Shown here: positions 1 through 64,000 of the stretch, in pieces | Position numbering within the stretch: the stretch's first letter is position 1 | Layout of the letters: each line of letters opens with the position of its first letter | Source: Chloroflexota bacterium | GTDB taxonomy: Bacteria; Chloroflexota; Chloroflexia; Chloroflexales; Herpetosiphonaceae | Direction: 5' to 3' | Assembly: GCA_020161265.1 (NCBI GenBank) | Contig: JAIUOC010000010.1 | Span: 186,001-250,000, forward strand | Length of the DNA: 64,000 nt | Notes under the pieces: generated by a model | Told to the model about the DNA's origin: nothing | Seen by the model: the letters and a program-made list of their open reading frames with translations, nothing else | Databases searched by the model: none | Made by a program: the position numbers and the translations under genes

Positions 1-2
1 CA

Positions 3-962
3 CCTTACGCCATCGACTATGGCCGCATCATCTTTTTGGGCGCAATTACCAGCACAGGCTACTCGGCAATTATCCGTGCCGACGGCAATACCGGCTTTTC
101 AACCGCGATCTGGATCATTCCGGTTAGCCTGACGATTGGGTTTTGCTGGTTGTTGGTGATCGTTTTCCCGTTAGGTGTGACGGGGGCAGCAATTGCAACG
201 GTGCTTGGGCAAGCTGCTTCAGCAGGCATGAGCATCTATTTCTTCTTTTTTCGCAAACAACGCTCATATCACCTACGCCTGAGTTACTTTAAGCCTGATT
301 GGGCGATTATGCGCGAAATCCTGCTGATTGGCTCGCCCTCGCTGATTAAAAATCTCAGCGCTAGCATTATGGCGATTGTGACCAATAATCTGTTGCGCAC
401 GCTTGGTGGCACCAGTGCCTTGAGCGTTTTTGCGATTGTTGGCAGCTTGTACAGCGGCTTGATGACACCGCAAACTGGAATTATTCAAGGTATGCAGCCA
501 ATTGTCGGCTATAATCTTGGGCAGCGCAATCTTCAGCGCGTATGGCAAACAATTAAGCTTTCGCTGCGGGCGGCGGTTGGTTATGGCCTACTAATTAGCA
601 GCCTGTGTTTGATCATTCCTGGTGGCTTGATTTCGCTGCTCTCAAATGACCAAGCCTTGATTGCCGAAGGCCAAACTGCCTTACGTTTGTTAGCACTGGC
701 CTATCCATTAACCGGAATTTCGTTGGTCAGCGCCGCGGCCTTGCAAGCGGCGGGCTGGGCCAAACAAGCCCTGTTGCTGCTAGTTGGCAGCATTATTGGC
801 ATTAAACTGCCCATTTTATTGCTTGGCTCACAGCTATTTGGCCTGAATGGCATTTGGGCCGCCGAAGCTATTTCAGAATTATTGCTCTGTGGCGCAGCTT
901 TTTGGTTGCTGAACAAACTGCGCCAACAAACCCATCAGCCGCTTGGTTCAGAAGGGAATTAG
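3..962 (+). CDS. MATE family efflux transporter, C-terminal part
   Basis: An open frame runs in from the left edge without a start, so this is the 3' part of a longer gene (family members have about 450 residues and 12 membrane helices; about 320 are present). The visible part has repeated hydrophobic helices, and the opening PYAIDYGRIIFLG together with RADGN a little later is characteristic of MATE (multi-antimicrobial extrusion) proteins. These are cation-driven drug or toxin exporters in the inner membrane. The gene ends 11 bp before a LacI-type regulator on the same strand. Substrate cannot be read from the sequence. The family call is confident, the substrate unknown. Confidence 0.85.
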   Translation, partial: PYAIDYGRIIFLGAITSTGYSAIIRADGNTGFSTAIWIIPVSLTIGFCWLLVIVFPLGVTGAAIATVLGQAASAGMSIYFFFFRKQRSYHLRLSYFKPDWAIMREILLIGSPSLIKNLSASIMAIVTNNLLRTLGGTSALSVFAIVGSLYSGLMTPQTGIIQGMQPIVGYNLGQRNLQRVWQTIKLSLRAAVGYGLLISSLCLIIPGGLISLLSNDQALIAEGQTALRLLALAYPLTGISLVSAAALQAAGWAKQALLLLVGSIIGIKLPILLLGSQLFGLNGIWAAEAISELLLCGAAFWLLNKLRQQTHQPLGSEGN

Positions 963-973
963 TAGGTCGCGTT

Positions 974-1996
974 ATGGCATCATTGACGATTGAACAAATT
1001 GCAGAATTGGCGCATGTCTCGATTGCAACGGTTTCGCGGGTGCTGAATAATCAGCCGCATGTACGGACCGAAGTGCGCGAACGGGTGCTCGCCGTAATGC
1101 AGGAGCATCATTACACCCCCCATGCAGCGGCGCGAACCTTGGCAGGCCAACGCCCCAAAGTAATTGCGGTCTTTATTTCGCGCACGACTGCCACCATCTT
1201 TCGTAACCCGACCTTTTCGCACCTGCTTCAGGGCATGACCGAGGCTTGTAACGCCAAGGGCTATGTCTTGATGGTCTCGCTGGATAGCGCCAATCGGGCC
1301 GATGATCCAGCAACCAAATTGCTGAATGGTCGTAGCGTCGATGGCCGAATCGTGATTCCCAATACAATCAATGATCCATTGTTACCACAACTGATCGCCG
1401 ACCGCGTGCCGATGGTGCTGGTCGGCAAACATCCTTTGCTGCATCATATTGTCAGCGTTGATATTGACCATTTTGCGGGTAGCTACCAAGCAGTGCATCA
1501 TCTGCTGAAACTTGGCCATCAATCGGTTGGCATGATCGTTGGCTCGTTGCATGCACTGGCCACCCACGATCAGATTGAGGGCTATCAACAGGCCTATCGC
1601 GAGGCAGGTTTGCCAATTCACCCAGCATTGATTGCCACTGGAAATGAGACTGAACAAGGCGGCCAAGCGGCAATTGAGCAATTACTAGCCTTGCAACCAC
1701 GGCCAAGCGCCCTGTTTGTCAGCAGCGCCGTGATGGCCACAGGCGTATTACAAACCTTGCATACCCAAGGGCTGCGCGTGCCTGATGATATAACCGTGGT
1801 CTGTTTTGATGATGTGCCAACTGCCGCCAGCCTCAACCCCAGCATGACCTCATTGCACCAACCAATGTACGATCTTGGCGCAACCGCCGCCAATGTGCTG
1901 ATCGACATGATCGAAGGCAAAACTCCCAGCAGCGAAAATACCATCCTGCCAATTAGCATGATCGTGCGCCACGAAAACGAGGTTTGGGGCGGCTAA
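974..1996 (+). CDS. LacI/GalR family transcriptional regulator
   Basis: 340 residues. The N-terminus (TIEQIAELAHVSIATVSRVLNN) is the classic LacI helix-turn-helix plus hinge helix, followed by a periplasmic-binding-protein-like sensor domain (VIPNTINDPLL, VDIDHFAGSYQAVHHLL, DDITVVCFDDVP). It would bind a palindromic operator as a dimer and respond to a sugar or similar ligand. The ATG at 974 puts the DNA-binding domain at the very start, as in the family; an upstream in-frame start would only add residues that overlap the MATE gene. The last 55 bp of the gene recur downstream at 2184-2238. No target operon is visible, though the adjacent MATE gene is a candidate. Confidence 0.9.
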   Translation: MASLTIEQIAELAHVSIATVSRVLNNQPHVRTEVRERVLAVMQEHHYTPHAAARTLAGQRPKVIAVFISRTTATIFRNPTFSHLLQGMTEACNAKGYVLMVSLDSANRADDPATKLLNGRSVDGRIVIPNTINDPLLPQLIADRVPMVLVGKHPLLHHIVSVDIDHFAGSYQAVHHLLKLGHQSVGMIVGSLHALATHDQIEGYQQAYREAGLPIHPALIATGNETEQGGQAAIEQLLALQPRPSALFVSSAVMATGVLQTLHTQGLRVPDDITVVCFDDVPTAASLNPSMTSLHQPMYDLGATAANVLIDMIEGKTPSSENTILPISMIVRHENEVWGG

Positions 1997-2073
1997 TTAA
2001 TAATCCAATTGCCATTAGCCATTCTCAATCGAGATCATAGATTTTAATGTTTCGTTATCATCCTGCTAGCCAC

Positions 2074-2150
2074 CAATTGTACTTTAGGGGGTGCAGGGGG
2101 ATGAAAACACCCTGCGTTCCCCGCCTTGAGGCGGGGCGGAGGGGTGGTGA
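2074..2150 (+). repeat. Dispersed REP/MITE-like element, copy 1
   Basis: A roughly 77-bp element with two potential hairpins: GCAGGG paired with CCCTGC, then CCCCGCC, loop TTGA, GGCGGGG. A copy of about 88% similarity lies inverted at 13239-13316. It codes for nothing. It sits between the LacI stop codon and a duplicated piece of the LacI 3' end. Function unknown; the form suggests a non-autonomous mobile repeat. Confidence 0.75.
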
Positions 2151-2183
2151 ATGATTTAAATCACCCAGAAATTCGCGAATACA

Positions 2184-2238
2184 CCATCCTGCCAATTAGC
2201 ATGATCGTGCGCCACGAAAACGAGGTTTGGGGTGGCTA
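2184..2238 (+). repeat. Duplicated 3' end of the LacI gene
   Basis: 55 bp matching 1941-1995 with one substitution, reproducing the last 18 codons of the LacI gene without a start or ribosome site. The two copies lie on either side of the hairpin element at 2074-2150, so the duplication and the element probably arose together. Confidence 0.85.
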
Positions 2239-2263
2239 GCAACGATTCACGAAGTTAACCAAA

Positions 2264-2293
2264 AGCCCTGCTACTCGGCTGAGCAGCAGGGCT
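2264..2293 (-). terminator. Intrinsic terminator after the methyltransferase gene
   Basis: Stem AGCCCTGCT/AGCAGGGCT (9 bp) with a 12-nt loop. Read on the minus strand it is followed by TTTTGG, and it lies just past the stop of the minus-strand methyltransferase. The plus side has ATTTT, so it may also stop transcription from the LacI side. Confidence 0.7.
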
Positions 2294-2298
2294 GAATT

Positions 2299-3414
2299 TT
2301 ACTCCTCGGCGGGCAAGGGCGCTGGCACATAACGGCCTTCGACCTTCTCGGCCAGCACAAAATAGGGGCCAGTTCGCATCCAGCCAAATAACCATAAATC
2401 TAATTCCATCAGCAAGGTGATGGTATAGAGCGCCCAGTAAATCGGCGAAGTTGGGGTAAGGTGGCGACGCATCGCGCGGCGGGCCACAATTTCGCGCTGA
2501 GCGCCAGCCGAAGCGTTCACGGCCTCGTCGGTCAATACGGTTGCACTGGCAGCTTTGGCAGTTTTGCGCTTGGCAATCAACGATTCACCGAGTTTCATCA
2601 GCACATGCTCAACAAACGAGGTAAACACGCTATTCCAAAATACGACTTTGACGGGCTTCAAGCCTGCTTCAACCAAGGCCGCCTCAACATCGTCCCAAGT
2701 TTTGAGATCTTTGATGTGGTCGGATTTACGTCGTGCTTCGCGCTCGAAATCGTAGACCCCTTGCTTGACAAAGAATTTGCCCAAGCGCTTGGAAATATTG
2801 ATAATTGGCTGAATTGGCGACATTTCGCGGGTATTCGAGAAGATCGCCACCCGTCCGCCAACTTTCAAGACCCGCGCCGTCTCGACCAAATAATCGTGGA
2901 TAACATCGCGGGGAAAGTGTTCGAGCACATCGACCGAGAGCGATTTATCGAACGCGCCATCGACAAATGGCAAACGCCGCGAATCAGCTTGCGCTAATTC
3001 CATCTCGGCTAAGGCTTGGTCGGCGAAAAGCACCGCTGGATCGCTGCCAACCAGCAGCCCAACGGCATCGGCGTTCCATAAGCCAAAGCGCCCATTGCCA
3101 CAGGCATTATCAAACACAATATCGGTTGGTTTAAGTTCGAGCATGCGCCGAATTTGGCGATGGCGCACGCCTGCTGCTAGCAATGGGGGAGCCATCTCTC
3201 GATAATCAAGCTCCTCGCCCATGCTTTCTTCTTCGGAAACATATTTTGAAATATAATCAAATTCGGTTTGTCGCGGCATTAAATCAATATAGCCCTTGTG
3301 AATGGGATATTCATTGCGGCAGCCAGCACACAACACATGCTCAGCATAAACCGCCAAATCCCGTGAATTACACGTTGGGCATTGCAACAACCGATACAGT
3401 TCACGTCCAACCAT
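2299..3414 (-). CDS. SAM-dependent methyltransferase with N-terminal zinc ribbon
   Basis: 371 residues. The first 45 residues hold a CPTC...CAGC zinc-ribbon/Trm112-like segment (LLQCPTCNSRDLAVY, then GYIDLMP). A class I methyltransferase fold follows: VFDNACGNGRFG as motif I, then DSRRLPFVDGAFDKSLSVDVLEHF and the ARVLKVGGRVAIFS strand. Two hydrophobic stretches near the C-terminus may associate with the membrane. The substrate is unknown; such proteins are often found in polyketide, lipid or glycan pathways. It is a single gene with its own terminator. Confidence 0.8.
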   Translation of the reverse strand: MVGRELYRLLQCPTCNSRDLAVYAEHVLCAGCRNEYPIHKGYIDLMPRQTEFDYISKYVSEEESMGEELDYREMAPPLLAAGVRHRQIRRMLELKPTDIVFDNACGNGRFGLWNADAVGLLVGSDPAVLFADQALAEMELAQADSRRLPFVDGAFDKSLSVDVLEHFPRDVIHDYLVETARVLKVGGRVAIFSNTREMSPIQPIINISKRLGKFFVKQGVYDFEREARRKSDHIKDLKTWDDVEAALVEAGLKPVKVVFWNSVFTSFVEHVLMKLGESLIAKRKTAKAASATVLTDEAVNASAGAQREIVARRAMRRHLTPTSPIYWALYTITLLMELDLWLFGWMRTGPYFVLAEKVEGRYVPAPLPAEE

Positions 3415-3485
3415 TGATTAACTAACCTTTCTATTGTCGCCGCAGATCTATCACCGCGAGCTTAAAAAACGAGTTTCTTGGTCAT

Positions 3486-4052
3486 CTAGACTCGCAGCAA
3501 GCCGCGAAATCCGCGTGCGGCATAGTACGATTCGGCTCCATTGTGATAGACAAACACCTGGTTGTAGCGGCAATCGCCAAAAATTGCCCCACCAAGGGCG
3601 CGAATTTCGGCTGGGGTTTGCAACCAACTTGATGTTTTGGTATCAAATGCGCCGAGCGTTTGCAAAACTCGGTAATCGGCCTCGCTGAGCAATTCAATGC
3701 CCATTGCCGCTGCTATATCGAGGGCATTGCCGGTTGGTTTATGCTCTTTGCGAGCTTCCCAACTCGCCCGATCGTAGCACAGGCTGCGCCGACCTTTGGG
3801 ACTTTCAGCAGCACAATCGAAAAATAGATATTGATTGGTTTGCGGATTATAGCCAACCACATCTGGCTCGCCGCCAGTCCGTTCCATTTCGTTGAGCGAC
3901 CAAAGTTTGGCTGGCTGCACTATGAGTTTGGACTGAACCTCTGTCCACTGCAAGCCAGCATGGCGCTGCATATTCTGCTCAAACCGCACCAATAAGCTGG
4001 TCATCAGGTCATCGGATTGTTCAGGCGATAAGACTTCTAATGGATTATTCAT
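3486..4052 (-). CDS. DUF4256 family protein
   Basis: 188 residues, typical length for this uncharacterised cytosolic family. Recognisable family segments are WSLNEMERTGGEPDVVGYN, CAAESPKGRRSLCYDRASWEARKEHKP and GGAIFGDCRYNQVFVYHNGAESYYAARGFRG. No catalytic function is established. GGAGGTG lies upstream of the ATG at 4052. Monocistronic. Confidence 0.85.
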   Translation of the reverse strand: MNNPLEVLSPEQSDDLMTSLLVRFEQNMQRHAGLQWTEVQSKLIVQPAKLWSLNEMERTGGEPDVVGYNPQTNQYLFFDCAAESPKGRRSLCYDRASWEARKEHKPTGNALDIAAAMGIELLSEADYRVLQTLGAFDTKTSSWLQTPAEIRALGGAIFGDCRYNQVFVYHNGAESYYAARGFRGLLRV

Positions 4053-4239
4053 ATCGATCGCACCTCCGCTTAACTGCTTGGTGTGAATGAATAGGCATCA
4101 AATTAACTTGGCTAAATTTGCATCTAGCTAGCGTGCTAGTATAGCAGAAATTCGGCATTTGCTAGCGATTTAGGCCAGAATAACCCGATTGTGCTATCAT
4201 GCTGGCTGAGCGTTTGTTCTCAAATTGTGAGTTTAACCT

Positions 4240-4674
4240 ATGCCTGTTTTAATTCAATTAACCACTGCCGACCATGGCGGGCGGGTAGCCACTGGCAAAT
4301 GTGGCACTGCCGAATGTGGCGTGAGTTGCAATTGTGGTTGCCCATATACTGCGATGGAAAGTCGTGGACGCACCGAAGCAATTGAAATCATCGAAGCCCA
4401 ATATCCCAATCAATGGCTCGGTTTAGTCATTCCACCTGAAGAAGATGAGTTTACGCCTGAGCGAGCCATGTTAGTAGCCCATTCGCACGATGATAACGAA
4501 GTCTGGGATGCGATGAGCCGTGTGACCCATAACCAAGTGGTGCATGTCTATTTTAATGGTCAATACAACGCTGATTATGTCGATTGGGCTGATAGTCAAC
4601 CCGCCAGTTATGGCAGTCGCTTGACCCAAGCCTCACCCTTCGGCGGCGAGATGATTAGCCTGATGCCACTATGA
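4240..4674 (+). CDS. Hypothetical protein with Cys cluster, upstream of lipB
   Basis: 144 residues, not recognised as a named family. Residues about 21-35 contain five cysteines (KCGTAECGVSCNCGCP), which could bind a metal or cluster. The middle (IEAQYPNQWLGLVIPPEEDEFTPERAMLVAHS) looks like a small alpha/beta domain seen in hypothetical proteins of filamentous phototrophs and their relatives. Its stop overlaps the lipB start (ATGA at 4671-4674), so the two are translationally coupled. A link to lipoate or Fe-S metabolism is only an inference from position. Confidence 0.65.
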   Translation: MPVLIQLTTADHGGRVATGKCGTAECGVSCNCGCPYTAMESRGRTEAIEIIEAQYPNQWLGLVIPPEEDEFTPERAMLVAHSHDDNEVWDAMSRVTHNQVVHVYFNGQYNADYVDWADSQPASYGSRLTQASPFGGEMISLMPL

Positions 4675-5345
4675 CAAGCCAACAAACCCAACGTTTATTA
4701 AATGTCCAAATTTTGGGGATGCTCGATTACAACGCTGCGTGGGAATTGCAACGCGAATTAGTCAGCCAACGCAGCGCCGAAACGATTCCCGATACCTTGG
4801 TGTTGTTGGAGCATCCCGCCACCTACACGATTGGGCGCTCAGGCGGCTATGAGCATCTCTTAGTCAGCCCCGAAACCCTGCAACAACGTGGCGCAGCCTT
4901 GATCGAAGTTGATCGCGGTGGCGATATTACCTACCATGGGCCAGGCCAGCTCGTCGGCTACCCAATTTTGCAAATTCGCGATCATGGCCGCGATTTGCAT
5001 CAATACTTGCGGATGTTGGAAGAAGTGATGATCGAACTACTGGCTGAATATGGGCTGAGTGCGCGACGCTTCCCTGGCTATACTGGCGTATGGGTTGGCG
5101 AGCGCAAAATTGCCGCAATTGGGGTGCGCTCGAACACCCGTGGCGTTACGTCACATGGCTTTGCCTTGAATGTAACCACCAATTTGGATGATTTTGCCGT
5201 AATTGTGCCATGTGGGATTCACGATTATGGCGTAACTTCGTTGGCTGAATTATTGCCAGTTGTGCCCGCCTTCAGCGATGTGCAACAACGGATTATTCGA
5301 ATTTTCCTGCGCGTGTTTGATCTGCATTTGATCGAGCCTGTTTAG
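4671..5345 (+). CDS. lipB: Octanoyl-[acyl-carrier-protein]:protein N-octanoyltransferase
   Basis: 224 residues, full length. LipB moves the octanoyl group from acyl carrier protein to a lysine of lipoyl domains, the first step of endogenous lipoate synthesis in the cytosol. Signature GGDITYHGPGQLVGYP is present, catalytic Lys146 lies in GERKIAAIGV, and catalytic Cys181 in PCGIHDYGVTS. It starts inside the stop codon of the preceding Cys-rich gene. No lipA is visible beside it. Confidence 0.96.
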   Translation: MTSQQTQRLLNVQILGMLDYNAAWELQRELVSQRSAETIPDTLVLLEHPATYTIGRSGGYEHLLVSPETLQQRGAALIEVDRGGDITYHGPGQLVGYPILQIRDHGRDLHQYLRMLEEVMIELLAEYGLSARRFPGYTGVWVGERKIAAIGVRSNTRGVTSHGFALNVTTNLDDFAVIVPCGIHDYGVTSLAELLPVVPAFSDVQQRIIRIFLRVFDLHLIEPV

Positions 5346-5361
5346 CCGAGGAACCGCAACC

Positions 5362-6078
5362 ATGCCAACCATCCTCTCTGTTTGGGCGCACCCCGATGAT
5401 GAAGCATTTGGCCCTGTTGGGGTGCTGGCCCAAGCCCATGCTGCTGGCTATCGCACGGTCATTATTACCGCAACTCATGGCGAACTAGGCCAAATTAGCC
5501 CTGAACTAGCGATCAATCCTGAGAACTTAGGATCAGTGCGCTTGGAAGAACTGCATCAAGCTTGCCAAGCAATTGGAGTTGATCGCAGCATCGTCTGGGA
5601 TTATCCCGATGGTGGTTTAGCGTTGGCCAACGCCACCGAGTTGCGCGATAAGATTGTCGAAGTTTTGAACGCTGAGCAACCAGCCATCGTGCTGACCTTT
5701 GGGCCTGATGGAATTTATGGTCACCCCGACCATATTGCGATTAGTATGGCCACAACTCAAGCCTTTGCCCAATATATGGCTTTACACCCAACAATTGAGC
5801 AGCCGCGCTTGTATTATCAAAGCGTTGCCCCAAATAGCCCGCGCTCAGTCAACGCCGCCAGCAGCAATGAATATCCCGACCCATTGCCCGCTACCACAAT
5901 TATTGATGTGAGCAAGTATGCCGATACCAAACGGGCGGCCTTGGAAGCCCACGCAACCCAGCGCCACGATTGGCAACAATTCCTCGACCAAGCCGATTGG
6001 TTTAATACGGTCTATCTCCATCGTGTGTATCCTTCGTTCGGATTGAACGACCAGCCAGAAACGACACTTTTTGCATGA
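5362..6078 (+). CDS. PIG-L/LmbE family deacetylase
   Basis: 238 residues. The N-terminal AHPDDEAF motif supplies zinc ligands (His and Asp pair), and HPDHIAIS supplies the third ligand; TFGPDGIYGHPDH is the usual family context. Such enzymes remove acetyl groups from GlcNAc-containing small molecules or lipids (MshB, BshB, GlcNAc-PI). Which substrate applies here cannot be told. The stop overlaps the murJ start (ATGA at 6075), giving a lipB-lmbE-murJ plus-strand run. Confidence 0.92.
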   Translation: MPTILSVWAHPDDEAFGPVGVLAQAHAAGYRTVIITATHGELGQISPELAINPENLGSVRLEELHQACQAIGVDRSIVWDYPDGGLALANATELRDKIVEVLNAEQPAIVLTFGPDGIYGHPDHIAISMATTQAFAQYMALHPTIEQPRLYYQSVAPNSPRSVNAASSNEYPDPLPATTIIDVSKYADTKRAALEAHATQRHDWQQFLDQADWFNTVYLHRVYPSFGLNDQPETTLFA

Positions 6079-7655
6079 ACACCAAACTTGAAACGAAAGC
6101 CCAAACGACGGCTGGCCGCAGTATCGCGCTAGCCGCTTTGTTATTAATGGTTGGCAATTTTGCCAGCCGCATTCTTGGCCTTATCCGCGATAAAGTGATT
6201 AACCACAATTTTGGGGTGGGAGCCGAAACCAGCCTCTACTCGTTGCTCAGTGCTGTGCCAACCCAACTCTACGATTTTTTGGTTGGCGGTCTGGTCAGCG
6301 CGGCACTGGTTCCCGTCCTGACTGATTACATCGATCAGCACGATGATCGCGATCTTTGGCAGATTATCAACACCATTTTAACTATGCTGGCGCTGGTGCT
6401 TGGCCTGCTTGGCGGCTTGGTCTGGATTTTTGCTGAACCAATTAATCAGGTATTGGCCGCCAAAATTGTGGCCAGCTCAACCATGCTCAGTCTTGGCGTT
6501 TCAATGCTGCACTCGATGGTGATTGCAGTGGTTTTTATGTGCTTGTCGGGCGTGCTGACAGGCTTATTACAAGCCCAACGCCGCTTTTCATTGCCAGCGT
6601 TTACCTCGACAGTATTTAATTTGGCCTTGATTGTGCTAATTTGGTTTTGGCCGCAAGATGCGCGGGTATTAGGTTGGGCTATGGTTGCTGGGGCGTTGGC
6701 TCAAGTAACGCTACAACTGCCAGCCTTACGCGGTGCGCGTCTACGCCCGATGTTGCGTTGGCGACATCCAGGCGTGCGACGAATTGGCTTGCTATATGCG
6801 CCAGTTGCGCTTGGCATCAGCTTTTCATTTGTAGGCACGCTGATCGATCGCCAGCTTGCAGGCAGCATCGATCAACAATCGGCGGCCTATATGCGTAGCG
6901 CCACGACCTTTATTCAATTTGCGCTGGGCTTGGTGGCAGCAGCGATCTCGATTGCGATTTTACCAACCTTATCACGGCTCAACAGCGATGGTGATGAGGC
7001 TGGTTTTCGGCGCATTTTAGGCATTGGTTTAAAAGTAGTGCTGCTCTTAATTGTGCCAATGTTGGTGATTTTTGGCTTGCTCGGCGAAGCGGTGGTGCGC
7101 ATTTTGTTTGAAGGTGGCAAATTTACCGCCGAAAACACGCGGATCACGGCATTGGTATTATTGGCTTATTTGCCAAGCATGCTGGCCGCCGCAATCGATC
7201 AGCCGTTAATTTTCGCCTTTTATGCCCGTAAACACACCTTATTGCCCAATTTGGTGCAAGCGCCAGCAATTGCTAGCTATTTTTTGGTGGCTGGTTTGAG
7301 CTATCGCGATTGGGGTATGTATGGCTTGATTGCTGGCAACGTGGCGCAATTAACCGTGCATGCCTTGGTGATGGCGGTGGTTGCGCATCGACGCTTGCGG
7401 GTGTTTGATGGTCAGGCCATGCTCCAAGCGAGCACCAAAATTGCCAGTGCTGCCTTGGTAATGGCCGCTAGTTGTTGGGGCATTCTACAATTGTTGCCGA
7501 CAACGCCAAGCAAATTCAATGCGCTCGTGCTGTTGCTCGTGGCGGGTGGGGGCAGTAGCTTAATCTATTTGGGCTTATTGTGGTGGCTTAAACTCGATGC
7601 ACTACAATTTTTCGGCGCAGCATTACAACGCAAATTCAAACGTAAAACTGCTTAA
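6075..7655 (+). CDS. murJ: Lipid II flippase MurJ
   Basis: 526 residues of almost continuous membrane helices (about 14), the usual size for MurJ/MviN. The N-terminus (NFASRILGLIRDKVINHNFGVG) and PVLTDYIDQ are typical of the family. MurJ flips lipid II across the inner membrane for peptidoglycan synthesis. It is followed directly by a strong hairpin terminator at 7662-7688. Confidence 0.92.
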   Translation: MNTKLETKAQTTAGRSIALAALLLMVGNFASRILGLIRDKVINHNFGVGAETSLYSLLSAVPTQLYDFLVGGLVSAALVPVLTDYIDQHDDRDLWQIINTILTMLALVLGLLGGLVWIFAEPINQVLAAKIVASSTMLSLGVSMLHSMVIAVVFMCLSGVLTGLLQAQRRFSLPAFTSTVFNLALIVLIWFWPQDARVLGWAMVAGALAQVTLQLPALRGARLRPMLRWRHPGVRRIGLLYAPVALGISFSFVGTLIDRQLAGSIDQQSAAYMRSATTFIQFALGLVAAAISIAILPTLSRLNSDGDEAGFRRILGIGLKVVLLLIVPMLVIFGLLGEAVVRILFEGGKFTAENTRITALVLLAYLPSMLAAAIDQPLIFAFYARKHTLLPNLVQAPAIASYFLVAGLSYRDWGMYGLIAGNVAQLTVHALVMAVVAHRRLRVFDGQAMLQASTKIASAALVMAASCWGILQLLPTTPSKFNALVLLLVAGGGSSLIYLGLLWWLKLDALQFFGAALQRKFKRKTA

Positions 7656-7661
7656 GTGCGA

Positions 7662-7688
7662 AATGGCGGAGCGTTAAGCTCCGCCATT
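7662..7688. terminator. Bidirectional hairpin between convergent genes
   Basis: Perfect 11-bp stem AATGGCGGAGC/GCTCCGCCATT with loop GTTAA, placed between murJ (plus) and the GAF-STAS gene (minus). A/T-rich flanks on the right allow termination on the plus strand. Confidence 0.75.
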
Positions 7689-7703
7689 GTAAAAATAACA
7701 AAC

Positions 7704-8642
7704 TTATTTACGTCGAAAGGTATATTCGATGCCCTGTTGCAGCGTGCTGTAAGTCACGACGCTGCGCAAATCGAGGCCAACGCTGACGATCGTTTGGGCA
7801 ATTTCGGGGCGCAAACCCGTCAATACCATTCGCGCACCGAGCAATTGAATCGCTTGCGAGGTTTGCACCAGCAACGATGCCACATAGGTATCGAGCACGG
7901 GCACACCAGTAATATCAAGAATCACAAAATCGGCGCGATATTTGCCGACACCAGTTAATAACGCCTCGGTCATCCGTTGTGCACGCTGCTGATCGAGCGC
8001 CCCAATCAATGGAACCACCAAGACCTGATCATTTAAAGGAATCAGCGGGGTTGAAAGCTCATCGAGCAACGCTTGTTGCAAGCCGATCAACTCGTTTTGC
8101 AAGCGCTCCCGCTCGCGAATATCCTGTTGATGGATGCGAATTTCTTGGCGCAATTTGAGTTCGGTCATCAACAATTCAGCAAATTCATGCAAAATATCCA
8201 GTTCATCAGCCGTCCAAACCCGTGGCTTGCCATCGATTACACAGAACGAGCCAAGCACATGGCCACCGCTGCGAATCGGCATGCCCGCGTAGCTAATCAC
8301 GCCTAAATCGGGGATAGCCAAATTATCGTGAACTAAGGGATGTTCGCGGGCATCGGTCACAATTAATTCTTGGCCATTACTGACCACATGTTGGCAAAAT
8401 GAATGGGTTAACGGCGTTTCGCGGCGCTCAGCCCATGGCTCAGCCAACCCAATATGGCTTTTAAAATATTGGCGATGATGTTCAACGAGCGAAAGTAACG
8501 ACACTGGTGCTTGCAAAACTTTACTTGCTAAGCGGGTCAAACGATCAAAAGCTGGGTCGAAAGAAACATCAAGTAGCCCAAGCTCTTGCAATGTCTCGGT
8601 TCGTTCAGCATTGTTCAGCTGTGATCCTGATCCTGAGGACAT
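7704..8642 (-). CDS. GAF-STAS domain regulatory protein
   Basis: 312 residues. Residues about 15-170 form a GAF domain (APVSLLSLVEHHRQYFKSHIGL, FCQHVVSNGQELIVTDAREHPLV, GSFCVIDGKPRVWT). A short coiled-coil (about 170-200) leads to a C-terminal STAS domain (VLVVPLIGALDQQRAQRMTEAL, FVILDITGVPVLDTYVAS). This is the RsbR-type layout of stressosome co-antagonists or anti-anti-sigma sensors; there is no kinase domain. The ATG at 8642 is preferred because upstream codons are non-ATG. Signal sensed and partner are unknown. Confidence 0.85.
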   Translation of the reverse strand: MSSGSGSQLNNAERTETLQELGLLDVSFDPAFDRLTRLASKVLQAPVSLLSLVEHHRQYFKSHIGLAEPWAERRETPLTHSFCQHVVSNGQELIVTDAREHPLVHDNLAIPDLGVISYAGMPIRSGGHVLGSFCVIDGKPRVWTADELDILHEFAELLMTELKLRQEIRIHQQDIRERERLQNELIGLQQALLDELSTPLIPLNDQVLVVPLIGALDQQRAQRMTEALLTGVGKYRADFVILDITGVPVLDTYVASLLVQTSQAIQLLGARMVLTGLRPEIAQTIVSVGLDLRSVVTYSTLQQGIEYTFRRK

Positions 8643-8774
8643 ATGCCAGACTCTCCACAATAAAAGCGTTATTAAAAACAGTACCAGAGTTATTAATATT
8701 CCACAATTGCCGAGATAGGGTAACCATGTGGGGGAAAAACCGAAGGATGAATTATGAAGGATGAGGGATGAAGA

Positions 8775-9046
8775 TCATTTTTAACCACGAAGGACACGAA
8801 GGGCACGAATATTGGGTTGGTTGGCAACCTGGAATATCGTTAAGCAACCATGTACCTAACCTTGACGCTCTTCGTGGTTTCGTTCTTCGTGGATTACGCT
8901 GTAAGGCAGAGGTGCAGGGCGGATTTAGGATTCAGGGGCCAGCGATCAGGAGTAAATGCACAAATATAGGAATGAAAACCCTTCGCGTTCTTCGTGGTTC
9001 CGTTCTTTATGATCTTCGTTTCTTCGTGGTTCCGTTCTTGGGGCTA
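8775..9046. repeat. Region of dispersed 'cttcgtgg' repeats
   Basis: Non-coding stretch between the GAF-STAS gene and the selW-like gene. It holds several related short words: ACCACGAAGGACACGAAGG near 8777, CTTCGTGGTTTCGTTCTTCG near 8871, and CTTCGTGGTTCCGTTC near 8991 and 9024, in both orientations. The same words occur in the 126-bp repeats at 13374 and 15292. Open frames here are accidents of the repeats. Confidence 0.7.
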
Positions 9047-9062
9047 CGGATCGGGCTATAAT
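9035..9062 (+). promoter_or_regulatory. Possible promoter of the selW-like gene
   Basis: TATAAT at 9057-9062 with a weak -35 (TTCTTG, 9035-9040) at 16 bp spacing, 35 bp upstream of the start codon at 9097. Confidence 0.45.
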
Positions 9063-9096
9063 GAATGTATCGATTTATTGATTAAGGAGTTGATCG

Positions 9097-9342
9097 ATGC
9101 AAATCACCATTACTTTTTGCATGTATTGAAACTACACCCCGCGTGCTGTCAGTTTGGCAGCCCAACTGTTGGAAATTCATCGGCAAGCGATTCAGCAATT
9201 GAGCTTGATTCCGGCCAAGGGTGGTTGTTTTGAAGTTGAAGTTAATGGGCAACTGCTCTATAGCAAACTGCAAACCGAACGCCACGCCGAAACTGGCGAA
9301 ATTGAAGGATTAATTGCGGCCTATCTCGACCAGCAAGCCTAA
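9097..9342 (+). CDS. SelW/Rdx-family protein, probable selenoprotein (UGA = Sec11)
   Basis: Read from the ATG at 9097 (AAGGAG seven bases upstream) the frame is MQITITFCMY, then TGA at 9127-9129, then NYTPRAVSLAAQLLE and on to a TAA at 9340-9342: 81 residues if the TGA is read. The TGA falls exactly where the Rdx family (SelW, SelT, SelH and bacterial relatives) has the second redox residue of its CxxU or CxxC motif, giving Cys8-Met-Tyr-Sec11. The rest fits the thioredoxin-like fold: beta strand, helix, then GGCFEVEVNGQLLYSK and a C-terminal helix. A small hairpin follows the TGA at 9145-9161. Ordinary annotation would cut this gene to a 10-residue peptide or start it late. The alternative, a single nonsense mutation, would have to hit this one codon by chance. 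No sel genes are in the window. Confidence 0.85.
9145..9161 (+). promoter_or_regulatory. Candidate bacterial SECIS hairpin
   Basis: Stem GCTGTC/GGCAGC (6 bp, one G-U) closing the loop AGTTT. The loop starts 21 nt after the UGA, inside the coding region, where bacterial SECIS elements lie. It has a G among the first two loop bases, as in the known bacterial consensus. The stem is short, so confidence is moderate. Confidence 0.55.
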
Positions 9343-9351
9343 AACGCTCCT

Positions 9352-9383
9352 GCCAGCCCATATGCGGCGTGCAGTGGGCTGGC
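9352..9383 (+). terminator. Hairpin downstream of the selW-like gene
   Basis: Stem GCCAGCCCA/TGGGCTGGC (9 bp) with a 14-nt loop, ten bases after the TAA. There is no U-tract, so it may be a weak terminator or a processing or stability element. Confidence 0.4.
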
Positions 9384-9449
9384 CCATTCCACATAGCCAA
9401 ATCCGCATGCTATAATCGCAGCCACGACATACTAATCAAGGAGTCTCCC

Positions 9450-10403
9450 GTGTTGGTTTTGATCACAGGTTCCAGTGGGCAGATTGGCACCAATTTGGCG
9501 CTACGCCTTCTCGCAGATGGCCATGAAGTGTTTGGGGTTGATCAACGGGTCAATACGTGGACAAAAGCCTTTGAGTATGTGATTCAGGATCTTGGTGCAC
9601 CCTACCGCGATTTCCAAGGCGGCATCGGCGGCGTGCCCTATCCCAAGCCTGATGTTGTGGTACATTTGGCGGCCAATGCCAAAGTTCACGAACTAGTAAC
9701 CTACCCTCATCGAGCGTTGGAAAATGTGATGACCACCTACAACGTATTGGAATACTGTCGCCATCAACAAGTTCCAATCATTTTTAGCTCATCACGCGAA
9801 GTCTATGGTGATATTCATCGCTACTTAACCGAAGAAGCCCAAGCCGATTTTGTCTATACCGAAAGCCCCTATTCGGCCTCAAAAATCAGCGGCGAAGCAT
9901 TTATCTATTCCTATGCCCGATGTTACAACTTGCCCTATTTGGTATTTCGTTTCTCAAATGTCTATGGGCGCTACGATAATGACATCGAACGGATGGAGCG
10001 GGTAATTCCCTTGTTCATTCGCCGCATGCGCGACGGCCAACCTGTGACCGTCTTTGGGCGTGAAAAAACCCTCGATTTCACCTATGTCGATGATTGTGTC
10101 GATGGCATTGTGCGCGGAATCGAGCGGATTGTCAGTGGCCAAGTTGCCAATCAGACCTTTAATTTAGCCTATGGTGAAGGCAATACCTTGGTTCGTATGG
10201 CCGAATTGATCGCCGAGGCTCTGCAAATTGAAGCAACGATTAACGTGCAACCGTCAAAACTCGCTGGTGAAGTGACCTACTATGTGGCCAACATCGGGCG
10301 AGCACGCCAACTCTTGGGTTACACGCCCCAAGTTGCTTTAGCCGATGGTTTACGGCGAGCAGTCGCGTGGAACATTGCGTGGGATGAGGAACAGCGGCGA
10401 TGA
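9450..10403 (+). CDS. NAD-dependent epimerase/dehydratase (extended SDR)
   Basis: 317 residues from a GTG start at 9450, chosen because AAGGAG lies six bases upstream and the Rossmann strand begins immediately (VLITGSSGQIGTNLA, the GxxGxxG NAD motif). YSASK supplies the catalytic Tyr and Lys, and Ser residues of IIFSSSREVYG complete the triad. This is the UDP-glucose 4-epimerase/dTDP-glucose dehydratase type of sugar-nucleotide enzyme; exact reaction unknown. It overlaps the sensor kinase by four bases (ATGA). Confidence 0.85.
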   Translation: MLVLITGSSGQIGTNLALRLLADGHEVFGVDQRVNTWTKAFEYVIQDLGAPYRDFQGGIGGVPYPKPDVVVHLAANAKVHELVTYPHRALENVMTTYNVLEYCRHQQVPIIFSSSREVYGDIHRYLTEEAQADFVYTESPYSASKISGEAFIYSYARCYNLPYLVFRFSNVYGRYDNDIERMERVIPLFIRRMRDGQPVTVFGREKTLDFTYVDDCVDGIVRGIERIVSGQVANQTFNLAYGEGNTLVRMAELIAEALQIEATINVQPSKLAGEVTYYVANIGRARQLLGYTPQVALADGLRRAVAWNIAWDEEQRR

Positions 10404-12664
10404 CTGAACGATCACGGCAACGCGGCCATCAACAGCTCCAAACAATGCGCAGTAAACGGATTCAGGCGCGGCTCCTAGCGCTCTCACGGGTCATGAACGA
10501 TATTATGAATGTTGATGATCCAGCGCGATTGATAACCGCTGCCAGTGCCAAATTGCGCCAGGTTTTAGCTGTTGAGGCCATTGCAGTGTGGTTTTATAGT
10601 CCTACTTCACATCGTTACCTACTAAGCCACTTCAATAATGCCAACCACGAAGATTTTAGTGTCGATGATCGCGAGGCCTTAAGTGCTTTGCAAGTGCGCA
10701 GCGGCGAGGCGCTGGCTGGGCGCGTGGTCAGCGAAGGTCATGCGATCAGCGCCCGCAACGCCGACGAATATCGCAGTATGTTTGGCGCATTGGGTCGCCG
10801 CCGCGAGGCCTTGTTCAATCGCTGGCGAGCACTCCTGCCAATTTCGTTTCAAGTAACCGGTTTCACGCTGGGCGGCAATGGGCGGCCCAGCGGCGTGATT
10901 GAGTTTTTCAGTAGCAAGCCCAACATCAATGCTAACTCGGCAGTTTGGTTGCAACCAACCCTTGATCAGCTTGGCTCGTTGTTGCAGTTGGTGCGCCAAC
11001 AGGCCGATGCCCGTAGCCAGCGCCGCCGTTTGGCCGCCCTCGATGCTGTCGTCACCGCGATCAGCACATCTTCCGACTTGCCCGACCTGTTAAATGTGGC
11101 ACTGTTGGTGGTGATTGAGGTGGTCAGCGCCAATGGTGGGGCGATTTGTTTGGCCTCGCCTGGTGGCCGCAGCATGACTTTAGCGGCGCAACATCAACTT
11201 CCGCAACGCGAGGCTTTGCTCCTTGGTTCGAGCCAAGCCAATAGTGTTTTGGAAGATGTGGTGTATTATGGCCAGCCAACCTTGCGCCCAGTGATCAGCA
11301 CCAGCGATCTTGGCGAGGATATTATGGGTCGCGCCGCCATGCCCTTGCTGGCTGGTGGTACAATCGTCGGGGTTTTGGTGTTATATGGCAATTACCAAAC
11401 GCTCTCGAATAATATCGATTGGCCTTCGCTGGTTTCGATGGGTTCGCAAATTGGCATCGCGATTGCCAATACCCGTTTATACGAAGAAAGCCAACGCGAA
11501 CGCCAACGGCTGGGCACGGTGATCGAATCGATCGCTGATGGCGTGGCAATTTGTAATGGCGTTGGCGAATTAATTTTGGCCAACGAGACCGCAGCGGGCT
11601 TGGTGGAAATTTCAATTCTGCCAACCTTAGCCACCAGCAGCGAATCGGGCGCACGCTACCTTGATGGCACGTTTGTCGAAGCTGATATGCTGCCATTTGC
11701 CCGCGCTTTGGCTGGCGAAGTGTTCCGCGATTATCGTTTAATTGTGCCAGGCAGCCAAGATCAAGATGTGGTGCTGAGCTTCAGCGGTGCACCGTTGCGT
11801 CGTTCAGTATTGATTGATAGTACTGAAACATCGTTTGATGGCGCAGTCATCGTGTTTCGCGATATTACTGAGCAACGCCGTTTGGAAGAGGCCAAGGATG
11901 AGTTTTTGGCGGTCGCTGCTCACGAACTGCGCTCACCACTGGCGGCAATCAAAGGCTACAGTGATTTGTTGCTGCGCCGCGAGTTGAAGCAAGCCAGCGA
12001 AGGCCGTGATTTGCGCGGCTTTATCACGCTGAGCCAACAAGTCAACATTATGGTGCAGTTGGTCGATAATTTGCTTGATGTTTCACGAATTGATGCTGAG
12101 CGCTATACGATTCAGCTTGATGCGGTTGATTTGGGTATCTTGCTTGATTCGGTTGTGATGCATGCACGCCAAACTGCCAACAATCATACCCTACACTTTG
12201 AGCAACTCAACCCTAGCGTCGTCTATGGCGATTCGCTAAAATTGCGCCAAGTTGCTACCAATTTTCTGACCAATGCAATTCGCTATAGCCCGCAACAAAC
12301 CAACATTTGGGTCCAAGTGTTTAGCGATGAACAATTTGGCTATGTTCAAGTTGATGATCAAGGGCCAGGCATTCCACAAGGCCAACGCGAACGTTTGTTT
12401 GAACGCTACTACAGAGTACCGGGGATTCGTCGCACCGGATCAAGCACCGAAGGCTTGGGTTTAGGCTTGTATTTATGTCGCGAAATTATTACACTGCACA
12501 ATGGGCGAATTTGGGTTGATAGCGCTCCGAGCGGCGGCGCACGCTTTTGCATCGCCATCCCGCGCTTTATTCCTGAAAAACATGAAACCAACACAACCCA
12601 AACCACCCTCGATCTTGATGCCTTTTTATTCTCGCCCCAACCAGGCCGGAGGAACGATGAATAG
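10400..12664 (+). CDS. GAF-GAF-PAS hybrid sensor histidine kinase
   Basis: 754 residues, no membrane helices seen. Two GAF-like domains occupy about residues 30-210 and 220-370, and a PAS-like segment follows (VIESIADGVAICNGVGELILANETA, about 375-490). The HisKA box is DEFLAVAAHELRSPLAAIKGY with His508. The ATPase domain has FLTNAIRYSPQ (N box), DDQGPGIPQGQ (G1) and GLGLGLYLCREI (G2). It is a soluble two-component kinase; no receiver gene is adjacent. Coupled to the epimerase upstream and the cNMP-binding gene downstream by overlaps. Confidence 0.92.
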   Translation: MTERSRQRGHQQLQTMRSKRIQARLLALSRVMNDIMNVDDPARLITAASAKLRQVLAVEAIAVWFYSPTSHRYLLSHFNNANHEDFSVDDREALSALQVRSGEALAGRVVSEGHAISARNADEYRSMFGALGRRREALFNRWRALLPISFQVTGFTLGGNGRPSGVIEFFSSKPNINANSAVWLQPTLDQLGSLLQLVRQQADARSQRRRLAALDAVVTAISTSSDLPDLLNVALLVVIEVVSANGGAICLASPGGRSMTLAAQHQLPQREALLLGSSQANSVLEDVVYYGQPTLRPVISTSDLGEDIMGRAAMPLLAGGTIVGVLVLYGNYQTLSNNIDWPSLVSMGSQIGIAIANTRLYEESQRERQRLGTVIESIADGVAICNGVGELILANETAAGLVEISILPTLATSSESGARYLDGTFVEADMLPFARALAGEVFRDYRLIVPGSQDQDVVLSFSGAPLRRSVLIDSTETSFDGAVIVFRDITEQRRLEEAKDEFLAVAAHELRSPLAAIKGYSDLLLRRELKQASEGRDLRGFITLSQQVNIMVQLVDNLLDVSRIDAERYTIQLDAVDLGILLDSVVMHARQTANNHTLHFEQLNPSVVYGDSLKLRQVATNFLTNAIRYSPQQTNIWVQVFSDEQFGYVQVDDQGPGIPQGQRERLFERYYRVPGIRRTGSSTEGLGLGLYLCREIITLHNGRIWVDSAPSGGARFCIAIPRFIPEKHETNTTQTTLDLDAFLFSPQPGRRNDE

Positions 12665-13157
12665 TAGTGTGATTGCAGTATTACGTCGCGTCGATATTTT
12701 TGCTGGGCTGAGCGACCTTGAGCTAAGCCAAATTGCTCAATTGTGCAAAGTTGCCAAGGCCAAAAAAGGCCAAATTATCTTCCGCGAAGATAGTGACGGC
12801 GACGATTTGTATGTGGTTCACGATGGTGCGGTGGAAATTCAAGTCCAAACCCGTGGCTCCGACGGTCAACATCGTTTATCAACGATCAACACCGCTTACG
12901 AAGGCCAAGCCTTTGGCGAAATTGCCATGCTTGGCGGCGGCAGTCGTTCGGCTACAGCGGTTGCTAGCATGAATCCAACTACCTTGTTAGTGATCAACGG
13001 GCCAGAACTTTCGACCCTCTGTGACACTAACACCGCGATTGGCTATCGGATTATGCGTAACTTTATCAACGATATGATCTACAAACTGCGCTCGGCCTCG
13101 TTGCTGCTGCGCGGGCATATCAAATGGCAAGATAATCAACTGAGTCAGATTGATTAG
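12657..13157 (+). CDS. Cyclic nucleotide-binding domain protein
   Basis: 166 residues. A cNMP-binding beta-barrel covers most of it (VDIFAGLSDLELSQIAQL, GQIIFREDSDGDDLYVVHDGAVEIQ, GEIAMLGGGSRSATAVA = phosphate-binding cassette). There is no DNA-binding domain after the barrel, unlike CRP, so it is probably a small effector or protein-interaction module. The ATG at 12657 has GGAGG six bases upstream and overlaps the kinase end by eight bases, suggesting it works with that kinase. Confidence 0.88.
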   Translation: MNSSVIAVLRRVDIFAGLSDLELSQIAQLCKVAKAKKGQIIFREDSDGDDLYVVHDGAVEIQVQTRGSDGQHRLSTINTAYEGQAFGEIAMLGGGSRSATAVASMNPTTLLVINGPELSTLCDTNTAIGYRIMRNFINDMIYKLRSASLLLRGHIKWQDNQLSQID

Positions 13158-13238
13158 TCCAAGTTGATAGTTCGCCATCCTTTCGACCCTTCGTCGGAGG
13201 GAAATATGGGAGGTGTTGCTTTTCAAGGGTAGATTTGA

Positions 13239-13316
13239 TCACCACCCTTCCGTCCCGCCTCAAGGCGGGAGACGCAGGGGGCTTTAATCCCCCTGCACCC
13301 CCTAAAAGTACAATTG
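13239..13316 (-). repeat. Dispersed REP/MITE-like element, copy 2
   Basis: Inverted copy of the element at 2074-2150, about 88% similar, with the same two hairpins (CCCGCC, TTGA loop, GGCGGG; and GCAGGGGG/CCCCCTGC). Lies in the 340-bp non-coding gap after the cNMP gene; the rest of that gap holds the 126-bp repeat at 13374. Confidence 0.75.
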
Positions 13317-13373
13317 ATGATAACCAGTGGTTGATTGATAAACTTCAAACTGGGAGTTAATTCCTTATTCTTA

Positions 13374-13499
13374 GCGCTCTTCGCGTTCTTCGTGGTTTCC
13401 GTTACTTCACCTCCTTCGTGTAGCTTCGTGGCCTTCGTGGATCAAATCTGTGGTACGCAACTTGCGATAGTGCTCGGTAGATTACAATAGCCTGCTAGT
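13374..13499 (+). repeat. 126-bp direct repeat, left copy
   Basis: Matches 15292-15417 over 126 bp without gaps and with five substitutions. The first half is made of the dispersed 'cttcgtgg' words; the second half (ending GCCTGCTAGT) is unique to this pair. The two copies bracket a 1.8-kb block with three minus-strand genes. Confidence 0.92.
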
Positions 13500-14068
13500 T
13501 AACTAGTTTGATATGACGATTGATTTGGCATATGATCCATAATTAATAACCCAGCATAAAGAATGTTTTCTATGGCCTGCTCAAGACTTGCTCCTAGCAT
13601 ACTTAATACTGGAACATTAGGAAGCTTCCAATTAAGCCGATTAAATACCCATTGGCCCTGCATAATAGAACCATTCGACAACACAAAAAGCGATGCTTTA
13701 CTCTGGGTTGGGTAGCTGACTTGGCCAATTGGGGCAAGCTGTAGGCGCGTGTGAAGGATGTAGGGATGCGTTTGCCAAATCGTTGCTTCTGTTAAGGCTC
13801 TCGCACAAGAGGGATCAATGGTAAGCTCAATCTCTGATGCAGTCCATTCAAATATACCAGCGAGTGTATCTGTCAATTCAAATGCCGTATCATGCCAAGG
13901 TGCAGTCGTGAAAGTATATCCTCCATAGGTTGTTAATATGGCCTCTGCCGCTGGAAACAGCGGATAGTGGTTCGTTGACAATGCAGTGAGCCATGGGGTA
14001 AGATCGCGATCAAGCGTAGGTTCCCAGTTAGAATCGGCCATAACCGTTTGAAGAACAGATGGAAACAT
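13499..14068 (-). CDS. SUKH-like immunity protein (SUKH-3 type)
   Basis: 189 residues. WEPTLDRDLTPWL, YPLFPAAEAILTTYGGYTF and LFVLSNGSIMQGQWVF fit the SUKH-3 pattern of a Trp-Pro start, a 'FPAAxxxLxxxGG' core and a C-terminal 'Gs...LxxxxDGxxxg' strand. SUKH proteins neutralise toxin domains of polymorphic or contact-dependent toxins. Paralogous in layout to the next gene. AGGAGC lies before the ATG. The last codon touches the left direct repeat. No toxin gene is adjacent. Confidence 0.65.
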   Translation of the reverse strand: MFPSVLQTVMADSNWEPTLDRDLTPWLTALSTNHYPLFPAAEAILTTYGGYTFTTAPWHDTAFELTDTLAGIFEWTASEIELTIDPSCARALTEATIWQTHPYILHTRLQLAPIGQVSYPTQSKASLFVLSNGSIMQGQWVFNRLNWKLPNVPVLSMLGASLEQAIENILYAGLLIMDHMPNQSSYQTS

Positions 14069-14079
14069 AGATTTCGCTC

Positions 14080-14631
14080 CTAGGGATAATAATAATAAAT
14101 TGCTTGTTCAATAAGCCTATTAAGCCCACCACTAAGCGTTTGACCAACGAGCCGCAACATTGGCTCCCGACTATGTTCCCCCGGAACCCCATAAAATTTC
14201 CCAAGTAGTATCAATCCATCGGCAGATAACAAGATTGTTGCATCGTTATCATAGGAACCAATAGGGCAAATCTGCCGTTGCTGCCGCTTAATGAATGGAT
14301 GCTCAAGCCAATATGGAGCTGCATCATCATCACAGTGCTGTGCATTAGCTGGAATAAAATCTTCAAACAGCCGATTGCGATCAAAAATATAGGGAATTCT
14401 ATGGTGATAATAGAGTGGGTTTTCATCTGCTGGAGGAACAGCGATCTGCGTTGTTAAACCTCCAAAGCTGGTCAAAAAGGCTTCAGCCAGCGGAAAACAG
14501 GGATAGTTCGCTTGTCGAATTGCCGCGATATGTGCCGAAGGATCAACCTGGCGCGTCGGAGTCCAGCCAAAAAGCTGGTAACAGGTCGCTGCGATCGGGG
14601 TTAACTGAATATTTAAGCTGTCATTAGGCAT
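14080..14631 (-). CDS. SUKH-3 family immunity protein
   Basis: 183 residues, the clearer SUKH-3 member: LFGWTPTRQVD, YPCFPLAEAFLTSFGGLTT, CPIGSYDNDATILLSADGLILLGKFYG, then a helix GGLNRLIEQAIYYYYP. It begins at ATG 14631 (AGGGAA before it) and ends 11 bp before the other SUKH-like gene, so they form a pair. The family role is immunity against a toxin domain; the cognate toxin is not in the window. Confidence 0.8.
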   Translation of the reverse strand: MPNDSLNIQLTPIAATCYQLFGWTPTRQVDPSAHIAAIRQANYPCFPLAEAFLTSFGGLTTQIAVPPADENPLYYHHRIPYIFDRNRLFEDFIPANAQHCDDDAAPYWLEHPFIKRQQRQICPIGSYDNDATILLSADGLILLGKFYGVPGEHSREPMLRLVGQTLSGGLNRLIEQAIYYYYP

Positions 14632-14730
14632 CAATTTCCCTCAATTTAATAAAGTAGCGCGTGGTTTTAGCATAGGCAACAACAAAAGGCTGTGAATGCT
14701 CAACTCGAACATTTTAATTTTTGAACTTGT

Positions 14731-14997
14731 TTAATCAGCCTCAAATGAATTAATCTCCTTCCCTGCTAGAATGTCACGAATATCGTCATGGCACTCAAAG
14801 AAATCGTGCATAACATCCATGAAAAACGCAACATCAATGGGATGGGCGGGAGGTGCATAGCGATCATGATAAAGACGATGAAACAGGTAAAAGCGAACCG
14901 CAATCAAAAATCGGCGCGTAATCTCATTTTCCTCACGCCGAATCGCTTCATCGAATGCCTTTCCATTGACCGTAAATTGGCGAATATCACGTGGCAT
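14731..14997 (-). CDS. Small hypothetical protein in the immunity block
   Basis: 88 residues, not recognised. Charged helical N-terminus (EAIRREENEITRRFLIAVRFYLFHRLYHDRY), then VAFFMDVMHDFFECHDD with several His/Asp/Glu. Located upstream of the two SUKH-like genes on the same strand, and within the direct-repeat bracket. The 294-bp gap to 15291 on its right holds only repeat-like C-rich sequence. Confidence 0.55.
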   Translation of the reverse strand: MPRDIRQFTVNGKAFDEAIRREENEITRRFLIAVRFYLFHRLYHDRYAPPAHPIDVAFFMDVMHDFFECHDDIRDILAGKEINSFEAD

Positions 14998-15291
14998 AAT
15001 AGCCTTCCATCCTTGTCTTTAATCAGTAAAATACTCGATTCGATGCCCGCATATCTGATCATAGCTTAACTTTGAATAATAATCCCATCACAATAAGCCC
15101 AATGCTATTGCCTACGGTGTAATTGTTTATTGAATTGACGTTTTCTCTCACCCCAACCCCTCTCCCGCTGCGGCTGGCAGGGGCTTTTGCTTGGTGGTTA
15201 CCCCCTCGCTTGCTTGGCAGGAGATGGGTTGAGGGTGAGGGCATGCTGGCCGTTGTTCATGCTATCAACCATTACAAATAGCCAATACTTC

Positions 15292-15417
15292 GCGCTCTTC
15301 GCGTTCTTCGTGGTTTCCGTTACTTCACATCCTTCGTGCAGCTTCGTGCCCTTCGTGGATCAAATCTGTGGTACGCAACTTGCGATAGTGCTCAGTAGAT
15401 TGCAATAGCCTGCTAGT
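15292..15417 (+). repeat. 126-bp direct repeat, right copy
   Basis: Partner of 13374-13499 (five substitutions). It ends six bases before the ribosome site (AAGGAG) of the next gene, so this copy also supplies the upstream region of that gene. Confidence 0.92.
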
Positions 15418-15430
15418 GAAGGAGTTTTGT

Positions 15431-16342
15431 ATGGCTACTGAGAAAAATGTGCATCAAACTGAGCGCTTGCTTTCGGTAGCAAGCGGCAGCGCTTTGGTTG
15501 CGTTTGGGATTATGCGTCGCCATTTGCCAGTCAGTTTGGCGGCGATTGCTGGTGGTGCGCCGCTCTTATGGCGTGGCCTGACTGGCCATTGCCCAGCCTA
15601 TAGTGCGCTCAATATCAATACTGCTGAGCAAGCTACTGAAGCCATGTGGAGCAAGCCCGCTGCCCCAGCAACGCCACGGATTCCGATTCCTACCAACCAT
15701 ACTAATGCCGATCAGGCTGGCGTAGACCATGCTAAGGCGATCAGCGTTGAACAGACAATTACGGTTGATCAGCCAGTCGCCGAGGTGTTTCGCTTTTGGG
15801 GCAATTTTGAAAACTTGCCTAAATTTATGCATTACCTCAATAGTGTCAAGATGTTTCAAAATGGCACGAGCCACTGGGAAGCCAAGGCTCCGCTGGGCTT
15901 GAGCATTTCGTGGGATGCGGAAATAGCTGATGCCAAACTGAATGAATATATCGCTTGGCGTTCGTTGCCCAACTCAACATTGCCCAATCAAGGTCGAGTT
16001 GAATTTAATGCCTTGAGCGATGAGCAAACCGAAGTGCGCGTGCAGCTTGATTATCAACCACCAGCAGGCGCGATCGGCGAGGCTGTTGCCAAATTGTTTG
16101 GCAACGATCCCCAAAAGGCGATTGCCGAAGATCTTGAACGTTTTCGCAAGGTCATTGAGGATGAAGCAGAGCGCACGGCGGTCAAGGCCAATGCTGTTGG
16201 CGAAAAGCCCAATGCTAACGACCCTGAATATAGCGATAAGCTCAAGGTTGAAGCCAAAACTAACAAAGAAGAATCGCTTGAGAATGAAGATAAAGCGGTC
16301 GATACCAGTTTTCCGGCTAGCGATCCGCCAGCAACTTGGTAG
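15431..16342 (+). CDS. YgaP/DUF2892-like membrane segment plus SRPBCC domain
   Basis: 303 residues from ATG 15431 (GAAGGAG upstream). Residues about 10-60 resemble the DUF2892 inner-membrane unit (TERLLSVASGSALVAFGIM...GGAPLLWRGLTGHCPAYSALNI). Residues about 110-245 are a polyketide-cyclase/START-like domain (ISVEQTITVDQPVAEVFRFWGNFENLPKFM). The acidic tail ends in VDTSFPASDPPATW, a motif common at the C-terminus of such proteins. Function is unknown, probably a membrane-linked lipid or stress protein. Confidence 0.8.
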   Translation: MATEKNVHQTERLLSVASGSALVAFGIMRRHLPVSLAAIAGGAPLLWRGLTGHCPAYSALNINTAEQATEAMWSKPAAPATPRIPIPTNHTNADQAGVDHAKAISVEQTITVDQPVAEVFRFWGNFENLPKFMHYLNSVKMFQNGTSHWEAKAPLGLSISWDAEIADAKLNEYIAWRSLPNSTLPNQGRVEFNALSDEQTEVRVQLDYQPPAGAIGEAVAKLFGNDPQKAIAEDLERFRKVIEDEAERTAVKANAVGEKPNANDPEYSDKLKVEAKTNKEESLENEDKAVDTSFPASDPPATW

Positions 16343-16403
16343 TAATTTGACTATCTGAGGCGTTAAGAGCAGTGGCTATGCTCGTAGCCTTTGCCTTGCA
16401 ATA

Positions 16404-16430
16404 CGGGAGCAACCAACAGGGTTGCTCCCG
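16404..16430. terminator. Hairpin between convergent genes
   Basis: Perfect 11-bp stem CGGGAGCAACC/GGTTGCTCCCG with a 5-nt loop between the SRPBCC gene and the minus-strand acetyltransferase-like gene. U-tract weak on both sides. Confidence 0.6.
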
Positions 16431-16436
16431 ATCAAT

Positions 16437-17579
16437 TTAACTAAACTTTTTTTCGTAAATGCGATAGGTTTTGTAGCGCCGCCCACCTAAACCAGCAATT
16501 GTATTGTTCATCACATCATTATTTTCAAGAATCCACGACATTTCGGCGGTATGATAGCCACGCTTGAGGCCAGCATTGCGCACTTCACGATAAAAGACTG
16601 CATCGATCCCACGCCGCCGATATTCGGGCAAAACCCCCATAATCAACACCCGCATCTGGTTGATCTCGCGCTTGCGCCGCAGCATGGTAAGCCAGCCAAA
16701 CGGCAATAAACGTCCATCACTGTAGCGCAGCGGAATATTAATATCGGGCACGGCGATCAGTAAGCCGACCATGCGCCTCTGATCTTCGGCCACAATCATC
16801 ACTTCGGGGTCGAGAAACGGCTTGAAGCTATAGGCCAAATGGCGAAATTCAGCCAAGGTCATATGAATTGCACCCCAATTGTTGGCCCAAGCCTGATTGT
16901 AAACGTGCCAGCCCGCCTCAACTTCTTCGGCAAAACGCTGCATATTCAGTTTGCGAAAGGTTAAGCCAGTTTGAGCTTGGGCCAAGGCTGCCACCCGCTC
17001 GATTTTCGCCCCCCGCCCTTTTTCGGCATAACTGCGCTGATCGACGATCCAGGCGTATAAATCGATTGCCTTGCCAAAACCTTGGTGCTCGATATATTCA
17101 ACATAACGGGCTGGATTATAGGTCATCATCATCACGGGGGCTAGCTCAAAGCCTTCGATCAGCAAGCCACATTCATCATTAATCGAAAAATTCATGGGGC
17201 CACGAATCGCTTTATAGCCGCGATCACGCACCCAAGCGCAAGCAATTTGCAGCAATGCAGCGGCAGCTTCGCGGTCATCGAGCACCTCGAAAAAACCAAA
17301 AAAGCCAATGTGCTCGTTGTGGGTGCGATTATGCAGAAAATTGATGTGAGCCGAGATCGTGCCAACAATTTCCGTGCCACGCTGCGCCAAAAACAATTGC
17401 ACATCGCCATGGGCAAAAAAACCGCCATGTTTGGGGTTGAAAAAGCGTTCGCGTTCGATTAACAAGGGCGGAACCCATAACGGATCGGGGTTCGCGCCGC
17501 GATAGACCTTCCAAGGAAAATGAATAAATTGTCGCCGCTGGCGGGCATTACGCACTGGTACAATCTGCAACGGCAGCAT
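16437..17579 (-). CDS. GNAT-fold acetyltransferase-like protein
   Basis: 380 residues. The opening (PLQIVPVRNARQRRQFIHFPWKVY) and the segments EIVGTISAHIN, DREAAAALLQIACAWVRDRGYKAIRGP and LIMGVLPEYRRRGIDAVFYRE match a long GNAT-type family found next to lipid and sphingolipid genes in many bacteria. An acyl-CoA binding 'RRRGID' loop is present. Substrate unknown. Confidence 0.75.
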   Translation of the reverse strand: MLPLQIVPVRNARQRRQFIHFPWKVYRGANPDPLWVPPLLIERERFFNPKHGGFFAHGDVQLFLAQRGTEIVGTISAHINFLHNRTHNEHIGFFGFFEVLDDREAAAALLQIACAWVRDRGYKAIRGPMNFSINDECGLLIEGFELAPVMMMTYNPARYVEYIEHQGFGKAIDLYAWIVDQRSYAEKGRGAKIERVAALAQAQTGLTFRKLNMQRFAEEVEAGWHVYNQAWANNWGAIHMTLAEFRHLAYSFKPFLDPEVMIVAEDQRRMVGLLIAVPDINIPLRYSDGRLLPFGWLTMLRRKREINQMRVLIMGVLPEYRRRGIDAVFYREVRNAGLKRGYHTAEMSWILENNDVMNNTIAGLGGRRYKTYRIYEKKFS

Positions 17580-17596
17580 TAATCAACCTCGAAATC

Positions 17597-17953
17597 TTAG
17601 GCTTTGGCTTTACGCCGTTTTGGCCGGACTAAATCATAGGAATGGGCGATCAGCGCCAAACATTCATCGTCGGGCACGCTGCCATCAAGCACAATTGTGT
17701 TCCAATGGCGCTTATTTAAATGATAGCCAGCCGTAATCGCTGGATATTGTTCGCGCAACATCTCAGCCCGATCAGGATCGCATTTCAGGCTAATTTGGGC
17801 TGGCTCACTGCGCACAAGTAGGGCAAACATTTTGCCGCGCTCATCGCCAATTTTAAACACCAATGGCTCAATTCCAAATGGATAATCTTCAATCGCGTCG
17901 TCAAGGCTCAAGCAATAGCTGCGAGCTTGGGCATAATCAACGTGGTTGCTCAT
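17597..17953 (-). CDS. MmcQ/YjbR family protein
   Basis: 118 residues starting at ATG 17953, which overlaps the pth end by 17 bases. The pattern YCLSLDDAIEDYPFG, VFKIGDERGKMFALL, SLKCDPDRAEMLREQYPAI and GYHLNKRHWNTIVLDG is diagnostic of the MmcQ/YjbR 'double-wing' fold. Proposed to be DNA-binding, but the role is not settled. Confidence 0.88.
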   Translation of the reverse strand: MSNHVDYAQARSYCLSLDDAIEDYPFGIEPLVFKIGDERGKMFALLVRSEPAQISLKCDPDRAEMLREQYPAITAGYHLNKRHWNTIVLDGSVPDDECLALIAHSYDLVRPKRRKAKA

Positions 17954-18557
17954 TGGCTGGCTCCTTTGCTTGGTCTTTAATTTTCTTGGGGGCTTCGCCA
18001 TTGACGGCATTCATGGCTTTGGTCACGCCATCACTCAAGCACAATTCGCAGGCCTCAACTGCCCGATCGTAGAGTTTTGGCAAGGTGTCGCGTTCGGCAG
18101 CATTCCAATTGCCGAGCACAAAATTAATCACTTCCCAACCTTCAGGTGGGCGGCCAATGCCAAAGCGCAAACGGGCAAATTTTTGGGTTCCCAGCAATTG
18201 AATAATCGAATTCATGCCACGCTGGCCACCAGAACTGCCTTGATTGCGCAACTTGATCGTGCCAAAAGGCAGATCTAAATCATCGTAAACCACCAATAAT
18301 TCACTGGCTGGGTCGATTTTGTACCAATTGACGAGGCCGACAACCGATTTGCCACTATCGTTCATAAAGGTTTGCGGGCGAGCCAAGGCCACTCGTTGAC
18401 CATTGACCAAGCCCTCGGCAATCCGAGCATCGGAGCGCTTGCCATCGAAACTTAAATTATGGCGACGGGCAAACTCGGCTACGCATTGAAAGCCCACATT
18501 ATGCCGATTATTCAGATATTTCTCACCTGGATTGCCCAGCCCAACAATTAAAAACAT
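17937..18557 (-). CDS. pth: Peptidyl-tRNA hydrolase
   Basis: 206 residues. Releases tRNA from prematurely dropped peptidyl-tRNA in the cytosol. MFLIVGLGNPGEKYLNNRHNVGF carries the catalytic His and the Asn ligands, RPQTFMNDSGKSV and VVYDDLDLPFG carry the catalytic Asp region, and SSGGQRGMNSI completes the family set. Start 18557 chosen because the protein conventionally begins at this strand. A Lys/Glu-rich tail follows residue 190. Overlaps the MmcQ gene. Confidence 0.96.
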   Translation of the reverse strand: MFLIVGLGNPGEKYLNNRHNVGFQCVAEFARRHNLSFDGKRSDARIAEGLVNGQRVALARPQTFMNDSGKSVVGLVNWYKIDPASELLVVYDDLDLPFGTIKLRNQGSSGGQRGMNSIIQLLGTQKFARLRFGIGRPPEGWEVINFVLGNWNAAERDTLPKLYDRAVEACELCLSDGVTKAMNAVNGEAPKKIKDQAKEPANEQPR

Positions 18558-18650
18558 GACATCCCCACGACAGGTTTGGTTAAAATCGCGATATACTACA
18601 GGCAATGCGCCGCCAATGGCGCAGGCTGAAGCATTGTACCATAGGGAAGT

Positions 18651-19187
18651 ATGCGCATTCTACGATTTCTGTTTGTGGCACTAGCGCTGCTGGTGCTCCT
18701 GCCCAACCGCGCTTTCGCGGATAATCCAAACGAGCAAGTGTTAATCGACGAGGTTCGCGGAGCGTATCGAGTTGTCGCCACACTTGCCCCAAATCCACCA
18801 GCAGTTGGCGAGGCACTTTTGCGGGTTGTAATTACCGATGCGATCTCGGGCCAACCCTCGCCACTTAATTTGGTGCAGCTATATGCCGCGCCCGATAGCA
18901 TTGGCCGCGAAGAATTATTTACTATGCTGCCGGAAAATCAAGATCGCAACGCAGGCCGCTATACCAGTGATCGACTGCGTTTTACGATCAGCGATCAATG
19001 GACAATGCGCTTAGTGCTAGGCGCTCCTGAAGGCGAGATGGTTTTTACCACCAAAGTTCAAGTCGATTCGGTGTTTAAGGAGATCGGCGAAGCAGCAGTG
19101 ATTGCCGTTCCTGCAACCTTGGTCGGTTTGGCGGTGGTCTTTATCGGCTATAACATTTGGCGCAAAAAACGCCAAGCAGCCAGCTAA
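18651..19187 (+). CDS. Secreted or anchored beta-sandwich protein
   Basis: 178 residues. N-terminal signal peptide (ILRFLFVALALLVLLPNRAFA), then an extracytoplasmic domain of beta strands (YRVVATLAPNPPAVGEALLRVVITDA...) similar in layout to FixH/YtkA or CopC-like folds, and a C-terminal membrane helix (AVIAVPATLVGLAVVFIGYNIW) ending in KKR. Function not known. Confidence 0.7.
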   Translation: MRILRFLFVALALLVLLPNRAFADNPNEQVLIDEVRGAYRVVATLAPNPPAVGEALLRVVITDAISGQPSPLNLVQLYAAPDSIGREELFTMLPENQDRNAGRYTSDRLRFTISDQWTMRLVLGAPEGEMVFTTKVQVDSVFKEIGEAAVIAVPATLVGLAVVFIGYNIWRKKRQAAS

Positions 19188-19266
19188 ATCCAGGCCAATT
19201 TTTGGTGGCGCTAGGCTACTCAATACCAATTAAGTACGTTTTAGCGTCGCCACATTGAGTTAATCC

Positions 19267-20424
19267 ATGCAACTAACACCAGAAAATTATCATGAGCAGT
19301 TGATCGCGTTGGTGTTAACTGACGATTTTGTGCGCCTGACCATGAGTGGCACTGCCCGTGTTGCTGATCTACGTTGGCAACGGGTGGTGGTGCGGCCTGT
19401 GCAATTGAAACAAGGCCGCGCTTGGCAAGCAGCTTATTTTGATCAGCGCCAAAATATCACCAAAAATTACTCAATTGAGCAAGCCAGCAGCGCTCTCGGC
19501 GAGATTATTGCGATTCCGCTGAGCAATATTACCCTGGAAACCACCAGCGAACGGATCCAAATCCAACGCAGCAAAAAGGGCAAAGTGATTATTAGTCGGG
19601 CACGCAATCAAGCGGCGGCTCCAGATTTGCGCCATAACCACGTTAAAGCCTTGTCTTTGCCCAGCGATCGCCCTGATGCCTATTTGCAAAAAACTGGCAT
19701 TATGACCAACGATGGGGTGATTCGTGCCAGCATGAGCAAAAAATACACCCAAATCAACGAATTTTTGCGGGTGTTCGATGAGCTTGATCTCAAGCCCAGC
19801 CCTGAGCAACCGTTGCGAATTCTTGATGCTGGCTGTGGCTCGGCCTATTTGACCTTTGCGGCCTATCACTATTTGGTCAACATTCGCGGCTTAGCGGCGG
19901 TAGTGATTGGGGTTGATTCAAACGAGTATTTAATTGCTAAATGTCGCGCTCAAGCAGAAGAATTGGGCTACACCGATATGCAATTTATCGCCATGCCCTT
20001 AGCCGATTGGCAGTCTGAGCAGCGGCCTGATGTGGTATTTTCGTTGCATGCCTGCGATACCGCCACCGACGATGCCTTGGCTTTGGCAATTCGCAGCCAA
20101 GCCCAAGCAATTTTGAGCGTGCCTTGTTGCCATAAACATCTGACGCATCAAATTCAAGCTGAGGTGCTCAACTCCATGTTACGCCATGGCAGCATTCGCC
20201 AGCGCACCGCCGATTTAGTGACCGACAGCCTGCGTGCCCAACTGTTGCGGATCAATGGCTATCGTAGCGAGATTATTGAGTTTGTTGATGCTGAACAGAC
20301 TGGGAAGAATTTAATGATTCGGGCTATGCGTAGCAAAAAACCTGATTCCAAAGCCCTAGCCGAATATCAGGCACTTAAGCAATTTTGGGGTGTAACGCCC
20401 TATTTAGAGCAGTTGTTGGGGTAG
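19267..20424 (+). CDS. Class I SAM-dependent methyltransferase (Methyltransf_32 type)
   Basis: 385 residues. A variable N-terminal half leads to PDAYLQKTGIMTNDGVIRASMSKKYTQ, then motif I ILDAGCGSAYLTF, VIGVDSNEYLIAKCRAQAEEL and a VPCCHKH motif typical of METTL25/Methyltransf_32 relatives, which act on RNA or protein. Single gene, followed by a long hairpin terminator at 20461. Confidence 0.8.
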   Translation: MQLTPENYHEQLIALVLTDDFVRLTMSGTARVADLRWQRVVVRPVQLKQGRAWQAAYFDQRQNITKNYSIEQASSALGEIIAIPLSNITLETTSERIQIQRSKKGKVIISRARNQAAAPDLRHNHVKALSLPSDRPDAYLQKTGIMTNDGVIRASMSKKYTQINEFLRVFDELDLKPSPEQPLRILDAGCGSAYLTFAAYHYLVNIRGLAAVVIGVDSNEYLIAKCRAQAEELGYTDMQFIAMPLADWQSEQRPDVVFSLHACDTATDDALALAIRSQAQAILSVPCCHKHLTHQIQAEVLNSMLRHGSIRQRTADLVTDSLRAQLLRINGYRSEIIEFVDAEQTGKNLMIRAMRSKKPDSKALAEYQALKQFWGVTPYLEQLLG

Positions 20425-20460
20425 GGACGAGGGCACAAGGATCAGGATTCATAAACCCAA

Positions 20461-20508
20461 AACCTCGTGGTGTTGGTTGGAGCATTACTTCCAACCTACC
20501 ACGAGGTT
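20461..20508. terminator. Bidirectional terminator between convergent genes
   Basis: AACCTCGTGG pairs with CCACGAGGTT, and an inner GGTTGGA/TCCAACC extends the stem. Plus side continues TCTTTC, minus side TTTTGGG. Lies between the methyltransferase (plus) and DoxX (minus) genes. Confidence 0.8.
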
Positions 20509-20601
20509 CTTTCAACCCACATTTGGGAGTTTCAAGGTTTAATTGAGCTAGGGGATTCAAGCGCGACAATTGCGTGCCCGCTCAATCGTTATCTGTAGTT
20601 T

Positions 20602-21048
20602 TTAGGCGCGGGCAGTAATTTGGCGGCCAGTCAAGCGTGGGCTGAGCAAGTTGTCAAGCGCCAATGAGCCTGAGCCAAGCAGCACCAAAGCCACGCTAGC
20701 AGCGATCAACGCCAACACATATTCGTAGCCACCTTCGCGTGATGAGAAGCCAGCATCTAAGTGTACGGTAACCAAAGCCACAACCATAGCGATTGCTTCA
20801 GCCACTGCAACATAACGAGTAAACAAGCCCAGCATCAACATAATCCCGCCAATCAATTCCGTTGCAATCAACAAAATTGCCATAAAGGTTGGCGCAGGAA
20901 TCCCAAGGCTAGTCAAGAAGCCAGCAGTTCCCTCAATCCCGCCATTGAATTTATCCAAACCGTGCATAAAGAAAATAAAACCAACGACAATCCGCAAAAT
21001 GGCGATGCCAAAACCTGGCTTATCAAGTAATTTATTGATGCTTGCCAT
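20602..21048 (-). CDS. DoxX family membrane protein
   Basis: 148 residues, four hydrophobic helices. GFGIAILRIVVGFIFFMHGLDKF and ATELIGGIMLMLGLFTRYVAVAEAI are typical DoxX signatures. Members sit in the inner membrane and have been linked to thiosulfate:quinone oxidoreduction or redox defence; the specific role here is open. Confidence 0.88.
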   Translation of the reverse strand: MASINKLLDKPGFGIAILRIVVGFIFFMHGLDKFNGGIEGTAGFLTSLGIPAPTFMAILLIATELIGGIMLMLGLFTRYVAVAEAIAMVVALVTVHLDAGFSSREGGYEYVLALIAASVALVLLGSGSLALDNLLSPRLTGRQITARA

Positions 21049-21253
21049 GACCGTTTGCTCCTTTCAAGTAGTGGTTGATTAGACTGCGCTCACTATAAAG
21101 CTAGATAGTCCGAAACAACGTCCTTGCTCACGTCCCAAAGGTCAATAAAAGATTAATAAACGATGAAGTAGCGATGAAGATTAGCCAAAATGGTTAATTT
21201 TTGCAGATTAAATGCCAATTTTTGCAGCTCAAATCCGCACGGCTTTAAACCAA

Positions 21254-21285
21254 AACCCCTCGCTTGCTGTGGCAGGCGAGGGGTT
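21254..21285 (-). terminator. Hairpin past the FTR1 gene
   Basis: AACCCCTCGC/GCGAGGGGTT (10 bp), loop of 12. On the minus strand it follows the FTR1 stop by about 20 bases and continues TTGGTTT. A related C-rich sequence occurs near 15145-15230, so it may also be a dispersed repeat. Confidence 0.55.
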
Positions 21286-21306
21286 GGGGTGAGGGGATTT
21301 TTCTAT

Positions 21307-23637
21307 TTATTTGGCGGTCGCACTTTGGCGTTTGACGGCAACCTCAGTTTTGCGATGTTGCAAGTGCTCAGCAATCACATAGGAGCCAATAACGAATGCT
21401 CCAGCCGCAACTTGGGCCGCAATACCTTCCCAGGTCGCATAGAAGCCCAGCCACATATTGGCCCAATATGGGATTTCAAGGCTGCGAATTGGGTGCAGTG
21501 GCATCCAGCCAACCAATTGCATAATGTGCATGGTGTTGCCAACCATAATCAACAAGACTGCGCCAATCATCACCCCAGTCACGATTAGCATCTTCTTATG
21601 GGGCAATTTAGCTTGCAGCCCAAAGACCAGCACGCCAACCAAAGCGGTGCCACCAAGCCCCATAGCAACGCCCGCTAACACCACTTGGGTGCTGGCTTCG
21701 AGCACGAGTGCTTGTAAAAAGAGTACAGTTTCAACGCCTTCACGGTAGATACTGGTAAAGCCCAAGGTGATCAAACCGAGCCAAAGCCCAGCCTTGCCAC
21801 CAATAATTCGGCGCTTTTGGGCATGAAAGTTGGCCATCCAGCCAGTCCAGTAGACTTTGTGAAAAAACCAGTTGGTGATTAGCAACAGCACGGCGATGGC
21901 AATTAATGAAACAATCGCTTCGATCTTTTCTTGATCGCCACGCCGAATCAGTTCGTTGATCAAGCCACGCGCCAGTATCCAGGTCAAGGCAGTTGCGAGC
22001 ATGGCGAGGGCTGCACCGATCCAAATTGGTTTGCGATAGCCACGTTGTTCGCCAACTTTGAGGCTTGCCAACAACGAAGCCAAGATCAACACCGCCTCTA
22101 AGCCTTCGCGAAACACAATCACGGCGGCGCTGGTTGCCACTGCTTCGGGCGTGCTAGAACCACCAAGCGCATCCTGAGCTAAATCCAATTGTTTATCCAA
22201 GGCTTGGCGGCTAGCGCGAATATCGCTGAGCGACGCTTTTTGGCGAATCAATTCGGCCAAGCCAGTGAATTCATCTTTACCATACCAAAACAGGTTTTCA
22301 ATTGGCGCTTTATATTCAGGGGCAAACACAATCAAACGCGCTTCAGGGCCAGATTCCAATACAGCGTAGGCTTCTAAACGCGCCGATTCGGCGAGATCAT
22401 ATTGGTCGCCAGCCACCGCATTTTCCATCTGATCAAGCATCGAAGCGATTACATCGAAATCACCTTCAAGGCTGGATTTTTGCCACTCGGCGGGCATAAT
22501 TTCCGCCAAGGTTGTAGTAATGTGATCAACTTTGGCTTGAACCGCATCTGGTTCGGCCACGCTGGTGCGTTGAGCGGCAGCAGTCAAAATCGTTTCCAAT
22601 TCGCGCAGATCGCTGGCGACTTGTTGAGTTTTATTAGGATCAATCGCAATCAACAGACTTTCGAGATCGCTAAAGGCAGCGGCTGCGCCATTGCGAAAGG
22701 TCGTTGCTTCTTGAATTTCGAGATCCAGCGTAACTTGGCCGTTGCGCACGCCTCGTTCATATTCAACTGGCACTAAACTTAAGAAACGGCGTAATTGGCC
22801 AGCACGGCGCACTTGCTCCGATGGGCTAAGGGGAGCCGCCCGAAAACCGCTCAGCGAGTCTTCAAAGTTGCCGATTGCCGCTTCAAGCTGCTGGTTGCTG
22901 AGGGCTGCTTGGCGCAAACTTTCAGCATTCGCCAAAGCCGCATCGACCTGATCAGGGTGCTGGCTGCGATAAGCTGGCTCTAAAATAGCGAAATAGCCTT
23001 GAATCGCTGCCCCAGCCTCGGCCTGCTGAATTAAATTGCCTTTTTGGGCGGCGCTGCGTAAGGTGCGCAAACTCTCGTTAAGCTTGGCCTGATAGGTATC
23101 CAACAAATCGGCATCAAGGGCAGTGCGGGCATCGGCGGCGCTATAGGCTGCTTGTTTCCATTGCTCGATTGCCCGAGCAGCATCGCCGTTAGGTCGCGAA
23201 AAACGAGTAGCATTGCGAAATTCGCGCACCGGCAGCCATTGCAGTGCTTGCTCTGGTTTGCCATTATCGATCGCTTGACCAACAATCGCATAACTGGCCT
23301 TGAGCAAATGCGTCCAGAGCAAAGCCCGTTGTTGGGCAAATCCGGCGACATCTTGGTTTTCCAAAGCTTGGGCTAAATCGACCCAGCGTGTGGCGATTTC
23401 GGTCGCCTGTTGCGGAGCTAAATTGGTTAAATCTTTAGCCAATGCCTGATCATACAAGGCTTGGGCTTGGTTAAGCAGACTTTGGGCTTGGGCAGGATTA
23501 TTGGTAAGAATTAATTGGGCTTGCACCAGCAGCGAACGCACCGATTCGCTGGCTTGGGCTGGTGATGGTTCGGCTGCCATGGCCGACCATGGCAATAAGG
23601 CGACGACCAACGCCAGCAAAAAACGACGCAACCACAT
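21307..23637 (-). CDS. FTR1 family iron permease with large extracytoplasmic N-domain
   Basis: 776 residues from ATG 23637 (AGGAGC before it). A signal peptide (FLLALVVALLPWSAMAA) is followed by about 480 residues of helical extracytoplasmic domain. The seven-helix FTR1 permease has both REGxE motifs: FREGLEAVLILASLL near 507 and YREGVETVLFLQAL near 628. The Glu and Arg of these motifs bind iron. It imports iron, probably together with the EfeO-like lipoprotein encoded next door. The C-terminal tail is cytosolic. Confidence 0.92.
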   Translation of the reverse strand: MWLRRFLLALVVALLPWSAMAAEPSPAQASESVRSLLVQAQLILTNNPAQAQSLLNQAQALYDQALAKDLTNLAPQQATEIATRWVDLAQALENQDVAGFAQQRALLWTHLLKASYAIVGQAIDNGKPEQALQWLPVREFRNATRFSRPNGDAARAIEQWKQAAYSAADARTALDADLLDTYQAKLNESLRTLRSAAQKGNLIQQAEAGAAIQGYFAILEPAYRSQHPDQVDAALANAESLRQAALSNQQLEAAIGNFEDSLSGFRAAPLSPSEQVRRAGQLRRFLSLVPVEYERGVRNGQVTLDLEIQEATTFRNGAAAAFSDLESLLIAIDPNKTQQVASDLRELETILTAAAQRTSVAEPDAVQAKVDHITTTLAEIMPAEWQKSSLEGDFDVIASMLDQMENAVAGDQYDLAESARLEAYAVLESGPEARLIVFAPEYKAPIENLFWYGKDEFTGLAELIRQKASLSDIRASRQALDKQLDLAQDALGGSSTPEAVATSAAVIVFREGLEAVLILASLLASLKVGEQRGYRKPIWIGAALAMLATALTWILARGLINELIRRGDQEKIEAIVSLIAIAVLLLITNWFFHKVYWTGWMANFHAQKRRIIGGKAGLWLGLITLGFTSIYREGVETVLFLQALVLEASTQVVLAGVAMGLGGTALVGVLVFGLQAKLPHKKMLIVTGVMIGAVLLIMVGNTMHIMQLVGWMPLHPIRSLEIPYWANMWLGFYATWEGIAAQVAAGAFVIGSYVIAEHLQHRKTEVAVKRQSATAK

Positions 23638-23907
23638 ACAAGCTCCTAAAAATGTGATTTGCTGCTGCTCACGACGGGCAACAGCATAGTAAACCGACAA
23701 AGGACGTGACCTGTATGCCAACAGTTCACGCCCTTTGCTCCTTAAGTTGCTTGATGGAGGGACGCACACCCAGCTCCATCAACCTTGCTCCGTCGCAACC
23801 TCTTGCTCATTGATAGCATAGATATAACTGTGGTGTAGCCAGCATATCTATTGTACGAGGATTTGTTAATCCGTTCGCGAACCTATGTTATGCTGAGAAT
23901 AATCGAC

Positions 23908-24984
23908 TTATTCGCTGATTTTAACATTCAAGCGAGCTGCAATTTGGCTGACTTGGCCCGTAATTGCATCAGCACGGTTTTGGGCTTCAGCACCAAGCAA
24001 ATCGGATTCTTCAGCGGTAAAGCGTTGGCCAGCTTGTTCTTTTTTATAAACATCGGCCACAAAATCGCGCAAAGCTTGCAAATTGGTTTTGATTTGGCGA
24101 TCTTGGTCGGCATCGAGCGCGGCAACTTTGGGGCTGAGGCTATCGTACACCACTTGCAAACTGCCCAAAATATCGCCAATATCGGCCAAACGTGAGATAG
24201 CCACAAAATCGCGTTGGGTGCTGCTATCGCCAGCCACAAAGCGCGAGTTCTTCCACGAATCGAAATATTCGTTCATGGTTGGCACCATCACAACCAAGGC
24301 GCTAAATGCATCGGTGTCGGTTGGTTCCCAAGCTTTGGCAGCAGTATCAAGCTCGGTCGCAGTGGCTTTGAGCTTTTGGGCTGCGGCCAACAGCACATTG
24401 GCTTCGGGCAACGATTCGCCAAATTCAACTGTGCCGTTGCCATTGATATCAGCCTCAACATCGGTGATACGGAAGGCATCGTAAGTGCCCCAGAGCGTGC
24501 TTTCGGTTACGCCAAACAAATTACCAGGTTTGGCAATCGTGCGACCATCAGCCAAAGTCAAATCATAATTGACCACGCTATCGCCGCCTTCTTCTGCCGA
24601 AGCACCAGCGTCAAGCGTCACATCGAAATCGGCCAAACTGCTTACGCCTGCAACGATCCCTTCCATTTGCTCGTAGGTAGGGCTGGATTTCAACCAAGCG
24701 GCCTTGGCATCGTTTAATGCAGTGCCAACATCAGCTTGTTTGCTACTCCAAAGGGTCGCATAATCGAAATTGGCAGCTTTCGCCAAATCATAATAGCGCT
24801 GACTGGCGGTTTCCAAAGCGGTGGTGCTGGTGATCAAATCGCCAGTTTTGCCCAAAAGATAGGTTTTGATTGCCCCAAGTTCGCCAGCAGCAGGTGCTTG
24901 GGTCGGTTGAGTGGTAGGAGCAGTTTCAGCGCCACAGCCAGCGAGAACTGCCACAAGGGTTAATGCACAAAGCCAACGATACAT
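23908..24984 (-). CDS. Imelysin/EfeO-like lipoprotein (iron uptake)
   Basis: 358 residues from ATG 24984. Lipoprotein signal ending in the lipobox LAGC (Cys about 18), then a Pro/Thr linker. A helical body follows with repeated acidic segments (SLADFDVTLDAGASAEEGG, SRFVAGDSSTQRDFVAISRLADIGDILGSL), in the style of the imelysin-like peptidase M75/EfeO group that presents iron to FTR1 permeases. Same strand as the FTR1 gene with a 270-bp gap. A Fur-like palindrome lies about 110 bp upstream. Confidence 0.75.
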   Translation of the reverse strand: MYRWLCALTLVAVLAGCGAETAPTTQPTQAPAAGELGAIKTYLLGKTGDLITSTTALETASQRYYDLAKAANFDYATLWSSKQADVGTALNDAKAAWLKSSPTYEQMEGIVAGVSSLADFDVTLDAGASAEEGGDSVVNYDLTLADGRTIAKPGNLFGVTESTLWGTYDAFRITDVEADINGNGTVEFGESLPEANVLLAAAQKLKATATELDTAAKAWEPTDTDAFSALVVMVPTMNEYFDSWKNSRFVAGDSSTQRDFVAISRLADIGDILGSLQVVYDSLSPKVAALDADQDRQIKTNLQALRDFVADVYKKEQAGQRFTAEESDLLGAEAQNRADAITGQVSQIAARLNVKISE

Positions 24985-25095
24985 GAGCCAGAAACCTCCA
25001 AATGCCAAAGCATGTAGTTAAATCGGTTAATACTGAAAAAACAGTTTTTATTGTGATTGGCAGAGTATACGTCGCGCTATTAGTTCTGTCAAACG

Positions 25096-25106
25096 AGAAT
25101 GATTCT
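25096..25106. promoter_or_regulatory. Fur-like palindrome upstream of the EfeO-like gene
   Basis: AGAATGATTCT is a perfect 11-bp palindrome resembling the core of Fur-family boxes. It lies between the iron lipoprotein gene and the divergent CNNM gene, so it could control either; the iron gene is the natural target. Confidence 0.45.
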
Positions 25107-25243
25107 TAGATTTAGCTGATTAAATAGAGCTAAACATGCTTCAAGCTATCGGCTAGACAATGGTACAATTTGTGATAATACAGCGCTGTTGATTCAGATA
25201 AACATACGCTGTAGCTATTCTAGTTTGAGAAAGGAACAATTGA

Positions 25244-26542
25244 ATGCTAAGTGACATAGCCAGCGAGCTAGGAATTGTCTTGGTATTGCTGGTTGCCAAC
25301 GGGGTTTTTGCTGCATCGGAGCTAGCCATGGTTTCGGCGCGGCGTTCTCGCTTAGAACAACAAGCCGCCGATGGCGATCTTCGGGCAAAGAAAGCCCTGC
25401 AACTCGCCGACCAACCTGATCGTTTATTAGCCACGGTTCAAGTTGGCATCACATTAATTGGTACGTTTGCAGCAGCTTTCGGGGGCGCTAACATTAGCAA
25501 GCCCTTTGCCGAATACCTCAAAACGGTTCCTGCGCTCGCTCCCTATGCCGATTCAATTGCATTTACGGTGGTTGTCTTGCTCATCACCTATCTTTCGTTG
25601 ATTATTGGTGAGCTTGTGCCCAAACGCTTAGCATTGCTCCATGCCGATGCGATTGCCCGTAATTTAGCGCCGCTGCTGGCTTGGCTTTCGTGGCTGACCC
25701 GACCAATCGTTTGGGTCTTGACCACTTCATCAACCTTGATTCTGACGCTGATTGGTCAGAATAAACAACCAGATTCCAGCGTAACCGAAGATGATATTTT
25801 GTATATGACTCGCGAAGGTCGGGCTGGCGGCACGGTCGCCTTGCACGAAGAAGCGCTAATCTCACGAGTATTCGATTTTTCGGATCGTACAGCCCGCATG
25901 TTGATGACCCCACGGCCCGATGTAGTGGCTGTCAGCGCTAACACTCCCTTGGCCGAAATTACGCGAATTGCGGTTGAACATGGCTATTCGCGCATGCCGG
26001 TTTACGAAGGTGATTCGCTTGATCGGGCGATTGGGACGATCTATATTAAAGATGTGTTGCCTTCGATGCTGGGCAACGATCAACGCCAATTGCGTGAACT
26101 GGTGCGCCCGCCAACGTATGTGTTGGAGCACGAACCAGTTTCCAAGATGTTGACCTTGTTTCGGCGCACTGGCTCACACATGGCTTTGGTCGTTGATGAA
26201 TATGGCCAAATTGCTGGGATTTTGACCCTCGAGGATGTGCTTGAAGAATTGGTTGGCGATATTCGCGATGAATATGATTCCAACGAAGAACAAACCATGG
26301 TCAAACGTGATGATGGCTCATGGCTGATCGACGGCTCGGAATCATACGAAGTGATTGCAACTCGCTTGAGTATTCCAATTAATGATGATAACGACTTTGT
26401 GACGATTGCTGGCTATGTGTTGAACGAACTGCATCGTTTGCCCAATGTTGGCGACCATGTGGCTTGGGATGAATACGATGTCGAAGTGATCGATATGGAT
26501 GGTCGGCGGATCGATAAGGTGTTGATCAAAAAACGCGCCTAA
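25244..26542 (+). CDS. CNNM/CorC-type membrane protein with CBS pair
   Basis: 432 residues. N-terminal DUF21/CNNM membrane domain (four helices; NGVFAASELAMVSARRSRLEQ is the signature), two CBS domains (MTPRPDVVAVSANTPLAEI, VDEYGQIAGILTLEDVLEELVGDI) and a C-terminal CorC_HlyC domain (GSWLIDGSESYEVIATRL). Often annotated 'hemolysin'; known relatives are Mg/Co or Na-coupled Mg transporters or regulators. The CBS pair suggests nucleotide sensing. Confidence 0.92.
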   Translation: MLSDIASELGIVLVLLVANGVFAASELAMVSARRSRLEQQAADGDLRAKKALQLADQPDRLLATVQVGITLIGTFAAAFGGANISKPFAEYLKTVPALAPYADSIAFTVVVLLITYLSLIIGELVPKRLALLHADAIARNLAPLLAWLSWLTRPIVWVLTTSSTLILTLIGQNKQPDSSVTEDDILYMTREGRAGGTVALHEEALISRVFDFSDRTARMLMTPRPDVVAVSANTPLAEITRIAVEHGYSRMPVYEGDSLDRAIGTIYIKDVLPSMLGNDQRQLRELVRPPTYVLEHEPVSKMLTLFRRTGSHMALVVDEYGQIAGILTLEDVLEELVGDIRDEYDSNEEQTMVKRDDGSWLIDGSESYEVIATRLSIPINDDNDFVTIAGYVLNELHRLPNVGDHVAWDEYDVEVIDMDGRRIDKVLIKKRA

Positions 26543-26565
26543 ACTGCTTAATCGACAATTGAGCA

Positions 26566-26597
26566 ATGACGAAGCTCCTTGGAGTTTCGTCATTGTT
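26566..26597 (+). terminator. Terminator of the CNNM gene
   Basis: 15-bp stem (CAATGACGAAGCTCC against GGAGTTTCGTCATTG, one G-U) with a two-base loop gap, then TTGTTAA; 24 bases after the stop. Confidence 0.75.
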
Positions 26598-26623
26598 GTT
26601 AATGAGCCTAGATTTGAGGTAGT

Positions 26624-27214
26624 ATGCTTGATTTAGCCCGTGCTTTAGCCCAATTTCCTGTGTTGGAAACCGAGCGTTTAGTGTTACGCCAGCCCTTGCC
26701 AACCGACCGTGATGCAGTCTTTGCGATTATGGCTGATCCACAGGTGATTCGCTATTTCGGCCAATTGCCGATGGAATCGCCGGAACAAGCCGAACGCCGT
26801 TTGCACAACATTAGCCAATCGTTTGAGCAAAAAATCGGTGTGCGCTGGGCGATAACCCTGCGTGAAACCGGCGAATGGCTTGGCTCAGGTGGTTTTTGGC
26901 GTTTTATGAGCGAACATGCCCGAGCCGAAATTGGCTACGAATTGGCCCCAGCGTGGTGGGGCAAAGGTATTATGGTCGAGGCATTGCAGGCCATGCTCCA
27001 ATTTGGCTTTGCAATCCTCAACTTACATAGCATCGAGGCGCAGATTCATCCACTTAATCATGGTTCGCGGCGGGTGCTCGAAAAACTTGGCTTTCACCAG
27101 GAAGGGCTGCTACGCGAAAACTACTTCGATTTAGTTGAGCAACGTTTTACCGATACCGCAGTGTTTGGCTTGTTGGGAGCTGATTGGCGCTTACAGCATG
27201 GTTTAAAAGATTAA
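26624..27214 (+). CDS. RimJ-type GNAT acetyltransferase
   Basis: 196 residues. LETERLVLRQPLPTDRDAVFAIMADPQVIRYFG and AEIGYELAPAWWGKGIMVEALQAMLQFGF with a QxxGxG/A-like acetyl-CoA loop, then HPLNHGSRRVLEKLGFHQEG. This is the group that acetylates ribosomal protein N-termini or small amines; the target is not known. Confidence 0.88.
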   Translation: MLDLARALAQFPVLETERLVLRQPLPTDRDAVFAIMADPQVIRYFGQLPMESPEQAERRLHNISQSFEQKIGVRWAITLRETGEWLGSGGFWRFMSEHARAEIGYELAPAWWGKGIMVEALQAMLQFGFAILNLHSIEAQIHPLNHGSRRVLEKLGFHQEGLLRENYFDLVEQRFTDTAVFGLLGADWRLQHGLKD

Positions 27215-27296
27215 GCTCAGTTAAACCAAAGCTTTGACTTTTTATCTCCGCTACGGTAGCATAACCTGCGATTGAAACCCATGGAGGTTCTTACAG

Positions 27297-27527
27297 ATGC
27301 GCAAACAAATTTTGGCTAGTCTCTTAGTTTTGGCAATCTTAGCTGGTTGTTCAACCACGGGTTCGGCCCCAACCACCGCTCCGGTGGTAAGCCAACCAAC
27401 CAGCGCCGCTCCGGCTACAACTCCTGCGGCCTACCCAACCACGGGCGAGGGCAATGTGGTCGGCGAACCGACCCTGGAGCCAGCCCAATACCCAGTGCCA
27501 CAAGCCTATCCGGCTCCAACTCCCTAG
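27297..27527 (+). CDS. Small Pro/Thr/Ala-rich lipoprotein
   Basis: 76 residues. Signal peptide with lipobox LAGC (Cys at 18), and the mature part is low-complexity Ser/Thr/Pro/Ala with AQYPVPQAYPAPTP at the end. GGAGG precedes the ATG. Probably a membrane-anchored surface peptide; no enzyme domain. The nusA promoter begins right after its stop codon. Confidence 0.7.
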   Translation: MRKQILASLLVLAILAGCSTTGSAPTTAPVVSQPTSAAPATTPAAYPTTGEGNVVGEPTLEPAQYPVPQAYPAPTP

Positions 27528-27528
27528 G

Positions 27529-27557
27529 TTGCACGGGCTTGGTGGTAGTGATATACT
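27529..27557 (+). promoter_or_regulatory. Sigma70-type promoter of the nusA operon
   Basis: TTGCAC (27529-27534), 17 bp, TATACT (27552-27557). Predicted start near 27564, leaving a leader of about 140 nt before the nusA ATG. Confidence 0.7.
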
Positions 27558-27582
27558 GTAACCAGAATGAAGTACACAGACC

Positions 27583-27607
27583 GAAACGTGGGTGTCCCCC
27601 ACGTTTC
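27583..27607 (+). other. Hairpin in the nusA leader
   Basis: GAAACGTGGG/CCCACGTTTC (10 bp perfect) with a TGTCC loop, about 20 nt inside the predicted nusA transcript. It is followed by TTCTTG rather than a U-run. Could be an attenuator or a NusA autoregulation site; function unproven. Confidence 0.5.
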
Positions 27608-27702
27608 TTCTTGTCAGCAATGTTAACCAACGCAGGGTGGCTCGATCAAAGCAGGTATTATGCTGATGCCTGACCCACTGCACCCCCTAAGCGAGGCTAG
27701 AT

Positions 27703-29037
27703 ATGAAAAGTGATTTTTACGCAGCTATTTCACAGATTGCCGCTGAACGTGGCATTCCCCGCGAGTCGGTGCAGGATGTTGTCGAACAAGCCTTAATTTC
27801 GGCCTATCGGCGCTATTTGGGCAGTAATCCACCACCAGTTGACGTTAAGATTGAATTAGAGCCAAATACTGGGCGGATTCGGGTTTATGCTGAAAAGCAA
27901 GTTGTTGATGAAGTGATGGATGATCGCTTCGAAATTGACATTGAAGATGCCCGTAACGTTCGCGCCGATGTTGAAATTGGCGAAACGGTTTATGTGGAAA
28001 GCACGCCCGACGATTTTGGCCGGATTGCCGCCCAAACCGCCAAACAAGTGGTGTTGCAACGGATCAAAGAAGTTGAACGCGACCATATCTATGGCGAATA
28101 CTTTGATCGCGAAGGCGAAATTGTCACTGCCACCGTGCAGCGCACCGCCAAAGGCAACGTAATTTTAGAAGTTGGGCGAGCCGAAGCGATTTTGCCCCAA
28201 AAAGAGCAAATTAGCCACGACAACTATCGCCATGGCCAGCGGCTCAAAGTCTATTTGATGGAAGCTCGCCGTGATGATCCCCGTGGCCCACGTTTAGTAG
28301 CTTCACGTACCCACAAAGATTTGATCAAACGCTTGTTTGAAATGGAAGTACCCGAAATCTACAATGGTACCGTTGAAATTAAATCGATCGCTCGTGAACC
28401 AGGCTTACGCTCGAAAGTTGCCGTTCATGCCCGTCAAGAAGGCATCGATCCGGTTGGCTCGTGCGTGGGCATGCGCGGGATTCGGATTCAAAATATTGTG
28501 AATGAACTGAACGGCGAGAAAATCGACGTGGTGCAATGGGGCGCTGATATGCGGGTCTTTATTGCCAATGCCCTCAGCCCAGCCCAAGTCGTCGAAGTTC
28601 ATCTTGATGAAGGCGAAAAAACGGCCACGGTGGTCGTGCCAGATAAACAATTATCGTTGGCAATTGGCAAGGAGGGCCAAAACGTTCGTTTGGCAGCCAA
28701 ACTGGTTGGCTGGCGCATCGACATCAAGAGCGCATCTTCACTCTTAGAGGAAGAACGAGCTGCTGCTGAAGCGCGTGAGGCTGCCGCGTCGGAACAAATG
28801 CTGCAAGAAGCAGCGCTTTCAACCGCCAAAGTCGAAACCCGTAAGGTGCGGGTCGATTCCTTGATCACCTATCAAGGGCGACAATTTGGCCCCTTGCCAG
28901 TTGAACTGATTGGCGAAGAAGTAGCGTTGCGAGCCGCCGCCCAAAAACTCAATATTTATTTCAATGACAAGCTGATTGCTAGCTATATCATCGATGATGA
29001 GGCTGGTGACAGCGACGAGACGGATACCGAGGCATAG
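27703..29037 (+). CDS. nusA: Transcription termination/antitermination protein NusA
   Basis: 444 residues. Binds RNA polymerase and RNA to modulate pausing, termination and antitermination. N-terminal domain ([25 protein letters not shown]), S1 domain (about 130-200, [23 protein letters not shown]), two KH domains ([17 protein letters not shown] and [16 protein letters not shown]), then an acidic tail ([13 protein letters not shown]). First gene of the translation operon; the rimP gene that often precedes nusA is absent. Confidence 0.97.
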
Positions 29038-29040
29038 CCT

Positions 29041-29364
29041 ATGGCTGCTCAAAAGCAGTCGCCGCGCCCACGCCATGTGCCACAGCGCATGTGTGTTGCT
29101 TGTCGGCGTACCGAGAGTAAACGTCAGTTGGTACGTCTTGTGCGCTTGGCCGACCAAAGTGTTGTGGTCGATCCAAGCGGCAAGCAAGCGGGCCGTGGTG
29201 CATATCTCTGTGCTGAACGCCCATGTTGGACGAATGCGCTGAAACGCGGGGCTTTAGAACGAGCCTTGCGCGTTGAACTGAGCGCGATTGATCAGCAGGC
29301 ACTCCAAGCGATTGCTGATCAATTTCCCGATGCTGAACCAGCGGTGGAGGCTGCGATGAACTAA
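29041..29364 (+). CDS. ylxR: YlxR family RNA-binding protein
   Basis: 107 residues, three bases after nusA. The signature RMCVACRRTESKRQLVRLVR and VVVDPSGKQAGRGAYLC define the YlxR/DUF448 fold (RnpM). Members sit between nusA and infB in many bacteria and bind RNA, with a reported link to RNase P. Confidence 0.93.
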   Translation: MAAQKQSPRPRHVPQRMCVACRRTESKRQLVRLVRLADQSVVVDPSGKQAGRGAYLCAERPCWTNALKRGALERALRVELSAIDQQALQAIADQFPDAEPAVEAAMN

Positions 29365-29445
29365 GCCGCATCACTGCCTTCGCCTCTGGCTTCGGCTTCC
29401 CAAACCTCAACACCCCCTTGGTGTTGGGTATTAGGAGGACCATAG

Positions 29446-31692
29446 ATGCCAGTTTCTCAAAAAAATACTCGCGATGGCGTAAGTGATCGCGCAAACAATC
29501 GCAAATCTGGCCGTGAAGGCTTCTCCGCTAGTAGCGGCGGCAGCGGTGGTAACCGTGGCGGCGGCGGTGGCGGTGGTGGCAACCGTGGCGGTGGTGGCGG
29601 TGGCGGTGGTAACCGCAATCGGCCTCAATCGCCTGGCGGTGCTCGCCCTGCCCGTAGCGGCGAAGACGACCGTAACCGCTCTGGTGGCGGCGGTGGTGGT
29701 GGCGGTGGCAACCGCAATAATAACCAAAGCCGTGGTGGCGGTGGCCCAGGTGGCAATCGTGGTGGCGGCGGCGGTGGTGGTGGCGTTCCACCTCGTGGCA
29801 GCGGTGGTGTTCCACCTCGTGGCAGCGGTGGCCGTGGCCAAAACAACAATCAGCAAGGCGGTCGTGGCCGTGGCACGCCGATTATGGCTCGCCCAGTCGC
29901 TCCCGCTCGCCCACGTGGCCCAGTTGAGCTTGGGCCGGTCATGACGGTGCGGGAGTTATCCGAAGCACTCAGCGTTGGCGCAGCCGATATTATCAAAGAA
30001 ATGCTCAAACAAGGCATTTTGGCGAATATTAATCAACAGCTAGATTATGAAACTGCCGCTGTGATTGCCGCTGAATTTGATATCGAAACCACCGAGCATG
30101 TGCCAGAACGGATGGCAGGCTTGGTTGATGATATTGGCGATGCGCTGCGAGCTGAAACAGCTGAAGATCTCAAAACCCGCCCACCAGTTGTCACGATCAT
30201 GGGTCACGTTGACCACGGTAAGACCAAATTGCTCGATGCTGTGCGCTCAACTCGCGTGGCTGAAGGCGAAGCTGGCGGGATTACCCAACACATTGGTGCA
30301 TATCAGGTTGAAATCCATGGCCGCAAAATTTCGTTCTTGGATACGCCTGGTCACGAAGCGTTTACCGCAATGCGGGCACGTGGAGCCACGGTTACCGATA
30401 TTGTTATTTTGGTGGTAGCTGCCGACGACGGTGTGATGCCGCAAACGGCTGAGGCAATTGCCCACGTTAAAGCGGCTGGTGTGCCAATGATCGTGGCAAT
30501 CAACAAAATCGACGTGCCTGGAGCTAACCCCGACCGCGTGCGCCAACAACTTGCTGGCGAAGGTGTAACCACTGAATCGTGGGGCGGCGATGTGCCCGAT
30601 GTCGAAATTTCGGCCAAGCACAAGAAAAATATCGATGGATTGCTGGATATGGTCTTGTTGGTCGCCGATTTGCAAGAATTGAAGGCTAACCCAGACAAAC
30701 CAGCAATCGGCACAATCGTTGAAGCTGAGCTTGATAAAGGCCGTGGCCCGGTTGCAACCGTACTGATTCAAAATGGCACGCTACGCCAAGATGATATTGT
30801 GGTGGTCGGGGCAACTCACGGTAAGATTCGCGCAATGTTTACCGACATTGGCCGCCGGATTCGGATTGCCGAACCTGCAACGCCAGTCTCGATCATCGGG
30901 CTTTCAGAAGTACCGCAAGCTGGCGATATTTTGCAAGTGCTCGATGACCCACGGATTGCCCGCGAGGTCGCGACAGTACGCCAACGCCAACGCCAAATGG
31001 AGCATATGGCCAATCAGCTTGGCAAAGCTACCACGCTTGATGAAGTCTACAAACAAATTCAAGCAGGCAAAATCAAAGATCTCAATATTATTCTCAAGGC
31101 CGACGTGCAAGGCTCAATTGGGGCAATCGAACACTCATTGGCGCAGTTGAATGAGAAACAAAGCGAGATTCAAATCAAGATTTTGCACCGTGGTACTGGC
31201 ACAATCAGCGAATCGGACGTGAGCTTGGCCGTGGCTTCCCACGCAATCATCATTGGCTTTAATGCACGACCCGATGCTGCTGCACGCCGCAGTGCTGAAG
31301 CCAACGGGATCGATATTCGCTTCTACAACATCATTTACCAATTGATCGAAGACCTCAACAAGGCAATGATCGGGATGCTCGATCCTGAGATCAAGGAAGT
31401 AACCGATGGCTTTGCCGAAGTCCGCAATACCTTCCGCTTGCCATCACGTGAAGTTGTGGCTGGCTTGATGATGATCGACGGTAAAGTTACTCGTAACTCA
31501 TTGGTACGGGTCTTGCGCTCAGGGGTCGTGCTGCACGATGGTCGGATTGGCTCGCTACGCCGTTTCAAAGACGATGTGCGCGAAGTGCTTTCAGGCTATG
31601 AATGTGGGATTCAGATCGATGGCTTCAACGACATCGAAACTGGCGATACCATGGAATTCTATCGTAAGGAAAAGATTATTCGTACCTCGTAA
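29446..31692 (+). CDS. infB: Translation initiation factor IF-2
   Basis: 748 residues. GTPase that brings initiator tRNA to the ribosome. Residues about 20-145 are an extreme Gly/Arg/Asn low-complexity stretch (runs of GGG with NRGG and NRNN). IF2_N follows ([22 protein letters not shown]), then the G domain with GHVDHGKT at 253-260, DTPGHEA, and NKID, and domains II-IV. AGGAGG precedes the ATG. The other-strand and other-frame open readings over the Gly-rich DNA are artefacts. Confidence 0.97.
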
Positions 31693-31790
31693 GCTGAATT
31701 AAACTCTAGCGTGGAGACAAATAGATCTGTTGGCGACAGCAGATGTGTTTGTCTCCATTCTGCATTATCACCACCGTGGGAGTGACTGTT

Positions 31791-32171
31791 ATGGCAAAAA
31801 ACAAACGAGTTGAACAAGTTGCTGAAGAAATCAAAACGATTTTGAGCAACGCGATTCAATTTGAAATTCAAGATCCGCGTTTGGGATTTGTAACCCTCAC
31901 CAGCGTCAATGTTAGTCCAGATTTGTATCATGCCAATATTAATGTGAGCGTGATGGGCGATGATACAGCCCGTAAAGATTCGCTAGCAACGCTTGATCGA
32001 GCCAAGGGCTTTTTACGCCGCGAGCTTGGCCAACAAATGAAACTACGGGCGGTGCCTGAGTTGCATTTCCATCTTGACGTGACGATTGATACCCGTCAAT
32101 ATATGGACACGCTGTTTAACCAAGTCGATGAGGAACGGCGGGTTAATCCACCCAAACTAGACGACGAATAA
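31791..32171 (+). CDS. rbfA: Ribosome-binding factor A
   Basis: 126 residues from ATG 31791. KRVEQVAEEIKTILSNAIQFEIQDPRLGFVTLTSVNVSPDL and DRAKGFLRRELGQQMKLRAVPELHFHLD are the KH-type RbfA pattern. It assists 30S maturation. The 11-bp gap to nrnA and position after infB are standard. Confidence 0.96.
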   Translation: MAKNKRVEQVAEEIKTILSNAIQFEIQDPRLGFVTLTSVNVSPDLYHANINVSVMGDDTARKDSLATLDRAKGFLRRELGQQMKLRAVPELHFHLDVTIDTRQYMDTLFNQVDEERRVNPPKLDDE

Positions 32172-32181
32172 GGATACCACG

Positions 32182-33174
32182 ATGCTGTATACCACTATTC
32201 AACAAGCGGCTCCAGCCCTGCGTGAAGCCATGACCGCCGCACGCCACATTTTGGTTACCTCGCATATCAATCCTGATGGCGATGCAGTTGGTTCGAGCAT
32301 CGGGCTAACCCGCATCCTACGGGCGATGGGTTGTCGGGTGACGATGGTTTTGCCAACCGATCTGCCGAGTTTGGCGGTGGTGTTGCCCGATGCTGCCGAA
32401 GTTGGGGTTTATAGCCATGGCGCAAGTTTGCCCGACGATGTTGATTTAGTGGTGTTGGTCGATACTGGCAGCATCTCGCGAATTGAACCGATTTTTAGTG
32501 CTGAACGCGCCTATTTGGCTCAACGCCCGCTATTGGTGATCGATCATCATGCCACCAACAGCGGTGAAGGCTTTTTAAATTTAGTTATGACCGAGGCAGC
32601 GGCAACCTGCGAAATTTTGGGCTTGCTGGCTCATGCTTGGAATCAAGCGATTGATGCTGAAACCGCCACCGCCCTATTGATGGGATTGGTGACTGATACC
32701 CAAAGTTTCCAGACAGCGCATACTAGCCCTCGCACGTTGCGCGTGGCTGCCGATTTGTTGGCAGTTGGTGGGCGTTTGAATGATGTAATGCGTTCGATGA
32801 TGTATGGCAAGCCATTTGCCCATGCCAAAGCGTTGGGCTTAGCGATGGAGCGCATGCACGACGAAGGCGATATCATCTGGACTGAATTTACCCAAGCCAT
32901 GCAACAAGGCACCGGGGCTGACGATGAGGCAGGCGATGAAATAACCGCTTATCTTAGCCGTGTAGCCACCGCCAAAGCCTATGTATTATTTAAAGAGCGG
33001 CGTGATGGCACGGTCAAAATCAGCTTGCGCTCGAAACCTGGCATCGATGTTGGCAGCGTGGCCCATGCCTTGGGCGGTGGCGGCCATCGCGAGGCAGCCG
33101 GCGCAACCTTGCAAATGGGCTTGGCCGAGGCTCGCGATCTGGTGTTAGGTGAATTACGGGCGGCCTTAGCCTAA
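32182..33174 (+). CDS. nrnA: DHH/DHHA1 phosphoesterase, NrnA-like oligoribonuclease
   Basis: 330 residues. Degrades nanoRNA and dephosphorylates pAp in the cytosol. HINPDGDAVGS, VVLVDTGS and VIDHHATN are the metal-binding DHH motifs; the C-terminal DHHA1 domain ends with GGGGHREAAG. Position between rbfA and truB is the usual one. Confidence 0.93.
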   Translation: MLYTTIQQAAPALREAMTAARHILVTSHINPDGDAVGSSIGLTRILRAMGCRVTMVLPTDLPSLAVVLPDAAEVGVYSHGASLPDDVDLVVLVDTGSISRIEPIFSAERAYLAQRPLLVIDHHATNSGEGFLNLVMTEAAATCEILGLLAHAWNQAIDAETATALLMGLVTDTQSFQTAHTSPRTLRVAADLLAVGGRLNDVMRSMMYGKPFAHAKALGLAMERMHDEGDIIWTEFTQAMQQGTGADDEAGDEITAYLSRVATAKAYVLFKERRDGTVKISLRSKPGIDVGSVAHALGGGGHREAAGATLQMGLAEARDLVLGELRAALA

Positions 33175-33222
33175 ATCAATAGAAAGGTTGCTGGCTCGTT
33201 AATCAACGGGCCATTGTTATTT

Positions 33223-34098
33223 ATGCTGCATGGATTTTTAAACATCGATAAACCTCATGGTATAACCTCGACCGATGTGGTACGGGTGGTCAAACGCAAT
33301 GCGCGTCAAAAACGCGTTGGCCATGGCGGCACACTTGATCCCATGGCAACTGGCGTGCTGCCGATTGCTTTGGGCAACGCCACACGTCTGCTCGAATATC
33401 TGCTTGAGGAAGAGCGAAAAGCCTATACGGCAACCCTACGGCTAGGCATTACCACCGATAGCGACGATGCTGAGGGCGCGGTGATCGCCGAAGCGCCGAT
33501 TCCGCCACTTGACCCAGCCTTGATTGAAAGCGTGCTTAGCCAATTTCGCGGCGCGATCAACCAAGTTCCGCCCCAATATGCGGCAATTCGCGTTGATGGT
33601 AAGCGCATGTATGAATATGCCCGCGAAGGCAAGCATATCGAATTGCCAGCTCGCCCAATCACCATTGAGCAACTTGATCTCTTGGCATGGGATGCCCAGC
33701 AATTAACGATTGCCGTCGATTGCAGCAAAGGCACCTATATTCGAGCGATTGCCCGTGATATTGGGGCATTGCTCGGTTGTGGTGCGCATTTAACTGCCTT
33801 ACGTCGCACCCGCGCTGGAGCCTTTGATCTGAGCAACAGCATTAGCTTGGCCGAGCTTGATCAGCAACCTGAGGCTTTTGCCGCAGCTTTATTGCCACCG
33901 CAGGCTGCAATTGCCAACTGGCCATTAATTAATTTGGCTGATGCGGTTGTGGCGGATGTGCGCATGGGGCGGGTGGTGCAGGTTGATAGCCAGGCTGAAC
34001 GAGTTGGCTTGCTCGATCAAGCAGGCCAATTGGTGGCGATTGCCGTATTGCGTGAAACAGGCTATCAGCCAATCAAGGTTTTCGCCGCCGAGGAATAA
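33223..34098 (+). CDS. truB: tRNA pseudouridine(55) synthase
   Basis: 291 residues. Makes pseudouridine 55 in the T-loop of tRNAs. GFLNIDKPHGITSTDVV and GHGGTLDPMATGVLPIALG (catalytic Asp) are diagnostic; YAAIRVDGKRMYEYAREG and SKGTYIRAIARDIG follow. The C-terminal region is shorter than in enteric TruB, without a clear PUA domain. The last gene of the nusA operon. Confidence 0.96.
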   Translation: MLHGFLNIDKPHGITSTDVVRVVKRNARQKRVGHGGTLDPMATGVLPIALGNATRLLEYLLEEERKAYTATLRLGITTDSDDAEGAVIAEAPIPPLDPALIESVLSQFRGAINQVPPQYAAIRVDGKRMYEYAREGKHIELPARPITIEQLDLLAWDAQQLTIAVDCSKGTYIRAIARDIGALLGCGAHLTALRRTRAGAFDLSNSISLAELDQQPEAFAAALLPPQAAIANWPLINLADAVVADVRMGRVVQVDSQAERVGLLDQAGQLVAIAVLRETGYQPIKVFAAEE

Positions 34099-34464
34099 AG
34101 GCTAAAGCTATGGGCTATGGGCTTTTGGCGATAGGGATTTATGGTTTAGACCAAACAAGCTGCCGATTGCCAATAGCCTAGAGCCTCACAGGTTCTGCGC
34201 CGCTGCATTAAAATCTGAACTCTGAGTATCTCATCGCATCTCTGACCCCTAGTCCTTCATTCCTCGGCACCTCTGCGTTAACATTTAAACTCTGATTGCT
34301 AGACTTTTCTTACAGCTTTTACCCAACCAGCTTAACGAATATCACTGCCCAGTCATCATAAGCCTTAGCTTCGATTAGCGGCTTCATCCAGAGCGGCAAA
34401 GGTTGCGTAAATCGTGATACAATGCACAAAGATTTGTGAGCAGCATCTGCAATGGAGCGTTATT
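34099..34464. other. Non-coding gap between truB and the UbiD gene
   Basis: 366 bp with no convincing gene, hairpin terminator or RNA. It contains short near-repeats (GCTATGGGCTATGGGCTTTT near 34108) and a GATACAAT word at 34421-34428 that could be the -10 of the downstream gene. Confidence 0.5.
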
Positions 34465-35946
34465 GTGGCAGCAAAAATACCGACGACGTTCAGCGATTTA
34501 CGCGAATGGATCGCCTTTTTGGAAAAACGCGGCGAATTGAAACGGATCAAAACGCCAGTTTCAGCTGATCTTGAAATCACTGAAATTACTGATCGCGTTT
34601 CTAAAATGAAGCAAGGTCAAGGCAATGTCGCTTTACTATTTGAAAATGTGATTGGCTCAGACTTGCCAGTTTTGATCAATGGAGTTGGCACTGAGCAACG
34701 CATGGCTTGGGCCTTGGGCTTAGAAAAACTCGACGATCTGCGGGCACGTTTGGCGAGCGTGGTCAAGCCCGAAGTTCCTGAAGGGGTTTTCGATAAGCTT
34801 AAAAAAGTCAGCGAGCTTTCGGAAATTCTGCGCTATCGACCTAAAACGGTTACCAGCGCTCCCTGCCAAGATATTGTCTGGACAGGCGACCAAATTGATT
34901 TGAATAAATTGCCAATTTTGAAATGCTGGCCCGATGATGGTGGCCGCTACGTCACCCTGACCACGGTGATTTCACGCGATCCCTACAAAGGCATTCGCAA
35001 TGTGGGGATGTATCGAGTGCAGGTTTACGATGAAAAAACCGTCGGTATGCACTGGCAAATTCACAAAGGTGGCACTGAACATCAACGCGAGGCGCTGCGC
35101 AAAGGCGGGGTGAAACTGCCGGTTGCCGTGGCAATTGGCGGCGATTATGCCACGATCTACTCGGGCTCGGCTCCGTTGCCACCAGGCATCGACGAAATTA
35201 TGTTGGCTGGTTGGCTGCGGCGCGAACGGGTTGAGATGGTCAAATGTAAAACGATCGATCTCGAAGTGCCAGCCAATGCCGAAATTATCCTCGAAGGCTA
35301 TGTTGACCCCAGCGAAAGTCGGCTTGAAGGGCCATTCGGCGATCATACTGGCTACTATTCGCTGGCCGATCAATATCCCGTGATGCACCTGACCGCCATC
35401 ACCATGCGCAAGGATGCGATTTATCCAACGACGATTGTAGGTTATCCACCGCAAGAAGATTATTGGCTTGGCAAAGCGACTGAGCGCTTGTTCTTGCCAT
35501 TGATGCAGTTGGTCGTGCCTGAGGTAATTGATGTCAATATGCCTGCCGAAGGGACGTTCCATAATCTATTGGTGGTCAGCATCAAGAAAAAATACCCCGG
35601 CCAAGTGCGCAAAGTGATGTATGGCCTGTGGGGCTTGATGCTCATGTCGTTGACCAAATTTATTATCGTGGTCGATGAAGATATTGATGTGCAGGATATG
35701 AACCAAGTCTTGTTTCATGTCACATCGAATGTTGATCCGCAGCGCGATACGGTGATTGTGGAAGGGCCACTCGATGCGCTCGACCACTCGGCTGATCACT
35801 TTGCTTACGGCCACAAAATGGGGATTGATGCTACCCGCAAGCGCCAAGATATCGATCGTTTTCCGCGTGAATGGCCTCAAGACATTCGCATGACCCAATC
35901 GATTGTGGATCGGGTGACCAAACGCTGGCGTGAATATGGCTTCTAG
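34465..35946 (+). CDS. UbiD family decarboxylase
   Basis: 493 residues from GTG 34465 (GGAG seven bases before). Prenyl-FMN-dependent aromatic or alpha,beta-unsaturated acid (de)carboxylase. SDLREWIAFLEKRGELKRI, LPILKCWPDDGGRYVTL, EIILEGYVDPSESRLEGPFGDHTGYYS (with the Glu-Arg-Glu region) and IIVVDEDIDVQD are family signatures. Most likely serves quinone synthesis (menaquinone/futalosine branch uses UbiD homologues), but the substrate is not provable here. No ubiX neighbour in the window. Confidence 0.9.
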   Translation: MAAKIPTTFSDLREWIAFLEKRGELKRIKTPVSADLEITEITDRVSKMKQGQGNVALLFENVIGSDLPVLINGVGTEQRMAWALGLEKLDDLRARLASVVKPEVPEGVFDKLKKVSELSEILRYRPKTVTSAPCQDIVWTGDQIDLNKLPILKCWPDDGGRYVTLTTVISRDPYKGIRNVGMYRVQVYDEKTVGMHWQIHKGGTEHQREALRKGGVKLPVAVAIGGDYATIYSGSAPLPPGIDEIMLAGWLRRERVEMVKCKTIDLEVPANAEIILEGYVDPSESRLEGPFGDHTGYYSLADQYPVMHLTAITMRKDAIYPTTIVGYPPQEDYWLGKATERLFLPLMQLVVPEVIDVNMPAEGTFHNLLVVSIKKKYPGQVRKVMYGLWGLMLMSLTKFIIVVDEDIDVQDMNQVLFHVTSNVDPQRDTVIVEGPLDALDHSADHFAYGHKMGIDATRKRQDIDRFPREWPQDIRMTQSIVDRVTKRWREYGF

Positions 35947-35968
35947 TTAATCGATTACATCGATCGAA

Positions 35969-36003
35969 CAGCGCGAACCAATGTTGGTTGGCGCTGTTTT
36001 TTT
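35969..36003 (+). terminator. Terminator of the UbiD gene
   Basis: CAGCGCGAACCAA pairs with TTGGTTGGCGCTG across a two-base gap and is followed by seven T residues. Confidence 0.9.
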
Positions 36004-36118
36004 ATTGGGTGCGACAACGTTTGATCGAAACAATTGTCGCATGGCTGTCGCATGGCCTTCGCTAAGCTGTCGCTGTGTCAATTGAGCGAGACACAGCTAG
36101 ACAATGGTGGAGGCCAGA

Positions 36119-36931
36119 ATGAACTCGCATGCCCAATATTTGACGCTTGTCGCAACCGTCGCAACGACCCAAGCTTGGGATTTAACCCCAGAACAACACC
36201 AGCACATAGCAAGATTACTTGCCCACTATAGTCAACATGCGACAAACGCTACATTAACTGACCTAACAATCAACCTTTGGCATGATTATGCGACAGTTCA
36301 AGCCGCGCTTGATCCACTGCATCCTGAGCATGAAACAGTCCGCCACCACGTGTATCAATATATTCTGCACTGTTTGAAGCAACGCCATGTATTAGGTGTC
36401 GATGATCTTTATCTTGATGATCGCTCGCCAGATGTATGCGCCTATGCTGATGTGATCCAAAATCTTGGTCAATTTCGCTTTGAAGCGCGGCTGAATACCT
36501 ATATTTATCAGATAACGCGGCGAGCTGTCTTTCAATGGCGACGGGCTACTAATGCCTTAAAACGTGGTGGAATGGGCTTTAATCAGCAGCCAAATGATAC
36601 GACGAACCGATCAATCCAACAAATCGTCTATTTAAGCCAAAGCCACCTTGAGCAAGATAGCTTAGTCGCGCCCGATCCATCAGTTGACGATTTGGTAGTA
36701 TTACGTCAACTGAAACGCGAAGTGCTCAAGGTTGTCGTTACCATGCACGACGACCCGCTGTATGCCATTGCCCAGCGTTTATGGAATGAACTCTTGTTTG
36801 AGCAAACCAATATTTCGGCCTTGGCGCAGGCTGAGGGCTTAACGGTCAATGAATTATTTAATTTGCGGGCACGCTTGGGGCGGCGCTGTCGTGGCGTGGT
36901 TGAACGCTGGCGCGAGGGTTTCAGCGAGTGA
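36119..36931 (+). CDS. Divergent sigma70/ECF-like factor
   Basis: 270 residues from ATG 36119 (GGAGG five bases before). An alpha-helical N-terminal half leads to FEARLNTYIYQITRRAVFQWRRA, which resembles sigma region 2, and the C-terminal TNISALAQAEGLTVNELFNLRARLGRRCRGVV resembles a region-4 helix-turn-helix. No adjacent anti-sigma gene is visible. An inverted repeat GCTGTGTC/GACACAGC (36072-36097) just before the ribosome site may be an operator. Confidence 0.6.
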   Translation: MNSHAQYLTLVATVATTQAWDLTPEQHQHIARLLAHYSQHATNATLTDLTINLWHDYATVQAALDPLHPEHETVRHHVYQYILHCLKQRHVLGVDDLYLDDRSPDVCAYADVIQNLGQFRFEARLNTYIYQITRRAVFQWRRATNALKRGGMGFNQQPNDTTNRSIQQIVYLSQSHLEQDSLVAPDPSVDDLVVLRQLKREVLKVVVTMHDDPLYAIAQRLWNELLFEQTNISALAQAEGLTVNELFNLRARLGRRCRGVVERWREGFSE

Positions 36932-36991
36932 AATTTAACCTAGATCGCTCCTACACTTTATGGTAAGATAGTCAACAATTATTGAATAGAT

Positions 36992-37022
36992 AAGCCAGTG
37001 GCAACGGCGCTGCTGGCTTTTA
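36992..37022 (+). terminator. Hairpin after the sigma-like gene
   Basis: AAGCCAG/CTGGCTT with a 14-nt loop and TTTAG after it. Confidence 0.55.
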
Positions 37023-37051
37023 GCTAGTTCAAAATCAAGGAGTATGGCCCC

Positions 37052-38239
37052 ATGAGCAACGAGCGCGAACCGGTGTTGTTGAGTGCTGCCCGCACGCCAA
37101 TTGGCAAGTTTGGCGGGAGCCTCGCTGATTTAACTGCGCCTCAACTCGGTGCGATCGCAATTAAGGCCGCATTGGAGCGAGCTGGAATCAACGGCGATGT
37201 TGTTGATGAAGTGATTATGGGTAATGTAATTGGGGCGGGCTTGGGTCAAGCACCTGCGCGACAAGCGGCTTTGGGTGCTGGTGTGCCTGACAGCGTGAGC
37301 GCCCTGACAATTAATAAGGTCTGTGGTTCGGGATTGAAGGCCGTGATGTTGGCTGCCAGCATGATCAAAGCTGGTGATGCTGAGCTGATTGTGGCTGGTG
37401 GCATGGAAAACATGTCGCGAGCACCCTACCTTTTGCCTCAAGCTCGCTTTGGCTATCGGCTTGGCAACGGCGAAATTCAAGATGCCGTAGTGCATGATGG
37501 CTTGTGGTGTGCAGTTGAGCATCATCATATGGGCAACTCAGCCGAGTGGGTCGCCGATGCTTGTAATGTTAGCCGCGAAATGCAAGATGAATTTGCCTAC
37601 AATTCGCATCGCAAAGCAGCAGCAGCGATTGCCCGTGGCGCATTCAAAAACGAAATTGTGCCAGTTGAACTCAAGAGCCGCAAAGGCACAACCATTTTTG
37701 ATATCGACGAGCCAGTTCGTGCCGATAGTACAGTTGAAGCCTTGGCCAAATTAAAGCCAGCCTTCAAAGCTGATGGCACGGTTACCGCTGGCAATGCACC
37801 TGGCATTACCGATGGTGCTTCGGCCTTGGTTGTGGCAAGTATGGCCAAAGCCCAACAACTGGGAGCCAAACCGCTGGCACGCATTACCGGCTATGCCCAG
37901 GCTGGCGTGAAACCACTCGAAATCTTTACAGCTCCAGCCTTTGCTGTGCGCCGCTTGCTTGAAGTAACCAACACCAGCTTGGCCGATTATGATTTGTATG
38001 AATTCAATGAAGCCTTTGCCGCCCAAGCGCTTGCCAACGGCCACGACCTCAAGATCGACTGGGATCGCTTGAATGTCAATGGTGGGGCGGTTGCTTTGGG
38101 TCACCCGATTGGAGCAAGTGGCGCACGTGTTTTGACGACGCTGGTGTATGCCTTGCAAGAACGTGGTGGCAAGCGTGGCCTCGCGACCCTCTGTTTAGGT
38201 GGTGGCGAAGCCGTTGCCTTGGCGATTGAATTGATTTAA
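37052..38239 (+). CDS. Acetyl-CoA C-acetyltransferase (thiolase)
   Basis: 395 residues, standard thiolase length. Joins or splits acetyl-CoA and acyl-CoA in the cytosol. Nucleophilic Cys91 in [11 protein letters not shown], His351 in [12 protein letters not shown] and Cys381 in [13 protein letters not shown] form the catalytic set. Start has AAGGAG further upstream. The next gene is a 66-residue protein of unknown function. Degradative versus biosynthetic role undecided. Confidence 0.94.
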
Positions 38240-38292
38240 GCCAGAGTGGAGAAGGTGATGACGGCACCAACCAACCAACATAAGGAGGAACA

Positions 38293-38493
38293 ATGGGTAC
38301 TGTTGAGTTGATCTCTACTTTGGATGAAGGCGTTCGTGAAGGTCGAATTGCGCCCTACTTGGCTGATTTTATTGCAGCGCAAGCCCTGAATGTTTCAGCC
38401 GACGAAGTTGGCTTTAGCGAATGGGGCAGCCCCGACCGCGACGTACTATCCCGCGATGGAGCAACCACCGAAGCCCTTTCCCGTCATCAATAA
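38293..38493 (+). CDS. Small hypothetical acidic protein
   Basis: 66 residues, AAGGAGGAA before ATG 38293. Helical start (VELISTLDEGVREGRIAPYLADFIAAQAL) and acidic tail; no family recognised. Lies 53 bp after the thiolase, so may be in its transcript. It is the last chromosomal protein gene before the tRNA and the prophage. Confidence 0.6.
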   Translation: MGTVELISTLDEGVREGRIAPYLADFIAAQALNVSADEVGFSEWGSPDRDVLSRDGATTEALSRHQ

Positions 38494-38501
38494 AAAAGAG
38501 C

Positions 38502-38532
38502 GAGCGGCGCGGTCAATTTGGCCACGCCGCTC
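38502..38532 (-). terminator. Terminator facing out of the prophage
   Basis: GAGCGGCG/CGCCGCTC with the U-run (CTCTTTTTT) on the minus-strand side. It would stop transcription coming leftward from the recombinase gene through the tRNA. On the plus strand it has no U-run. Confidence 0.7.
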
Positions 38533-38570
38533 ACGTTGACTTAGATTAAAAAGTTTGTGAACCTTATCAT

Positions 38571-38599
38571 TTGCAATTTTATTAAGAGTGTGCTATACT
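38571..38599 (+). promoter_or_regulatory. Promoter of tRNA-Lys
   Basis: TTGCAA (38571-38576), 17 bp, TATACT (38594-38599), 10 bp before the tRNA 5' end. Confidence 0.8.
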
Positions 38600-40107
38600 C
38601 TCACGCGTTGGGCCGGTAGCTCAGTGGTAGAGCATCGGACTTTTAATCCGCTGGTCGTGGGTTCGATCCCCACCCGGCTCACCAAGCGGGATTGTTGCAA
38701 ACTTCCTACAAGTTCCAGAAATGGTTCTCGTGGTTGGTAGGCGACAATCCCTTTTTTTGTGCCCCAAATGGCTGCAATGAGTGATTGTAAGGCTACGCGC
38801 TTCTCGGCTAAGGCTCCCTTCTGCTTAAATGTCCAACTAATTGATTCTAATAAATCTAGGGCTTGCTCCATGTTAAAGGATGCAGCTGGTTTTTGGCGTG
38901 GTGCTTGGGCTTGAGCAAACAACGCTGATTTGCGCTGCTCATATTCATCAGCCCGGATGTGATCGTTGAGAAACATGCGCTTGAGTGCGGCAAGCTCGGC
39001 TTCAATGTTGGGTGCTTCGGGTACTGGTTGTTGGCGTGCAGCCCACTGTTGCTGAGCAACCTGAAGAATGTCGCGCTTCCAATCGCTGGGAAACGCCAAG
39101 GCATCGAGCACCGCAATCATATGCTGATCAAGCACATCGTTGCGCACCATGGCCATGGGGCATTGGTTGTAGCGGTGTTGACTGCACTCATAGTACACAA
39201 CGTTGGTTGTGCGTTTGTAGTGTTGCCACATGCGGCTGCCACATTGCTCACAATACAAAATTTCACTGAGCAGCCCACGGCCTTGGCTCACAGGAGTCCA
39301 GCCGCGTTTTTGGCCGCGCCGATCAAGCAAAACTTGTACCGCGTCCCATGTTTTTTTGTCAATCAGCGCTTCATGTTGGCCAGCATAGGTTTGGCCTTTG
39401 TAGCTCACCTTGCCAATATAGGCTTGGTTGCGTAGCATCGATGCAACGTTGTCTTTGGTGTAGGGAACATAGCGCCCTTGTTGCGTGTTCCAAACGCGTG
39501 CACCACGTTGATTCATGGCATCGGCGACGGTGCTGAAGCTATACAGGCCTGTGGCATAGAGGATAAACAGCATGCGCTGGTGCTCGGCATCGGCTGAAGG
39601 AACCAGCACCCCTTGCTCATTGCGTTGGTAGCCTGTTGGCACTGGGCCAGGTAATTTGCCTGATTCCGCAGCTGCACGGCGGGCACGTGCAACCCGTTCG
39701 CCTGTTAGTCGGCTATAGAGTTCGGCCCCAGCCCCCAACATCGTCAGATTGAAGCGGCCAGCAGCGGTATCCATCTCAATTGGCTCGGTAATGGAAATGA
39801 GCTGAATCCCCAGCGCGTGGAATTCATCAACTACCCGCAGCTGGAGCGAGGTGTTACGTGCGCAGCGGTCGAGCTTCCAAACTAACACAACATCAAAGCA
39901 CCGTGGTTTCCGAGCGGCATCTTCACGAAGCTGCATAAACGCGGGACGATCAGCATTGCGGCCACTCTTGCCAGCATCTTGATAGACCTGCACAACGTGC
40001 CAACCATGGCGTTGGGCATAGGCCTGACAATCACGCTCTTGGCTTGCAAGGCTGCTGTTTTCAGCTTGTTCACGGGTGGAAACCCGCGTATAGATAACGG
40101 CTCGCAT
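38593..40107 (-). CDS. Large serine recombinase (prophage integrase)
   Basis: 504 residues as read. Resolvase domain starts MRAVIYTRVSTREQA with the nucleophile Ser10, and LDRCARN carries catalytic Arg residues. A recombinase domain (PVPTGYQRNEQGVLVPS) and a zinc ribbon (LYCEQCGSRMW...YYECSQHRYNQCP) follow, then a coiled-coil region. It would integrate and excise the element. The last roughly 30 residues (from SRVGIEPTTSGLKV) are the reverse translation of tRNA-Lys and flank, so the native C-terminus probably differs in the excised phage. Last gene of the left operon. Confidence 0.93.
   Translation of the reverse strand: MRAVIYTRVSTREQAENSSLASQERDCQAYAQRHGWHVVQVYQDAGKSGRNADRPAFMQLREDAARKPRCFDVVLVWKLDRCARNTSLQLRVVDEFHALGIQLISITEPIEMDTAAGRFNLTMLGAGAELYSRLTGERVARARRAAAESGKLPGPVPTGYQRNEQGVLVPSADAEHQRMLFILYATGLYSFSTVADAMNQRGARVWNTQQGRYVPYTKDNVASMLRNQAYIGKVSYKGQTYAGQHEALIDKKTWDAVQVLLDRRGQKRGWTPVSQGRGLLSEILYCEQCGSRMWQHYKRTTNVVYYECSQHRYNQCPMAMVRNDVLDQHMIAVLDALAFPSDWKRDILQVAQQQWAARQQPVPEAPNIEAELAALKRMFLNDHIRADEYEQRKSALFAQAQAPRQKPAASFNMEQALDLLESISWTFKQKGALAEKRVALQSLIAAIWGTKKGIVAYQPREPFLELVGSLQQSRLVSRVGIEPTTSGLKVRCSTTELPAQRVRV
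38610..38684 (+). tRNA. tRNA-Lys(UUU)
   Basis: 75 nt including an encoded CCA. Acceptor GGGCCGG pairs with CCGGCTC; the anticodon loop CTTTTAA gives UUU; the T-arm GGGTTCGATCCCC is intact. The gene marks the left boundary of the prophage and remains complete after integration. The recombinase gene reads antisense across it. Confidence 0.97.
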
Positions 40108-40119
40108 GAATAATCCCTT

Positions 40120-40281
40120 CTACGCTGCTTTCGATTGAGGCTGTTGTGCAGATGATTGATCCGCTTCTTGGTCTTTGTCAAGCATCAATGCAACCAACAA
40201 AGCTGCAAAGGCTTGAACAACGCTTTCACGTTGCCCATCGGCTTGGCCCCTTACTTCTATTGGATTTGATAGTGGTTGCAT
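40120..40281 (-). CDS. Small phage protein (53 aa)
   Basis: MQPLSNPIEVRGQADGQR..., with a helix VVQAFAALLVALML and a Gln/Ala tail. Starts at the base after the stop of the zinc-finger-like gene, with GAGG as ribosome site in that gene's last codons. No family recognised. Confidence 0.5.
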   Translation of the reverse strand: MQPLSNPIEVRGQADGQRESVVQAFAALLVALMLDKDQEADQSSAQQPQSKAA

Positions 40282-40626
40282 TTATACCTCAAAGGCTAAT
40301 TGCATCGCTGGTTCTGGGTTTGGCTCGGTGTTCTTTACGGGTGGTTCGGTCAGCACTAAACCACAGCAAACGCAGTGACCATTGGCGCGTTCCCATACAT
40401 CGTTGTGATCAACGGGGCAGACGGTTTGGGCTTCGCGTGGCGCAGCGGAGCGAAGTTCACTCCACCAGTGCCAATACAATTTGTGCCCATGCGATCCTTC
40501 TAACATGCGGTCGATGGCCGCTATCTGTTCTGGTGGCAGATGGTTTTGGCATCGTGTTCGATACTGCATCGCTGGCTCTCGATAGAGTTCGCGCCATGCC
40601 ACATAGCGCTCATGAAAACTACTCAT
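40282..40626 (-). CDS. Small phage protein with Cys/His cluster
   Basis: 114 residues from ATG 40626 (AAGGA six bases before). Contains CPVDHNDVWERANGHCVCCGL, a Cys-His-Cys-Cys set that may bind zinc, near residue 70. No HNH catalytic pattern is evident. Acidic Pro-rich tail. Part of the early operon. Confidence 0.6.
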   Translation of the reverse strand: MSSFHERYVAWRELYREPAMQYRTRCQNHLPPEQIAAIDRMLEGSHGHKLYWHWWSELRSAAPREAQTVCPVDHNDVWERANGHCVCCGLVLTEPPVKNTEPNPEPAMQLAFEV

Positions 40627-40635
40627 AGCCATTCC

Positions 40636-40788
40636 TTAGGTTGGTTGATGCTTGTCACGCAAGCGGCGAAAGCAATCGATCGCTGCTTGTTTTTCGGCTT
40701 CGGTAGCAGCTTTTGGTTCGGGTGGTGGTTGATTGGATTGAGGATCGGGGGGCGGCGGCTGGGGTTCAGGTTTGGGTTGGTTAGCCAT
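40636..40788 (-). CDS. Small Pro/Gln-rich phage protein (50 aa)
   Basis: MANQPKPEPQPPPPDPQ start, then a charged helix (ATEAEKQAAIDCFRRLRDKH). GAGGTG precedes the ATG, and the start overlaps the stop of the upstream gene by eight bases, both supporting a real gene although it is short. Confidence 0.55.
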   Translation of the reverse strand: MANQPKPEPQPPPPDPQSNQPPPEPKAATEAEKQAAIDCFRRLRDKHQPT

Positions 40789-41026
40789 CGATCACCTCGT
40801 AATAGAATCGCCGCAACAAGGTCACCGCATGCTTTTTCGTTTTCACGCCTCGATGATTTTGCAGATGGCGGCGGCCTTCATAGATCAAGCGCAGACTCAA
40901 ATGACCGTCGGCATAAAAAGCGATTGCATAGCCGCATGGGGTTTGCATCACATAGGTATCAGGCGATGTCCAAAAGCCATCGCTACGGTTGACGTTGCTC
41001 ACTTCATCAATTAATCGTTCAGGCAT
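40781..41026 (-). CDS. Small phage protein, early operon
   Basis: 81 residues from ATG 41026 (GAGG five bases before). MPERLIDEVSNVNRSDGFWTSPDTYVMQTPCGYAIAF suggests a small beta-rich domain ending in a basic helix. Not recognised. Confidence 0.55.
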   Translation of the reverse strand: MPERLIDEVSNVNRSDGFWTSPDTYVMQTPCGYAIAFYADGHLSLRLIYEGRRHLQNHRGVKTKKHAVTLLRRFYYEVIDG

Positions 41027-41071
41027 AGACACCTCAAAAAACCGCTATCCCACTGGGTAGCCGTTGATGAT

Positions 41072-41437
41072 TCAATCGTTCGGCGAAAAATAGGCCGAAT
41101 AGGTTGGTACACGATTGAGCAGGTCGTGCAATTCTTCATCGCTATAGTCAATCGATGAGTGATAGATCACGTTATCGCACCAGATATAGTGCCAGCCTGG
41201 CGAATCTGGTGACCATGCCGAGGCAGGTGGCAACGCCGGAATACATTCCACAATCACATCGTTCGGCTCGTCGGCATCATGCAAATCAGGATCGGGCAGG
41301 TCGTTGATCAAGAGCCAGCGCAGAAAAACGCCAACGGTTGTGAAATCAATGGTGGGGCCATCGAAGGGAATTTTGTTCATCTGCGCACGAAATTGCTGCA
41401 CAATCTGTGTTTGGGCATTGCTATCAAGCGGATTCAT
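41072..41437 (-). CDS. Acidic phage protein, early operon
   Basis: 121 residues, strongly acidic (LPDPDLHDADEPNDVIVECIP, SSIDYSDEELHDLL), with GWHYIWCDNVIYH. Acidity of this kind occurs in DNA-mimic inhibitors, but nothing else supports such a role. Starts in a TGATG overlap with the upstream gene's stop. Confidence 0.6.
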   Translation of the reverse strand: MNPLDSNAQTQIVQQFRAQMNKIPFDGPTIDFTTVGVFLRWLLINDLPDPDLHDADEPNDVIVECIPALPPASAWSPDSPGWHYIWCDNVIYHSSIDYSDEELHDLLNRVPTYSAYFSPND

Positions 41438-41679
41438 CAAACAAGCTCCAGTACGAGTTGCATGCCGTGGTGACAGATCGGTCTTTCAAGAGAATGGTTC
41501 ATTGCTGACGGCGATTGATCAGTCAAGAGCGTTTGTTGGACTGGAGTTAACCACTGGGCCAACAACCACGGTGAAATCATGCGATTGGTAATCAGGTTAC
41601 GAGCTGCCGCAATATTGCCGTTGCGCAGCTGCGCTTGAATCTCCAGCCGCGTGCCCACCAGATTGATCAGGGTACTCAT
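41437..41679 (-). CDS. Small helical phage protein
   Basis: 80 residues; LEIQAQLRNGNIAAARNLITNRMISPWLLAQWLTP. Overlaps the winged-helix gene upstream by four bases. No family recognised. Confidence 0.55.
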   Translation of the reverse strand: MSTLINLVGTRLEIQAQLRNGNIAAARNLITNRMISPWLLAQWLTPVQQTLLTDQSPSAMNHSLERPICHHGMQLVLELV

Positions 41680-41897
41680 GCGGCCTCCAGCAAGGGAATA
41701 ATGATTTTGCGGCAGCCGCAGCGCTTGGGCGTAAATTCAATGTAGCCTGCATCACGCAGCACCAACAAGGCTTGGGCAACCGTGCTATAGCCAAGGCACA
41801 GTTCATCGGCCAAATCGCGCACCGTTGCCAATGGTCGGCGGCTCACCGCCCCCCACACCAGCCGCACAGTGGTAAAACTTACAGGTTTGCGGCGCAT
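41676..41897 (-). CDS. Winged-helix DNA-binding protein
   Basis: 73 residues. VRLVWGAVSRRPLATVRDLADELCLGYSTVAQALLVLRDAGYIEF is a compact helix-turn-helix with wing, MarR/LexA-like in style, followed by a Cys pair (KRCGCRK). One-base overlap with the DnaC-like gene. Probably a regulator of early genes or a replication accessory. Confidence 0.7.
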   Translation of the reverse strand: MRRKPVSFTTVRLVWGAVSRRPLATVRDLADELCLGYSTVAQALLVLRDAGYIEFTPKRCGCRKIIIPLLEAA

Positions 41898-42700
41898 TAG
41901 GCGGCCCCCAGTCGATCCATCGGATCACGTCGTCGATAATCCGCCGCTTGGACGACCACCAACTGCCCTTGCACGGCATCGAGCAAGCGACTGCATAAGC
42001 GCATGCCAAAGCGGCGATTAGCCTCGGCGGTGTTCGGGTGCAAGTTGCTCGTGATCACGGTTGGGCGTTGGTATTCGTAGCGCTCATTGAGCAATTGGAA
42101 CAGGGTTTCTTTGCCCCAATCGGTGGCGTTTTCTGCACCCAAGTCGTCGAGCAGCAGAATTGGCGCTTTGCGGAAGAGTTCAAATTGGTCATCAAAGCTA
42201 TTCTTGGGCTTGGTGCTGGTTTGATCGAAGGTGGCACGCAGCAGGCGCAAGGCATCGGGAGCCGTTGACCAAACGACTTCATAACCACTGGCTTGCAGCG
42301 CGTTGCCGATCGCTTGGGCCAAGTGGGTTTTGCCACAGCCCGGGTTGCCAACCACGGTCAAAAAGCCATCGGGATTTTCGGCAAAGGCTTGGGCCGCACC
42401 AACCGCAACCCCAACACCAGTGACCGCACTATCAAAGGTGGCAAAGGTTTTGCCGCGAAATGGGGCAAGACCACTCTTGGCATGCAGCTCACCACGACGG
42501 CGCTCGATTTGGCGTTGTTGCAGACAGCCACAGGATTGCAATTTGCCAAACAAGGGGTGATGAATCGCGACATCATAGACAAAATAGCCAGCGCCTTTAC
42601 AACACGGACAGGTTTCGTTCGGCTCCCACGGGACAACGGGCGGAAGGATGTCAGGAGCAGGCGTTACCGATGCTGGAATACTGGTATCAAATCGTTGCAT
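41897..42700 (-). CDS. DnaC-like helicase loader ATPase
   Basis: 267 residues. N-terminal zinc-ribbon-like segment (CPCCKGAGYFVYDV...CGCLQQRQIERR), then AAA+ ATPase with Walker A VVGNPGCGKTHLAQA and Walker B ILLLDDLGAENATDW, sensor region TVITSNLHPN and arginine region RLCSRLLDAVQG. Loads the replicative DnaB helicase at the phage origin. It overlaps the initiator gene by 14 bases, the same pair order as lambda O-P. Confidence 0.9.
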   Translation of the reverse strand: MQRFDTSIPASVTPAPDILPPVVPWEPNETCPCCKGAGYFVYDVAIHHPLFGKLQSCGCLQQRQIERRRGELHAKSGLAPFRGKTFATFDSAVTGVGVAVGAAQAFAENPDGFLTVVGNPGCGKTHLAQAIGNALQASGYEVVWSTAPDALRLLRATFDQTSTKPKNSFDDQFELFRKAPILLLDDLGAENATDWGKETLFQLLNERYEYQRPTVITSNLHPNTAEANRRFGMRLCSRLLDAVQGQLVVVQAADYRRRDPMDRLGAA

Positions 42701-43604
42701 ACAATCCTCGCAACTGGCTCTCGAGCGGAGTCAGCCAATAGCTGAAACGCCGCCGAAAGCGATCATTATGCTTGGGGATTTCAATTTCGCCACGGTCGGC
42801 CACCCACACGGCATCGCGCATCCACGGGGCCATATCGGGCGGCAAACCGTGATCGGCTGGCAGCCACGTTGGCCAATTGGGTAATGGTTCATCAGGGTGG
42901 GTTGGCTCGACGGCAGGGGGTTGGGCTAGGCGTTGATGCACGCCAGCTTCTAGGTCTTTGGCGATTTGGGCCGCTGGATAATCGGAGCCAACGTGATCAA
43001 GGTAGGCTTGAATCACGGCAACTGGCTCATGGGCATAGTTGCTGGCCGACCACACTTTGCGATCACGTAACAGCCGATAGGTTGTCGATTGTTGATTCTT
43101 ATTTTTATTCGCATCGCCAGATGCGCGTTGCCGTGATTCGATTGGTTCCGCTGCGGTTGATGTGGATAATATTTTCTTTAACTTTCTTTTTTCTTTAATA
43201 CTATTAAAAGGCTGGTCTACTTCGTTGACCATTTTTGGTCTACTTCGTTGACTATTAGTAGTCAATGTGGTTGACTGGTCTACTTTGTTGACTGGTCTAC
43301 TTCGTTGACTGTTTTGGTCAACCTCGTTGACTACCACAATGTGATAGCTGTAGCCATTGCCAACCGCTTCACGCTGAATCGTTCCTCGGTCGGCTCCTGC
43401 GGCTAAGCCGTTGAGCACGCCTTGACGGCTTAGCCCTGTAAGCAACTCCAGATCGCTAATGCTCAGCTTGGCAGTTGGGCGATGCCAGCCAAAGGTCTCG
43501 CGACAAATGGCCAGCGTCACCCGCATTTCGGCTTCGCTCATCTCACATAACAGATCAAGAATTTCATTGGGGGTTTGGGTGTAGTTTGGCGGAGCAATTG
43601 TCAT
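42687..43604 (-). CDS. Phage replication initiator (lambda O-like)
   Basis: 305 residues. The N-terminal third is a winged helix of the phage O/DnaD type (YTQTPNEILDLLCEMSEAEMRVTLAICRETFGWHRPTAKLSISDLELLTGLSR). The middle (about 85-135) is a repetitive NEVDQ/RSRP stretch because the DNA there is the iteron array. The C-terminal part (ALIQAYLDHVG-like helix, GVHQRLAQPP, RFRRRFSYWLTPLE) probably contacts the loader. It would bind the iterons inside its own gene and recruit the DnaC-like protein. Confidence 0.85.
   Translation of the reverse strand: MTIAPPNYTQTPNEILDLLCEMSEAEMRVTLAICRETFGWHRPTAKLSISDLELLTGLSRQGVLNGLAAGADRGTIQREAVGNGYSYHIVVVNEVDQNSQRSRPVNKVDQSTTLTTNSQRSRPKMVNEVDQPFNSIKEKRKLKKILSTSTAAEPIESRQRASGDANKNKNQQSTTYRLLRDRKVWSASNYAHEPVAVIQAYLDHVGSDYPAAQIAKDLEAGVHQRLAQPPAVEPTHPDEPLPNWPTWLPADHGLPPDMAPWMRDAVWVADRGEIEIPKHNDRFRRRFSYWLTPLESQLRGLYATI
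43161..43332. other. Predicted prophage replication origin (iterons, AT-rich DUE, DnaA box)
   Basis: Six copies of a 17-bp iteron with consensus GGTCTACTTCGTTGACT at 43214, 43237, 43260 (degenerate), 43277, 43294 and 43316; steps are 23, 23, 17, 17 and 22 bp. Beside them is an A/T-rich stretch (43167-43213) and a perfect DnaA box TGTGGATAA (43161-43169, complement TTATCCACA). This is the standard layout of a theta origin set inside the initiator gene. Confidence 0.85.
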
Positions 43605-43648
43605 AGTGGCCTCACAAGCACGCGCCCCACAATGAAGCGCTTGAGCAC

Positions 43649-44644
43649 TTAGTTATCAAACACCGCATCCCGCTCAGCCCGTTGGGCAGCGGTTGGGCGT
43701 TTGGTTCGGCGGAAGAGATGGGCTTTGGGGCAGGTTTCCCAATGGGTTTGCTCGATGCGCTGGCCATGGCCATTGGTGTTGTAGGGCATTGTGCCCACCC
43801 ATACAATTTCGGCTGCGCAGCCACGGCATTTGGCAACTCGTTCGCGCTTGGTTGGCGTGGCTACAGGTGGTTCGGCAAATAGCTCAGGTTCTGGCTCTGG
43901 CTCTGGCTCTATTTCGGGTTCTGGCTCAGGGATTGGTTGATCGAGTAGCGGGGTTTGGGGTGTTGCTTGCCCTTGATCGAGCCATGCTAAAAGTGTGGTC
44001 GCAACCTCGGCCCCAGCACGAGGAATGATCGCGCCATGCAAGGCTGGGCAACGAGTTTTGGTGACGATAAAAGTATTATCGGCATCAATATCAGCGACAA
44101 CATCAAACTCGTATTCCAAGCCATCGCGTTGGATTGGGGCTAGCCCGATTTTGCGCGGTGCTTGTTTGCCGCGATCATTTTGTTCGACCACATATTCAGT
44201 TTTCAGTCGCATGGTGCAAATGATGTGCATGCGACTGGCCAAAATGGTTTCAATTAATTTTTGCTGGAGCGGCGTTGCATCGGCCCACGCGGTGAATTTA
44301 TTGCCGCTGCGCTTGCCAATGCGATCAACTTGCTCCAAAACCCCATCTTTGCCATTCCAGGCATGCGACAAACTATCGATAATCAACACATCGTAGCCAG
44401 CCTGTTCGGCGGCGTGAATTGCATCGATATAGCGCTGGGGATGAAACGAGGTCAGTTCAGCCACATCGAAATTGGCAACATCATCGGCGTATTTGCTGGC
44501 ACTGCCATGCTCGGTATCGATCACCGCGATCGCCTTACCTAAATGATTGGCGATGCTGAGGGCGGTGTAGGTTTTGCCGCTTCCGGCAATGCCGAGCAGG
44601 GCTAGGCGGAGTTTGCTCTGGTGTTTTGTTGCCCGTTGAAACAT
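43649..44644 (-). CDS. RecA-like ATPase (Sak4/AAA_24 type)
   Basis: 331 residues from ATG 44644 (GGAG seven bases before). LALLGIAGSGKTYTALSIANHLG is the Walker A, VLIIDSLSHAW the Walker B, and HIICTMRLKTEYVVEQNDRGK plus FDVVADIDADNTFIVTKTRCP complete the fold. Related phage proteins assist single-strand annealing recombination and replication. A long Pro/Glu linker and a C-terminal zinc-finger-like module (CRGCAAEIVWVG...ETCPKA) follow. Confidence 0.85.
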   Translation of the reverse strand: MFQRATKHQSKLRLALLGIAGSGKTYTALSIANHLGKAIAVIDTEHGSASKYADDVANFDVAELTSFHPQRYIDAIHAAEQAGYDVLIIDSLSHAWNGKDGVLEQVDRIGKRSGNKFTAWADATPLQQKLIETILASRMHIICTMRLKTEYVVEQNDRGKQAPRKIGLAPIQRDGLEYEFDVVADIDADNTFIVTKTRCPALHGAIIPRAGAEVATTLLAWLDQGQATPQTPLLDQPIPEPEPEIEPEPEPEPELFAEPPVATPTKRERVAKCRGCAAEIVWVGTMPYNTNGHGQRIEQTHWETCPKAHLFRRTKRPTAAQRAERDAVFDN

Positions 44645-44747
44645 GTGAAGTCTCCATGGTATACTGGCAAAAGCTTCAAACAAAAAGCACCCATTCATCT
44701 TGACCATGAATCGGTGCTGGTGAACGGTAAATGAAAGCGCTGTGCCA

Positions 44748-44975
44748 TTAAGCACAGGGCTTTTTGTTTGGACGTTGTGTCCGTGCTTTCGTGCGAAGTG
44801 CTTCTTCGCGCTCGGCAATCTCAATCCATTCCTGAACCTTGGGATCATTCTTTGATGCTGCAAATGCTGCACGGCGCTCAGCTTGATCAGCCTTGCGTTG
44901 TCGCTCTCGGTAGGCTTCAATCGCCTCGCCAAAATCTTCAAATGACCCATCACTGGTGTGAATCCATGCCGCCAT
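44748..44975 (-). CDS. Small charged coiled-coil phage protein
   Basis: 75 residues; EDFGEAIEAYRERQRKADQAERRAAFAASKND suggests one long helix. GGAG precedes ATG 44975. Located before the recombinase-like ATPase; function unknown. Confidence 0.55.
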   Translation of the reverse strand: MAAWIHTSDGSFEDFGEAIEAYRERQRKADQAERRAAFAASKNDPKVQEWIEIAEREEALRTKARTQRPNKKPCA

Positions 44976-45005
44976 TGGTACGCTCCTTTGTTGTAGAGAA
45001 TTAAA

Positions 45006-45245
45006 TCAATGCTGCTTCAAGTACGAGGCTTGGAAGTAGATCTCGTGGGGCAGCGATAAGAACAGGTTCGCCTTCATCTTCAACCCAGTAACTGATTCGT
45101 TACTGGGCCGAATGGTTGCTGAGCGGTAAGCCATCTCAACATGATCGGTCAAGACTTGATGGAATTCCAAGGCATCGTGGAGTGGCAACCCTACACCTAA
45201 CGTTAATTCTTGATTTGCTAGTTCAGCTTTAACAGTCCAACTCAT
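45006..45245 (-). CDS. Small hypothetical phage protein
   Basis: 79 residues from ATG 45245. SWTVKAELANQELTLGVGLPLHDALEFHQVLTDHVEMAYRSA; not recognised. Overlaps the stop of the preceding gene. Confidence 0.5.
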   Translation of the reverse strand: MSWTVKAELANQELTLGVGLPLHDALEFHQVLTDHVEMAYRSATIRPSNESVTGLKMKANLFLSLPHEIYFQASYLKQH

Positions 45246-45456
45246 TCTTTTTTTGCTCCTTCTCAGTTGCATCACGCAGGGCGATTAGGCGTTGGCGCTG
45301 TTTGGCCAACTCTTCACGCCCTTTTTTTACAAACTGCAAAATTGTTGGTTCACGCGAACGTTGGGCGATTTCAACAAAGGCATCGTCAGCATTGCCACGC
45401 AATGCCAATGCATCGGTAATTTCGCCCCACGTTCGCTGTTTATCGGTCGCTGCCAT
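45229..45456 (-). CDS. Small helical phage protein
   Basis: 75 residues from ATG 45456 (AGGAA before). RTWGEITDALALRGNADDAFVEIAQRSREPTILQFVKKGREELAKQRQRLIALRDATEKEQKK: helical and basic/acidic mix. Unknown. Confidence 0.5.
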   Translation of the reverse strand: MAATDKQRTWGEITDALALRGNADDAFVEIAQRSREPTILQFVKKGREELAKQRQRLIALRDATEKEQKKNELDC

Positions 45457-45790
45457 CAATCCATTCCTGCGTGATTGGCGATGGAACCGACCGACTGAGC
45501 TGCCCAGCGGTAAACGCGGCCTGATCTTTGGCCGTCAATACCCTGCGGAGCCAATAGCCAAGAATCACGACCAGTCCGGCCCCACCGGACAACAACAGCA
45601 GCGCCACGCCAAAAAAGACATAGAGCGGGTCGATCAAGAGACAAAAAACGGTAAACCACGCAATGATCGTGAGCATGCCGAGCATGTAGGTGATTGGTGG
45701 TTTCAAGCGCCATGGGTGATCCCACAAGGCAAGATGTTCAGTGGCTAAGCTAATGGCACAGCCAAGGGTGCAAATCAGCAATTCAATCAT
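45440..45790 (-). CDS. Small membrane protein, phage early operon
   Basis: 116 residues. MIELLICTLGCAISLATEHLALW, then two or three more hydrophobic helices (TYMLGMLTIIAWFTVFCLLIDPLYVFFGVALLLLSGG, LVVILGYWL). Could act at the membrane, for example in superinfection exclusion, but that is only a suggestion. Confidence 0.6.
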   Translation of the reverse strand: MIELLICTLGCAISLATEHLALWDHPWRLKPPITYMLGMLTIIAWFTVFCLLIDPLYVFFGVALLLLSGGAGLVVILGYWLRRVLTAKDQAAFTAGQLSRSVPSPITQEWIDGSDR

Positions 45791-45808
45791 CAAAACCTCA
45801 TCAAACAA

Positions 45809-46188
45809 CTGAGAGACGAAAACGAAGGTCTGTAGTAAGCTTTTGATAGTGTGTTTTGGGCAGGCCTACGTGATTTCCTGCCCGTTGATCGTGGTGCAAC
45901 ATTGGCAACGGTGCGGCGGTTTGCCGAGGTGGGGTCATCGCCCATAGCCTTGTGCCGTTGGAAGTTGCGATCCCGCGCTGGTTGCGCACGATATGCCACG
46001 ACTGCGTATTGAATTGTTAAGGTAGTCCTGCTTGTGAACATTGCCGCTGTTCCGCACAACAGCGGGTGAGAATTGATACATACCGAGTTGCGCCACGTTG
46101 GCGCTGGTGAGCAGGTAGGGCTGCTCAGGCCGTGCCGCTGACGCTTGCGGCGCTGCAATATGGCTTGCAGCCGATAGCCAAAATCTGA
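45809..46188. other. Stretch without a convincing gene
   Basis: 380 bp in the minus-strand early operon. One minus-strand frame without an ATG near its start reads as ...LTSANVAQLGMYQFSPAVVRNSGNVHKQ before a stop, which looks more protein-like than the others. It may be a decayed or late-starting gene. No start with a ribosome site was found. Confidence 0.4.
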
Positions 46189-46407
46189 TTAGTACGGCTG
46201 ATAATTAATTGGCTCGAGCGCTTGCCAGTAGGTAAGCTGGCCCAAGCCCATCTGTACCGCTGTAACCGTCATGCCAGTTGCAAAGCTCTTTGAATAATCA
46301 CGAACGGTATAGCGATCGGTGTCGGTTGTAACAATCAAGGTGTTATGGTCATCGGCCCCATATAAAATCGAAACAGTTCCAGTAATCATTGGTAGTGGCT
46401 GATTCAT
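46189..46407 (-). CDS. Small beta-rich phage protein
   Basis: 72 residues from ATG 46407 (AGGAG eight bases before). ITGTVSILYGADDHNTLIVTTDTDRYTVRDYSKSF: small beta barrel-like. Unknown. Confidence 0.55.
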   Translation of the reverse strand: MNQPLPMITGTVSILYGADDHNTLIVTTDTDRYTVRDYSKSFATGMTVTAVQMGLGQLTYWQALEPINYQPY

Positions 46408-46442
46408 TGGGTGGCTCCTATCCTTGAACAGGGATTGAAACA

Positions 46443-46997
46443 CTAGGCGGCTGCTTTAGTTAGCGCGGTATAGAGGTGTTGGCGCATCAGCGAATCGGCT
46501 TCGTTATAGGTCGAGCGATAGCCCAACAATTGGCCAGCGCTGTACACGCCCCATTCGCTCAAGGTGAGGCAGTAGAACGCGCCCGTTTTGTCGCTGGATT
46601 CGCAACTTGGGCACGTGCAGATTGGCTTTTTGATTTTGCGAGTGGTCTTTTTGGTGCGTGGGCGAGCAGGGGCAATTGGAGCTGGCGGAGCTACCAGCAG
46701 GCTAAGGTGCGAAATCAAACTGGCTGCCATGAAGATATTGGCAACGCCAGCAACAACCGAGGTTTCACCGTTCTCATCGTCGTGGTAGATCGTGCAAAAG
46801 TGTGGGTTGGTTGGGCTTGGGGTTTCAAGCACGCGCAAGCCCAAATCGTTGTTGAGGTTGATCGGGGTAAACTGGGGTTGAGGGTTATTCGCCAGTTTGG
46901 CCAAGGTTTCAGGTTGATTAGCGATCGAATTTTCTGCATCGGAGAGGGATTGGGCTGTGCTCAGGTGGGTACGAATGACCTCAATAATGGTATTCAT
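46443..46997 (-). CDS. Phage protein with C-terminal zinc ribbon
   Basis: 184 residues. Helical N-terminus, a basic linker (RPRTKKTTRKIKKP) and CTCPSCESSDKTGAFYCLTLSEWGVYSAGQLLGY near the end with four cysteines that can bind zinc. Probably a nucleic-acid-binding early protein. Near the start of the left operon. Confidence 0.6.
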   Translation of the reverse strand: MNTIIEVIRTHLSTAQSLSDAENSIANQPETLAKLANNPQPQFTPINLNNDLGLRVLETPSPTNPHFCTIYHDDENGETSVVAGVANIFMAASLISHLSLLVAPPAPIAPARPRTKKTTRKIKKPICTCPSCESSDKTGAFYCLTLSEWGVYSAGQLLGYRSTYNEADSLMRQHLYTALTKAAA

Positions 46998-47025
46998 AAG
47001 TTTGCTCCTTGGTTGGTGGTTATGG

Positions 47026-47247
47026 TTAGGCGGCTTGTTGATTGTTTTCTAAAGTATTTTGTTTCTCAAAGTGAACAATCTGAGATAAAAAAAGAGGATG
47101 AGTTCTAAATAAATCTTCTGCTGTCGCCGAGGCCGATTTATCATTAGTTTCAGCCAACAATCTAATGAATTGAATAATCTCATCAGACAACATATAAGTA
47201 GCTGATTTTTTTCGGGGTGGACGGGTTGTCGCATTCAATCGACTCAT
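47026..47247 (-). CDS. Small regulator-like protein, first gene of the left operon
   Basis: 73 residues. Basic N-terminus (SRLNATTRPPRKKSATYMLSDEIIQFIRLLAE) resembles a ribbon-helix-helix start. First gene after the strong leftward promoter; could be a Cro-like or early regulator. No family is certain. Confidence 0.55.
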   Translation of the reverse strand: MSRLNATTRPPRKKSATYMLSDEIIQFIRLLAETNDKSASATAEDLFRTHPLFLSQIVHFEKQNTLENNQQAA

Positions 47248-47276
47248 AAATACCTCGCTTTCGTTTACTAAGATGA

Positions 47277-47305
47277 ATTGTACACTTTAGGAAACAAAAA
47301 GTCAA
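47277..47305 (-). promoter_or_regulatory. Leftward early promoter (PL-like)
   Basis: On the minus strand TTGACT (47300-47305), 17 bp, TACAAT (47277-47282): close to consensus. Drives the minus-strand early operon. Confidence 0.85.
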
Positions 47306-47318
47306 GAACTTTTCTTGA
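47302..47318. promoter_or_regulatory. Operator palindrome of the lysogeny switch
   Basis: TCAAGAA, CTT, TTCTTGA: perfect 7-3-7 inverted repeat. It overlaps the -35 boxes of both divergent promoters, so one bound repressor would cover both. Confidence 0.75.
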
Positions 47319-47343
47319 ATTATCTTATATCATGATCTATACT
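47315..47343 (+). promoter_or_regulatory. Rightward promoter of the XRE repressor
   Basis: TTGAAT (47315-47320), 17 bp, TATACT (47338-47343); AGAGGT and the ATG at 47370 follow. Confidence 0.75.
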
Positions 47344-47369
47344 CGCTTTTGTAGCATAAGAGGTTTCTA

Positions 47370-47750
47370 ATGTCGGGTCTACCTATTTTCCTTAAGCATG
47401 AAATGGATAAGCGGAACTTGGGGCTAAGAGATCTCGCATCTTTGGCCGATCTAGCACCATCCACATTATCCAAAATAATGAATACACCAAATCACACACC
47501 TGACTTAAAAACTCTTGCCGCACTTTCTAGTGCATTAAATCTTCCTCTGGGGAGATTGATTGAGGCTTGTGGATATGACGTTGGTTCCGTGGGGAATCCT
47601 GATGATGTTCAACGGCAGATTGCTGCAATTGCTGGAGCAGTGCCGGAGCTTCGAGAGATGTTCCTAGATCTGGCTCATTCGAATGATGATGTTCGGCGCT
47701 CTGTAATTGCATACATGAAATTGCTCGATCAAGAACGCCAGGCATCCTAA
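47370..47750 (+). CDS. XRE-family repressor of the prophage
   Basis: 126 residues. DKRNLGLRDLASLADLAPSTLSKIMNTPNHTPDLKTLAALSSALNLPLGRLIEACGY is the XRE/Cro-CI helix-turn-helix (residues about 13-70). The C-terminal half (EMFLDLAHSNDDVRRSVIAYMKLL) is a helical dimerisation segment with no LexA-type peptidase. It lies just right of the divergent operator and is the probable CI-type lysogeny repressor. Induction mode unknown. Confidence 0.8.
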   Translation: MSGLPIFLKHEMDKRNLGLRDLASLADLAPSTLSKIMNTPNHTPDLKTLAALSSALNLPLGRLIEACGYDVGSVGNPDDVQRQIAAIAGAVPELREMFLDLAHSNDDVRRSVIAYMKLLDQERQAS

Positions 47751-48139
47751 TCACTCGATCAAACTTAGCAAAATCCATAAAACACCAACTCCCAAGTAGA
47801 ACCTGTGTTCGATTCTATCATAGCCCTATAGGAAACAAAGATTACAACATCATTACGTTCACTGTAAAAAGAGCGCTGTCAAGTGCTTAATTTGTTGTAT
47901 GCAAATTATTGCATGTATTTGACAGATATGCAATAGGAAATAAATTTCCTGCTAATAGGAACGCAGGTACAAATAGCGTGAATAGCGGAAATAGTGTGCG
48001 TTACGTGCATTAGGCACATTATGAATTTTACGCTTGTCAAGTGTGAAATTTCTGTAGGATGATAAATTTTGACTGTATGCAATAAAATATATTCTATCCA
48101 GTCAAAATTTCACCTAATGCTGATACAGTAGAGGTTCAT
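47751..48139. other. AT-rich non-coding region with inverted repeats
   Basis: 389 bp upstream of the winged-helix gene. Holds a perfect 12-bp inverted repeat AAATTTTGACTG (48064-48075)/CAGTCAAAATTT (48099-48110) with a 23-nt loop, ATGCAA-ATTA-TTGCAT near 47900, and several TATGCAATA words. TTGACA near 47929 could be a -35. Probably a control region or a binding site cluster for the downstream protein. Confidence 0.55.
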
Positions 48140-48631
48140 ATGCCAGATCCTCAAGACCAGAGCAAACCCCATTTACCAAAGCTTATTGAAGGTGATATTC
48201 TCATCCCTTTCTCCCCAAAGCTGGCGAAGGTGTTAGGGCATCTTGAGGCACTCTTTCTTCAACAACTCCACTATCACACATATTACCGTTCGCAGCCTTA
48301 TCTTTTTGTTGGGCAGTATACCTGGCATGAAAAATCCTATAGCGACTGGTGCTCAGAACTGAGGCAGGCCAAACCCAAGACCTTACAAATTGCTGTTCGT
48401 AAACTTGAGAAGCATCACATTATTTATAGTTGTGCCGTCAACATGCGATTTGACCAGCAGAAGTGGTACACCATCAATCAGCAAGCAATCCAAGTAATAA
48501 ATACGGCTCTAGAGGAGTTGGCTCGGCTTGATAAAAAACAGGTTTATGAACATTTAGCATCACTAATTGAGCCACATTATGACCGGAATGCAAGTGATCG
48601 ATTCTTGGCCGCATTAAGGAATAGCGAGTAA
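48140..48631 (+). CDS. Winged-helix replication-type phage protein
   Basis: 163 residues; GAGG before ATG 48140. FSPKLAKVLGHLEALFLQQLHYHTYY and WCSELRQAKPKTLQIAVRKLEKHHIIYS match the N-terminal winged helix of phage and plasmid replication proteins that read as 'LQQIHYW'. There is no second domain. It may bind the inverted repeats upstream and act as a regulator instead. Its role in the switch region is unproven. Confidence 0.6.
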   Translation: MPDPQDQSKPHLPKLIEGDILIPFSPKLAKVLGHLEALFLQQLHYHTYYRSQPYLFVGQYTWHEKSYSDWCSELRQAKPKTLQIAVRKLEKHHIIYSCAVNMRFDQQKWYTINQQAIQVINTALEELARLDKKQVYEHLASLIEPHYDRNASDRFLAALRNSE

Positions 48632-49057
48632 CTTATGGGTATGTGATTCTATTGAGGGGGTGTATACGTTGTAGTTACACACGTCTAAATAACAGAATCT
48701 CCAGATCCTTAAAAATAGACGCTCTGAGGTTCCTTAATTAAGGTGCTAATAGCATCTTAAATGCTGGAGCTGTTAACTTAAAAATAATATCCGTAATACC
48801 ATCCATCCCTACCAAAGCAAGCACCCGCTGGCGCGGGTGGGTAATAATAGAAAAAACCTCGTTCTCAAACCCAACTACAACGGAATAGATGGGATGGATG
48901 GGAGGGATGGATGGATGGATGATTTTTCACCAAACGTTCCAACCTAGGTTACTAAAAATCGCCAATATTCGAATTTTCACGGATTTGGAACTTTGATCCA
49001 AAAAACGCTCTCACATTGCATCTAATCTTACGAACAGTTAATCCTGAAGGAGTGCTG
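48632..49057. other. Non-coding gap with GGAT repeats and hairpin
   Basis: 426 bp. CACCCGC/GCGGGTG hairpin (48822-48839), an 11-bp inverted repeat CCATCCATCCC (48799-48809) matching GGGATGGATGG (48891-48901 and 48904-48914), and a short GGAT-type microsatellite to 48922. CCTTAATTAAGG palindrome near 48732. AT-rich elsewhere. No gene seen. Confidence 0.5.
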
Positions 49058-50092
49058 ATGGGTATTCGATTTGGCAAGCGGATAAAGTTAGGTAAATACG
49101 TGAGCCTCAACATCAGTAAAGGCGGCGTAAGCATGAGCGCTGGGGTAAAGGGAGCACGAATTACCACTGGGCGACGTGGAACCTACCTGACTGCTGGGAT
49201 ACCAGGTAGTGGCATTAGTTATCAAACCAAACTAGGGGGATCGTCAGCTCAGCGCGGGTCATCAGCCGTAGCCCATCGCGGCGGCTCGGCAATGCCCCAA
49301 GCAGCTCGTGCAACACCACCCGTAAAACCGCCTAGCCCATCATTCCTTGCACCGAAGCACGAAAAAGAATTTTATAAAGCGCTTGAAGATTTTCGCTCAG
49401 GCAATCGCGATGCTGCGCTCAATCACTTCCTGCAAGCAGCGGATCGTGAACCAAGCGCGGCATTGCTGGCAGTAGCAATCATGGGGACACGCGATCCGCG
49501 TGCGGTTGGGTTATTAGAGCGCGTGATTATGAGCGATGTACAATTTCCTACCGAACTTATGGCCAAATATTCTGTCACCAGTGCCAAAATGACTCTTGAT
49601 ATTACTCGCTTCAGTGATGCCCAAGTGCCACTCGATGCCTTAGGCGCGGCATTGATTCTTGCCGAGGCCTATCAAGATCAAGGTCGGCTCGATGATGCGG
49701 TTGGGTTGCTGGAAGAAGTTGATGAAATTGCCGACGAGCCAGCCGTAACCTTATCGTTATGCGAGCTGTACGCTATTCGTGGCCACTGGCAAGGCGTTAT
49801 TCAAGCAGCTCAGAAAATGACCGTAGTTGATGACATTACCTTTGAAATCAACTACATCTATGGGCTTGCCTTACAACAACAAGGGCTGCATGAAGCGGCG
49901 CTCGATGTATTTACCAATGCGCTGAAAAAGCAAAAAGACCAAGATCCGGTCTTAGTGCTCGAAATGAGCTATGCGCGGGCAATTAGCTATGAAGCAACCA
50001 ATAAGAAAGCCCAGGCACGCAAGGAGTTTGAGAAAATCTATGCAGCAAACACGCAGTTTCGCGATGTACCCCAGCGGCTGGGGCTGGGGTAA
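49058..50092 (+). CDS. DUF4236 domain protein with TPR repeats
   Basis: 344 residues from ATG 49058 (AAGGAG before). The first 55 residues (MGIRFGKRIKLGKYVSLNIS...GRRGTYLTAGIPGSGISY) are a DUF4236 domain, known from many uncharacterised bacterial proteins. Residues about 100-340 form tetratricopeptide-like helical pairs (AAVLAVA, ALILAEAYQDQGRLDDAVGLLEE, LALQQQGLHEAALDVFTNAL). First gene of the AT-rich cargo block; probably a protein-interaction scaffold. Confidence 0.8.
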   Translation: MGIRFGKRIKLGKYVSLNISKGGVSMSAGVKGARITTGRRGTYLTAGIPGSGISYQTKLGGSSAQRGSSAVAHRGGSAMPQAARATPPVKPPSPSFLAPKHEKEFYKALEDFRSGNRDAALNHFLQAADREPSAALLAVAIMGTRDPRAVGLLERVIMSDVQFPTELMAKYSVTSAKMTLDITRFSDAQVPLDALGAALILAEAYQDQGRLDDAVGLLEEVDEIADEPAVTLSLCELYAIRGHWQGVIQAAQKMTVVDDITFEINYIYGLALQQQGLHEAALDVFTNALKKQKDQDPVLVLEMSYARAISYEATNKKAQARKEFEKIYAANTQFRDVPQRLGLG

Positions 50093-50146
50093 TAGTCATT
50101 TGCACAATCGGAGTGAAATTAGAGTAATACAAGAAGCAGGTAATTC

Positions 50147-50845
50147 ATGACCGAACTACCAAAGCAAGTAAAAATTCATGAATCTGGTAGACAATTGATG
50201 ACGATTATGAACCTTCTTTTAGAAGATGTCGATTACTGTTTCTTAGCTATTGATGATCTGAAGAAAAGAGGGTATTCATCAGAAGAGCTACAATTTTGGT
50301 ATCGGGCTGTAATACGATCTCTATTTGCATGGATTGAAGGGGTAATTTATCGTTTGAAACAATTTTCTATTGAATACGATGGAGTATTAAGTGAGAAATT
50401 AGATTCTAAACTCTATTCGTCATTACTTGATACTGAATACCAAATAAATGAAAAAGGAGAGATAGTTAAATCAGATAAGTTTATTCCATTGCCAAGAAAT
50501 CTAATTTTTGCATTTAAGATCTACGCCCATGTATATAATTGTCAATATAATGTTGAAACATCAACCCATCACTGGCGCAATTTTCGTGATGCCATAAAGA
50601 TACGAAATCGGATTACACATCCTAAAGTATCAGATGATATTACTATAACTGAAGATGAAGTCTTGCTCATAAAAGATGTTAGAAAATGGTTTAGTACTAT
50701 ATACCAAGAGCTTTATAATAAAACTCAGGCAGAAAATGATAGATTTATTGCAGAAAAAGAGAGAGAAGTTGAAGAACTAAAAAATAACATACTTGATTCT
50801 ATCAAGCAAAGAAATAATGGCCAAATTAGAAGAAAGGATACCTAA
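50147..50845 (+). CDS. HEPN-type protein adjacent to the CRISPR-like array
   Basis: 232 residues, very A/T-rich gene. The motif IKIRNRITHPKV contains R153-N-x-x-x-H158, the R-x4-H signature of HEPN ribonucleases and toxins, inside an all-helical fold (DVDYCFLAIDDLKKRGYSSEELQFWYRAVIRSLFAWIEG). A C-terminal coiled coil follows (FIAEKEREVEELKNNILDSI). No nucleotidyltransferase partner gene is present. It ends five bases before the first array unit on the same strand, so transcription probably continues into the array. HEPN assignment is by motif only. Confidence 0.6.
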   Translation: MTELPKQVKIHESGRQLMTIMNLLLEDVDYCFLAIDDLKKRGYSSEELQFWYRAVIRSLFAWIEGVIYRLKQFSIEYDGVLSEKLDSKLYSSLLDTEYQINEKGEIVKSDKFIPLPRNLIFAFKIYAHVYNCQYNVETSTHHWRNFRDAIKIRNRITHPKVSDDITITEDEVLLIKDVRKWFSTIYQELYNKTQAENDRFIAEKEREVEELKNNILDSIKQRNNGQIRRKDT

Positions 50846-50849
50846 AGCT

Positions 50850-51644
50850 ATCTTGTAAAAACAATCCTCGATAGGGGATTAAAACTGATCTTCGGGATGG
50901 TAGGGCGTGTAGTGTGTACTTCACATGCATTCGAACGATCTGAATCCTCGGAAAGGGATTAAAACACTTTGCATTCGCCGTTGATGTATCCGTGACAGCA
51001 AAATTCGAAAGACCTGAATCCTCTTTGGGGGATTAAAACGTCAAAATGATGTGCCGATGCGTGCTTGCCCGTTGGTCGGGACTCGAAAGACCTGAATCCT
51101 CGTCAGGGGATTAAAACTCAAAAGCGTTGTTGTATTTGTTGCCGTTGTATTCATTCGAACGACCTGAATCCTCGTTGGGGGATTAAAACCAAATAGGATG
51201 GAATTGATAGCCTGCGGGAACCTTGAAGATTCGAACGACCTGAATCCTCGTCAGGGGATTAAAGTGTCCAATCGTCAGTTGGCCGTACATCGTAGTGCAT
51301 ATAAACCCATTCAATTAGTCATAATCCTCGGCAGGGGATTACAACGTCCATGTTGGAAGCGCAGTCCATGTTGGTAACGGAGAATTTGAAAGACCATAAT
51401 CCTCGCCAGGGGATTAAAACACTGGGTTAATATCGCAGCGGCATGCGTAGTGGAATAGATTCGAATGGCCTTAATCCTCGTTAGGGGATTACAGCACGAT
51501 CGCGGCAACGTCAATGGTTAGACCAGCCCATTATGAGTTATCCTTAATCCCTTTGGGGGATTAAAACCCAAAGCCTTTAATTGGCTCTCGTTCATAGGCT
51601 CTCATGAATTCGAAGCACCTCAATCCTCGCGAGGGGACTGCAAG
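50850..51644 (+). CRISPR. Degenerate CRISPR-like array, 11 units, phage-borne
   Basis: Eleven 36-nt repeat units start at 50850, 50930, 51004, 51082, 51154, 51230, 51310, 51385, 51460, 51532 and 51609; spacers are 44, 38, 42, 36, 40, 44, 39, 39, 36 and 41 nt and unrelated to each other. The consensus is TTCGAACGACCTG, then AATCCTC, four variable bases, GGGGATTAAAAC. The stem AATCCTC/GGGGATT is kept while the loop differs between units (GATA, GGAA, TTTG, GTCA, GTTG, GGCA, GCCA, GTTA, GCGA). The 3' end ATTAAAAC resembles the crRNA 5' handle of type I/III repeats, which sets the plus strand as transcribed. The first and last units are the most altered. No cas gene is within the window. Confidence 0.8.
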
Positions 51645-51667
51645 CACCACCCAGTTGGGTGGTGCTT
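51642..51667 (+). terminator. Intrinsic terminator at the end of the array
   Basis: AAGCACCACCC, loop AGTT, GGGTGGTGCTT, then TTGTTT. It begins inside the last array unit and ends the HEPN-array transcript. Confidence 0.88.
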
Positions 51668-51876
51668 TTGTTTAAGCACATATGTTTGTCTTGTAGCGTT
51701 CGTTAGGAGGTGATAGAATAGCGCACGGTTTCTGAATCCTACTCACTACCTATGCCACCCCCATTTTCTTAAAAGGAGTGCTTACACGACATCGCGGCCT
51801 TGAAATACAACTAAGTTCAGTCCTTTGGGTTGATGTCAATCCCCTCTCCCTCATGATATACTCCAAGGAGGTTTCT

Positions 51877-52350
51877 TTGACGTGGCCTGATTTTTATCCT
51901 GCTGATTGCCCACCTGAAGATAGCCAGCCTACTGTAGGGATATTCTATCGATTTACTAGAACTAAGGAAGCTACTTCTGAAGACTTCAAGTCATTCAGGG
52001 AATTAGATTTCAATAAGAAATATGATCTTCCAGAATGGCAAGTATGTGGACTATCTGTTTTTATGGATCAAAGTACTGCAATACAGGTAGGAGCCAGAGT
52101 ACCAGCACTCAGAAAAAAGTATCCTGCCTGTAGAGCATTAACAGAAGAAAATGGAGTTTATAGACCAACACCAAGTGAAACGAACCCAGAACATCTTACT
52201 TGGTGGTATCCCACAGAATTCGAGCCATGGGTTACTTTTGAACATGATCCTGATGCTGATAAGCAAATTAGAAAAAAGATAGAGGAAATGCGGCAAGAAG
52301 CAGAGGCGAAAAAAAAAGCGCAAGAAGCTAGAAGAAATGGTGAAGTATGA
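51877..52350 (+). CDS. Hypothetical cargo protein A (pair with the next gene)
   Basis: 157 residues from TTG 51877, chosen because AAGGAGG lies five bases before it. TWPDFYPADCPPEDSQPTVG opens the protein; YRPTPSETNPEHLTWWYPTEFEPWVTF is a conserved-looking PTPS/TWW segment; the tail is a charged coiled coil (KQIRKKIEEMRQEAEAKKKAQEARR). Overlaps the next gene by four bases (ATGA), so the two act together. A/T-rich compared with the phage genes around. No function known. Confidence 0.6.
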   Translation: MTWPDFYPADCPPEDSQPTVGIFYRFTRTKEATSEDFKSFRELDFNKKYDLPEWQVCGLSVFMDQSTAIQVGARVPALRKKYPACRALTEENGVYRPTPSETNPEHLTWWYPTEFEPWVTFEHDPDADKQIRKKIEEMRQEAEAKKKAQEARRNGEV

Positions 52351-53564
52351 GTTTCCATCCTAAATTTTATCATCTTGGGCAGCTTGAGATGCTTGAGGTA
52401 TATGATGTCTATGATAGACCTGTGCTTTTTTCTTGTAAAAATCCAGCAGGCGCTTATTATCTTGTGGTCTTGATAGAAGATTCCCCCGAAGATGATATAT
52501 GGTTGTATGTTGAAACATCACTGTCTCGACTTAATGCAGTTAGAACAGGAACTATAGATCTATATACTGCTTTTATCGATGCGGAAACACAATCTGTATG
52601 GGAAGTAAAAATACCTCGTGATGAAACCTTGCATGTTGAATGTATTGCACGTCCTGTAACAACGCTTACATATATGGATCTCCCTATGCCAGGGGAATAT
52701 TTAAATTTATCAGCCCATACAGCGCCAATCTTACCAAATAATATAGTACAACATGCAAAACAGACACATCGTGATATTGCGCGTTTTAAGTTTGAGTTTC
52801 TTGCAACCGTTCGCACCGAAGCCCCCGTTAAGGGAATTGGTAAAATATTCGTAGCAATCCAAGATTTTGTTCATGGTCTTGCAAGTTATGTAAGACCAAA
52901 TTTCAATGGACGTATTTCCGATAATATTCCCCCAAAGCATCAGCTCGTCTATGAAGCTGCTGGTGCTGGCTCGTTTGAAGTTCAGTTTGCCTCATTGGAA
53001 GGCACTGATATGTTAGATAATTCTTGGATGAGCTTGGCATTAGCCGAGCTTATGGATATTATTGAGATAGGAACCGATGACGAAAAATTACAAGAAAAAC
53101 TCTCTTCCTTGAAGTCGAATATAGTTGGACGTTATCTTGAATTCCTAAAAGAACTACGAGAATATGTTACTTCCACCACAATCACATGGGCATCCCCTAG
53201 CGGCAATATTCGCGAAGTTTCACTACCGCAACCCACTGTTGATAAGACAATTGATATTATTCAAATCTCTAATCCATCTGATGAACGAACCGATGTAATA
53301 CGAGGAGTTCTCGTTGGAGCGAATCTTGAAAGAAGACGATTTGAATTAAAGGTAAAAGAAGACAGAAGGTCTAGATCTATACGAGGTAAAGTATCAGATA
53401 ACGGGATGAAAGATCTTGAATATGCACAATTAAGTATTGAGTATACTGCAACCATCAAGTATATAACGACCCTTAAAACTATAACAGGCGAGCAGTTCGA
53501 ATCATGTGAGTTAGAGTCATTAAAACGTTCCGATTCTATTAAAGATGTTCCTGAAAATCTGTAG
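52347..53564 (+). CDS. Hypothetical cargo protein B
   Basis: 405 residues. The N-terminal 100 residues (LGQLEMLEVYDVYDRPVLFSCKNPAGAYYLVVL...IWLYVETSLSRLNAVRTGTIDLYTAFID) resemble the DUF6575 domain, from memory. The remainder is alpha/beta without a known motif (EFLKELREYVTSTTITWASPSGN). Translationally coupled to cargo protein A. Such coupled, A/T-rich, phage-borne pairs are often defence or anti-defence genes, but that is inference. Confidence 0.6.
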   Translation: MSFHPKFYHLGQLEMLEVYDVYDRPVLFSCKNPAGAYYLVVLIEDSPEDDIWLYVETSLSRLNAVRTGTIDLYTAFIDAETQSVWEVKIPRDETLHVECIARPVTTLTYMDLPMPGEYLNLSAHTAPILPNNIVQHAKQTHRDIARFKFEFLATVRTEAPVKGIGKIFVAIQDFVHGLASYVRPNFNGRISDNIPPKHQLVYEAAGAGSFEVQFASLEGTDMLDNSWMSLALAELMDIIEIGTDDEKLQEKLSSLKSNIVGRYLEFLKELREYVTSTTITWASPSGNIREVSLPQPTVDKTIDIIQISNPSDERTDVIRGVLVGANLERRRFELKVKEDRRSRSIRGKVSDNGMKDLEYAQLSIEYTATIKYITTLKTITGEQFESCELESLKRSDSIKDVPENL

Positions 53565-53631
53565 TCGAATCAAAATATTCGAATATATGTTTGAAAATGT
53601 GGGATATGTGGGATAGTTTGCCACATTTTTA

Positions 53632-53659
53632 TTGACAATAAGCACATGCGTGCTATAAT
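53632..53659 (+). promoter_or_regulatory. Late promoter of the lysis-structural operon
   Basis: TTGACA (53632-53637), 16 bp, TATAAT (53654-53659). Closest-to-consensus promoter in the window, 180 bp before the holin gene. Confidence 0.88.
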
Positions 53660-53665
53660 CATCGC

Positions 53666-53712
53666 AAGCAATGGGGGTCTGCACAGACCAATTTAAACCC
53701 ATTGCTTTTTAA
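53666..53712 (+). ncRNA. Nested hairpin directly after the late promoter
   Basis: AAGCAATGGG (53666-53675) pairs with CCCATTGCTT (53698-53707), enclosing the small hairpin GGTCTG/CAGACC. The outer stem is followed by TTTAATTT. The structure begins at about +1 of the transcript. It reads as a terminator, but because it precedes the whole late operon it could be a put-like antitermination RNA or an attenuator. Confidence 0.6.
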
Positions 53713-53836
53713 TTTCCCCTTTCTGTGCAAACCCCTACTTGCCACGGTTGCTTCAGTCTGGTTGGTTCGCGGCTGCAACGATTTGAACCCGTTGCAGCCT
53801 GCGTGTATAGGGCTTCTTCGCATGGGGCAGGTGATT

Positions 53837-54253
53837 ATGGGCTGGATACAGGATTGGTTTGCACAAAACGCCACGGTTGGCACGCTTCTTTTGCTGATGG
53901 GCTGTGATGTTACGACTGGCATCATGCTGGCGATCGTCAACAAGAAACTCAATAGCAGTGCCAGCACCAAAGGCATGATCCGTAAATCGATCGCGTTGAT
54001 GTTTGTTGGTATTGGACAAGCGCTTGAAAAGTTTTTCGGCAATACGCCCGTTTCTGAAACCATCGCGATCGGGTTTTGTTTGTCAGAATTGATGAGCATT
54101 GCCGAAAATGCGGGTCTGCTCGGCGTGCCCCTTCCACCACCACTCAAGCGCATTATGAGCGTGTTGGCTGAACAAGCCAAAGACAATAGTGGTCGCCCTG
54201 ACTTGGTTGAATCAACGTTACATGCGCTTGAACACAAGGATGGTAGCCAATGA
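53837..54253 (+). CDS. Holin
   Basis: 138 residues from ATG 53837 (AGGTG five bases before); an ATG at 53822 is the alternative. WIQDWFAQNATVGTLLLLMGCDVTTGIMLAIVNKKLNSSASTKGMIRKSIALMFVGIG and ELMSIAENAGLLGVPLPPPLKRIMSVL are typical of the holin 4_1 family, with two to three helices. Makes the membrane lesion for lysis. Overlaps the amidase start. Confidence 0.88.
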   Translation: MGWIQDWFAQNATVGTLLLLMGCDVTTGIMLAIVNKKLNSSASTKGMIRKSIALMFVGIGQALEKFFGNTPVSETIAIGFCLSELMSIAENAGLLGVPLPPPLKRIMSVLAEQAKDNSGRPDLVESTLHALEHKDGSQ

Positions 54254-54795
54254 GCTTTTTTCCCACCCCCAATCTTGATATTCGTGATCTGCCTGCTGAT
54301 GTACAGCATACGGGGCCACGCCGCCCAACCAGCGCCTTGAAATGCATTATTGTGCATAGCACCGAAGGGCGGGATAGCCGCAAATGGCTATCGACAACCA
54401 GTAATCCACGGGTCTCGATTCATCGCTTAATCCAACGCACTGCCTACAACCAGCAAACAAATTACGGTGGCCACTACAAAATTTTGGCCGACGAATGGAC
54501 TGCCTACCATGCGGGGACTGGGGTGTTTAACCACTATGGGCCATTCAGTGATTACAAGCGCAACCTTAACTATGTTTCGCTCGGGGTAGAGCTAGAACGA
54601 ACGGGCACTGAATCAATTACCGCCTATCAATATGAGCAATTTGCTGGACTGGTGGTTGAGTGGTGGGGCTTATATGGCTATCTGCCAGTCATTACCCATC
54701 AAGATGTTGATCCGAGCCGCCGAAGCGATCCCGTTCGATTTGATTGGCCAAGCTTCAGCCGTGTTCTGTTCGCCAAGCTTGGGGCTATTCGATGA
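54250..54795 (+). CDS. N-acetylmuramoyl-L-alanine amidase (endolysin)
   Basis: 181 residues, a single amidase-2 fold. IIVHSTEGRDSRKW carries a zinc His, AYHAG the second, and THQDVDPSRRSDP the third with the catalytic acidic region; GVELERTG completes the core. No cell-wall-binding domain. It degrades peptidoglycan at lysis, released by the holin gene just upstream. Confidence 0.92.
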   Translation: MSFFPTPNLDIRDLPADVQHTGPRRPTSALKCIIVHSTEGRDSRKWLSTTSNPRVSIHRLIQRTAYNQQTNYGGHYKILADEWTAYHAGTGVFNHYGPFSDYKRNLNYVSLGVELERTGTESITAYQYEQFAGLVVEWWGLYGYLPVITHQDVDPSRRSDPVRFDWPSFSRVLFAKLGAIR

Positions 54796-54875
54796 TTTGG
54801 TGTGCGATGGGGTATATCGGGCTGGTGCTCGTTTTTTTCATCTACATCAGCTATGACCTATCGCAAGATTATTAA
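54792..54875 (+). CDS. Tiny membrane peptide (27 aa)
   Basis: MIWCAMGYIGLVLVFFIYIS, one hydrophobic helix, ending DLSQDY. It begins in the amidase stop (ATGA). May be a small spanin-like or lysis-regulating peptide; too short to classify. Confidence 0.5.
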   Translation: MIWCAMGYIGLVLVFFIYISYDLSQDY

Positions 54876-54925
54876 TATTACCCGCCGCGCCAGCGGCGCA
54901 ATAACTCGCTCTTAAAAGGTGCTGT

Positions 54926-55378
54926 ATGGCAAAACCGGAACAAACCGGAACACCTAAAAAAAGGCGCGTGCTTAAGTGGGAGCAAGCCTTCATTACAGCA
55001 CTTGCACGTCAAGGAGTTGTTTCATATGCCTGTCAAGCGGCAGGTATTGGGCGGACAACTGTTTATCGCCATCGTGAACAATATCAAGATTTTGCTACAG
55101 CTTGGGATGAAGCATTGGAAGTAGCAGCTGATGCACTGGAGCTTGAGGCTCGGCGACGTGCTCATGATGGGGTTGAAGAACCTGTGTTTGGTCGGGTTGG
55201 AAAAGATAGTGATGGTGAGGTGGGCCGCATTCGCAAATACTCTGACACGCTCTTGATGTTTTTGTTGAAGGCGGCTCGGCCCGCCAAATTTCGTGAGCGC
55301 GTGGATATGAATCACAGTGGTGGCGTGGATTATAAGATTTACGAGAAAACCCATGAGTTTGACCCTGAATCAGCCTAA
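54926..55378 (+). CDS. terS: Terminase small subunit
   Basis: 150 residues. WEQAFITALARQGVVSYACQAAGIGRTTVYRHREQYQDFATAWDEA is a helix-turn-helix for recognition of the packaging site, followed by oligomerisation helices (LELEARRRAHDG) and RKYSDTLLMFLLKAARPAKFRERV, a common terS C-terminal motif. Upstream of the large subunit. Confidence 0.88.
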   Translation: MAKPEQTGTPKKRRVLKWEQAFITALARQGVVSYACQAAGIGRTTVYRHREQYQDFATAWDEALEVAADALELEARRRAHDGVEEPVFGRVGKDSDGEVGRIRKYSDTLLMFLLKAARPAKFRERVDMNHSGGVDYKIYEKTHEFDPESA

Positions 55379-56642
55379 ATCGATCACAGAACAACGCCTG
55401 TATGCCGCTCGTGGTGGAGCTGCTTTGATGTGGGCGTGCCGTGATCGCGAGATTCTGATGGATGGCCCAGCGGGAACTGGCAAAACCCGGGCCATTCTGG
55501 AGAAAGCCCACTTCTGTTTGATGAAGTATGCGGGCTGTCGCGTCTTGGCCGTTCGCAAAACCCGCGCATCGATGACTGAAAGCGTCCTTGTCACCTATGA
55601 AGAAAAGGTGCTCCCAACCACTAGCCCGATCAAGGCGGGACAAAAGCGATCACACCGCCAAAGCTATGACTACCCGAATGGCTCAACTTTTGTCATTGGG
55701 GGGATGGATAACCCTGATCGCATTATGAGTACCGAGTTTGATCTCATTGTGTGCTTCGAATGGACGGAAGGCACTGAAGATGATCATGAAAAACTCACTA
55801 CTCGGTTGCGTAACGGCGTAATGCCCTATCAACAATTAATTGCTGACTGCAACCCTAGTTATCCTTCGCACTGGCTGAACCAACGCGCCTTACGCAGCAC
55901 GATTACCCGTATTCTCTCGCGTCATGAAGATAATCCAACGGTGACCCCTGCCTACTTGGCAACCCTTGATGCCCTTACTGGAGCACGCAAACTTCGGTTG
56001 CGCAATGGCATTTGGGCAGCACAAGAGGGCATGGTCTATGACGAATGGGATGCTCAAATCCATCTGCTTAGCCCGTTTCCGATTCCAAGCGACTGGGCAC
56101 GCTTTCGAAGCTTTGATTTCGGCTTCACCAATCCCTTCGTTTGTCAGTGGTGGGCGATCGACAACGATGGGCGCATGTATTTGTATCGTGAATGGTATAT
56201 GAGCGGCATGGTGGTACAAGAGCATGCAAAGAAGGTTTTAGCCCTCAGTGCTCAAGAGCGCTTCTTTGGCGATGTTGCTGATCCCGAAGATGCTGATGGC
56301 CGTGCCACGCTGGCCCAGCATCGGATCGCAACCGCCGCCGCAACCAAGACGATTAAGCCTGGGATTGAGGCGGTCAAAGAACGCCTGAAGGTGCAACCCG
56401 ATGGCAAGCCACGCCTTTTTATGCTGCGTGATGCCCTCGTGGAGCGTGATGATTCCATGGTGCAAAAGAAGTTGCCATGGTGTACCGAGCAAGAGATCGA
56501 AGGCTATATTTGGGCCAAAGGCAGTGATGGTAAGAATGCTAAAGAAGAGCCAATCAAGGCCAATGATCACGGCATGGATGCCTTACGTTATGCGGTGATG
56601 TTTGCCAATCAAGGCCGCCGTGGTGGAGGGATCTTCCGATGA
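55353..56642 (+). CDS. terL: Terminase large subunit
   Basis: 429 residues from ATG 55353, overlapping terS by 26 bases. ILMDGPAGTGKTRAILEKAH is the Walker A, FDLIVCFEWTEGTED the Walker B region, and the C-terminal RNase H-like nuclease has SFDFGFTNPFVCQWW, GDVADPEDADG and NDHGMDALRYAVMF with the conserved acidic residues. Packages DNA into the prohead. Confidence 0.95.
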   Translation: MSLTLNQPKSITEQRLYAARGGAALMWACRDREILMDGPAGTGKTRAILEKAHFCLMKYAGCRVLAVRKTRASMTESVLVTYEEKVLPTTSPIKAGQKRSHRQSYDYPNGSTFVIGGMDNPDRIMSTEFDLIVCFEWTEGTEDDHEKLTTRLRNGVMPYQQLIADCNPSYPSHWLNQRALRSTITRILSRHEDNPTVTPAYLATLDALTGARKLRLRNGIWAAQEGMVYDEWDAQIHLLSPFPIPSDWARFRSFDFGFTNPFVCQWWAIDNDGRMYLYREWYMSGMVVQEHAKKVLALSAQERFFGDVADPEDADGRATLAQHRIATAAATKTIKPGIEAVKERLKVQPDGKPRLFMLRDALVERDDSMVQKKLPWCTEQEIEGYIWAKGSDGKNAKEEPIKANDHGMDALRYAVMFANQGRRGGGIFR

Positions 56643-58576
56643 AGCCTTTCACGTGGATGCGCTATGCCGTGGCTCGGTGGGCCTTCAAAGCCGCCAATAT
56701 TGCCATTGTACCGCCGTGGGTACGCGAAAGCATTCTTACGCCTGCCTTCCATTCCCTCACTCGTGAGGGCTATCAAAAAAATGCGGCCTTCTTAGCCTGT
56801 ATCGCCACGCTCAATTTTGGGATTAGCGAAGCGCCTCTGATGGTGTATCAGGATGAACGGCCCTTACCCAATCACCCAACCCGAAAGTTGCTCCGCCGTC
56901 CTAACCCGATTATGAGCGGGAGTGAGTTGAAGGTGATGGCGATGACCTATATGGGCATTGGCGGCAATGCCTATCTGCATAAAGTGCGCAATAGCGCGGG
57001 GCGGGTTATTCAGCTGTGGCCGTATCACGCGGGGCAATTTAGCCCTGTGCCAGGTGGGCCTTCATGGGTTCAGGGTTATACCTATGATGATGGCTCCGGC
57101 ACCTTAACTCCGGTTGCGGCTGCTGATGTTATCCATATTCAATGGCCTACGCCTGACCCAACCCAGCCATGGATGGCGATGCCGCCGCTACGGGCCGCTG
57201 CGGTAGAAGTCGATGCCGATAACGAAGCCAGTCGCTATCTCTCAACCTTGCTGCAAAACGATGCTGTGCCGCGCACGATCATTCACGAAAGCGATCAGCG
57301 CTTTATGAATGATGATGAAGTCCGGCGGGCAAAAGAGCAATTTGAAGATCGCTATGGCGGCACTAAACGCGGTGGTGCTTTGATTCTTGAAGCAGGTGCA
57401 AAAATTTCACGCCTGAGCTTGAATCTTGAAGAACTGGCTTTTGAAGCCATGCACAACATTCCTGAGGCACGGATCGCAGCAGTGATGCGCGTGCCGCCCA
57501 TCGTGGCAGGGTTAAATGTGGGCTTGAACCGATCAACCTTCAGCAATTACGGTGAGGCACGCCAAGCCTTCACCCGCGATACCTTGGTTCCGCTTTGGAA
57601 TATCATCGCCGATGCGCTCGACGCTGACCCTGATTTGAATAGTGATGGGTTGACTATCAAGCACGACCTCAGCAATGTAGCATCATTACAAGAGGATCAA
57701 AATGGGCGCTGGGCACGAGTGATTAGCGGCTATACCGCTGGCCTGATGGAAGAAACAACCGCCCAAGATCTCTTGGGGTTGCCGCGCTATCAGGCACCAA
57801 TGCCAGCACCACCACCAGCGCCAGCCCAACCCAAAGCCTTCAATCCTGAGGCCAAGAGCACACGCGGCATTGGCCGATCGTTGCAACGGATTCGCCACAC
57901 CACGGCGCGATCGATGGAACACGCCCTTGATAGCTACTTTACTGACCTTGGAAATCGGGTGATTGCCCGTGCGCAAAAAGCATGGCTTCCAGCTCATGAG
58001 CAAAAGGCACTTCCACTGGTTGAAGACCTGTTGACCGATAGCGATCTGCGGGTACTGAGTCAATTAGTTGGGGATTGGTACATCGAGATTGTGCGCCTGA
58101 GTTGGGAAACGTGGAATCTGGCCTTAGGAACGGAGATCGTCTTCGGGTTAGAAAATCCTGCGGTGGTTGAAGCGCTTGCCATTGCCGGAACCAATATCAC
58201 CAGTATTCACGAAACGACGCTTGCTGCGGTGCAGGCCGTGTTGCGCTATGGGGCGGAGCAGGGATGGACGATTGATGATTTGGTGCGCGGCGATGATAGC
58301 CAAGCAGGGCTGCAAACGATCGTGACTGAAACCTATAAAAACCGTGCGCGGGCGATCGCCCGAACCGAATTAGGAACGGCGCAAAATGTCGCGTCGATCA
58401 GTCGCTATGAGCAATCAGGCGTGGCACAGGTGCGGGTATTGGATGGCAACGGCCCGAACAGCTGCCAAGCCTGTACTGATCTCAATAATTCGCTTCAGTC
58501 ATTGGCTTGGGCGCGAGCGAATCCGCTTGGTCACCCAAATTGTATTCGGGCGTTTGCTCCGGTTATTGAGGATTGA
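56639..58576 (+). CDS. Portal protein fused to MuF-like domain
   Basis: 645 residues, longer than usual HK97 portals (about 400-430). The first 400 residues have portal features (PTRKLLRRPNPIMSGSELKVMAMTYMGIGGNAYLHKVRN, PEARIAAVMRVPPIVAGLNVG, ...QDLLGLPRYQAPMP). A Pro-rich linker then leads to a C-terminal part ending in RAIARTELGTAQNVASISRYEQSG and CTDLNNSLQ, GHPNCIRAFAP, the MuF minor-head motif. A natural portal-MuF fusion, or adjoining genes that became one frame. Confidence 0.88.
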   Translation: MKPFTWMRYAVARWAFKAANIAIVPPWVRESILTPAFHSLTREGYQKNAAFLACIATLNFGISEAPLMVYQDERPLPNHPTRKLLRRPNPIMSGSELKVMAMTYMGIGGNAYLHKVRNSAGRVIQLWPYHAGQFSPVPGGPSWVQGYTYDDGSGTLTPVAAADVIHIQWPTPDPTQPWMAMPPLRAAAVEVDADNEASRYLSTLLQNDAVPRTIIHESDQRFMNDDEVRRAKEQFEDRYGGTKRGGALILEAGAKISRLSLNLEELAFEAMHNIPEARIAAVMRVPPIVAGLNVGLNRSTFSNYGEARQAFTRDTLVPLWNIIADALDADPDLNSDGLTIKHDLSNVASLQEDQNGRWARVISGYTAGLMEETTAQDLLGLPRYQAPMPAPPPAPAQPKAFNPEAKSTRGIGRSLQRIRHTTARSMEHALDSYFTDLGNRVIARAQKAWLPAHEQKALPLVEDLLTDSDLRVLSQLVGDWYIEIVRLSWETWNLALGTEIVFGLENPAVVEALAIAGTNITSIHETTLAAVQAVLRYGAEQGWTIDDLVRGDDSQAGLQTIVTETYKNRARAIARTELGTAQNVASISRYEQSGVAQVRVLDGNGPNSCQACTDLNNSLQSLAWARANPLGHPNCIRAFAPVIED

Positions 58577-58579
58577 GCT

Positions 58580-59329
58580 ATGTCAGCACTGGAATATAAA
58601 GTTACTCCCGCCGAATTCAAGGCGAATACCAACATACCAGGCCAATACGAAGGCTATTTCTCGATATTCGGGAATATCGATGATGGGCTTGATGTGATTG
58701 AAGCGGGGGCATTCACTAAAACCTTGCAGGAACGCGCCCGCCGGATAAAGGTTTTCATGGCCCACGACTGGTCAAAGCTGCTTGGGCCACCACCAGACGT
58801 AATCCACGAGGATTCACGCGGTCTCTATGCCAAAGGGCGATTGACCTTAGGTAGCTTTTGGGGCAAAGAGGCATGGGAGTTGATGGCTGATGGTGCTCTG
58901 ACTGAAGGTTCGATCGGCTTCTTTAGCATTCCCGATAAAACCGAGTATCGCGATAACGGGGTGCGGGTACTGCGGGAAGTCAAGCTTTATGAAATTTCGC
59001 CTGTGCCGCTGGGCATGAACCCGTTGACTGATGTTCAGGCGATCAAAAGCTTGTATGGGCGTGATACGAATGCCTTTTTAAACGCCCTTGGGGCTTTCCT
59101 GCATGAAATGAAAGCCGGATCACGCCACTCCAAGGCCGATACTGAAATGCTGAATACGATTCATCGGTATGTGGTGGATTTGGGGGCAACCACCTGCAAA
59201 GGTGTTGTAACCGCTGATGAAGAACCCTCTGCTGATGATCCCAAAGCCGCGCCGAGCCGAGCCGCTGATGCACTCACTCTGCGCCTTCGTCTGCAAGCCG
59301 CTGAATTGGCACTTGCAAAGCGCGTATAG
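58580..59329 (+). CDS. Prohead maturation protease (HK97 family)
   Basis: 249 residues. KVFMAHDWSKLLG carries the catalytic His and GALTEGSIGFFSIPD the Ser of the U35 family; EGYFSIFGNIDDGLDVIEAGAF is the usual start. It cleaves the capsid scaffold domain. Three bases after the portal gene; 11 bp before the capsid gene. Confidence 0.93.
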   Translation: MSALEYKVTPAEFKANTNIPGQYEGYFSIFGNIDDGLDVIEAGAFTKTLQERARRIKVFMAHDWSKLLGPPPDVIHEDSRGLYAKGRLTLGSFWGKEAWELMADGALTEGSIGFFSIPDKTEYRDNGVRVLREVKLYEISPVPLGMNPLTDVQAIKSLYGRDTNAFLNALGAFLHEMKAGSRHSKADTEMLNTIHRYVVDLGATTCKGVVTADEEPSADDPKAAPSRAADALTLRLRLQAAELALAKRV

Positions 59330-59340
59330 GAGTTTCTGGA

Positions 59341-60561
59341 ATGAAAGAAAAGATCAAACGGCTCTACGATGAAGCCAATCGGGCACATACGGCTGCCAAG
59401 GCAATTCTTGATGAATATGCCAGCACTGATATGTCTGAAGAAAAGCGCGTGCAGGTTGATGCCTTCCTTGATGAAGTTGATCAGAAGAGTGCTGAAGCCA
59501 AGCGGCTGGAACGAGCGATCGAGCAAGAGCGTGAACTCAATGCCCCACAAAACGCCTTAGGCAATGGTGGGCTGCCCGATGGCAAGCAAACTCGTGAGCC
59601 AGCCATGGAAGAAAAAGCCTTCCAACGCTATTTGCGCAGCGGCTCACGCGGCTTAACCGAGCAGGAACGTAAGGCCTTACGGGCCGATGATGACGAAGCT
59701 GGTGGGTATTTGGTCGCTCCGGTGACCTTCTCGCAAGCCTTGCTGAAATTTGTTGATGATGAAGTCTTCATTCGCCAGTTGGCCACGGTTGAACAATTAA
59801 CCCAAAGCGAAAGCTTAGGGATTATCAGCCTTGATGAAGATTTTGAAGATGCCGATTGGACAAGCGAACTGGCAACGGGCAATGAAAGCACCGTCAAGCC
59901 GTTTGGGAAGCGGGCATTGAAACCGCATCCGTTGGCCAAACGCATCAAAATCAGTAATACCCTATTGCGCAAATCCATGCGTCCTGTTGAAACGCTGGTG
60001 CAACAACGGATTGGCTATAAGTTTGGGGTCACGCTTGAAAAAGGCTATCTGTTGGGTGATGGCGCACAAAAGCCACTCGGTTTATTTGTTCCTTCAACCC
60101 AAGGCATTTCAACCAGTCGTGATGTTGCCTATACCGTCACCAGTGATAAAACCAAGGCCGATTCGCTGATCGATGCCAAATACAAGCTCAAGTCTCAATA
60201 CCAAAGTAGCCCAACCACCCGCTGGATTTTCCATCGGGATTTTGTCAAAGGGTTACGCAAGCTGCGTGATGCCAACGAGCAATTCTTGTGGCAGCCTGGG
60301 CTACAAGCAGGCCAGCCAGATCGCATCCTTGATGTGCCATTCGTGATGAGTGAGTTTGCGCCGAATACCTTTTCAGCGACCAATTATGTGGGCTTGATTG
60401 GGGATATTCGGTTCTATTGGATTGTGGATTCATTGCAACTGCAAATCCAAACCCTGAATGAGCTGTACGCAGAAACCAATCAGCGCGGGTATATCGCCCG
60501 CTATGAAGGTGATGGTGCGCCGATGTTGGAAGAAGCCTTTGTACGGTTGCAGCATTCCTAA
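59341..60561 (+). CDS. Major capsid protein (HK97 fold)
   Basis: 406 residues. The N-terminal 65 residues are a charged coiled-coil delta scaffold domain removed at maturation. DDDEAGGYLVAPVTFSQALLKFVDDEVFIRQLATV, then KISNTLLRKSMRPVETLVQQRIGYKFGVTLEKGYLLGDG and GDIRFYWIVDSLQLQIQ follow the HK97 capsid pattern. Forms the icosahedral shell. Confidence 0.94.
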   Translation: MKEKIKRLYDEANRAHTAAKAILDEYASTDMSEEKRVQVDAFLDEVDQKSAEAKRLERAIEQERELNAPQNALGNGGLPDGKQTREPAMEEKAFQRYLRSGSRGLTEQERKALRADDDEAGGYLVAPVTFSQALLKFVDDEVFIRQLATVEQLTQSESLGIISLDEDFEDADWTSELATGNESTVKPFGKRALKPHPLAKRIKISNTLLRKSMRPVETLVQQRIGYKFGVTLEKGYLLGDGAQKPLGLFVPSTQGISTSRDVAYTVTSDKTKADSLIDAKYKLKSQYQSSPTTRWIFHRDFVKGLRKLRDANEQFLWQPGLQAGQPDRILDVPFVMSEFAPNTFSATNYVGLIGDIRFYWIVDSLQLQIQTLNELYAETNQRGYIARYEGDGAPMLEEAFVRLQHS

Positions 60562-60600
60562 ACAGTGCTGCTCGGGAGCCTATGCAAGCAAAGGAGTGCT

Positions 60601-61044
60601 ATGGAATCGCTCACCAATAATGTCAAGATTGTGCGGGTGCTGAACGCCGTTGCAGCAGGCACCTCTAGCCAAAATAGCAGCGTGGTTGATACCCAAGGCT
60701 ATGAAGCGGTGACGTTTGTTGCTGCGTTTGGCGCACTGACCGCCACCCAAGTTACCAGCGTGAAGGTGCAACAAGGGACTCAAGCTGGTGGTGGGGATAT
60801 GACTGATTTAGAAGGAACGTTGACCGGGCCATTAGCTGATGGTGACGGCAACAAACTGATCACGGTTGAGGTGATCAAACCGCGTGAACGCTATGTTCGG
60901 GCGGTGATCAATCGGGGTACGGCCAACGCGGTGATTGATGGTGTATTTGCCATTCTGACCAATCCACGGGTAGCCCCAATTACCCAAGATAGCAGTGTTG
61001 CTTTTAGCGAACGCCATGCCAGCCCAGCGGAAGGGACGGCCTAA
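60601..61044 (+). CDS. Head-associated hypothetical protein
   Basis: 147 residues from ATG 60601 (AAGGAG five bases before). NVKIVRVLNAVAAGTSSQNSSVVDTQGYEAVTFVAAFG and a C-terminal SPAEGTA resemble a common post-capsid phage family of unknown role (beta-rich, likely capsid decoration). Located directly after the capsid gene. Confidence 0.65.
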   Translation: MESLTNNVKIVRVLNAVAAGTSSQNSSVVDTQGYEAVTFVAAFGALTATQVTSVKVQQGTQAGGGDMTDLEGTLTGPLADGDGNKLITVEVIKPRERYVRAVINRGTANAVIDGVFAILTNPRVAPITQDSSVAFSERHASPAEGTA

Positions 61045-61045
61045 G

Positions 61046-61555
61046 ATGCCTTTAGTATCCGTTGCTGAGGTGCGGCAAAAAATCGCCACACCGCTCGATG
61101 ATAGTGATCTCGCTACCATCATTGACGCTGAAGAGGCTGATCTGATTGAACGCTGCGGCGATCACCCTGATGGGAGTACCGAGATCACGGAAGTTGCCCG
61201 TTCCACTAGTGCTAGCCTCTGGCTCCGGCATCCCGTGGTGTCGATCAGCAGTGTTCAAGAGCGGCGTGCAGGTGAGGCCAATAGCGCCGTTACAGCCAAC
61301 GGATACGAACTTGATGCCGCAACAGGCAAGCTGGAGCGCATCGGCGGATCATGGCTTGGGATTATCACCATTAGCTATGTGCCGCGTGATCAGCGCTCCC
61401 GCCGCAAACGCATTTTGATTGAGTTGATACGGCTGGCAGTAGAGCAAACCGCAATGAAATCAGAATCGATCGCGGGGGAATATTCCTATACCGCTGATGA
61501 TTGGGATGCAAAACGGGCTGGGTTATATCGTCAATGTGGCTTTATGCCACTCTAA
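61046..61555 (+). CDS. Head-tail connector protein (gp6-like)
   Basis: 169 residues from ATG 61046. SVAEVRQKIATPLDDSDLATIIDAEEADLIERCG is the helical start of gp6/YqbG-type head-tail adaptors; WLRHPVVSISSVQERRAG and GIITISYVPRD follow. Sits below the portal ring. Confidence 0.82.
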   Translation: MPLVSVAEVRQKIATPLDDSDLATIIDAEEADLIERCGDHPDGSTEITEVARSTSASLWLRHPVVSISSVQERRAGEANSAVTANGYELDAATGKLERIGGSWLGIITISYVPRDQRSRRKRILIELIRLAVEQTAMKSESIAGEYSYTADDWDAKRAGLYRQCGFMPL

Positions 61556-61580
61556 TCACATTCACAATAGGGGGTTTTCA

Positions 61581-61913
61581 ATGGCTGATGTTCCGGTAAC
61601 CGCACAACAAGTTAACCGAACTGGGGTTACTCCAGCTGGCACTACGACCAATAACACCGATACCTATTACATTCCCAATGATGGGCATGTGATTTTGCAA
61701 GCTAAAAATGCTGGGGGCAGCCCTGTCACTATCACGGTTGAATCAACCGCTGTCGTGGATGTCTTGGCAGTCGCTGATTACACCATCAGTATTCCTGCCA
61801 CAACCGGCGATAAGGTATTTGGCCCATTCATTCCAGCCGTCTATAACGACTCTCAAGGCCGCCTGAAGGTAACAACCACAGCAGCGGTTAGCCTATTCGC
61901 CTTTCGGGTATGA
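61581..61913 (+). CDS. Small beta-sandwich structural protein
   Basis: 110 residues. HVILQAKNAGGSPVTITVESTAVVDVLAVADYTISIPATTGDKVFGPFIPAVYN matches a family of phage structural proteins with repeated beta strands (decoration or fibre-like). GGGGG precedes ATG 61581. Overlaps the next gene by four bases. Confidence 0.65.
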   Translation: MADVPVTAQQVNRTGVTPAGTTTNNTDTYYIPNDGHVILQAKNAGGSPVTITVESTAVVDVLAVADYTISIPATTGDKVFGPFIPAVYNDSQGRLKVTTTAAVSLFAFRV

Positions 61914-62236
61914 GCATTTATAGCCATTTCAATCATCGAGCACAGATTCAACGGGCAACGGTTACCCAAGATCCTTATGGTCATGATGTCCGTGATGCGC
62001 TCATCACGATCGCAACTGTTCCATGCCGACTTGTCGCCAAACAACAGGCCGTGATTCAGCAGGAAAACAGCGAACGGGCGATCATCACGCGCTATCAACT
62101 CTTGGTTGCGCCAACCGTTGATATTCGGCAAGGTGATCTAGTGGTGGTGAATGGTCAAACGTTTGAAGTGAGCGAGATCCTGAATCGTCACCGCCAAGCG
62201 CGGCATCACATTACCTGTGAGGTGCAAAAACAATGA
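61910..62236 (+). CDS. Head closure/head-tail joining protein
   Basis: 108 residues. HFNHRAQIQRATVTQDPYGHDVRDALITIATVPCRLVAKQ and VVVNGQTFEVSEILNRHRQARHHI are a head-tail joining (SPP1 gp16/HK97 gp9-like) beta barrel. Position agrees. Confidence 0.8.
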   Translation: MSIYSHFNHRAQIQRATVTQDPYGHDVRDALITIATVPCRLVAKQQAVIQQENSERAIITRYQLLVAPTVDIRQGDLVVVNGQTFEVSEILNRHRQARHHITCEVQKQ

Positions 62237-62508
62237 TCACGCATGAGCAGCTTATGGCGCTGCCTCACCACAGTATCCGAGGCAAGATTCATGTTGAACT
62301 TTCGGCATTAGAGGAATTGCTTCATGAGCACGCTGGACTGGAATCAACACAAGAAAACCCAAGTGCTCGCAGCGATCACGCGGGCCATCGACGCGATCGA
62401 TCAACAAATCGTCGCGAAGGCGATGACCTCACTCGTCCCGGGGCGGGGCGTGAAAACGGGGACGCTGCGCCGGAGCATCAACGCCAAAGCCCCACGCACG
62501 ATTCGTAA
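62233..62508 (+). CDS. Possible small phage protein overlapping the gp10-like gene
   Basis: Frame starts in an ATGA with the previous gene and has 91 residues, but its second half lies wholly inside the gp10-like gene and has the composition of a shadow frame. The first 30 residues (MITHEQLMALPHHSIRGKIHVELSALEELL) look like a normal helix. Perhaps only a short product or a translational coupling leader. Confidence 0.35.
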   Translation: MITHEQLMALPHHSIRGKIHVELSALEELLHEHAGLESTQENPSARSDHAGHRRDRSTNRREGDDLTRPGAGRENGDAAPEHQRQSPTHDS

Positions 62509-62722
62509 ACGGATTGTTGGCGTGGTAGGGACGGATAAAAGCTCAAAACAGTATGCGTTGCGCATTCATAACGGGTGGAAGCCACGCCCCAGCCGTGCAA
62601 AAAAACGCAACCCAGGCATGACCAAAGGCTTTAAAGGGATTCCCTTTTTGTCCGATGCGATGCGTGAGGTAAGCCCAAACGTGATGCCAACCCTACAAAA
62701 GCACCTGAAGGACGTTCTATGA
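62324..62722 (+). CDS. HK97 gp10-like tail completion protein
   Basis: 132 residues. KTQVLAAITRAIDAIDQQIVAKAMTSLVPGRGVKTGTLRRSINAKAP and YALRIHNGWKPRPSR, then FLSDAMREVSPNVMPTLQKHL, agree with the HK97 gp10 family of neck/tail completion proteins. GAGG precedes ATG 62324. Confidence 0.82.
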   Translation: MSTLDWNQHKKTQVLAAITRAIDAIDQQIVAKAMTSLVPGRGVKTGTLRRSINAKAPRTIRKRIVGVVGTDKSSKQYALRIHNGWKPRPSRAKKRNPGMTKGFKGIPFLSDAMREVSPNVMPTLQKHLKDVL

Positions 62723-63168
62723 TGATTGATCCGGTCGAAACCTTGTTGCGGCTCTGTCTTGCTGACACCACAGTGCATCAACTCACTCGTGGACAAATTG
62801 CCAACCAACATAAGTTTTTATTGAATGATGGGGCAGCGAGCACGGCATGGGAGCATCCAAGCCAAGCGCTGTGTTTGGTGCCAACCAATGATGCAGCAGC
62901 TACCACAGCAGGATTATTGACAGGCCGCATGAACGTCTATGCGTTTGGCGCAACCCCGCAACGGTGCTATGCCGTATGGGCCGCCCTTGACGAACTTTGT
63001 CGGATCGATTATCGGCGGGTGGTGGAAACTTCGCTTGGCAAGGTCTTGCTGTACAGCACGAATCTTGATGTTTCACCATTTGCCCAATTTGATACCGATT
63101 TGGTTATTGACTATCTCATAGGCAGTTTGCGCTATCAAATGCATGCCTATGCATTGGAGGATGTATGA
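62719..63168 (+). CDS. Tail terminator protein (DUF3168-like)
   Basis: 149 residues, ATGA-type overlap. Position between gp10-like and major tail genes and the fold pattern (DPVETLLRLCLADTTVHQLTRGQIAN, GRMNVYAFGATPQRCYAVWAALDEL) suit the tail terminator family. Caps the tail tube end at the head. Confidence 0.75.
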   Translation: MMIDPVETLLRLCLADTTVHQLTRGQIANQHKFLLNDGAASTAWEHPSQALCLVPTNDAAATTAGLLTGRMNVYAFGATPQRCYAVWAALDELCRIDYRRVVETSLGKVLLYSTNLDVSPFAQFDTDLVIDYLIGSLRYQMHAYALEDV

Positions 63169-63740
63169 GCGGAATGCAGCCATTTGCCCAATTAATTGGG
63201 CCTGCTGATATTTATATTGCACCGTATGGCACGGCGATTCCGGCGATTGATGCGGTTCCCAGTGGCAACTGGGTGAAGCTCGGCACAACCGACGGCGATC
63301 AAACCACCCGTATGGTCAAAGAAACCAACTACTGGTCAGATAACGATGGGTTAGGCGATGTGACGGCCCGTAACATCAATGCTGGCTCAGAAGCTGAATT
63401 TACCGTGGTCAGTATGACCTATGAAGCAATTGCGCGGATTTTGCACGCCGTCGGCAACATCACCACCACGACCTCAGGCAGCACCAATGTTAAAGAAATG
63501 GGCTTTGAGGCAGAATACATTCCAACGGAATATGCCCTCTTGTTACGCGGGCCAGCGGATAGCCCCTATGGGCGCTATGTAGGCCAAAACTTCATTCCAC
63601 GCGGTGTCTTTGATGGTGACATCGAGCAAACCAAGGGCAAAGAAACCCGTGCCGAAGTGGAATGCCTGTTCCATGGCTTACGGGACGATACCCAACCAGC
63701 AGGCAAGAAATTTGGTTGGGGCCAAGCGCAAATCAGTTAA
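63165..63740 (+). CDS. Major tail tube protein
   Basis: 191 residues. PADIYIAPYGTAIPAIDAVPSGNWVKLGTTDGDQTTRMV and ARNINAGSEAEFTVVSMTYEAIARILHAVGN are the pattern of long-tailed phage tube proteins. Expected at this point, and it confirms a siphovirus or myovirus with long tail. ATGA overlap with the tail terminator. Confidence 0.85.
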   Translation: MSGMQPFAQLIGPADIYIAPYGTAIPAIDAVPSGNWVKLGTTDGDQTTRMVKETNYWSDNDGLGDVTARNINAGSEAEFTVVSMTYEAIARILHAVGNITTTTSGSTNVKEMGFEAEYIPTEYALLLRGPADSPYGRYVGQNFIPRGVFDGDIEQTKGKETRAEVECLFHGLRDDTQPAGKKFGWGQAQIS

Positions 63741-63775
63741 TCACCATCCACATCGATTGGATGGCTGGAGGGTTT

Positions 63776-64000
63776 ATGGGAAAACGATTTTCCTTAGCGG
63801 CGCAGCTGCCAGAATATTTGGAGTTTGAAGCGCGTGATGGCACGTTGTACCCCGTTAATCGGGTGCAACATTTGAGCACCGTTGATCAGCAAACCATCCT
63901 ACGGCTGCAACGCCAAATCAGTGCTGCTGTGACCAAACAGAAGGCTAATCCCAATGATACGGGTGCGGCCAATGCGCTCTTGCAAGCATTAGCCGAGGCA
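63776..64000 (+). CDS. Tail assembly chaperone-like protein, partial at right edge
   Basis: 75 codons to the edge, open (ATG 63776, GGAGG before). MGKRFSLAAQLPEYLEFEARDG, then VDQQTILRLQRQISAAVTKQKANPND. Directly after the major tail gene, where tail assembly chaperone genes with a programmed frameshift usually lie. The shift itself would be downstream of the window. Confidence 0.65.
   Translation, partial: MGKRFSLAAQLPEYLEFEARDGTLYPVNRVQHLSTVDQQTILRLQRQISAAVTKQKANPNDTGAANALLQALAEA

Follow-up and report, generated by a model that had tools for sequence, protein, structure and literature searches.

A small gene of a Herpetosiphon species (Chloroflexota), situated in the 64,000-nucleotide stretch of DNA analysed here (the window), almost certainly encodes a SelW-like (Rdx) selenoprotein, in which an in-frame UGA would be decoded as selenocysteine (Sec) by SelB and tRNA-Sec under the direction of a SECIS hairpin. 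Once the TGA is translated as Sec, the frame reads MQITITFCMY-U-NYTPRAVSLAAQ..., its complete product being MQITITFCMYUNYTPRAVSLAAQLLEIHRQAIQQLSLIPAKGGCFEVEVNGQLLYSKLQTERHAETGEIEGLIAAYLDQQA. A preliminary description of this DNA had reported a frame preceded by a good ribosome site, with a UGA after MQITITFCMY and a length of 81 residues, and both the translation and the AGGAG motif bear this out; all of its sequence details for the gene and the hairpin were correct. The observations consist of the frame, the conservation of the TGA, the genes of the Sec machinery, the covarying hairpin and the predicted fold and, on these genomic grounds, the protein is very probably made and its residue 11 is very probably Sec. 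The coordinates of the features are collected in Table 1.

Table 1. Features of the SelW-like gene (positions in the window) and Sec machinery genes of the same genome (contig:positions).
Feature	Position	Strand	Remarks
SelW-like gene (predicted)	9097..9342	+	81 residues, then TAA; single in-frame TGA
Ribosome binding site AGGAG	9085..9089	+	7 nt upstream of ATG (sequence)
Cys8 codon, Cys of CxxU	9118..9120	+	invariant across 41 aligned homologues
In-frame TGA, predicted Sec, residue 11	9127..9129	+	retained as TGA throughout Herpetosiphon and in relatives of the Sec form; Cys forms have TGC/TGT
Predicted bacterial SECIS hairpin GCUGUCA-GUU-UGGCAGC	9145..9161	+	loop starts 22 nt after TGA; folding, covariation, conservation
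selB	C2:249563-251419		319 bits
selA	C5:278387-279703		536 bits
selD	C1:1039964-1040896		381 bits
tRNA-Sec	C8:406153-406245		above Rfam cut-off; ARAGORN anticodon TCA (UCA)

According to its sequence and its modelled structure, the predicted gene product is a SelW-like protein of the Rdx family with a thioredoxin-like fold. It matches Pfam Rdx (PF10262) over residues 2-73 with an E value of 1.2e-17 (64.3 bits for a cut-off of 22.6) and the SelT/SelW/SelH subfamily model TIGR02174 with 54.2 bits (cut-off 34.2), both belonging to a family for which curated NCBI models exist; with 78.4 bits it stays below the 88-bit cut-off of the NCBIfam equivalog NF041051 (SelTWH_Campy), and is not filed under this narrower model. 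Both columns of the C8-x-x-U11 motif are invariant (C/U) across 41 homologues. The AlphaFold2 model, built with these 41 homologues in the alignment (pLDDT 94), predicts a strand at residues 2-8 followed by a helix at residues 14-27, so placing CxxU in an N-terminal strand-loop-helix. The model resembles the bacterial SelW-related proteins of PDB entries 2fa8, 2obk, 2p0g and 3dex (TM ~0.9, sequence E values from 1e-5 to 7e-8, identity ~25-29%), the best match being 2fa8 with a TM of 0.90, and the next structural matches are MIEN1 and mouse SelW (TM ~0.7). Mammalian SelW (PDB 2npb) belongs to the same fold family (TM 0.69) with a weak sequence match (E 0.72), and, according to PMC8508763, similarly carries CxxU; the eukaryotic SECIS is of another type than the bacterial one (PMC13188914).

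SelW-like selenoproteins are abundant in bacteria (PMC1088965, PMC2398784), where such Sec proteins have long been known (PMC1088965, PMC1794560, PMC2398784). Known since about 2005, they gain in the present gene a further member which is ordinary in kind and common in Chloroflexota. It does not differ in kind from the bacterial SelW-like family (Rdx, PF10262; TIGR02174), with which it shares the length, the position of CxxU between the first strand and the first helix, the GGxFEV motif, the fold and a predicted SECIS located just 3' of the UGA. At the level of single residues, the Herpetosiphon protein exhibits Cys44 in GGCFEV, where most relatives possess Arg or Val and only 4 of the 41 aligned sequences possess Cys. 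With respect to function, the C8/U11 pair would form a thiol/selenol redox centre able to close a reversible S-Se bridge (selenenylsulfide), and this CxxU centre may exchange with either a partner protein or a low-molecular-weight thiol. The literature searched yielded no substrate for any bacterial SelW-like member and no study of SelW in Herpetosiphon.

Nor does the gene neighbourhood fix any substrate. In the window, selW is located between a GAF-STAS protein gene, upstream on the opposite strand, and an NAD-dependent epimerase gene downstream, which also follows selW in the sister genus. In contrast, the next gene in six more distant Chloroflexota looks, by eye, like that of a tryptophanyl-tRNA synthetase (KKGRVFSGARPTGRQHLGNYLGAI...). 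Ahead of selW, the intergenic DNA at 8783-9039 carries CTTCGTGGTT / AACCACGAAG repeats in either orientation, and a 20-nt form, TTCTTCGTGGTTCCGTTCTT, occurs there in three copies (with at most 3 mismatches) and nowhere else in the window.

Each of the six Herpetosiphon genomes searched has retained the TGA-containing frame. Of 400 Chloroflexota genomes searched, 180 contain matches and 118, among the matches listed, contain the TGA form. A full selA match accompanies the TGA form in 117 of these 118 genomes, and the remaining one, which is 77% complete, contains a weak selA match only; the non-TGA form occurs alone in 25 of the genomes listed, and 5 of these lack selA. The resulting association gives a Fisher P of 1e-12, a value which ignores phylogeny and has to be read with selA itself being common (~320/400 genomes). 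The preliminary description had expected a Cys at position 11 of the Cys homologues, and such a residue was indeed found, encoded by TGC or TGT, in each of the 18 non-TGA homologues read. The region 3' of the hairpin is under purifying selection (pN 0.03, pS 0.32), with a pN/pS ratio of ~0.1. Frame decay around the TGA, which had been named as a sign against a Sec codon, was seen in none of the related species; a single copy with an apparent loss of the N-terminus was discarded as an example of decay, this truncated copy running into the end of its contig.

These data bear directly on the possibility that the TGA is a nonsense mutation in a recent pseudogene. Standard gene calling would indeed stop after 10 residues, and the list of open reading frames does not contain any such frame, in agreement with the earlier statement that ordinary annotation would lose or truncate the gene. 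However, the retention of the TGA and its frame in the six Herpetosiphon genomes and in more than 100 other Chloroflexota, along with the low pN/pS ratio after the hairpin, makes a pseudogene practically inconceivable, and this interpretation is already refuted because both the TGA and the downstream frame are conserved.

The host is a Herpetosiphon species: the 6.04 Mb genome that contains the window groups with close relatives in the same genus, and related loci of 90-96% identity occur in Herpetosiphon aurantiacus, giganteus, llansteffanensis and geysericola. The organism had been proposed to be a Sec user, a proposal to be checked by looking for selA, selB, selD and tRNA-Sec(UCA) across the genome, and all four are present. 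In addition, selD (3432-4490 of locus L057) exhibits its own in-frame TGA in a CAGU motif (...ELASCAGUAAKMGAG...), the usual Sec site of this protein, and the SelD of the host is thus probably also a selenoprotein. No in-frame stop was found in the formate dehydrogenase-like, AhpC-TSA (peroxiredoxin), CMD and thioredoxin family members of the genome and, among the redox families tested, SelW and SelD are the only predicted Sec proteins of Herpetosiphon. Two other candidates for selB were rejected as short matches at contig ends, one of which, close to tRNA-Sec, looks like the beginning of tuf instead of selB. The tRNA-Sec gene lies a short distance ahead of this tuf gene, which is interrupted by the end of contig C8 (locus L054, 3654-3750 and ~4010-4172), and contig C6 stops a little beyond its tRNA-Tyr and tRNA-Thr genes with a short match similar to that of C8, which suggests that both contig ends are assembly breaks at a duplicated tuf.

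That the UGA would be read through in another way, by a near-cognate tRNA or as Trp or Cys, deserves consideration in so far as the inserted residue cannot be shown from sequence alone. Against such a readthrough, however, the genome possesses a dedicated tRNA-Sec(UCA) together with selA, selB and selD, the TGA occurs solely at the position of CxxU that elsewhere is occupied by Cys, the TGA forms listed occur only along with selA (in one case a weak match), and they are accompanied by a SECIS hairpin that is mostly missing in the Cys forms. Readthrough of this kind is accordingly given a very low probability, and decoding of the UGA as Sec, which had been proposed from the outset, finds support in the machinery genes, the conservation of the TGA, the Sec/Cys exchange and the covarying hairpin.

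Bacterial SECIS elements, as modelled in a 2026 review (PMC13188914), consist of a 4-16 bp stem with an apical loop of 3-9 nt located 16-37 nt from the UGA, with a G among the two opening nucleotides of the loop, frequently with G or U next in line, and a minimum free energy of -7.5 kcal/mol or lower. A hairpin with an AGUUU loop had been noticed at the usual distance, and the structure, which starts 15 nt after the UGA, fits every one of these constraints: RNA folding also closes the A-U pair to give a loop GUU on a 7-bp stem, with a spacing of 22 nt and an energy of -8.6 kcal/mol when folded alone (centroid). Compared to shuffled sequences its folding energy is ordinary (z 0.18) and uninformative alone, and a search of Rfam at a loose threshold over 8600-9500 gave no match. 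The case for the hairpin rests on comparison, because the single Herpetosiphon sequence is unremarkable when set against random synonymous recoding (P 0.07, a marginal value). Among 21 distinct relatives with the same register, three pairs have changed on both sides (12 cells), and the covariation score reaches 0.299 vs 0.163 in shuffles, a value equalled in none of 500 shuffles and exceeding all slid registers, although these sequences were picked for sharing the register, which leans towards structure, and their relatedness inflates the shuffle and joint probabilities. In five Herpetosiphon orthologues, third positions vary at 0 of 13 hairpin codons vs 24 of 67 elsewhere (Fisher P 0.008), with a pS of 0 in the hairpin vs ~0.3 elsewhere. 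A rule-based scan accepts all 47 distinct Sec-form sequences and only 2 of the 18 Cys forms, the joint Fisher value assuming independence and not to be taken literally.

A conserved hairpin could also be a mere by-product of codon choice in a stretch whose amino acids, RAVSLA, are conserved, and in this respect both the conservation of the motif and the 7% of recoding trials that equal the hairpin score have to be acknowledged. Nevertheless, the paired changes preserve the stem (UA/CG/UG, CG/UA/GC and GC/AU), the third positions are frozen in the hairpin only and the hairpin is mostly absent from the Cys homologues, all of which renders a by-product highly improbable. On this conservation and covariation evidence, the predicted hairpin is very probably a genuine SECIS. 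SelB, loaded with Sec-tRNA and GTP, would bind this hairpin, whose loop carries the G-U signature, when the ribosome arrives at the UGA, and Sec would then be inserted.

Depending on the lineage, the Chloroflexota selW hairpins, located 13-36 nt after the TGA, display two registers ~5 nt apart, both with compensatory changes. The loop follows the UGA at 21-22 nt in Herpetosiphon and in some further members of the phylum, whereas in another group (family f13 and some others) a stem CCGGGC-CGUGA-GCCUGG, formed by the same codons, places the loop at 17-18 nt. Covariation in the 17-18 nt register is weaker but present (score 0.208 vs 0.156, with 3 of 500 shuffles as high). The SECIS hairpin appears to have shifted by ~5 nt between lineages inside the conserved peptide RAVSLA. 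The wider proposal, in which the SECIS would have moved ~5 nt between lineages with the family and the codons unchanged and SelW and SelD may be the only proteins for which Herpetosiphon uses its Sec machinery, has about an even chance of being right.

The present analysis puts right the annotation of a small gene missed by standard gene calling, and its genomic evidence that Herpetosiphon uses Sec is firm. The two SECIS registers represent a natural test of the tolerance of SelB for the position of the hairpin. If SelW and SelD were truly the only selenoproteins, Herpetosiphon would offer a simple setting for the function of bacterial SelW, because the loss of selA would then mainly affect these two proteins.

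Follow-up and report, generated by a model that had tools for sequence, protein, structure and literature searches.

A repeat array inside a Herpetosiphon prophage

A prophage of about 38 kb, which sits at tRNA-Lys in a Herpetosiphon genome whose named relatives are H. aurantiacus, H. geysericola, H. giganteus and H. llansteffanensis, carries a series of short hairpins whose loops differ from one unit to the next. This raises the question of whether the locus is a CRISPR array, why its repeats are so unlike one another, and what use a phage could make of it.

As shown in Table 1, the array consists of 11 units of 37 nt on the + strand, at 50849-51644 of the window (the whole 64,000-nt stretch of DNA that was analysed). 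The spacers are, in order, 43, 37, 41, 35, 39, 43, 38, 38, 35 and 40 nt long. A sequence-only reading of this DNA had counted the 11 units correctly and had given 36 nt for the units and 36-44 nt for the spacers, where we measured 37 nt and 35-43 nt. The conserved stem that it described, AATCCTC/GGGGATT, is exact in 8 of the 11 units, the exceptions being units 2 (AGGGATT), 10 (AATCCC) and 11 (GGGGACT). Its conserved AAAAC end is present in seven units and altered in units 6 (AAAGT), 7 (ACAAC), 9 (ACAGC) and 11 (GCAAG). The change of loop from unit to unit was seen as it had stated, and the prophage setting was confirmed by a serine integrase, tRNA-Lys, packaging and head genes, and an attachment-site repeat at 38669 and 76533. 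The terminator that follows the last unit, and the presence of this hairpin in the host's own arrays, had escaped that reading. All 11 of the 37-mers are distinct. RNA folding gave the 7-bp hairpin or a near form in most units, the weakest being units 2 and 11. With the Rfam model CRISPR-DR30 (gathering score 50), unit 3 reached 56.9 bits, and most of the remaining units matched below the gathering score.

Table 1. Positions in the window of the array, its flanking elements and prophage landmarks.
Feature	Position	Strand	Remarks
Serine integrase	38593..40107	-	95% identical to integrases of two targeted prophages
Attachment core, 16 nt	38669..38684	+	3' end of tRNA-Lys; second copy at 76533, beyond the window
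232-aa gene	50147..50845	+	no assigned function; ends 4 nt 5' of unit 1
Repeat unit 1	50849..50885	+	loop GATA; 5' half degenerate; folds to 7-bp hairpin
Repeat unit 2	50929..50965	+	loop GGAA; closing C-G broken
Repeat unit 3	51003..51039	+	loop TTTG; one mismatch each to host C1 repeat and H. aurantiacus prophage repeat
Repeat unit 4	51081..51117	+	loop GTCA
Repeat unit 5	51153..51189	+	loop GTTG
Spacer 5	51190..51228	+	39 nt; 36-37/39 nt match to rival-prophage gene
Repeat unit 6	51229..51265	+	loop GTCA
Repeat unit 7	51309..51345	+	loop GGCA
Repeat unit 8	51384..51420	+	loop GCCA
Repeat unit 9	51459..51495	+	loop GTTA
Repeat unit 10	51531..51567	+	shortened; loop (TTTG); hairpin retained via AATCCC/GGGATT
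Repeat unit 11	51608..51644	+	terminal; loop GCGA; 3' half degenerate
Intrinsic terminator	about 51642..51671	+	strong; starts at end of last unit
Packaging and head genes	54926..60561	+	terminase small/large, portal, protease, capsid

The feature is a real CRISPR array, far beyond chance. Its repeats fall within the usual range of about 23-47 nt and alternate with unique spacers of similar length, which match those of the host arrays (38.5 vs 38.8), and one spacer matches three rival prophages, the other nine being without a match. It departs from a canonical array in two respects: the repeats are far from near-identical, and no conserved-leader sequence lies directly 5' of the first repeat.

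The prophage also contains replication genes, a repressor and lysis genes. Neither Cas1 nor Cas6 was found within it, so the array is cas-less and prophage-borne. Among the genes flanking the array, nothing convincing was found for defence families. Promoter prediction for the array gave nothing above chance (4 found vs 4.0 expected), and from its position the array may be transcribed together with the upstream 232-aa gene. The product of this gene had no homologues among viral contigs and no family match in Pfam, PHROGs or PADLOC; we take its RNRITHP stretch to resemble the Rx4-6H motif of HEPN proteins. A portal search found no second prophage of the same kind in the genome.

Host arrays with the same hairpin

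About 200 hairpins of the same type are present in arrays of the same genome, and comparison with these repeats gave the same AATCCTC/GGGGATT. The C1 array has 26 units with loop TTTG and the C5 array 170 units with loop GGAA, both almost uniform. The C5 array adjoins a complete type III-A locus encoding Cas10, Csm2, Csm3, Csm4, Csm5, two Csm6-like proteins, Cas6 and Cas1, followed by a Cas2-like reading frame (labelled by eye). The Cas10 is of 742 aa, with HD and GGDD. The host thus encodes machinery compatible with the prophage units, a type III-A Csm complex with Cas6, as the suggestion that a host Cas complex may use them required. The window array would be assigned to type III-A on the common hairpin, and its sister array on the common leader. 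A second host CRISPR system, at about 605-612 kb of C1, has a repeat unrelated to that of the window array.

Related prophage arrays and loss of the leader

Chromosomal arrays of the genus differ by 0-3 positions per 37 nt and each has its own tetraloop; uniform arrays in other species have loops GAGA, GTCA, GTGA, TGGC and TCTG. Variation of the loop between arrays is therefore normal in this genus, and variation within an array is abnormal. The mean difference per 37 nt is 10.4 in the window array and 5.8 in the array of an H. geysericola prophage.

In three prophages, those of H. aurantiacus, H. geysericola and the window, the array sits after the repressor genes. The H. geysericola prophage is related to the window phage (integrase 97% identical, same replication genes) and has 36 units at the corresponding place, 30 of them distinct among 35 full-length ones. 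The more distant H. aurantiacus prophage has at the corresponding locus an array with loop TCTG, uniform except near the far end and interrupted by an insertion that contains a transposase-like reading frame. The terminator of the window array has homologues elsewhere in the genus only after these two prophage arrays. Beside the insertion in the H. aurantiacus array, one spacer is doubled in neighbouring units (C1:1605430-1605542), which points to a duplication mediated by the repeats or linked to the insertion.

The host arrays on C1 and C5 have a conserved leader, GGACCGCGCAAACC...TTGCAAAGCC...GGTAT. The full leader precedes the uniform H. aurantiacus prophage array, its last 28 nt are left before the diverged H. 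geysericola array, and none of it is left in the window, where every unit is distinct. Repeat uniformity thus falls with leader loss, in a series of only three prophage arrays.

The sequence-only reading had allowed for another kind of small-RNA array altogether. This is unneeded: at the corresponding locus the H. aurantiacus prophage carries a regular CRISPR array, uniform and headed by the standard leader; a unit of the H. geysericola phage has exactly the sequence of the host C1 repeat; and spacers match rival phages.

The repeat of the window array was found among viral contigs in only two, both of Herpetosiphon, and nearly all matches across 84,980 genomes were in Herpetosiphon, the others being single stray matches. 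The array had no match among annotated phages.

The loops themselves allow another origin, in which the guides are functional and the units were recombined in from the arrays of many hosts. The loops TTTG, GGAA, GTCA, GGCA and GTGA of the phage arrays recur in the chromosomal arrays of various strains, and the unit identical to the C1 repeat fits such capture. However, most other phage units differ from the sampled host repeats by 3-9 mismatches, and no spacer is common to the phage arrays and 785 other spacers. Neighbouring units are also alike: adjacent units of the H. geysericola array are closer to one another than they are after shuffling of their order (p = 0.0006), as expected from copying of a neighbour and later drift, and in the window array this resemblance is weak (p = 0.045). 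We consider this origin unlikely.

Diverged units also occur outside any recognised prophage. In the H. aurantiacus chromosome, orphan units at C1:1529679-1529870, roughly 3 kb ahead of a uniform array with loop TGGC, have loops GTTG, TCGC and TTGC and an altered stem or handle.

The stem is constrained

Departures from consensus were counted in 45 units. The stem is constrained, with 7/630 departures compared with 170/810 in the 5' part and loop (Fisher p = 7e-37), and the AAAAC tail (handle) is intermediate, with 15/225 (stem vs tail, p = 4e-5); the units are related and the p-values overstate their independence, but the contrast itself is large. In the window alone the counts are 2/140 for the stem and 33/140 for the 5' part (p = 5e-9). 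The view that constraint centres on the hairpin stem was thus upheld.

The further statement that selection is on RNA structure and not on sequence was not supported: the stem is kept as sequence. All seven stem changes are transitions, and five of the seven keep a pair; 8 of the 14 possible transitions would do so, and these five are therefore not evidence of compensation. Stem covariation was dropped as an argument, the pair count being not beyond that of shuffles. What the counts support is constraint on a fixed stem.

These counts bear on the idea that the array is a relict, a captured piece decaying without function. The missing leader, the degenerate first and last units, the AAAAC tail altered in 4 of the 11 units and a promoter prediction at chance level are what a relict would have, and the H. 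aurantiacus orphan units at 1529.7 kb are similarly diverged. Random decay of copies should strike the stem as often as the other parts, and the stem is changed far less. Recent capture of units with host-conserved stems could mimic part of this pattern, but drift has gone further in the handle than in the stem. The terminator and the spacer lengths are intact, a version with 36 units exists in the homologous phage, and one spacer is directed at rivals. We regard a relict as quite improbable.

Spacers against rival phages

Spacer 5 matches, over its 39 nt (E down to 8e-15), a 136-aa gene that follows immediately on the major capsid gene in three prophages, found in H. geysericola, H. giganteus and H. 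llansteffanensis; given 2-3 mismatches to these, the true target may be another phage. The H. geysericola prophage in question is a separate contig of 46.6 kb. The H. giganteus and H. llansteffanensis prophages have integrases 95% identical to that of the window phage and use the same tRNA-Lys site (95.6% over 160 nt), and are thus direct competitors for it. Targets are known for 1 of the 10 window spacers.

A spacer of the H. geysericola phage array matches an Erf-like annealing-protein gene of an H. giganteus prophage (28/31 nt, E 3e-5), which was found by a local search of prophage sequences. In nine genomes searched at E<=0.1, the spacers of that array matched only themselves, plus one 20-nt chance-level match. 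The two phage spacers for which a target was found run antisense to the gene concerned, and host spacers of the genus are mixed in orientation. Shuffled phage spacers gave no matches, and spacer 5 had no second match in its own genome.

Chromosomal spacers of H. geysericola were also seen to match phages. One matches the window prophage at 46111-46137 (27/27 nt), and hosts thus also acquire immunity to this phage family. Others match the 46.6 kb phage contig of H. geysericola itself (C24), one of them antisense over 34/35 nt, an apparent case of tolerated self-targeting.

Phages also encode repeat mimics that inhibit host Cas complexes (Racr; PMC10651486), and the units could be decoys that occupy host Cas6 and Csm proteins. 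Like Racr, they are phage-encoded repeat hairpins that host Cas6 would be expected to recognise, and the stem, which a decoy would need, is the conserved part. However, the known mimics are solitary inhibitory repeats, whereas the arrays here are long (11 and 36 units), their spacers are of ordinary length and have targets in rival phages, and a decoy has no need of targets. A decoy function seems to us highly improbable.

Proposed function and history of the array

We propose, with a probability of about 0.7, that the array is a cas-less list of guides by which the prophage excludes superinfecting phages through host Cas6 and Csm, and that it was frozen after loss of its leader. The elements of this proposal that were directly observed here are the array, the prophage, the host III-A genes, the homologous arrays, the leader series, the stem constraint and the rival target. 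Transcription of the array would run along the + strand and stop at the terminator (51642), and host Cas6 would cut each hairpin to give crRNAs with a 5' AUUAAAAC-type handle. Loaded with these guides, the type III-A Csm complexes of the host would attack transcripts and DNA of rival phages. The lysogen would thereby be immune to rivals, including phages competing for the same tRNA-Lys attachment site.

The ancestor at the phage locus was probably an ordinary leader-bearing array. Once the leader was lost, no new spacers would be gained, and the repeats, no longer renewed from one template by spacer acquisition, would drift. Such drift would spare the stem needed by Cas6 and, less strictly, the 8-nt handle. 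We infer that drift after leader loss is the best account of the repeat diversity and that Cas6 recognition holds the stem. It is doubtful that the diversity was itself selected, with unlike repeats blocking recombinational collapse and allowing processing in hosts with other loops while the constant stem keeps Cas6 recognition. Were this so, phage-carried CRISPR memory would here have a stabilised form that serves in several hosts.

Comparison with known phage-borne arrays

Like the window array, several arrays in Clostridioides difficile prophages have host-like repeats and spacers against related phages, according to the part of PMC6079278 consulted (citing Hargreaves 2014, Boudry 2015). 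They give the most strongly expressed crRNAs, and exclusion of competitors was proposed in the same text. The host system there is of type I-B and the arrays are host-similar; that part of the text reports no divergence unit by unit and no leader loss.

Like the window array, the mini-CRISPR arrays of the Saccharolobus portogloboviruses SPV1 and SPV2, which act in heterotypic superinfection exclusion (PMC6858448; review PMC11656645), are without cas genes, have different spacers at the same locus in related viruses and target related viruses. They have 1-2 spacers, a leader and host-identical repeats, whereas the window and H. geysericola arrays have 10 and 35 spacers, diverged repeats and an absent or reduced leader. 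A 2024 review describes viral mini-arrays as having one or two spacers and host-identical repeats (PMC11656645). Neither description holds for the arrays of the window and of H. geysericola.

The array of cyanophage N-1 is transcribed in infection, and competitor exclusion was proposed for it (PMC4916379). It resembles the window array in lacking cas genes and in its host-like repeats, but has five repeats of type I-D-like sequence, a leader and no known targets. Among titles on Herpetosiphon and CRISPR, none concerned prophage arrays. Prophage arrays are known, and long ones with diverged repeats appear to be new.

One phage locus here offers a natural series, with a uniform array behind its leader at one end and a diverged array that has no leader at the other. 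The series amounts to a mutational scan, made by nature, of the needs of a type III repeat, in which the hairpin stem is kept and the loop and 5' half are free. It also ties phage-carried guides to a concrete rivalry, the contest among phages for a single tRNA-Lys attachment site. Programs that recognise arrays by near-identical repeats could miss such cases, and phage-borne guide arrays may therefore be under-counted.

A stand-alone Cas6 gene

The host also has a Cas6 gene at C2:501263-502219, for which no cas neighbour was recognised within 10 kb, and Cas6 matches of similar score without a Cas1 neighbour occur in the other Herpetosiphon genomes. The stand-alone Cas6 could serve cas-less arrays as an additional processing enzyme.
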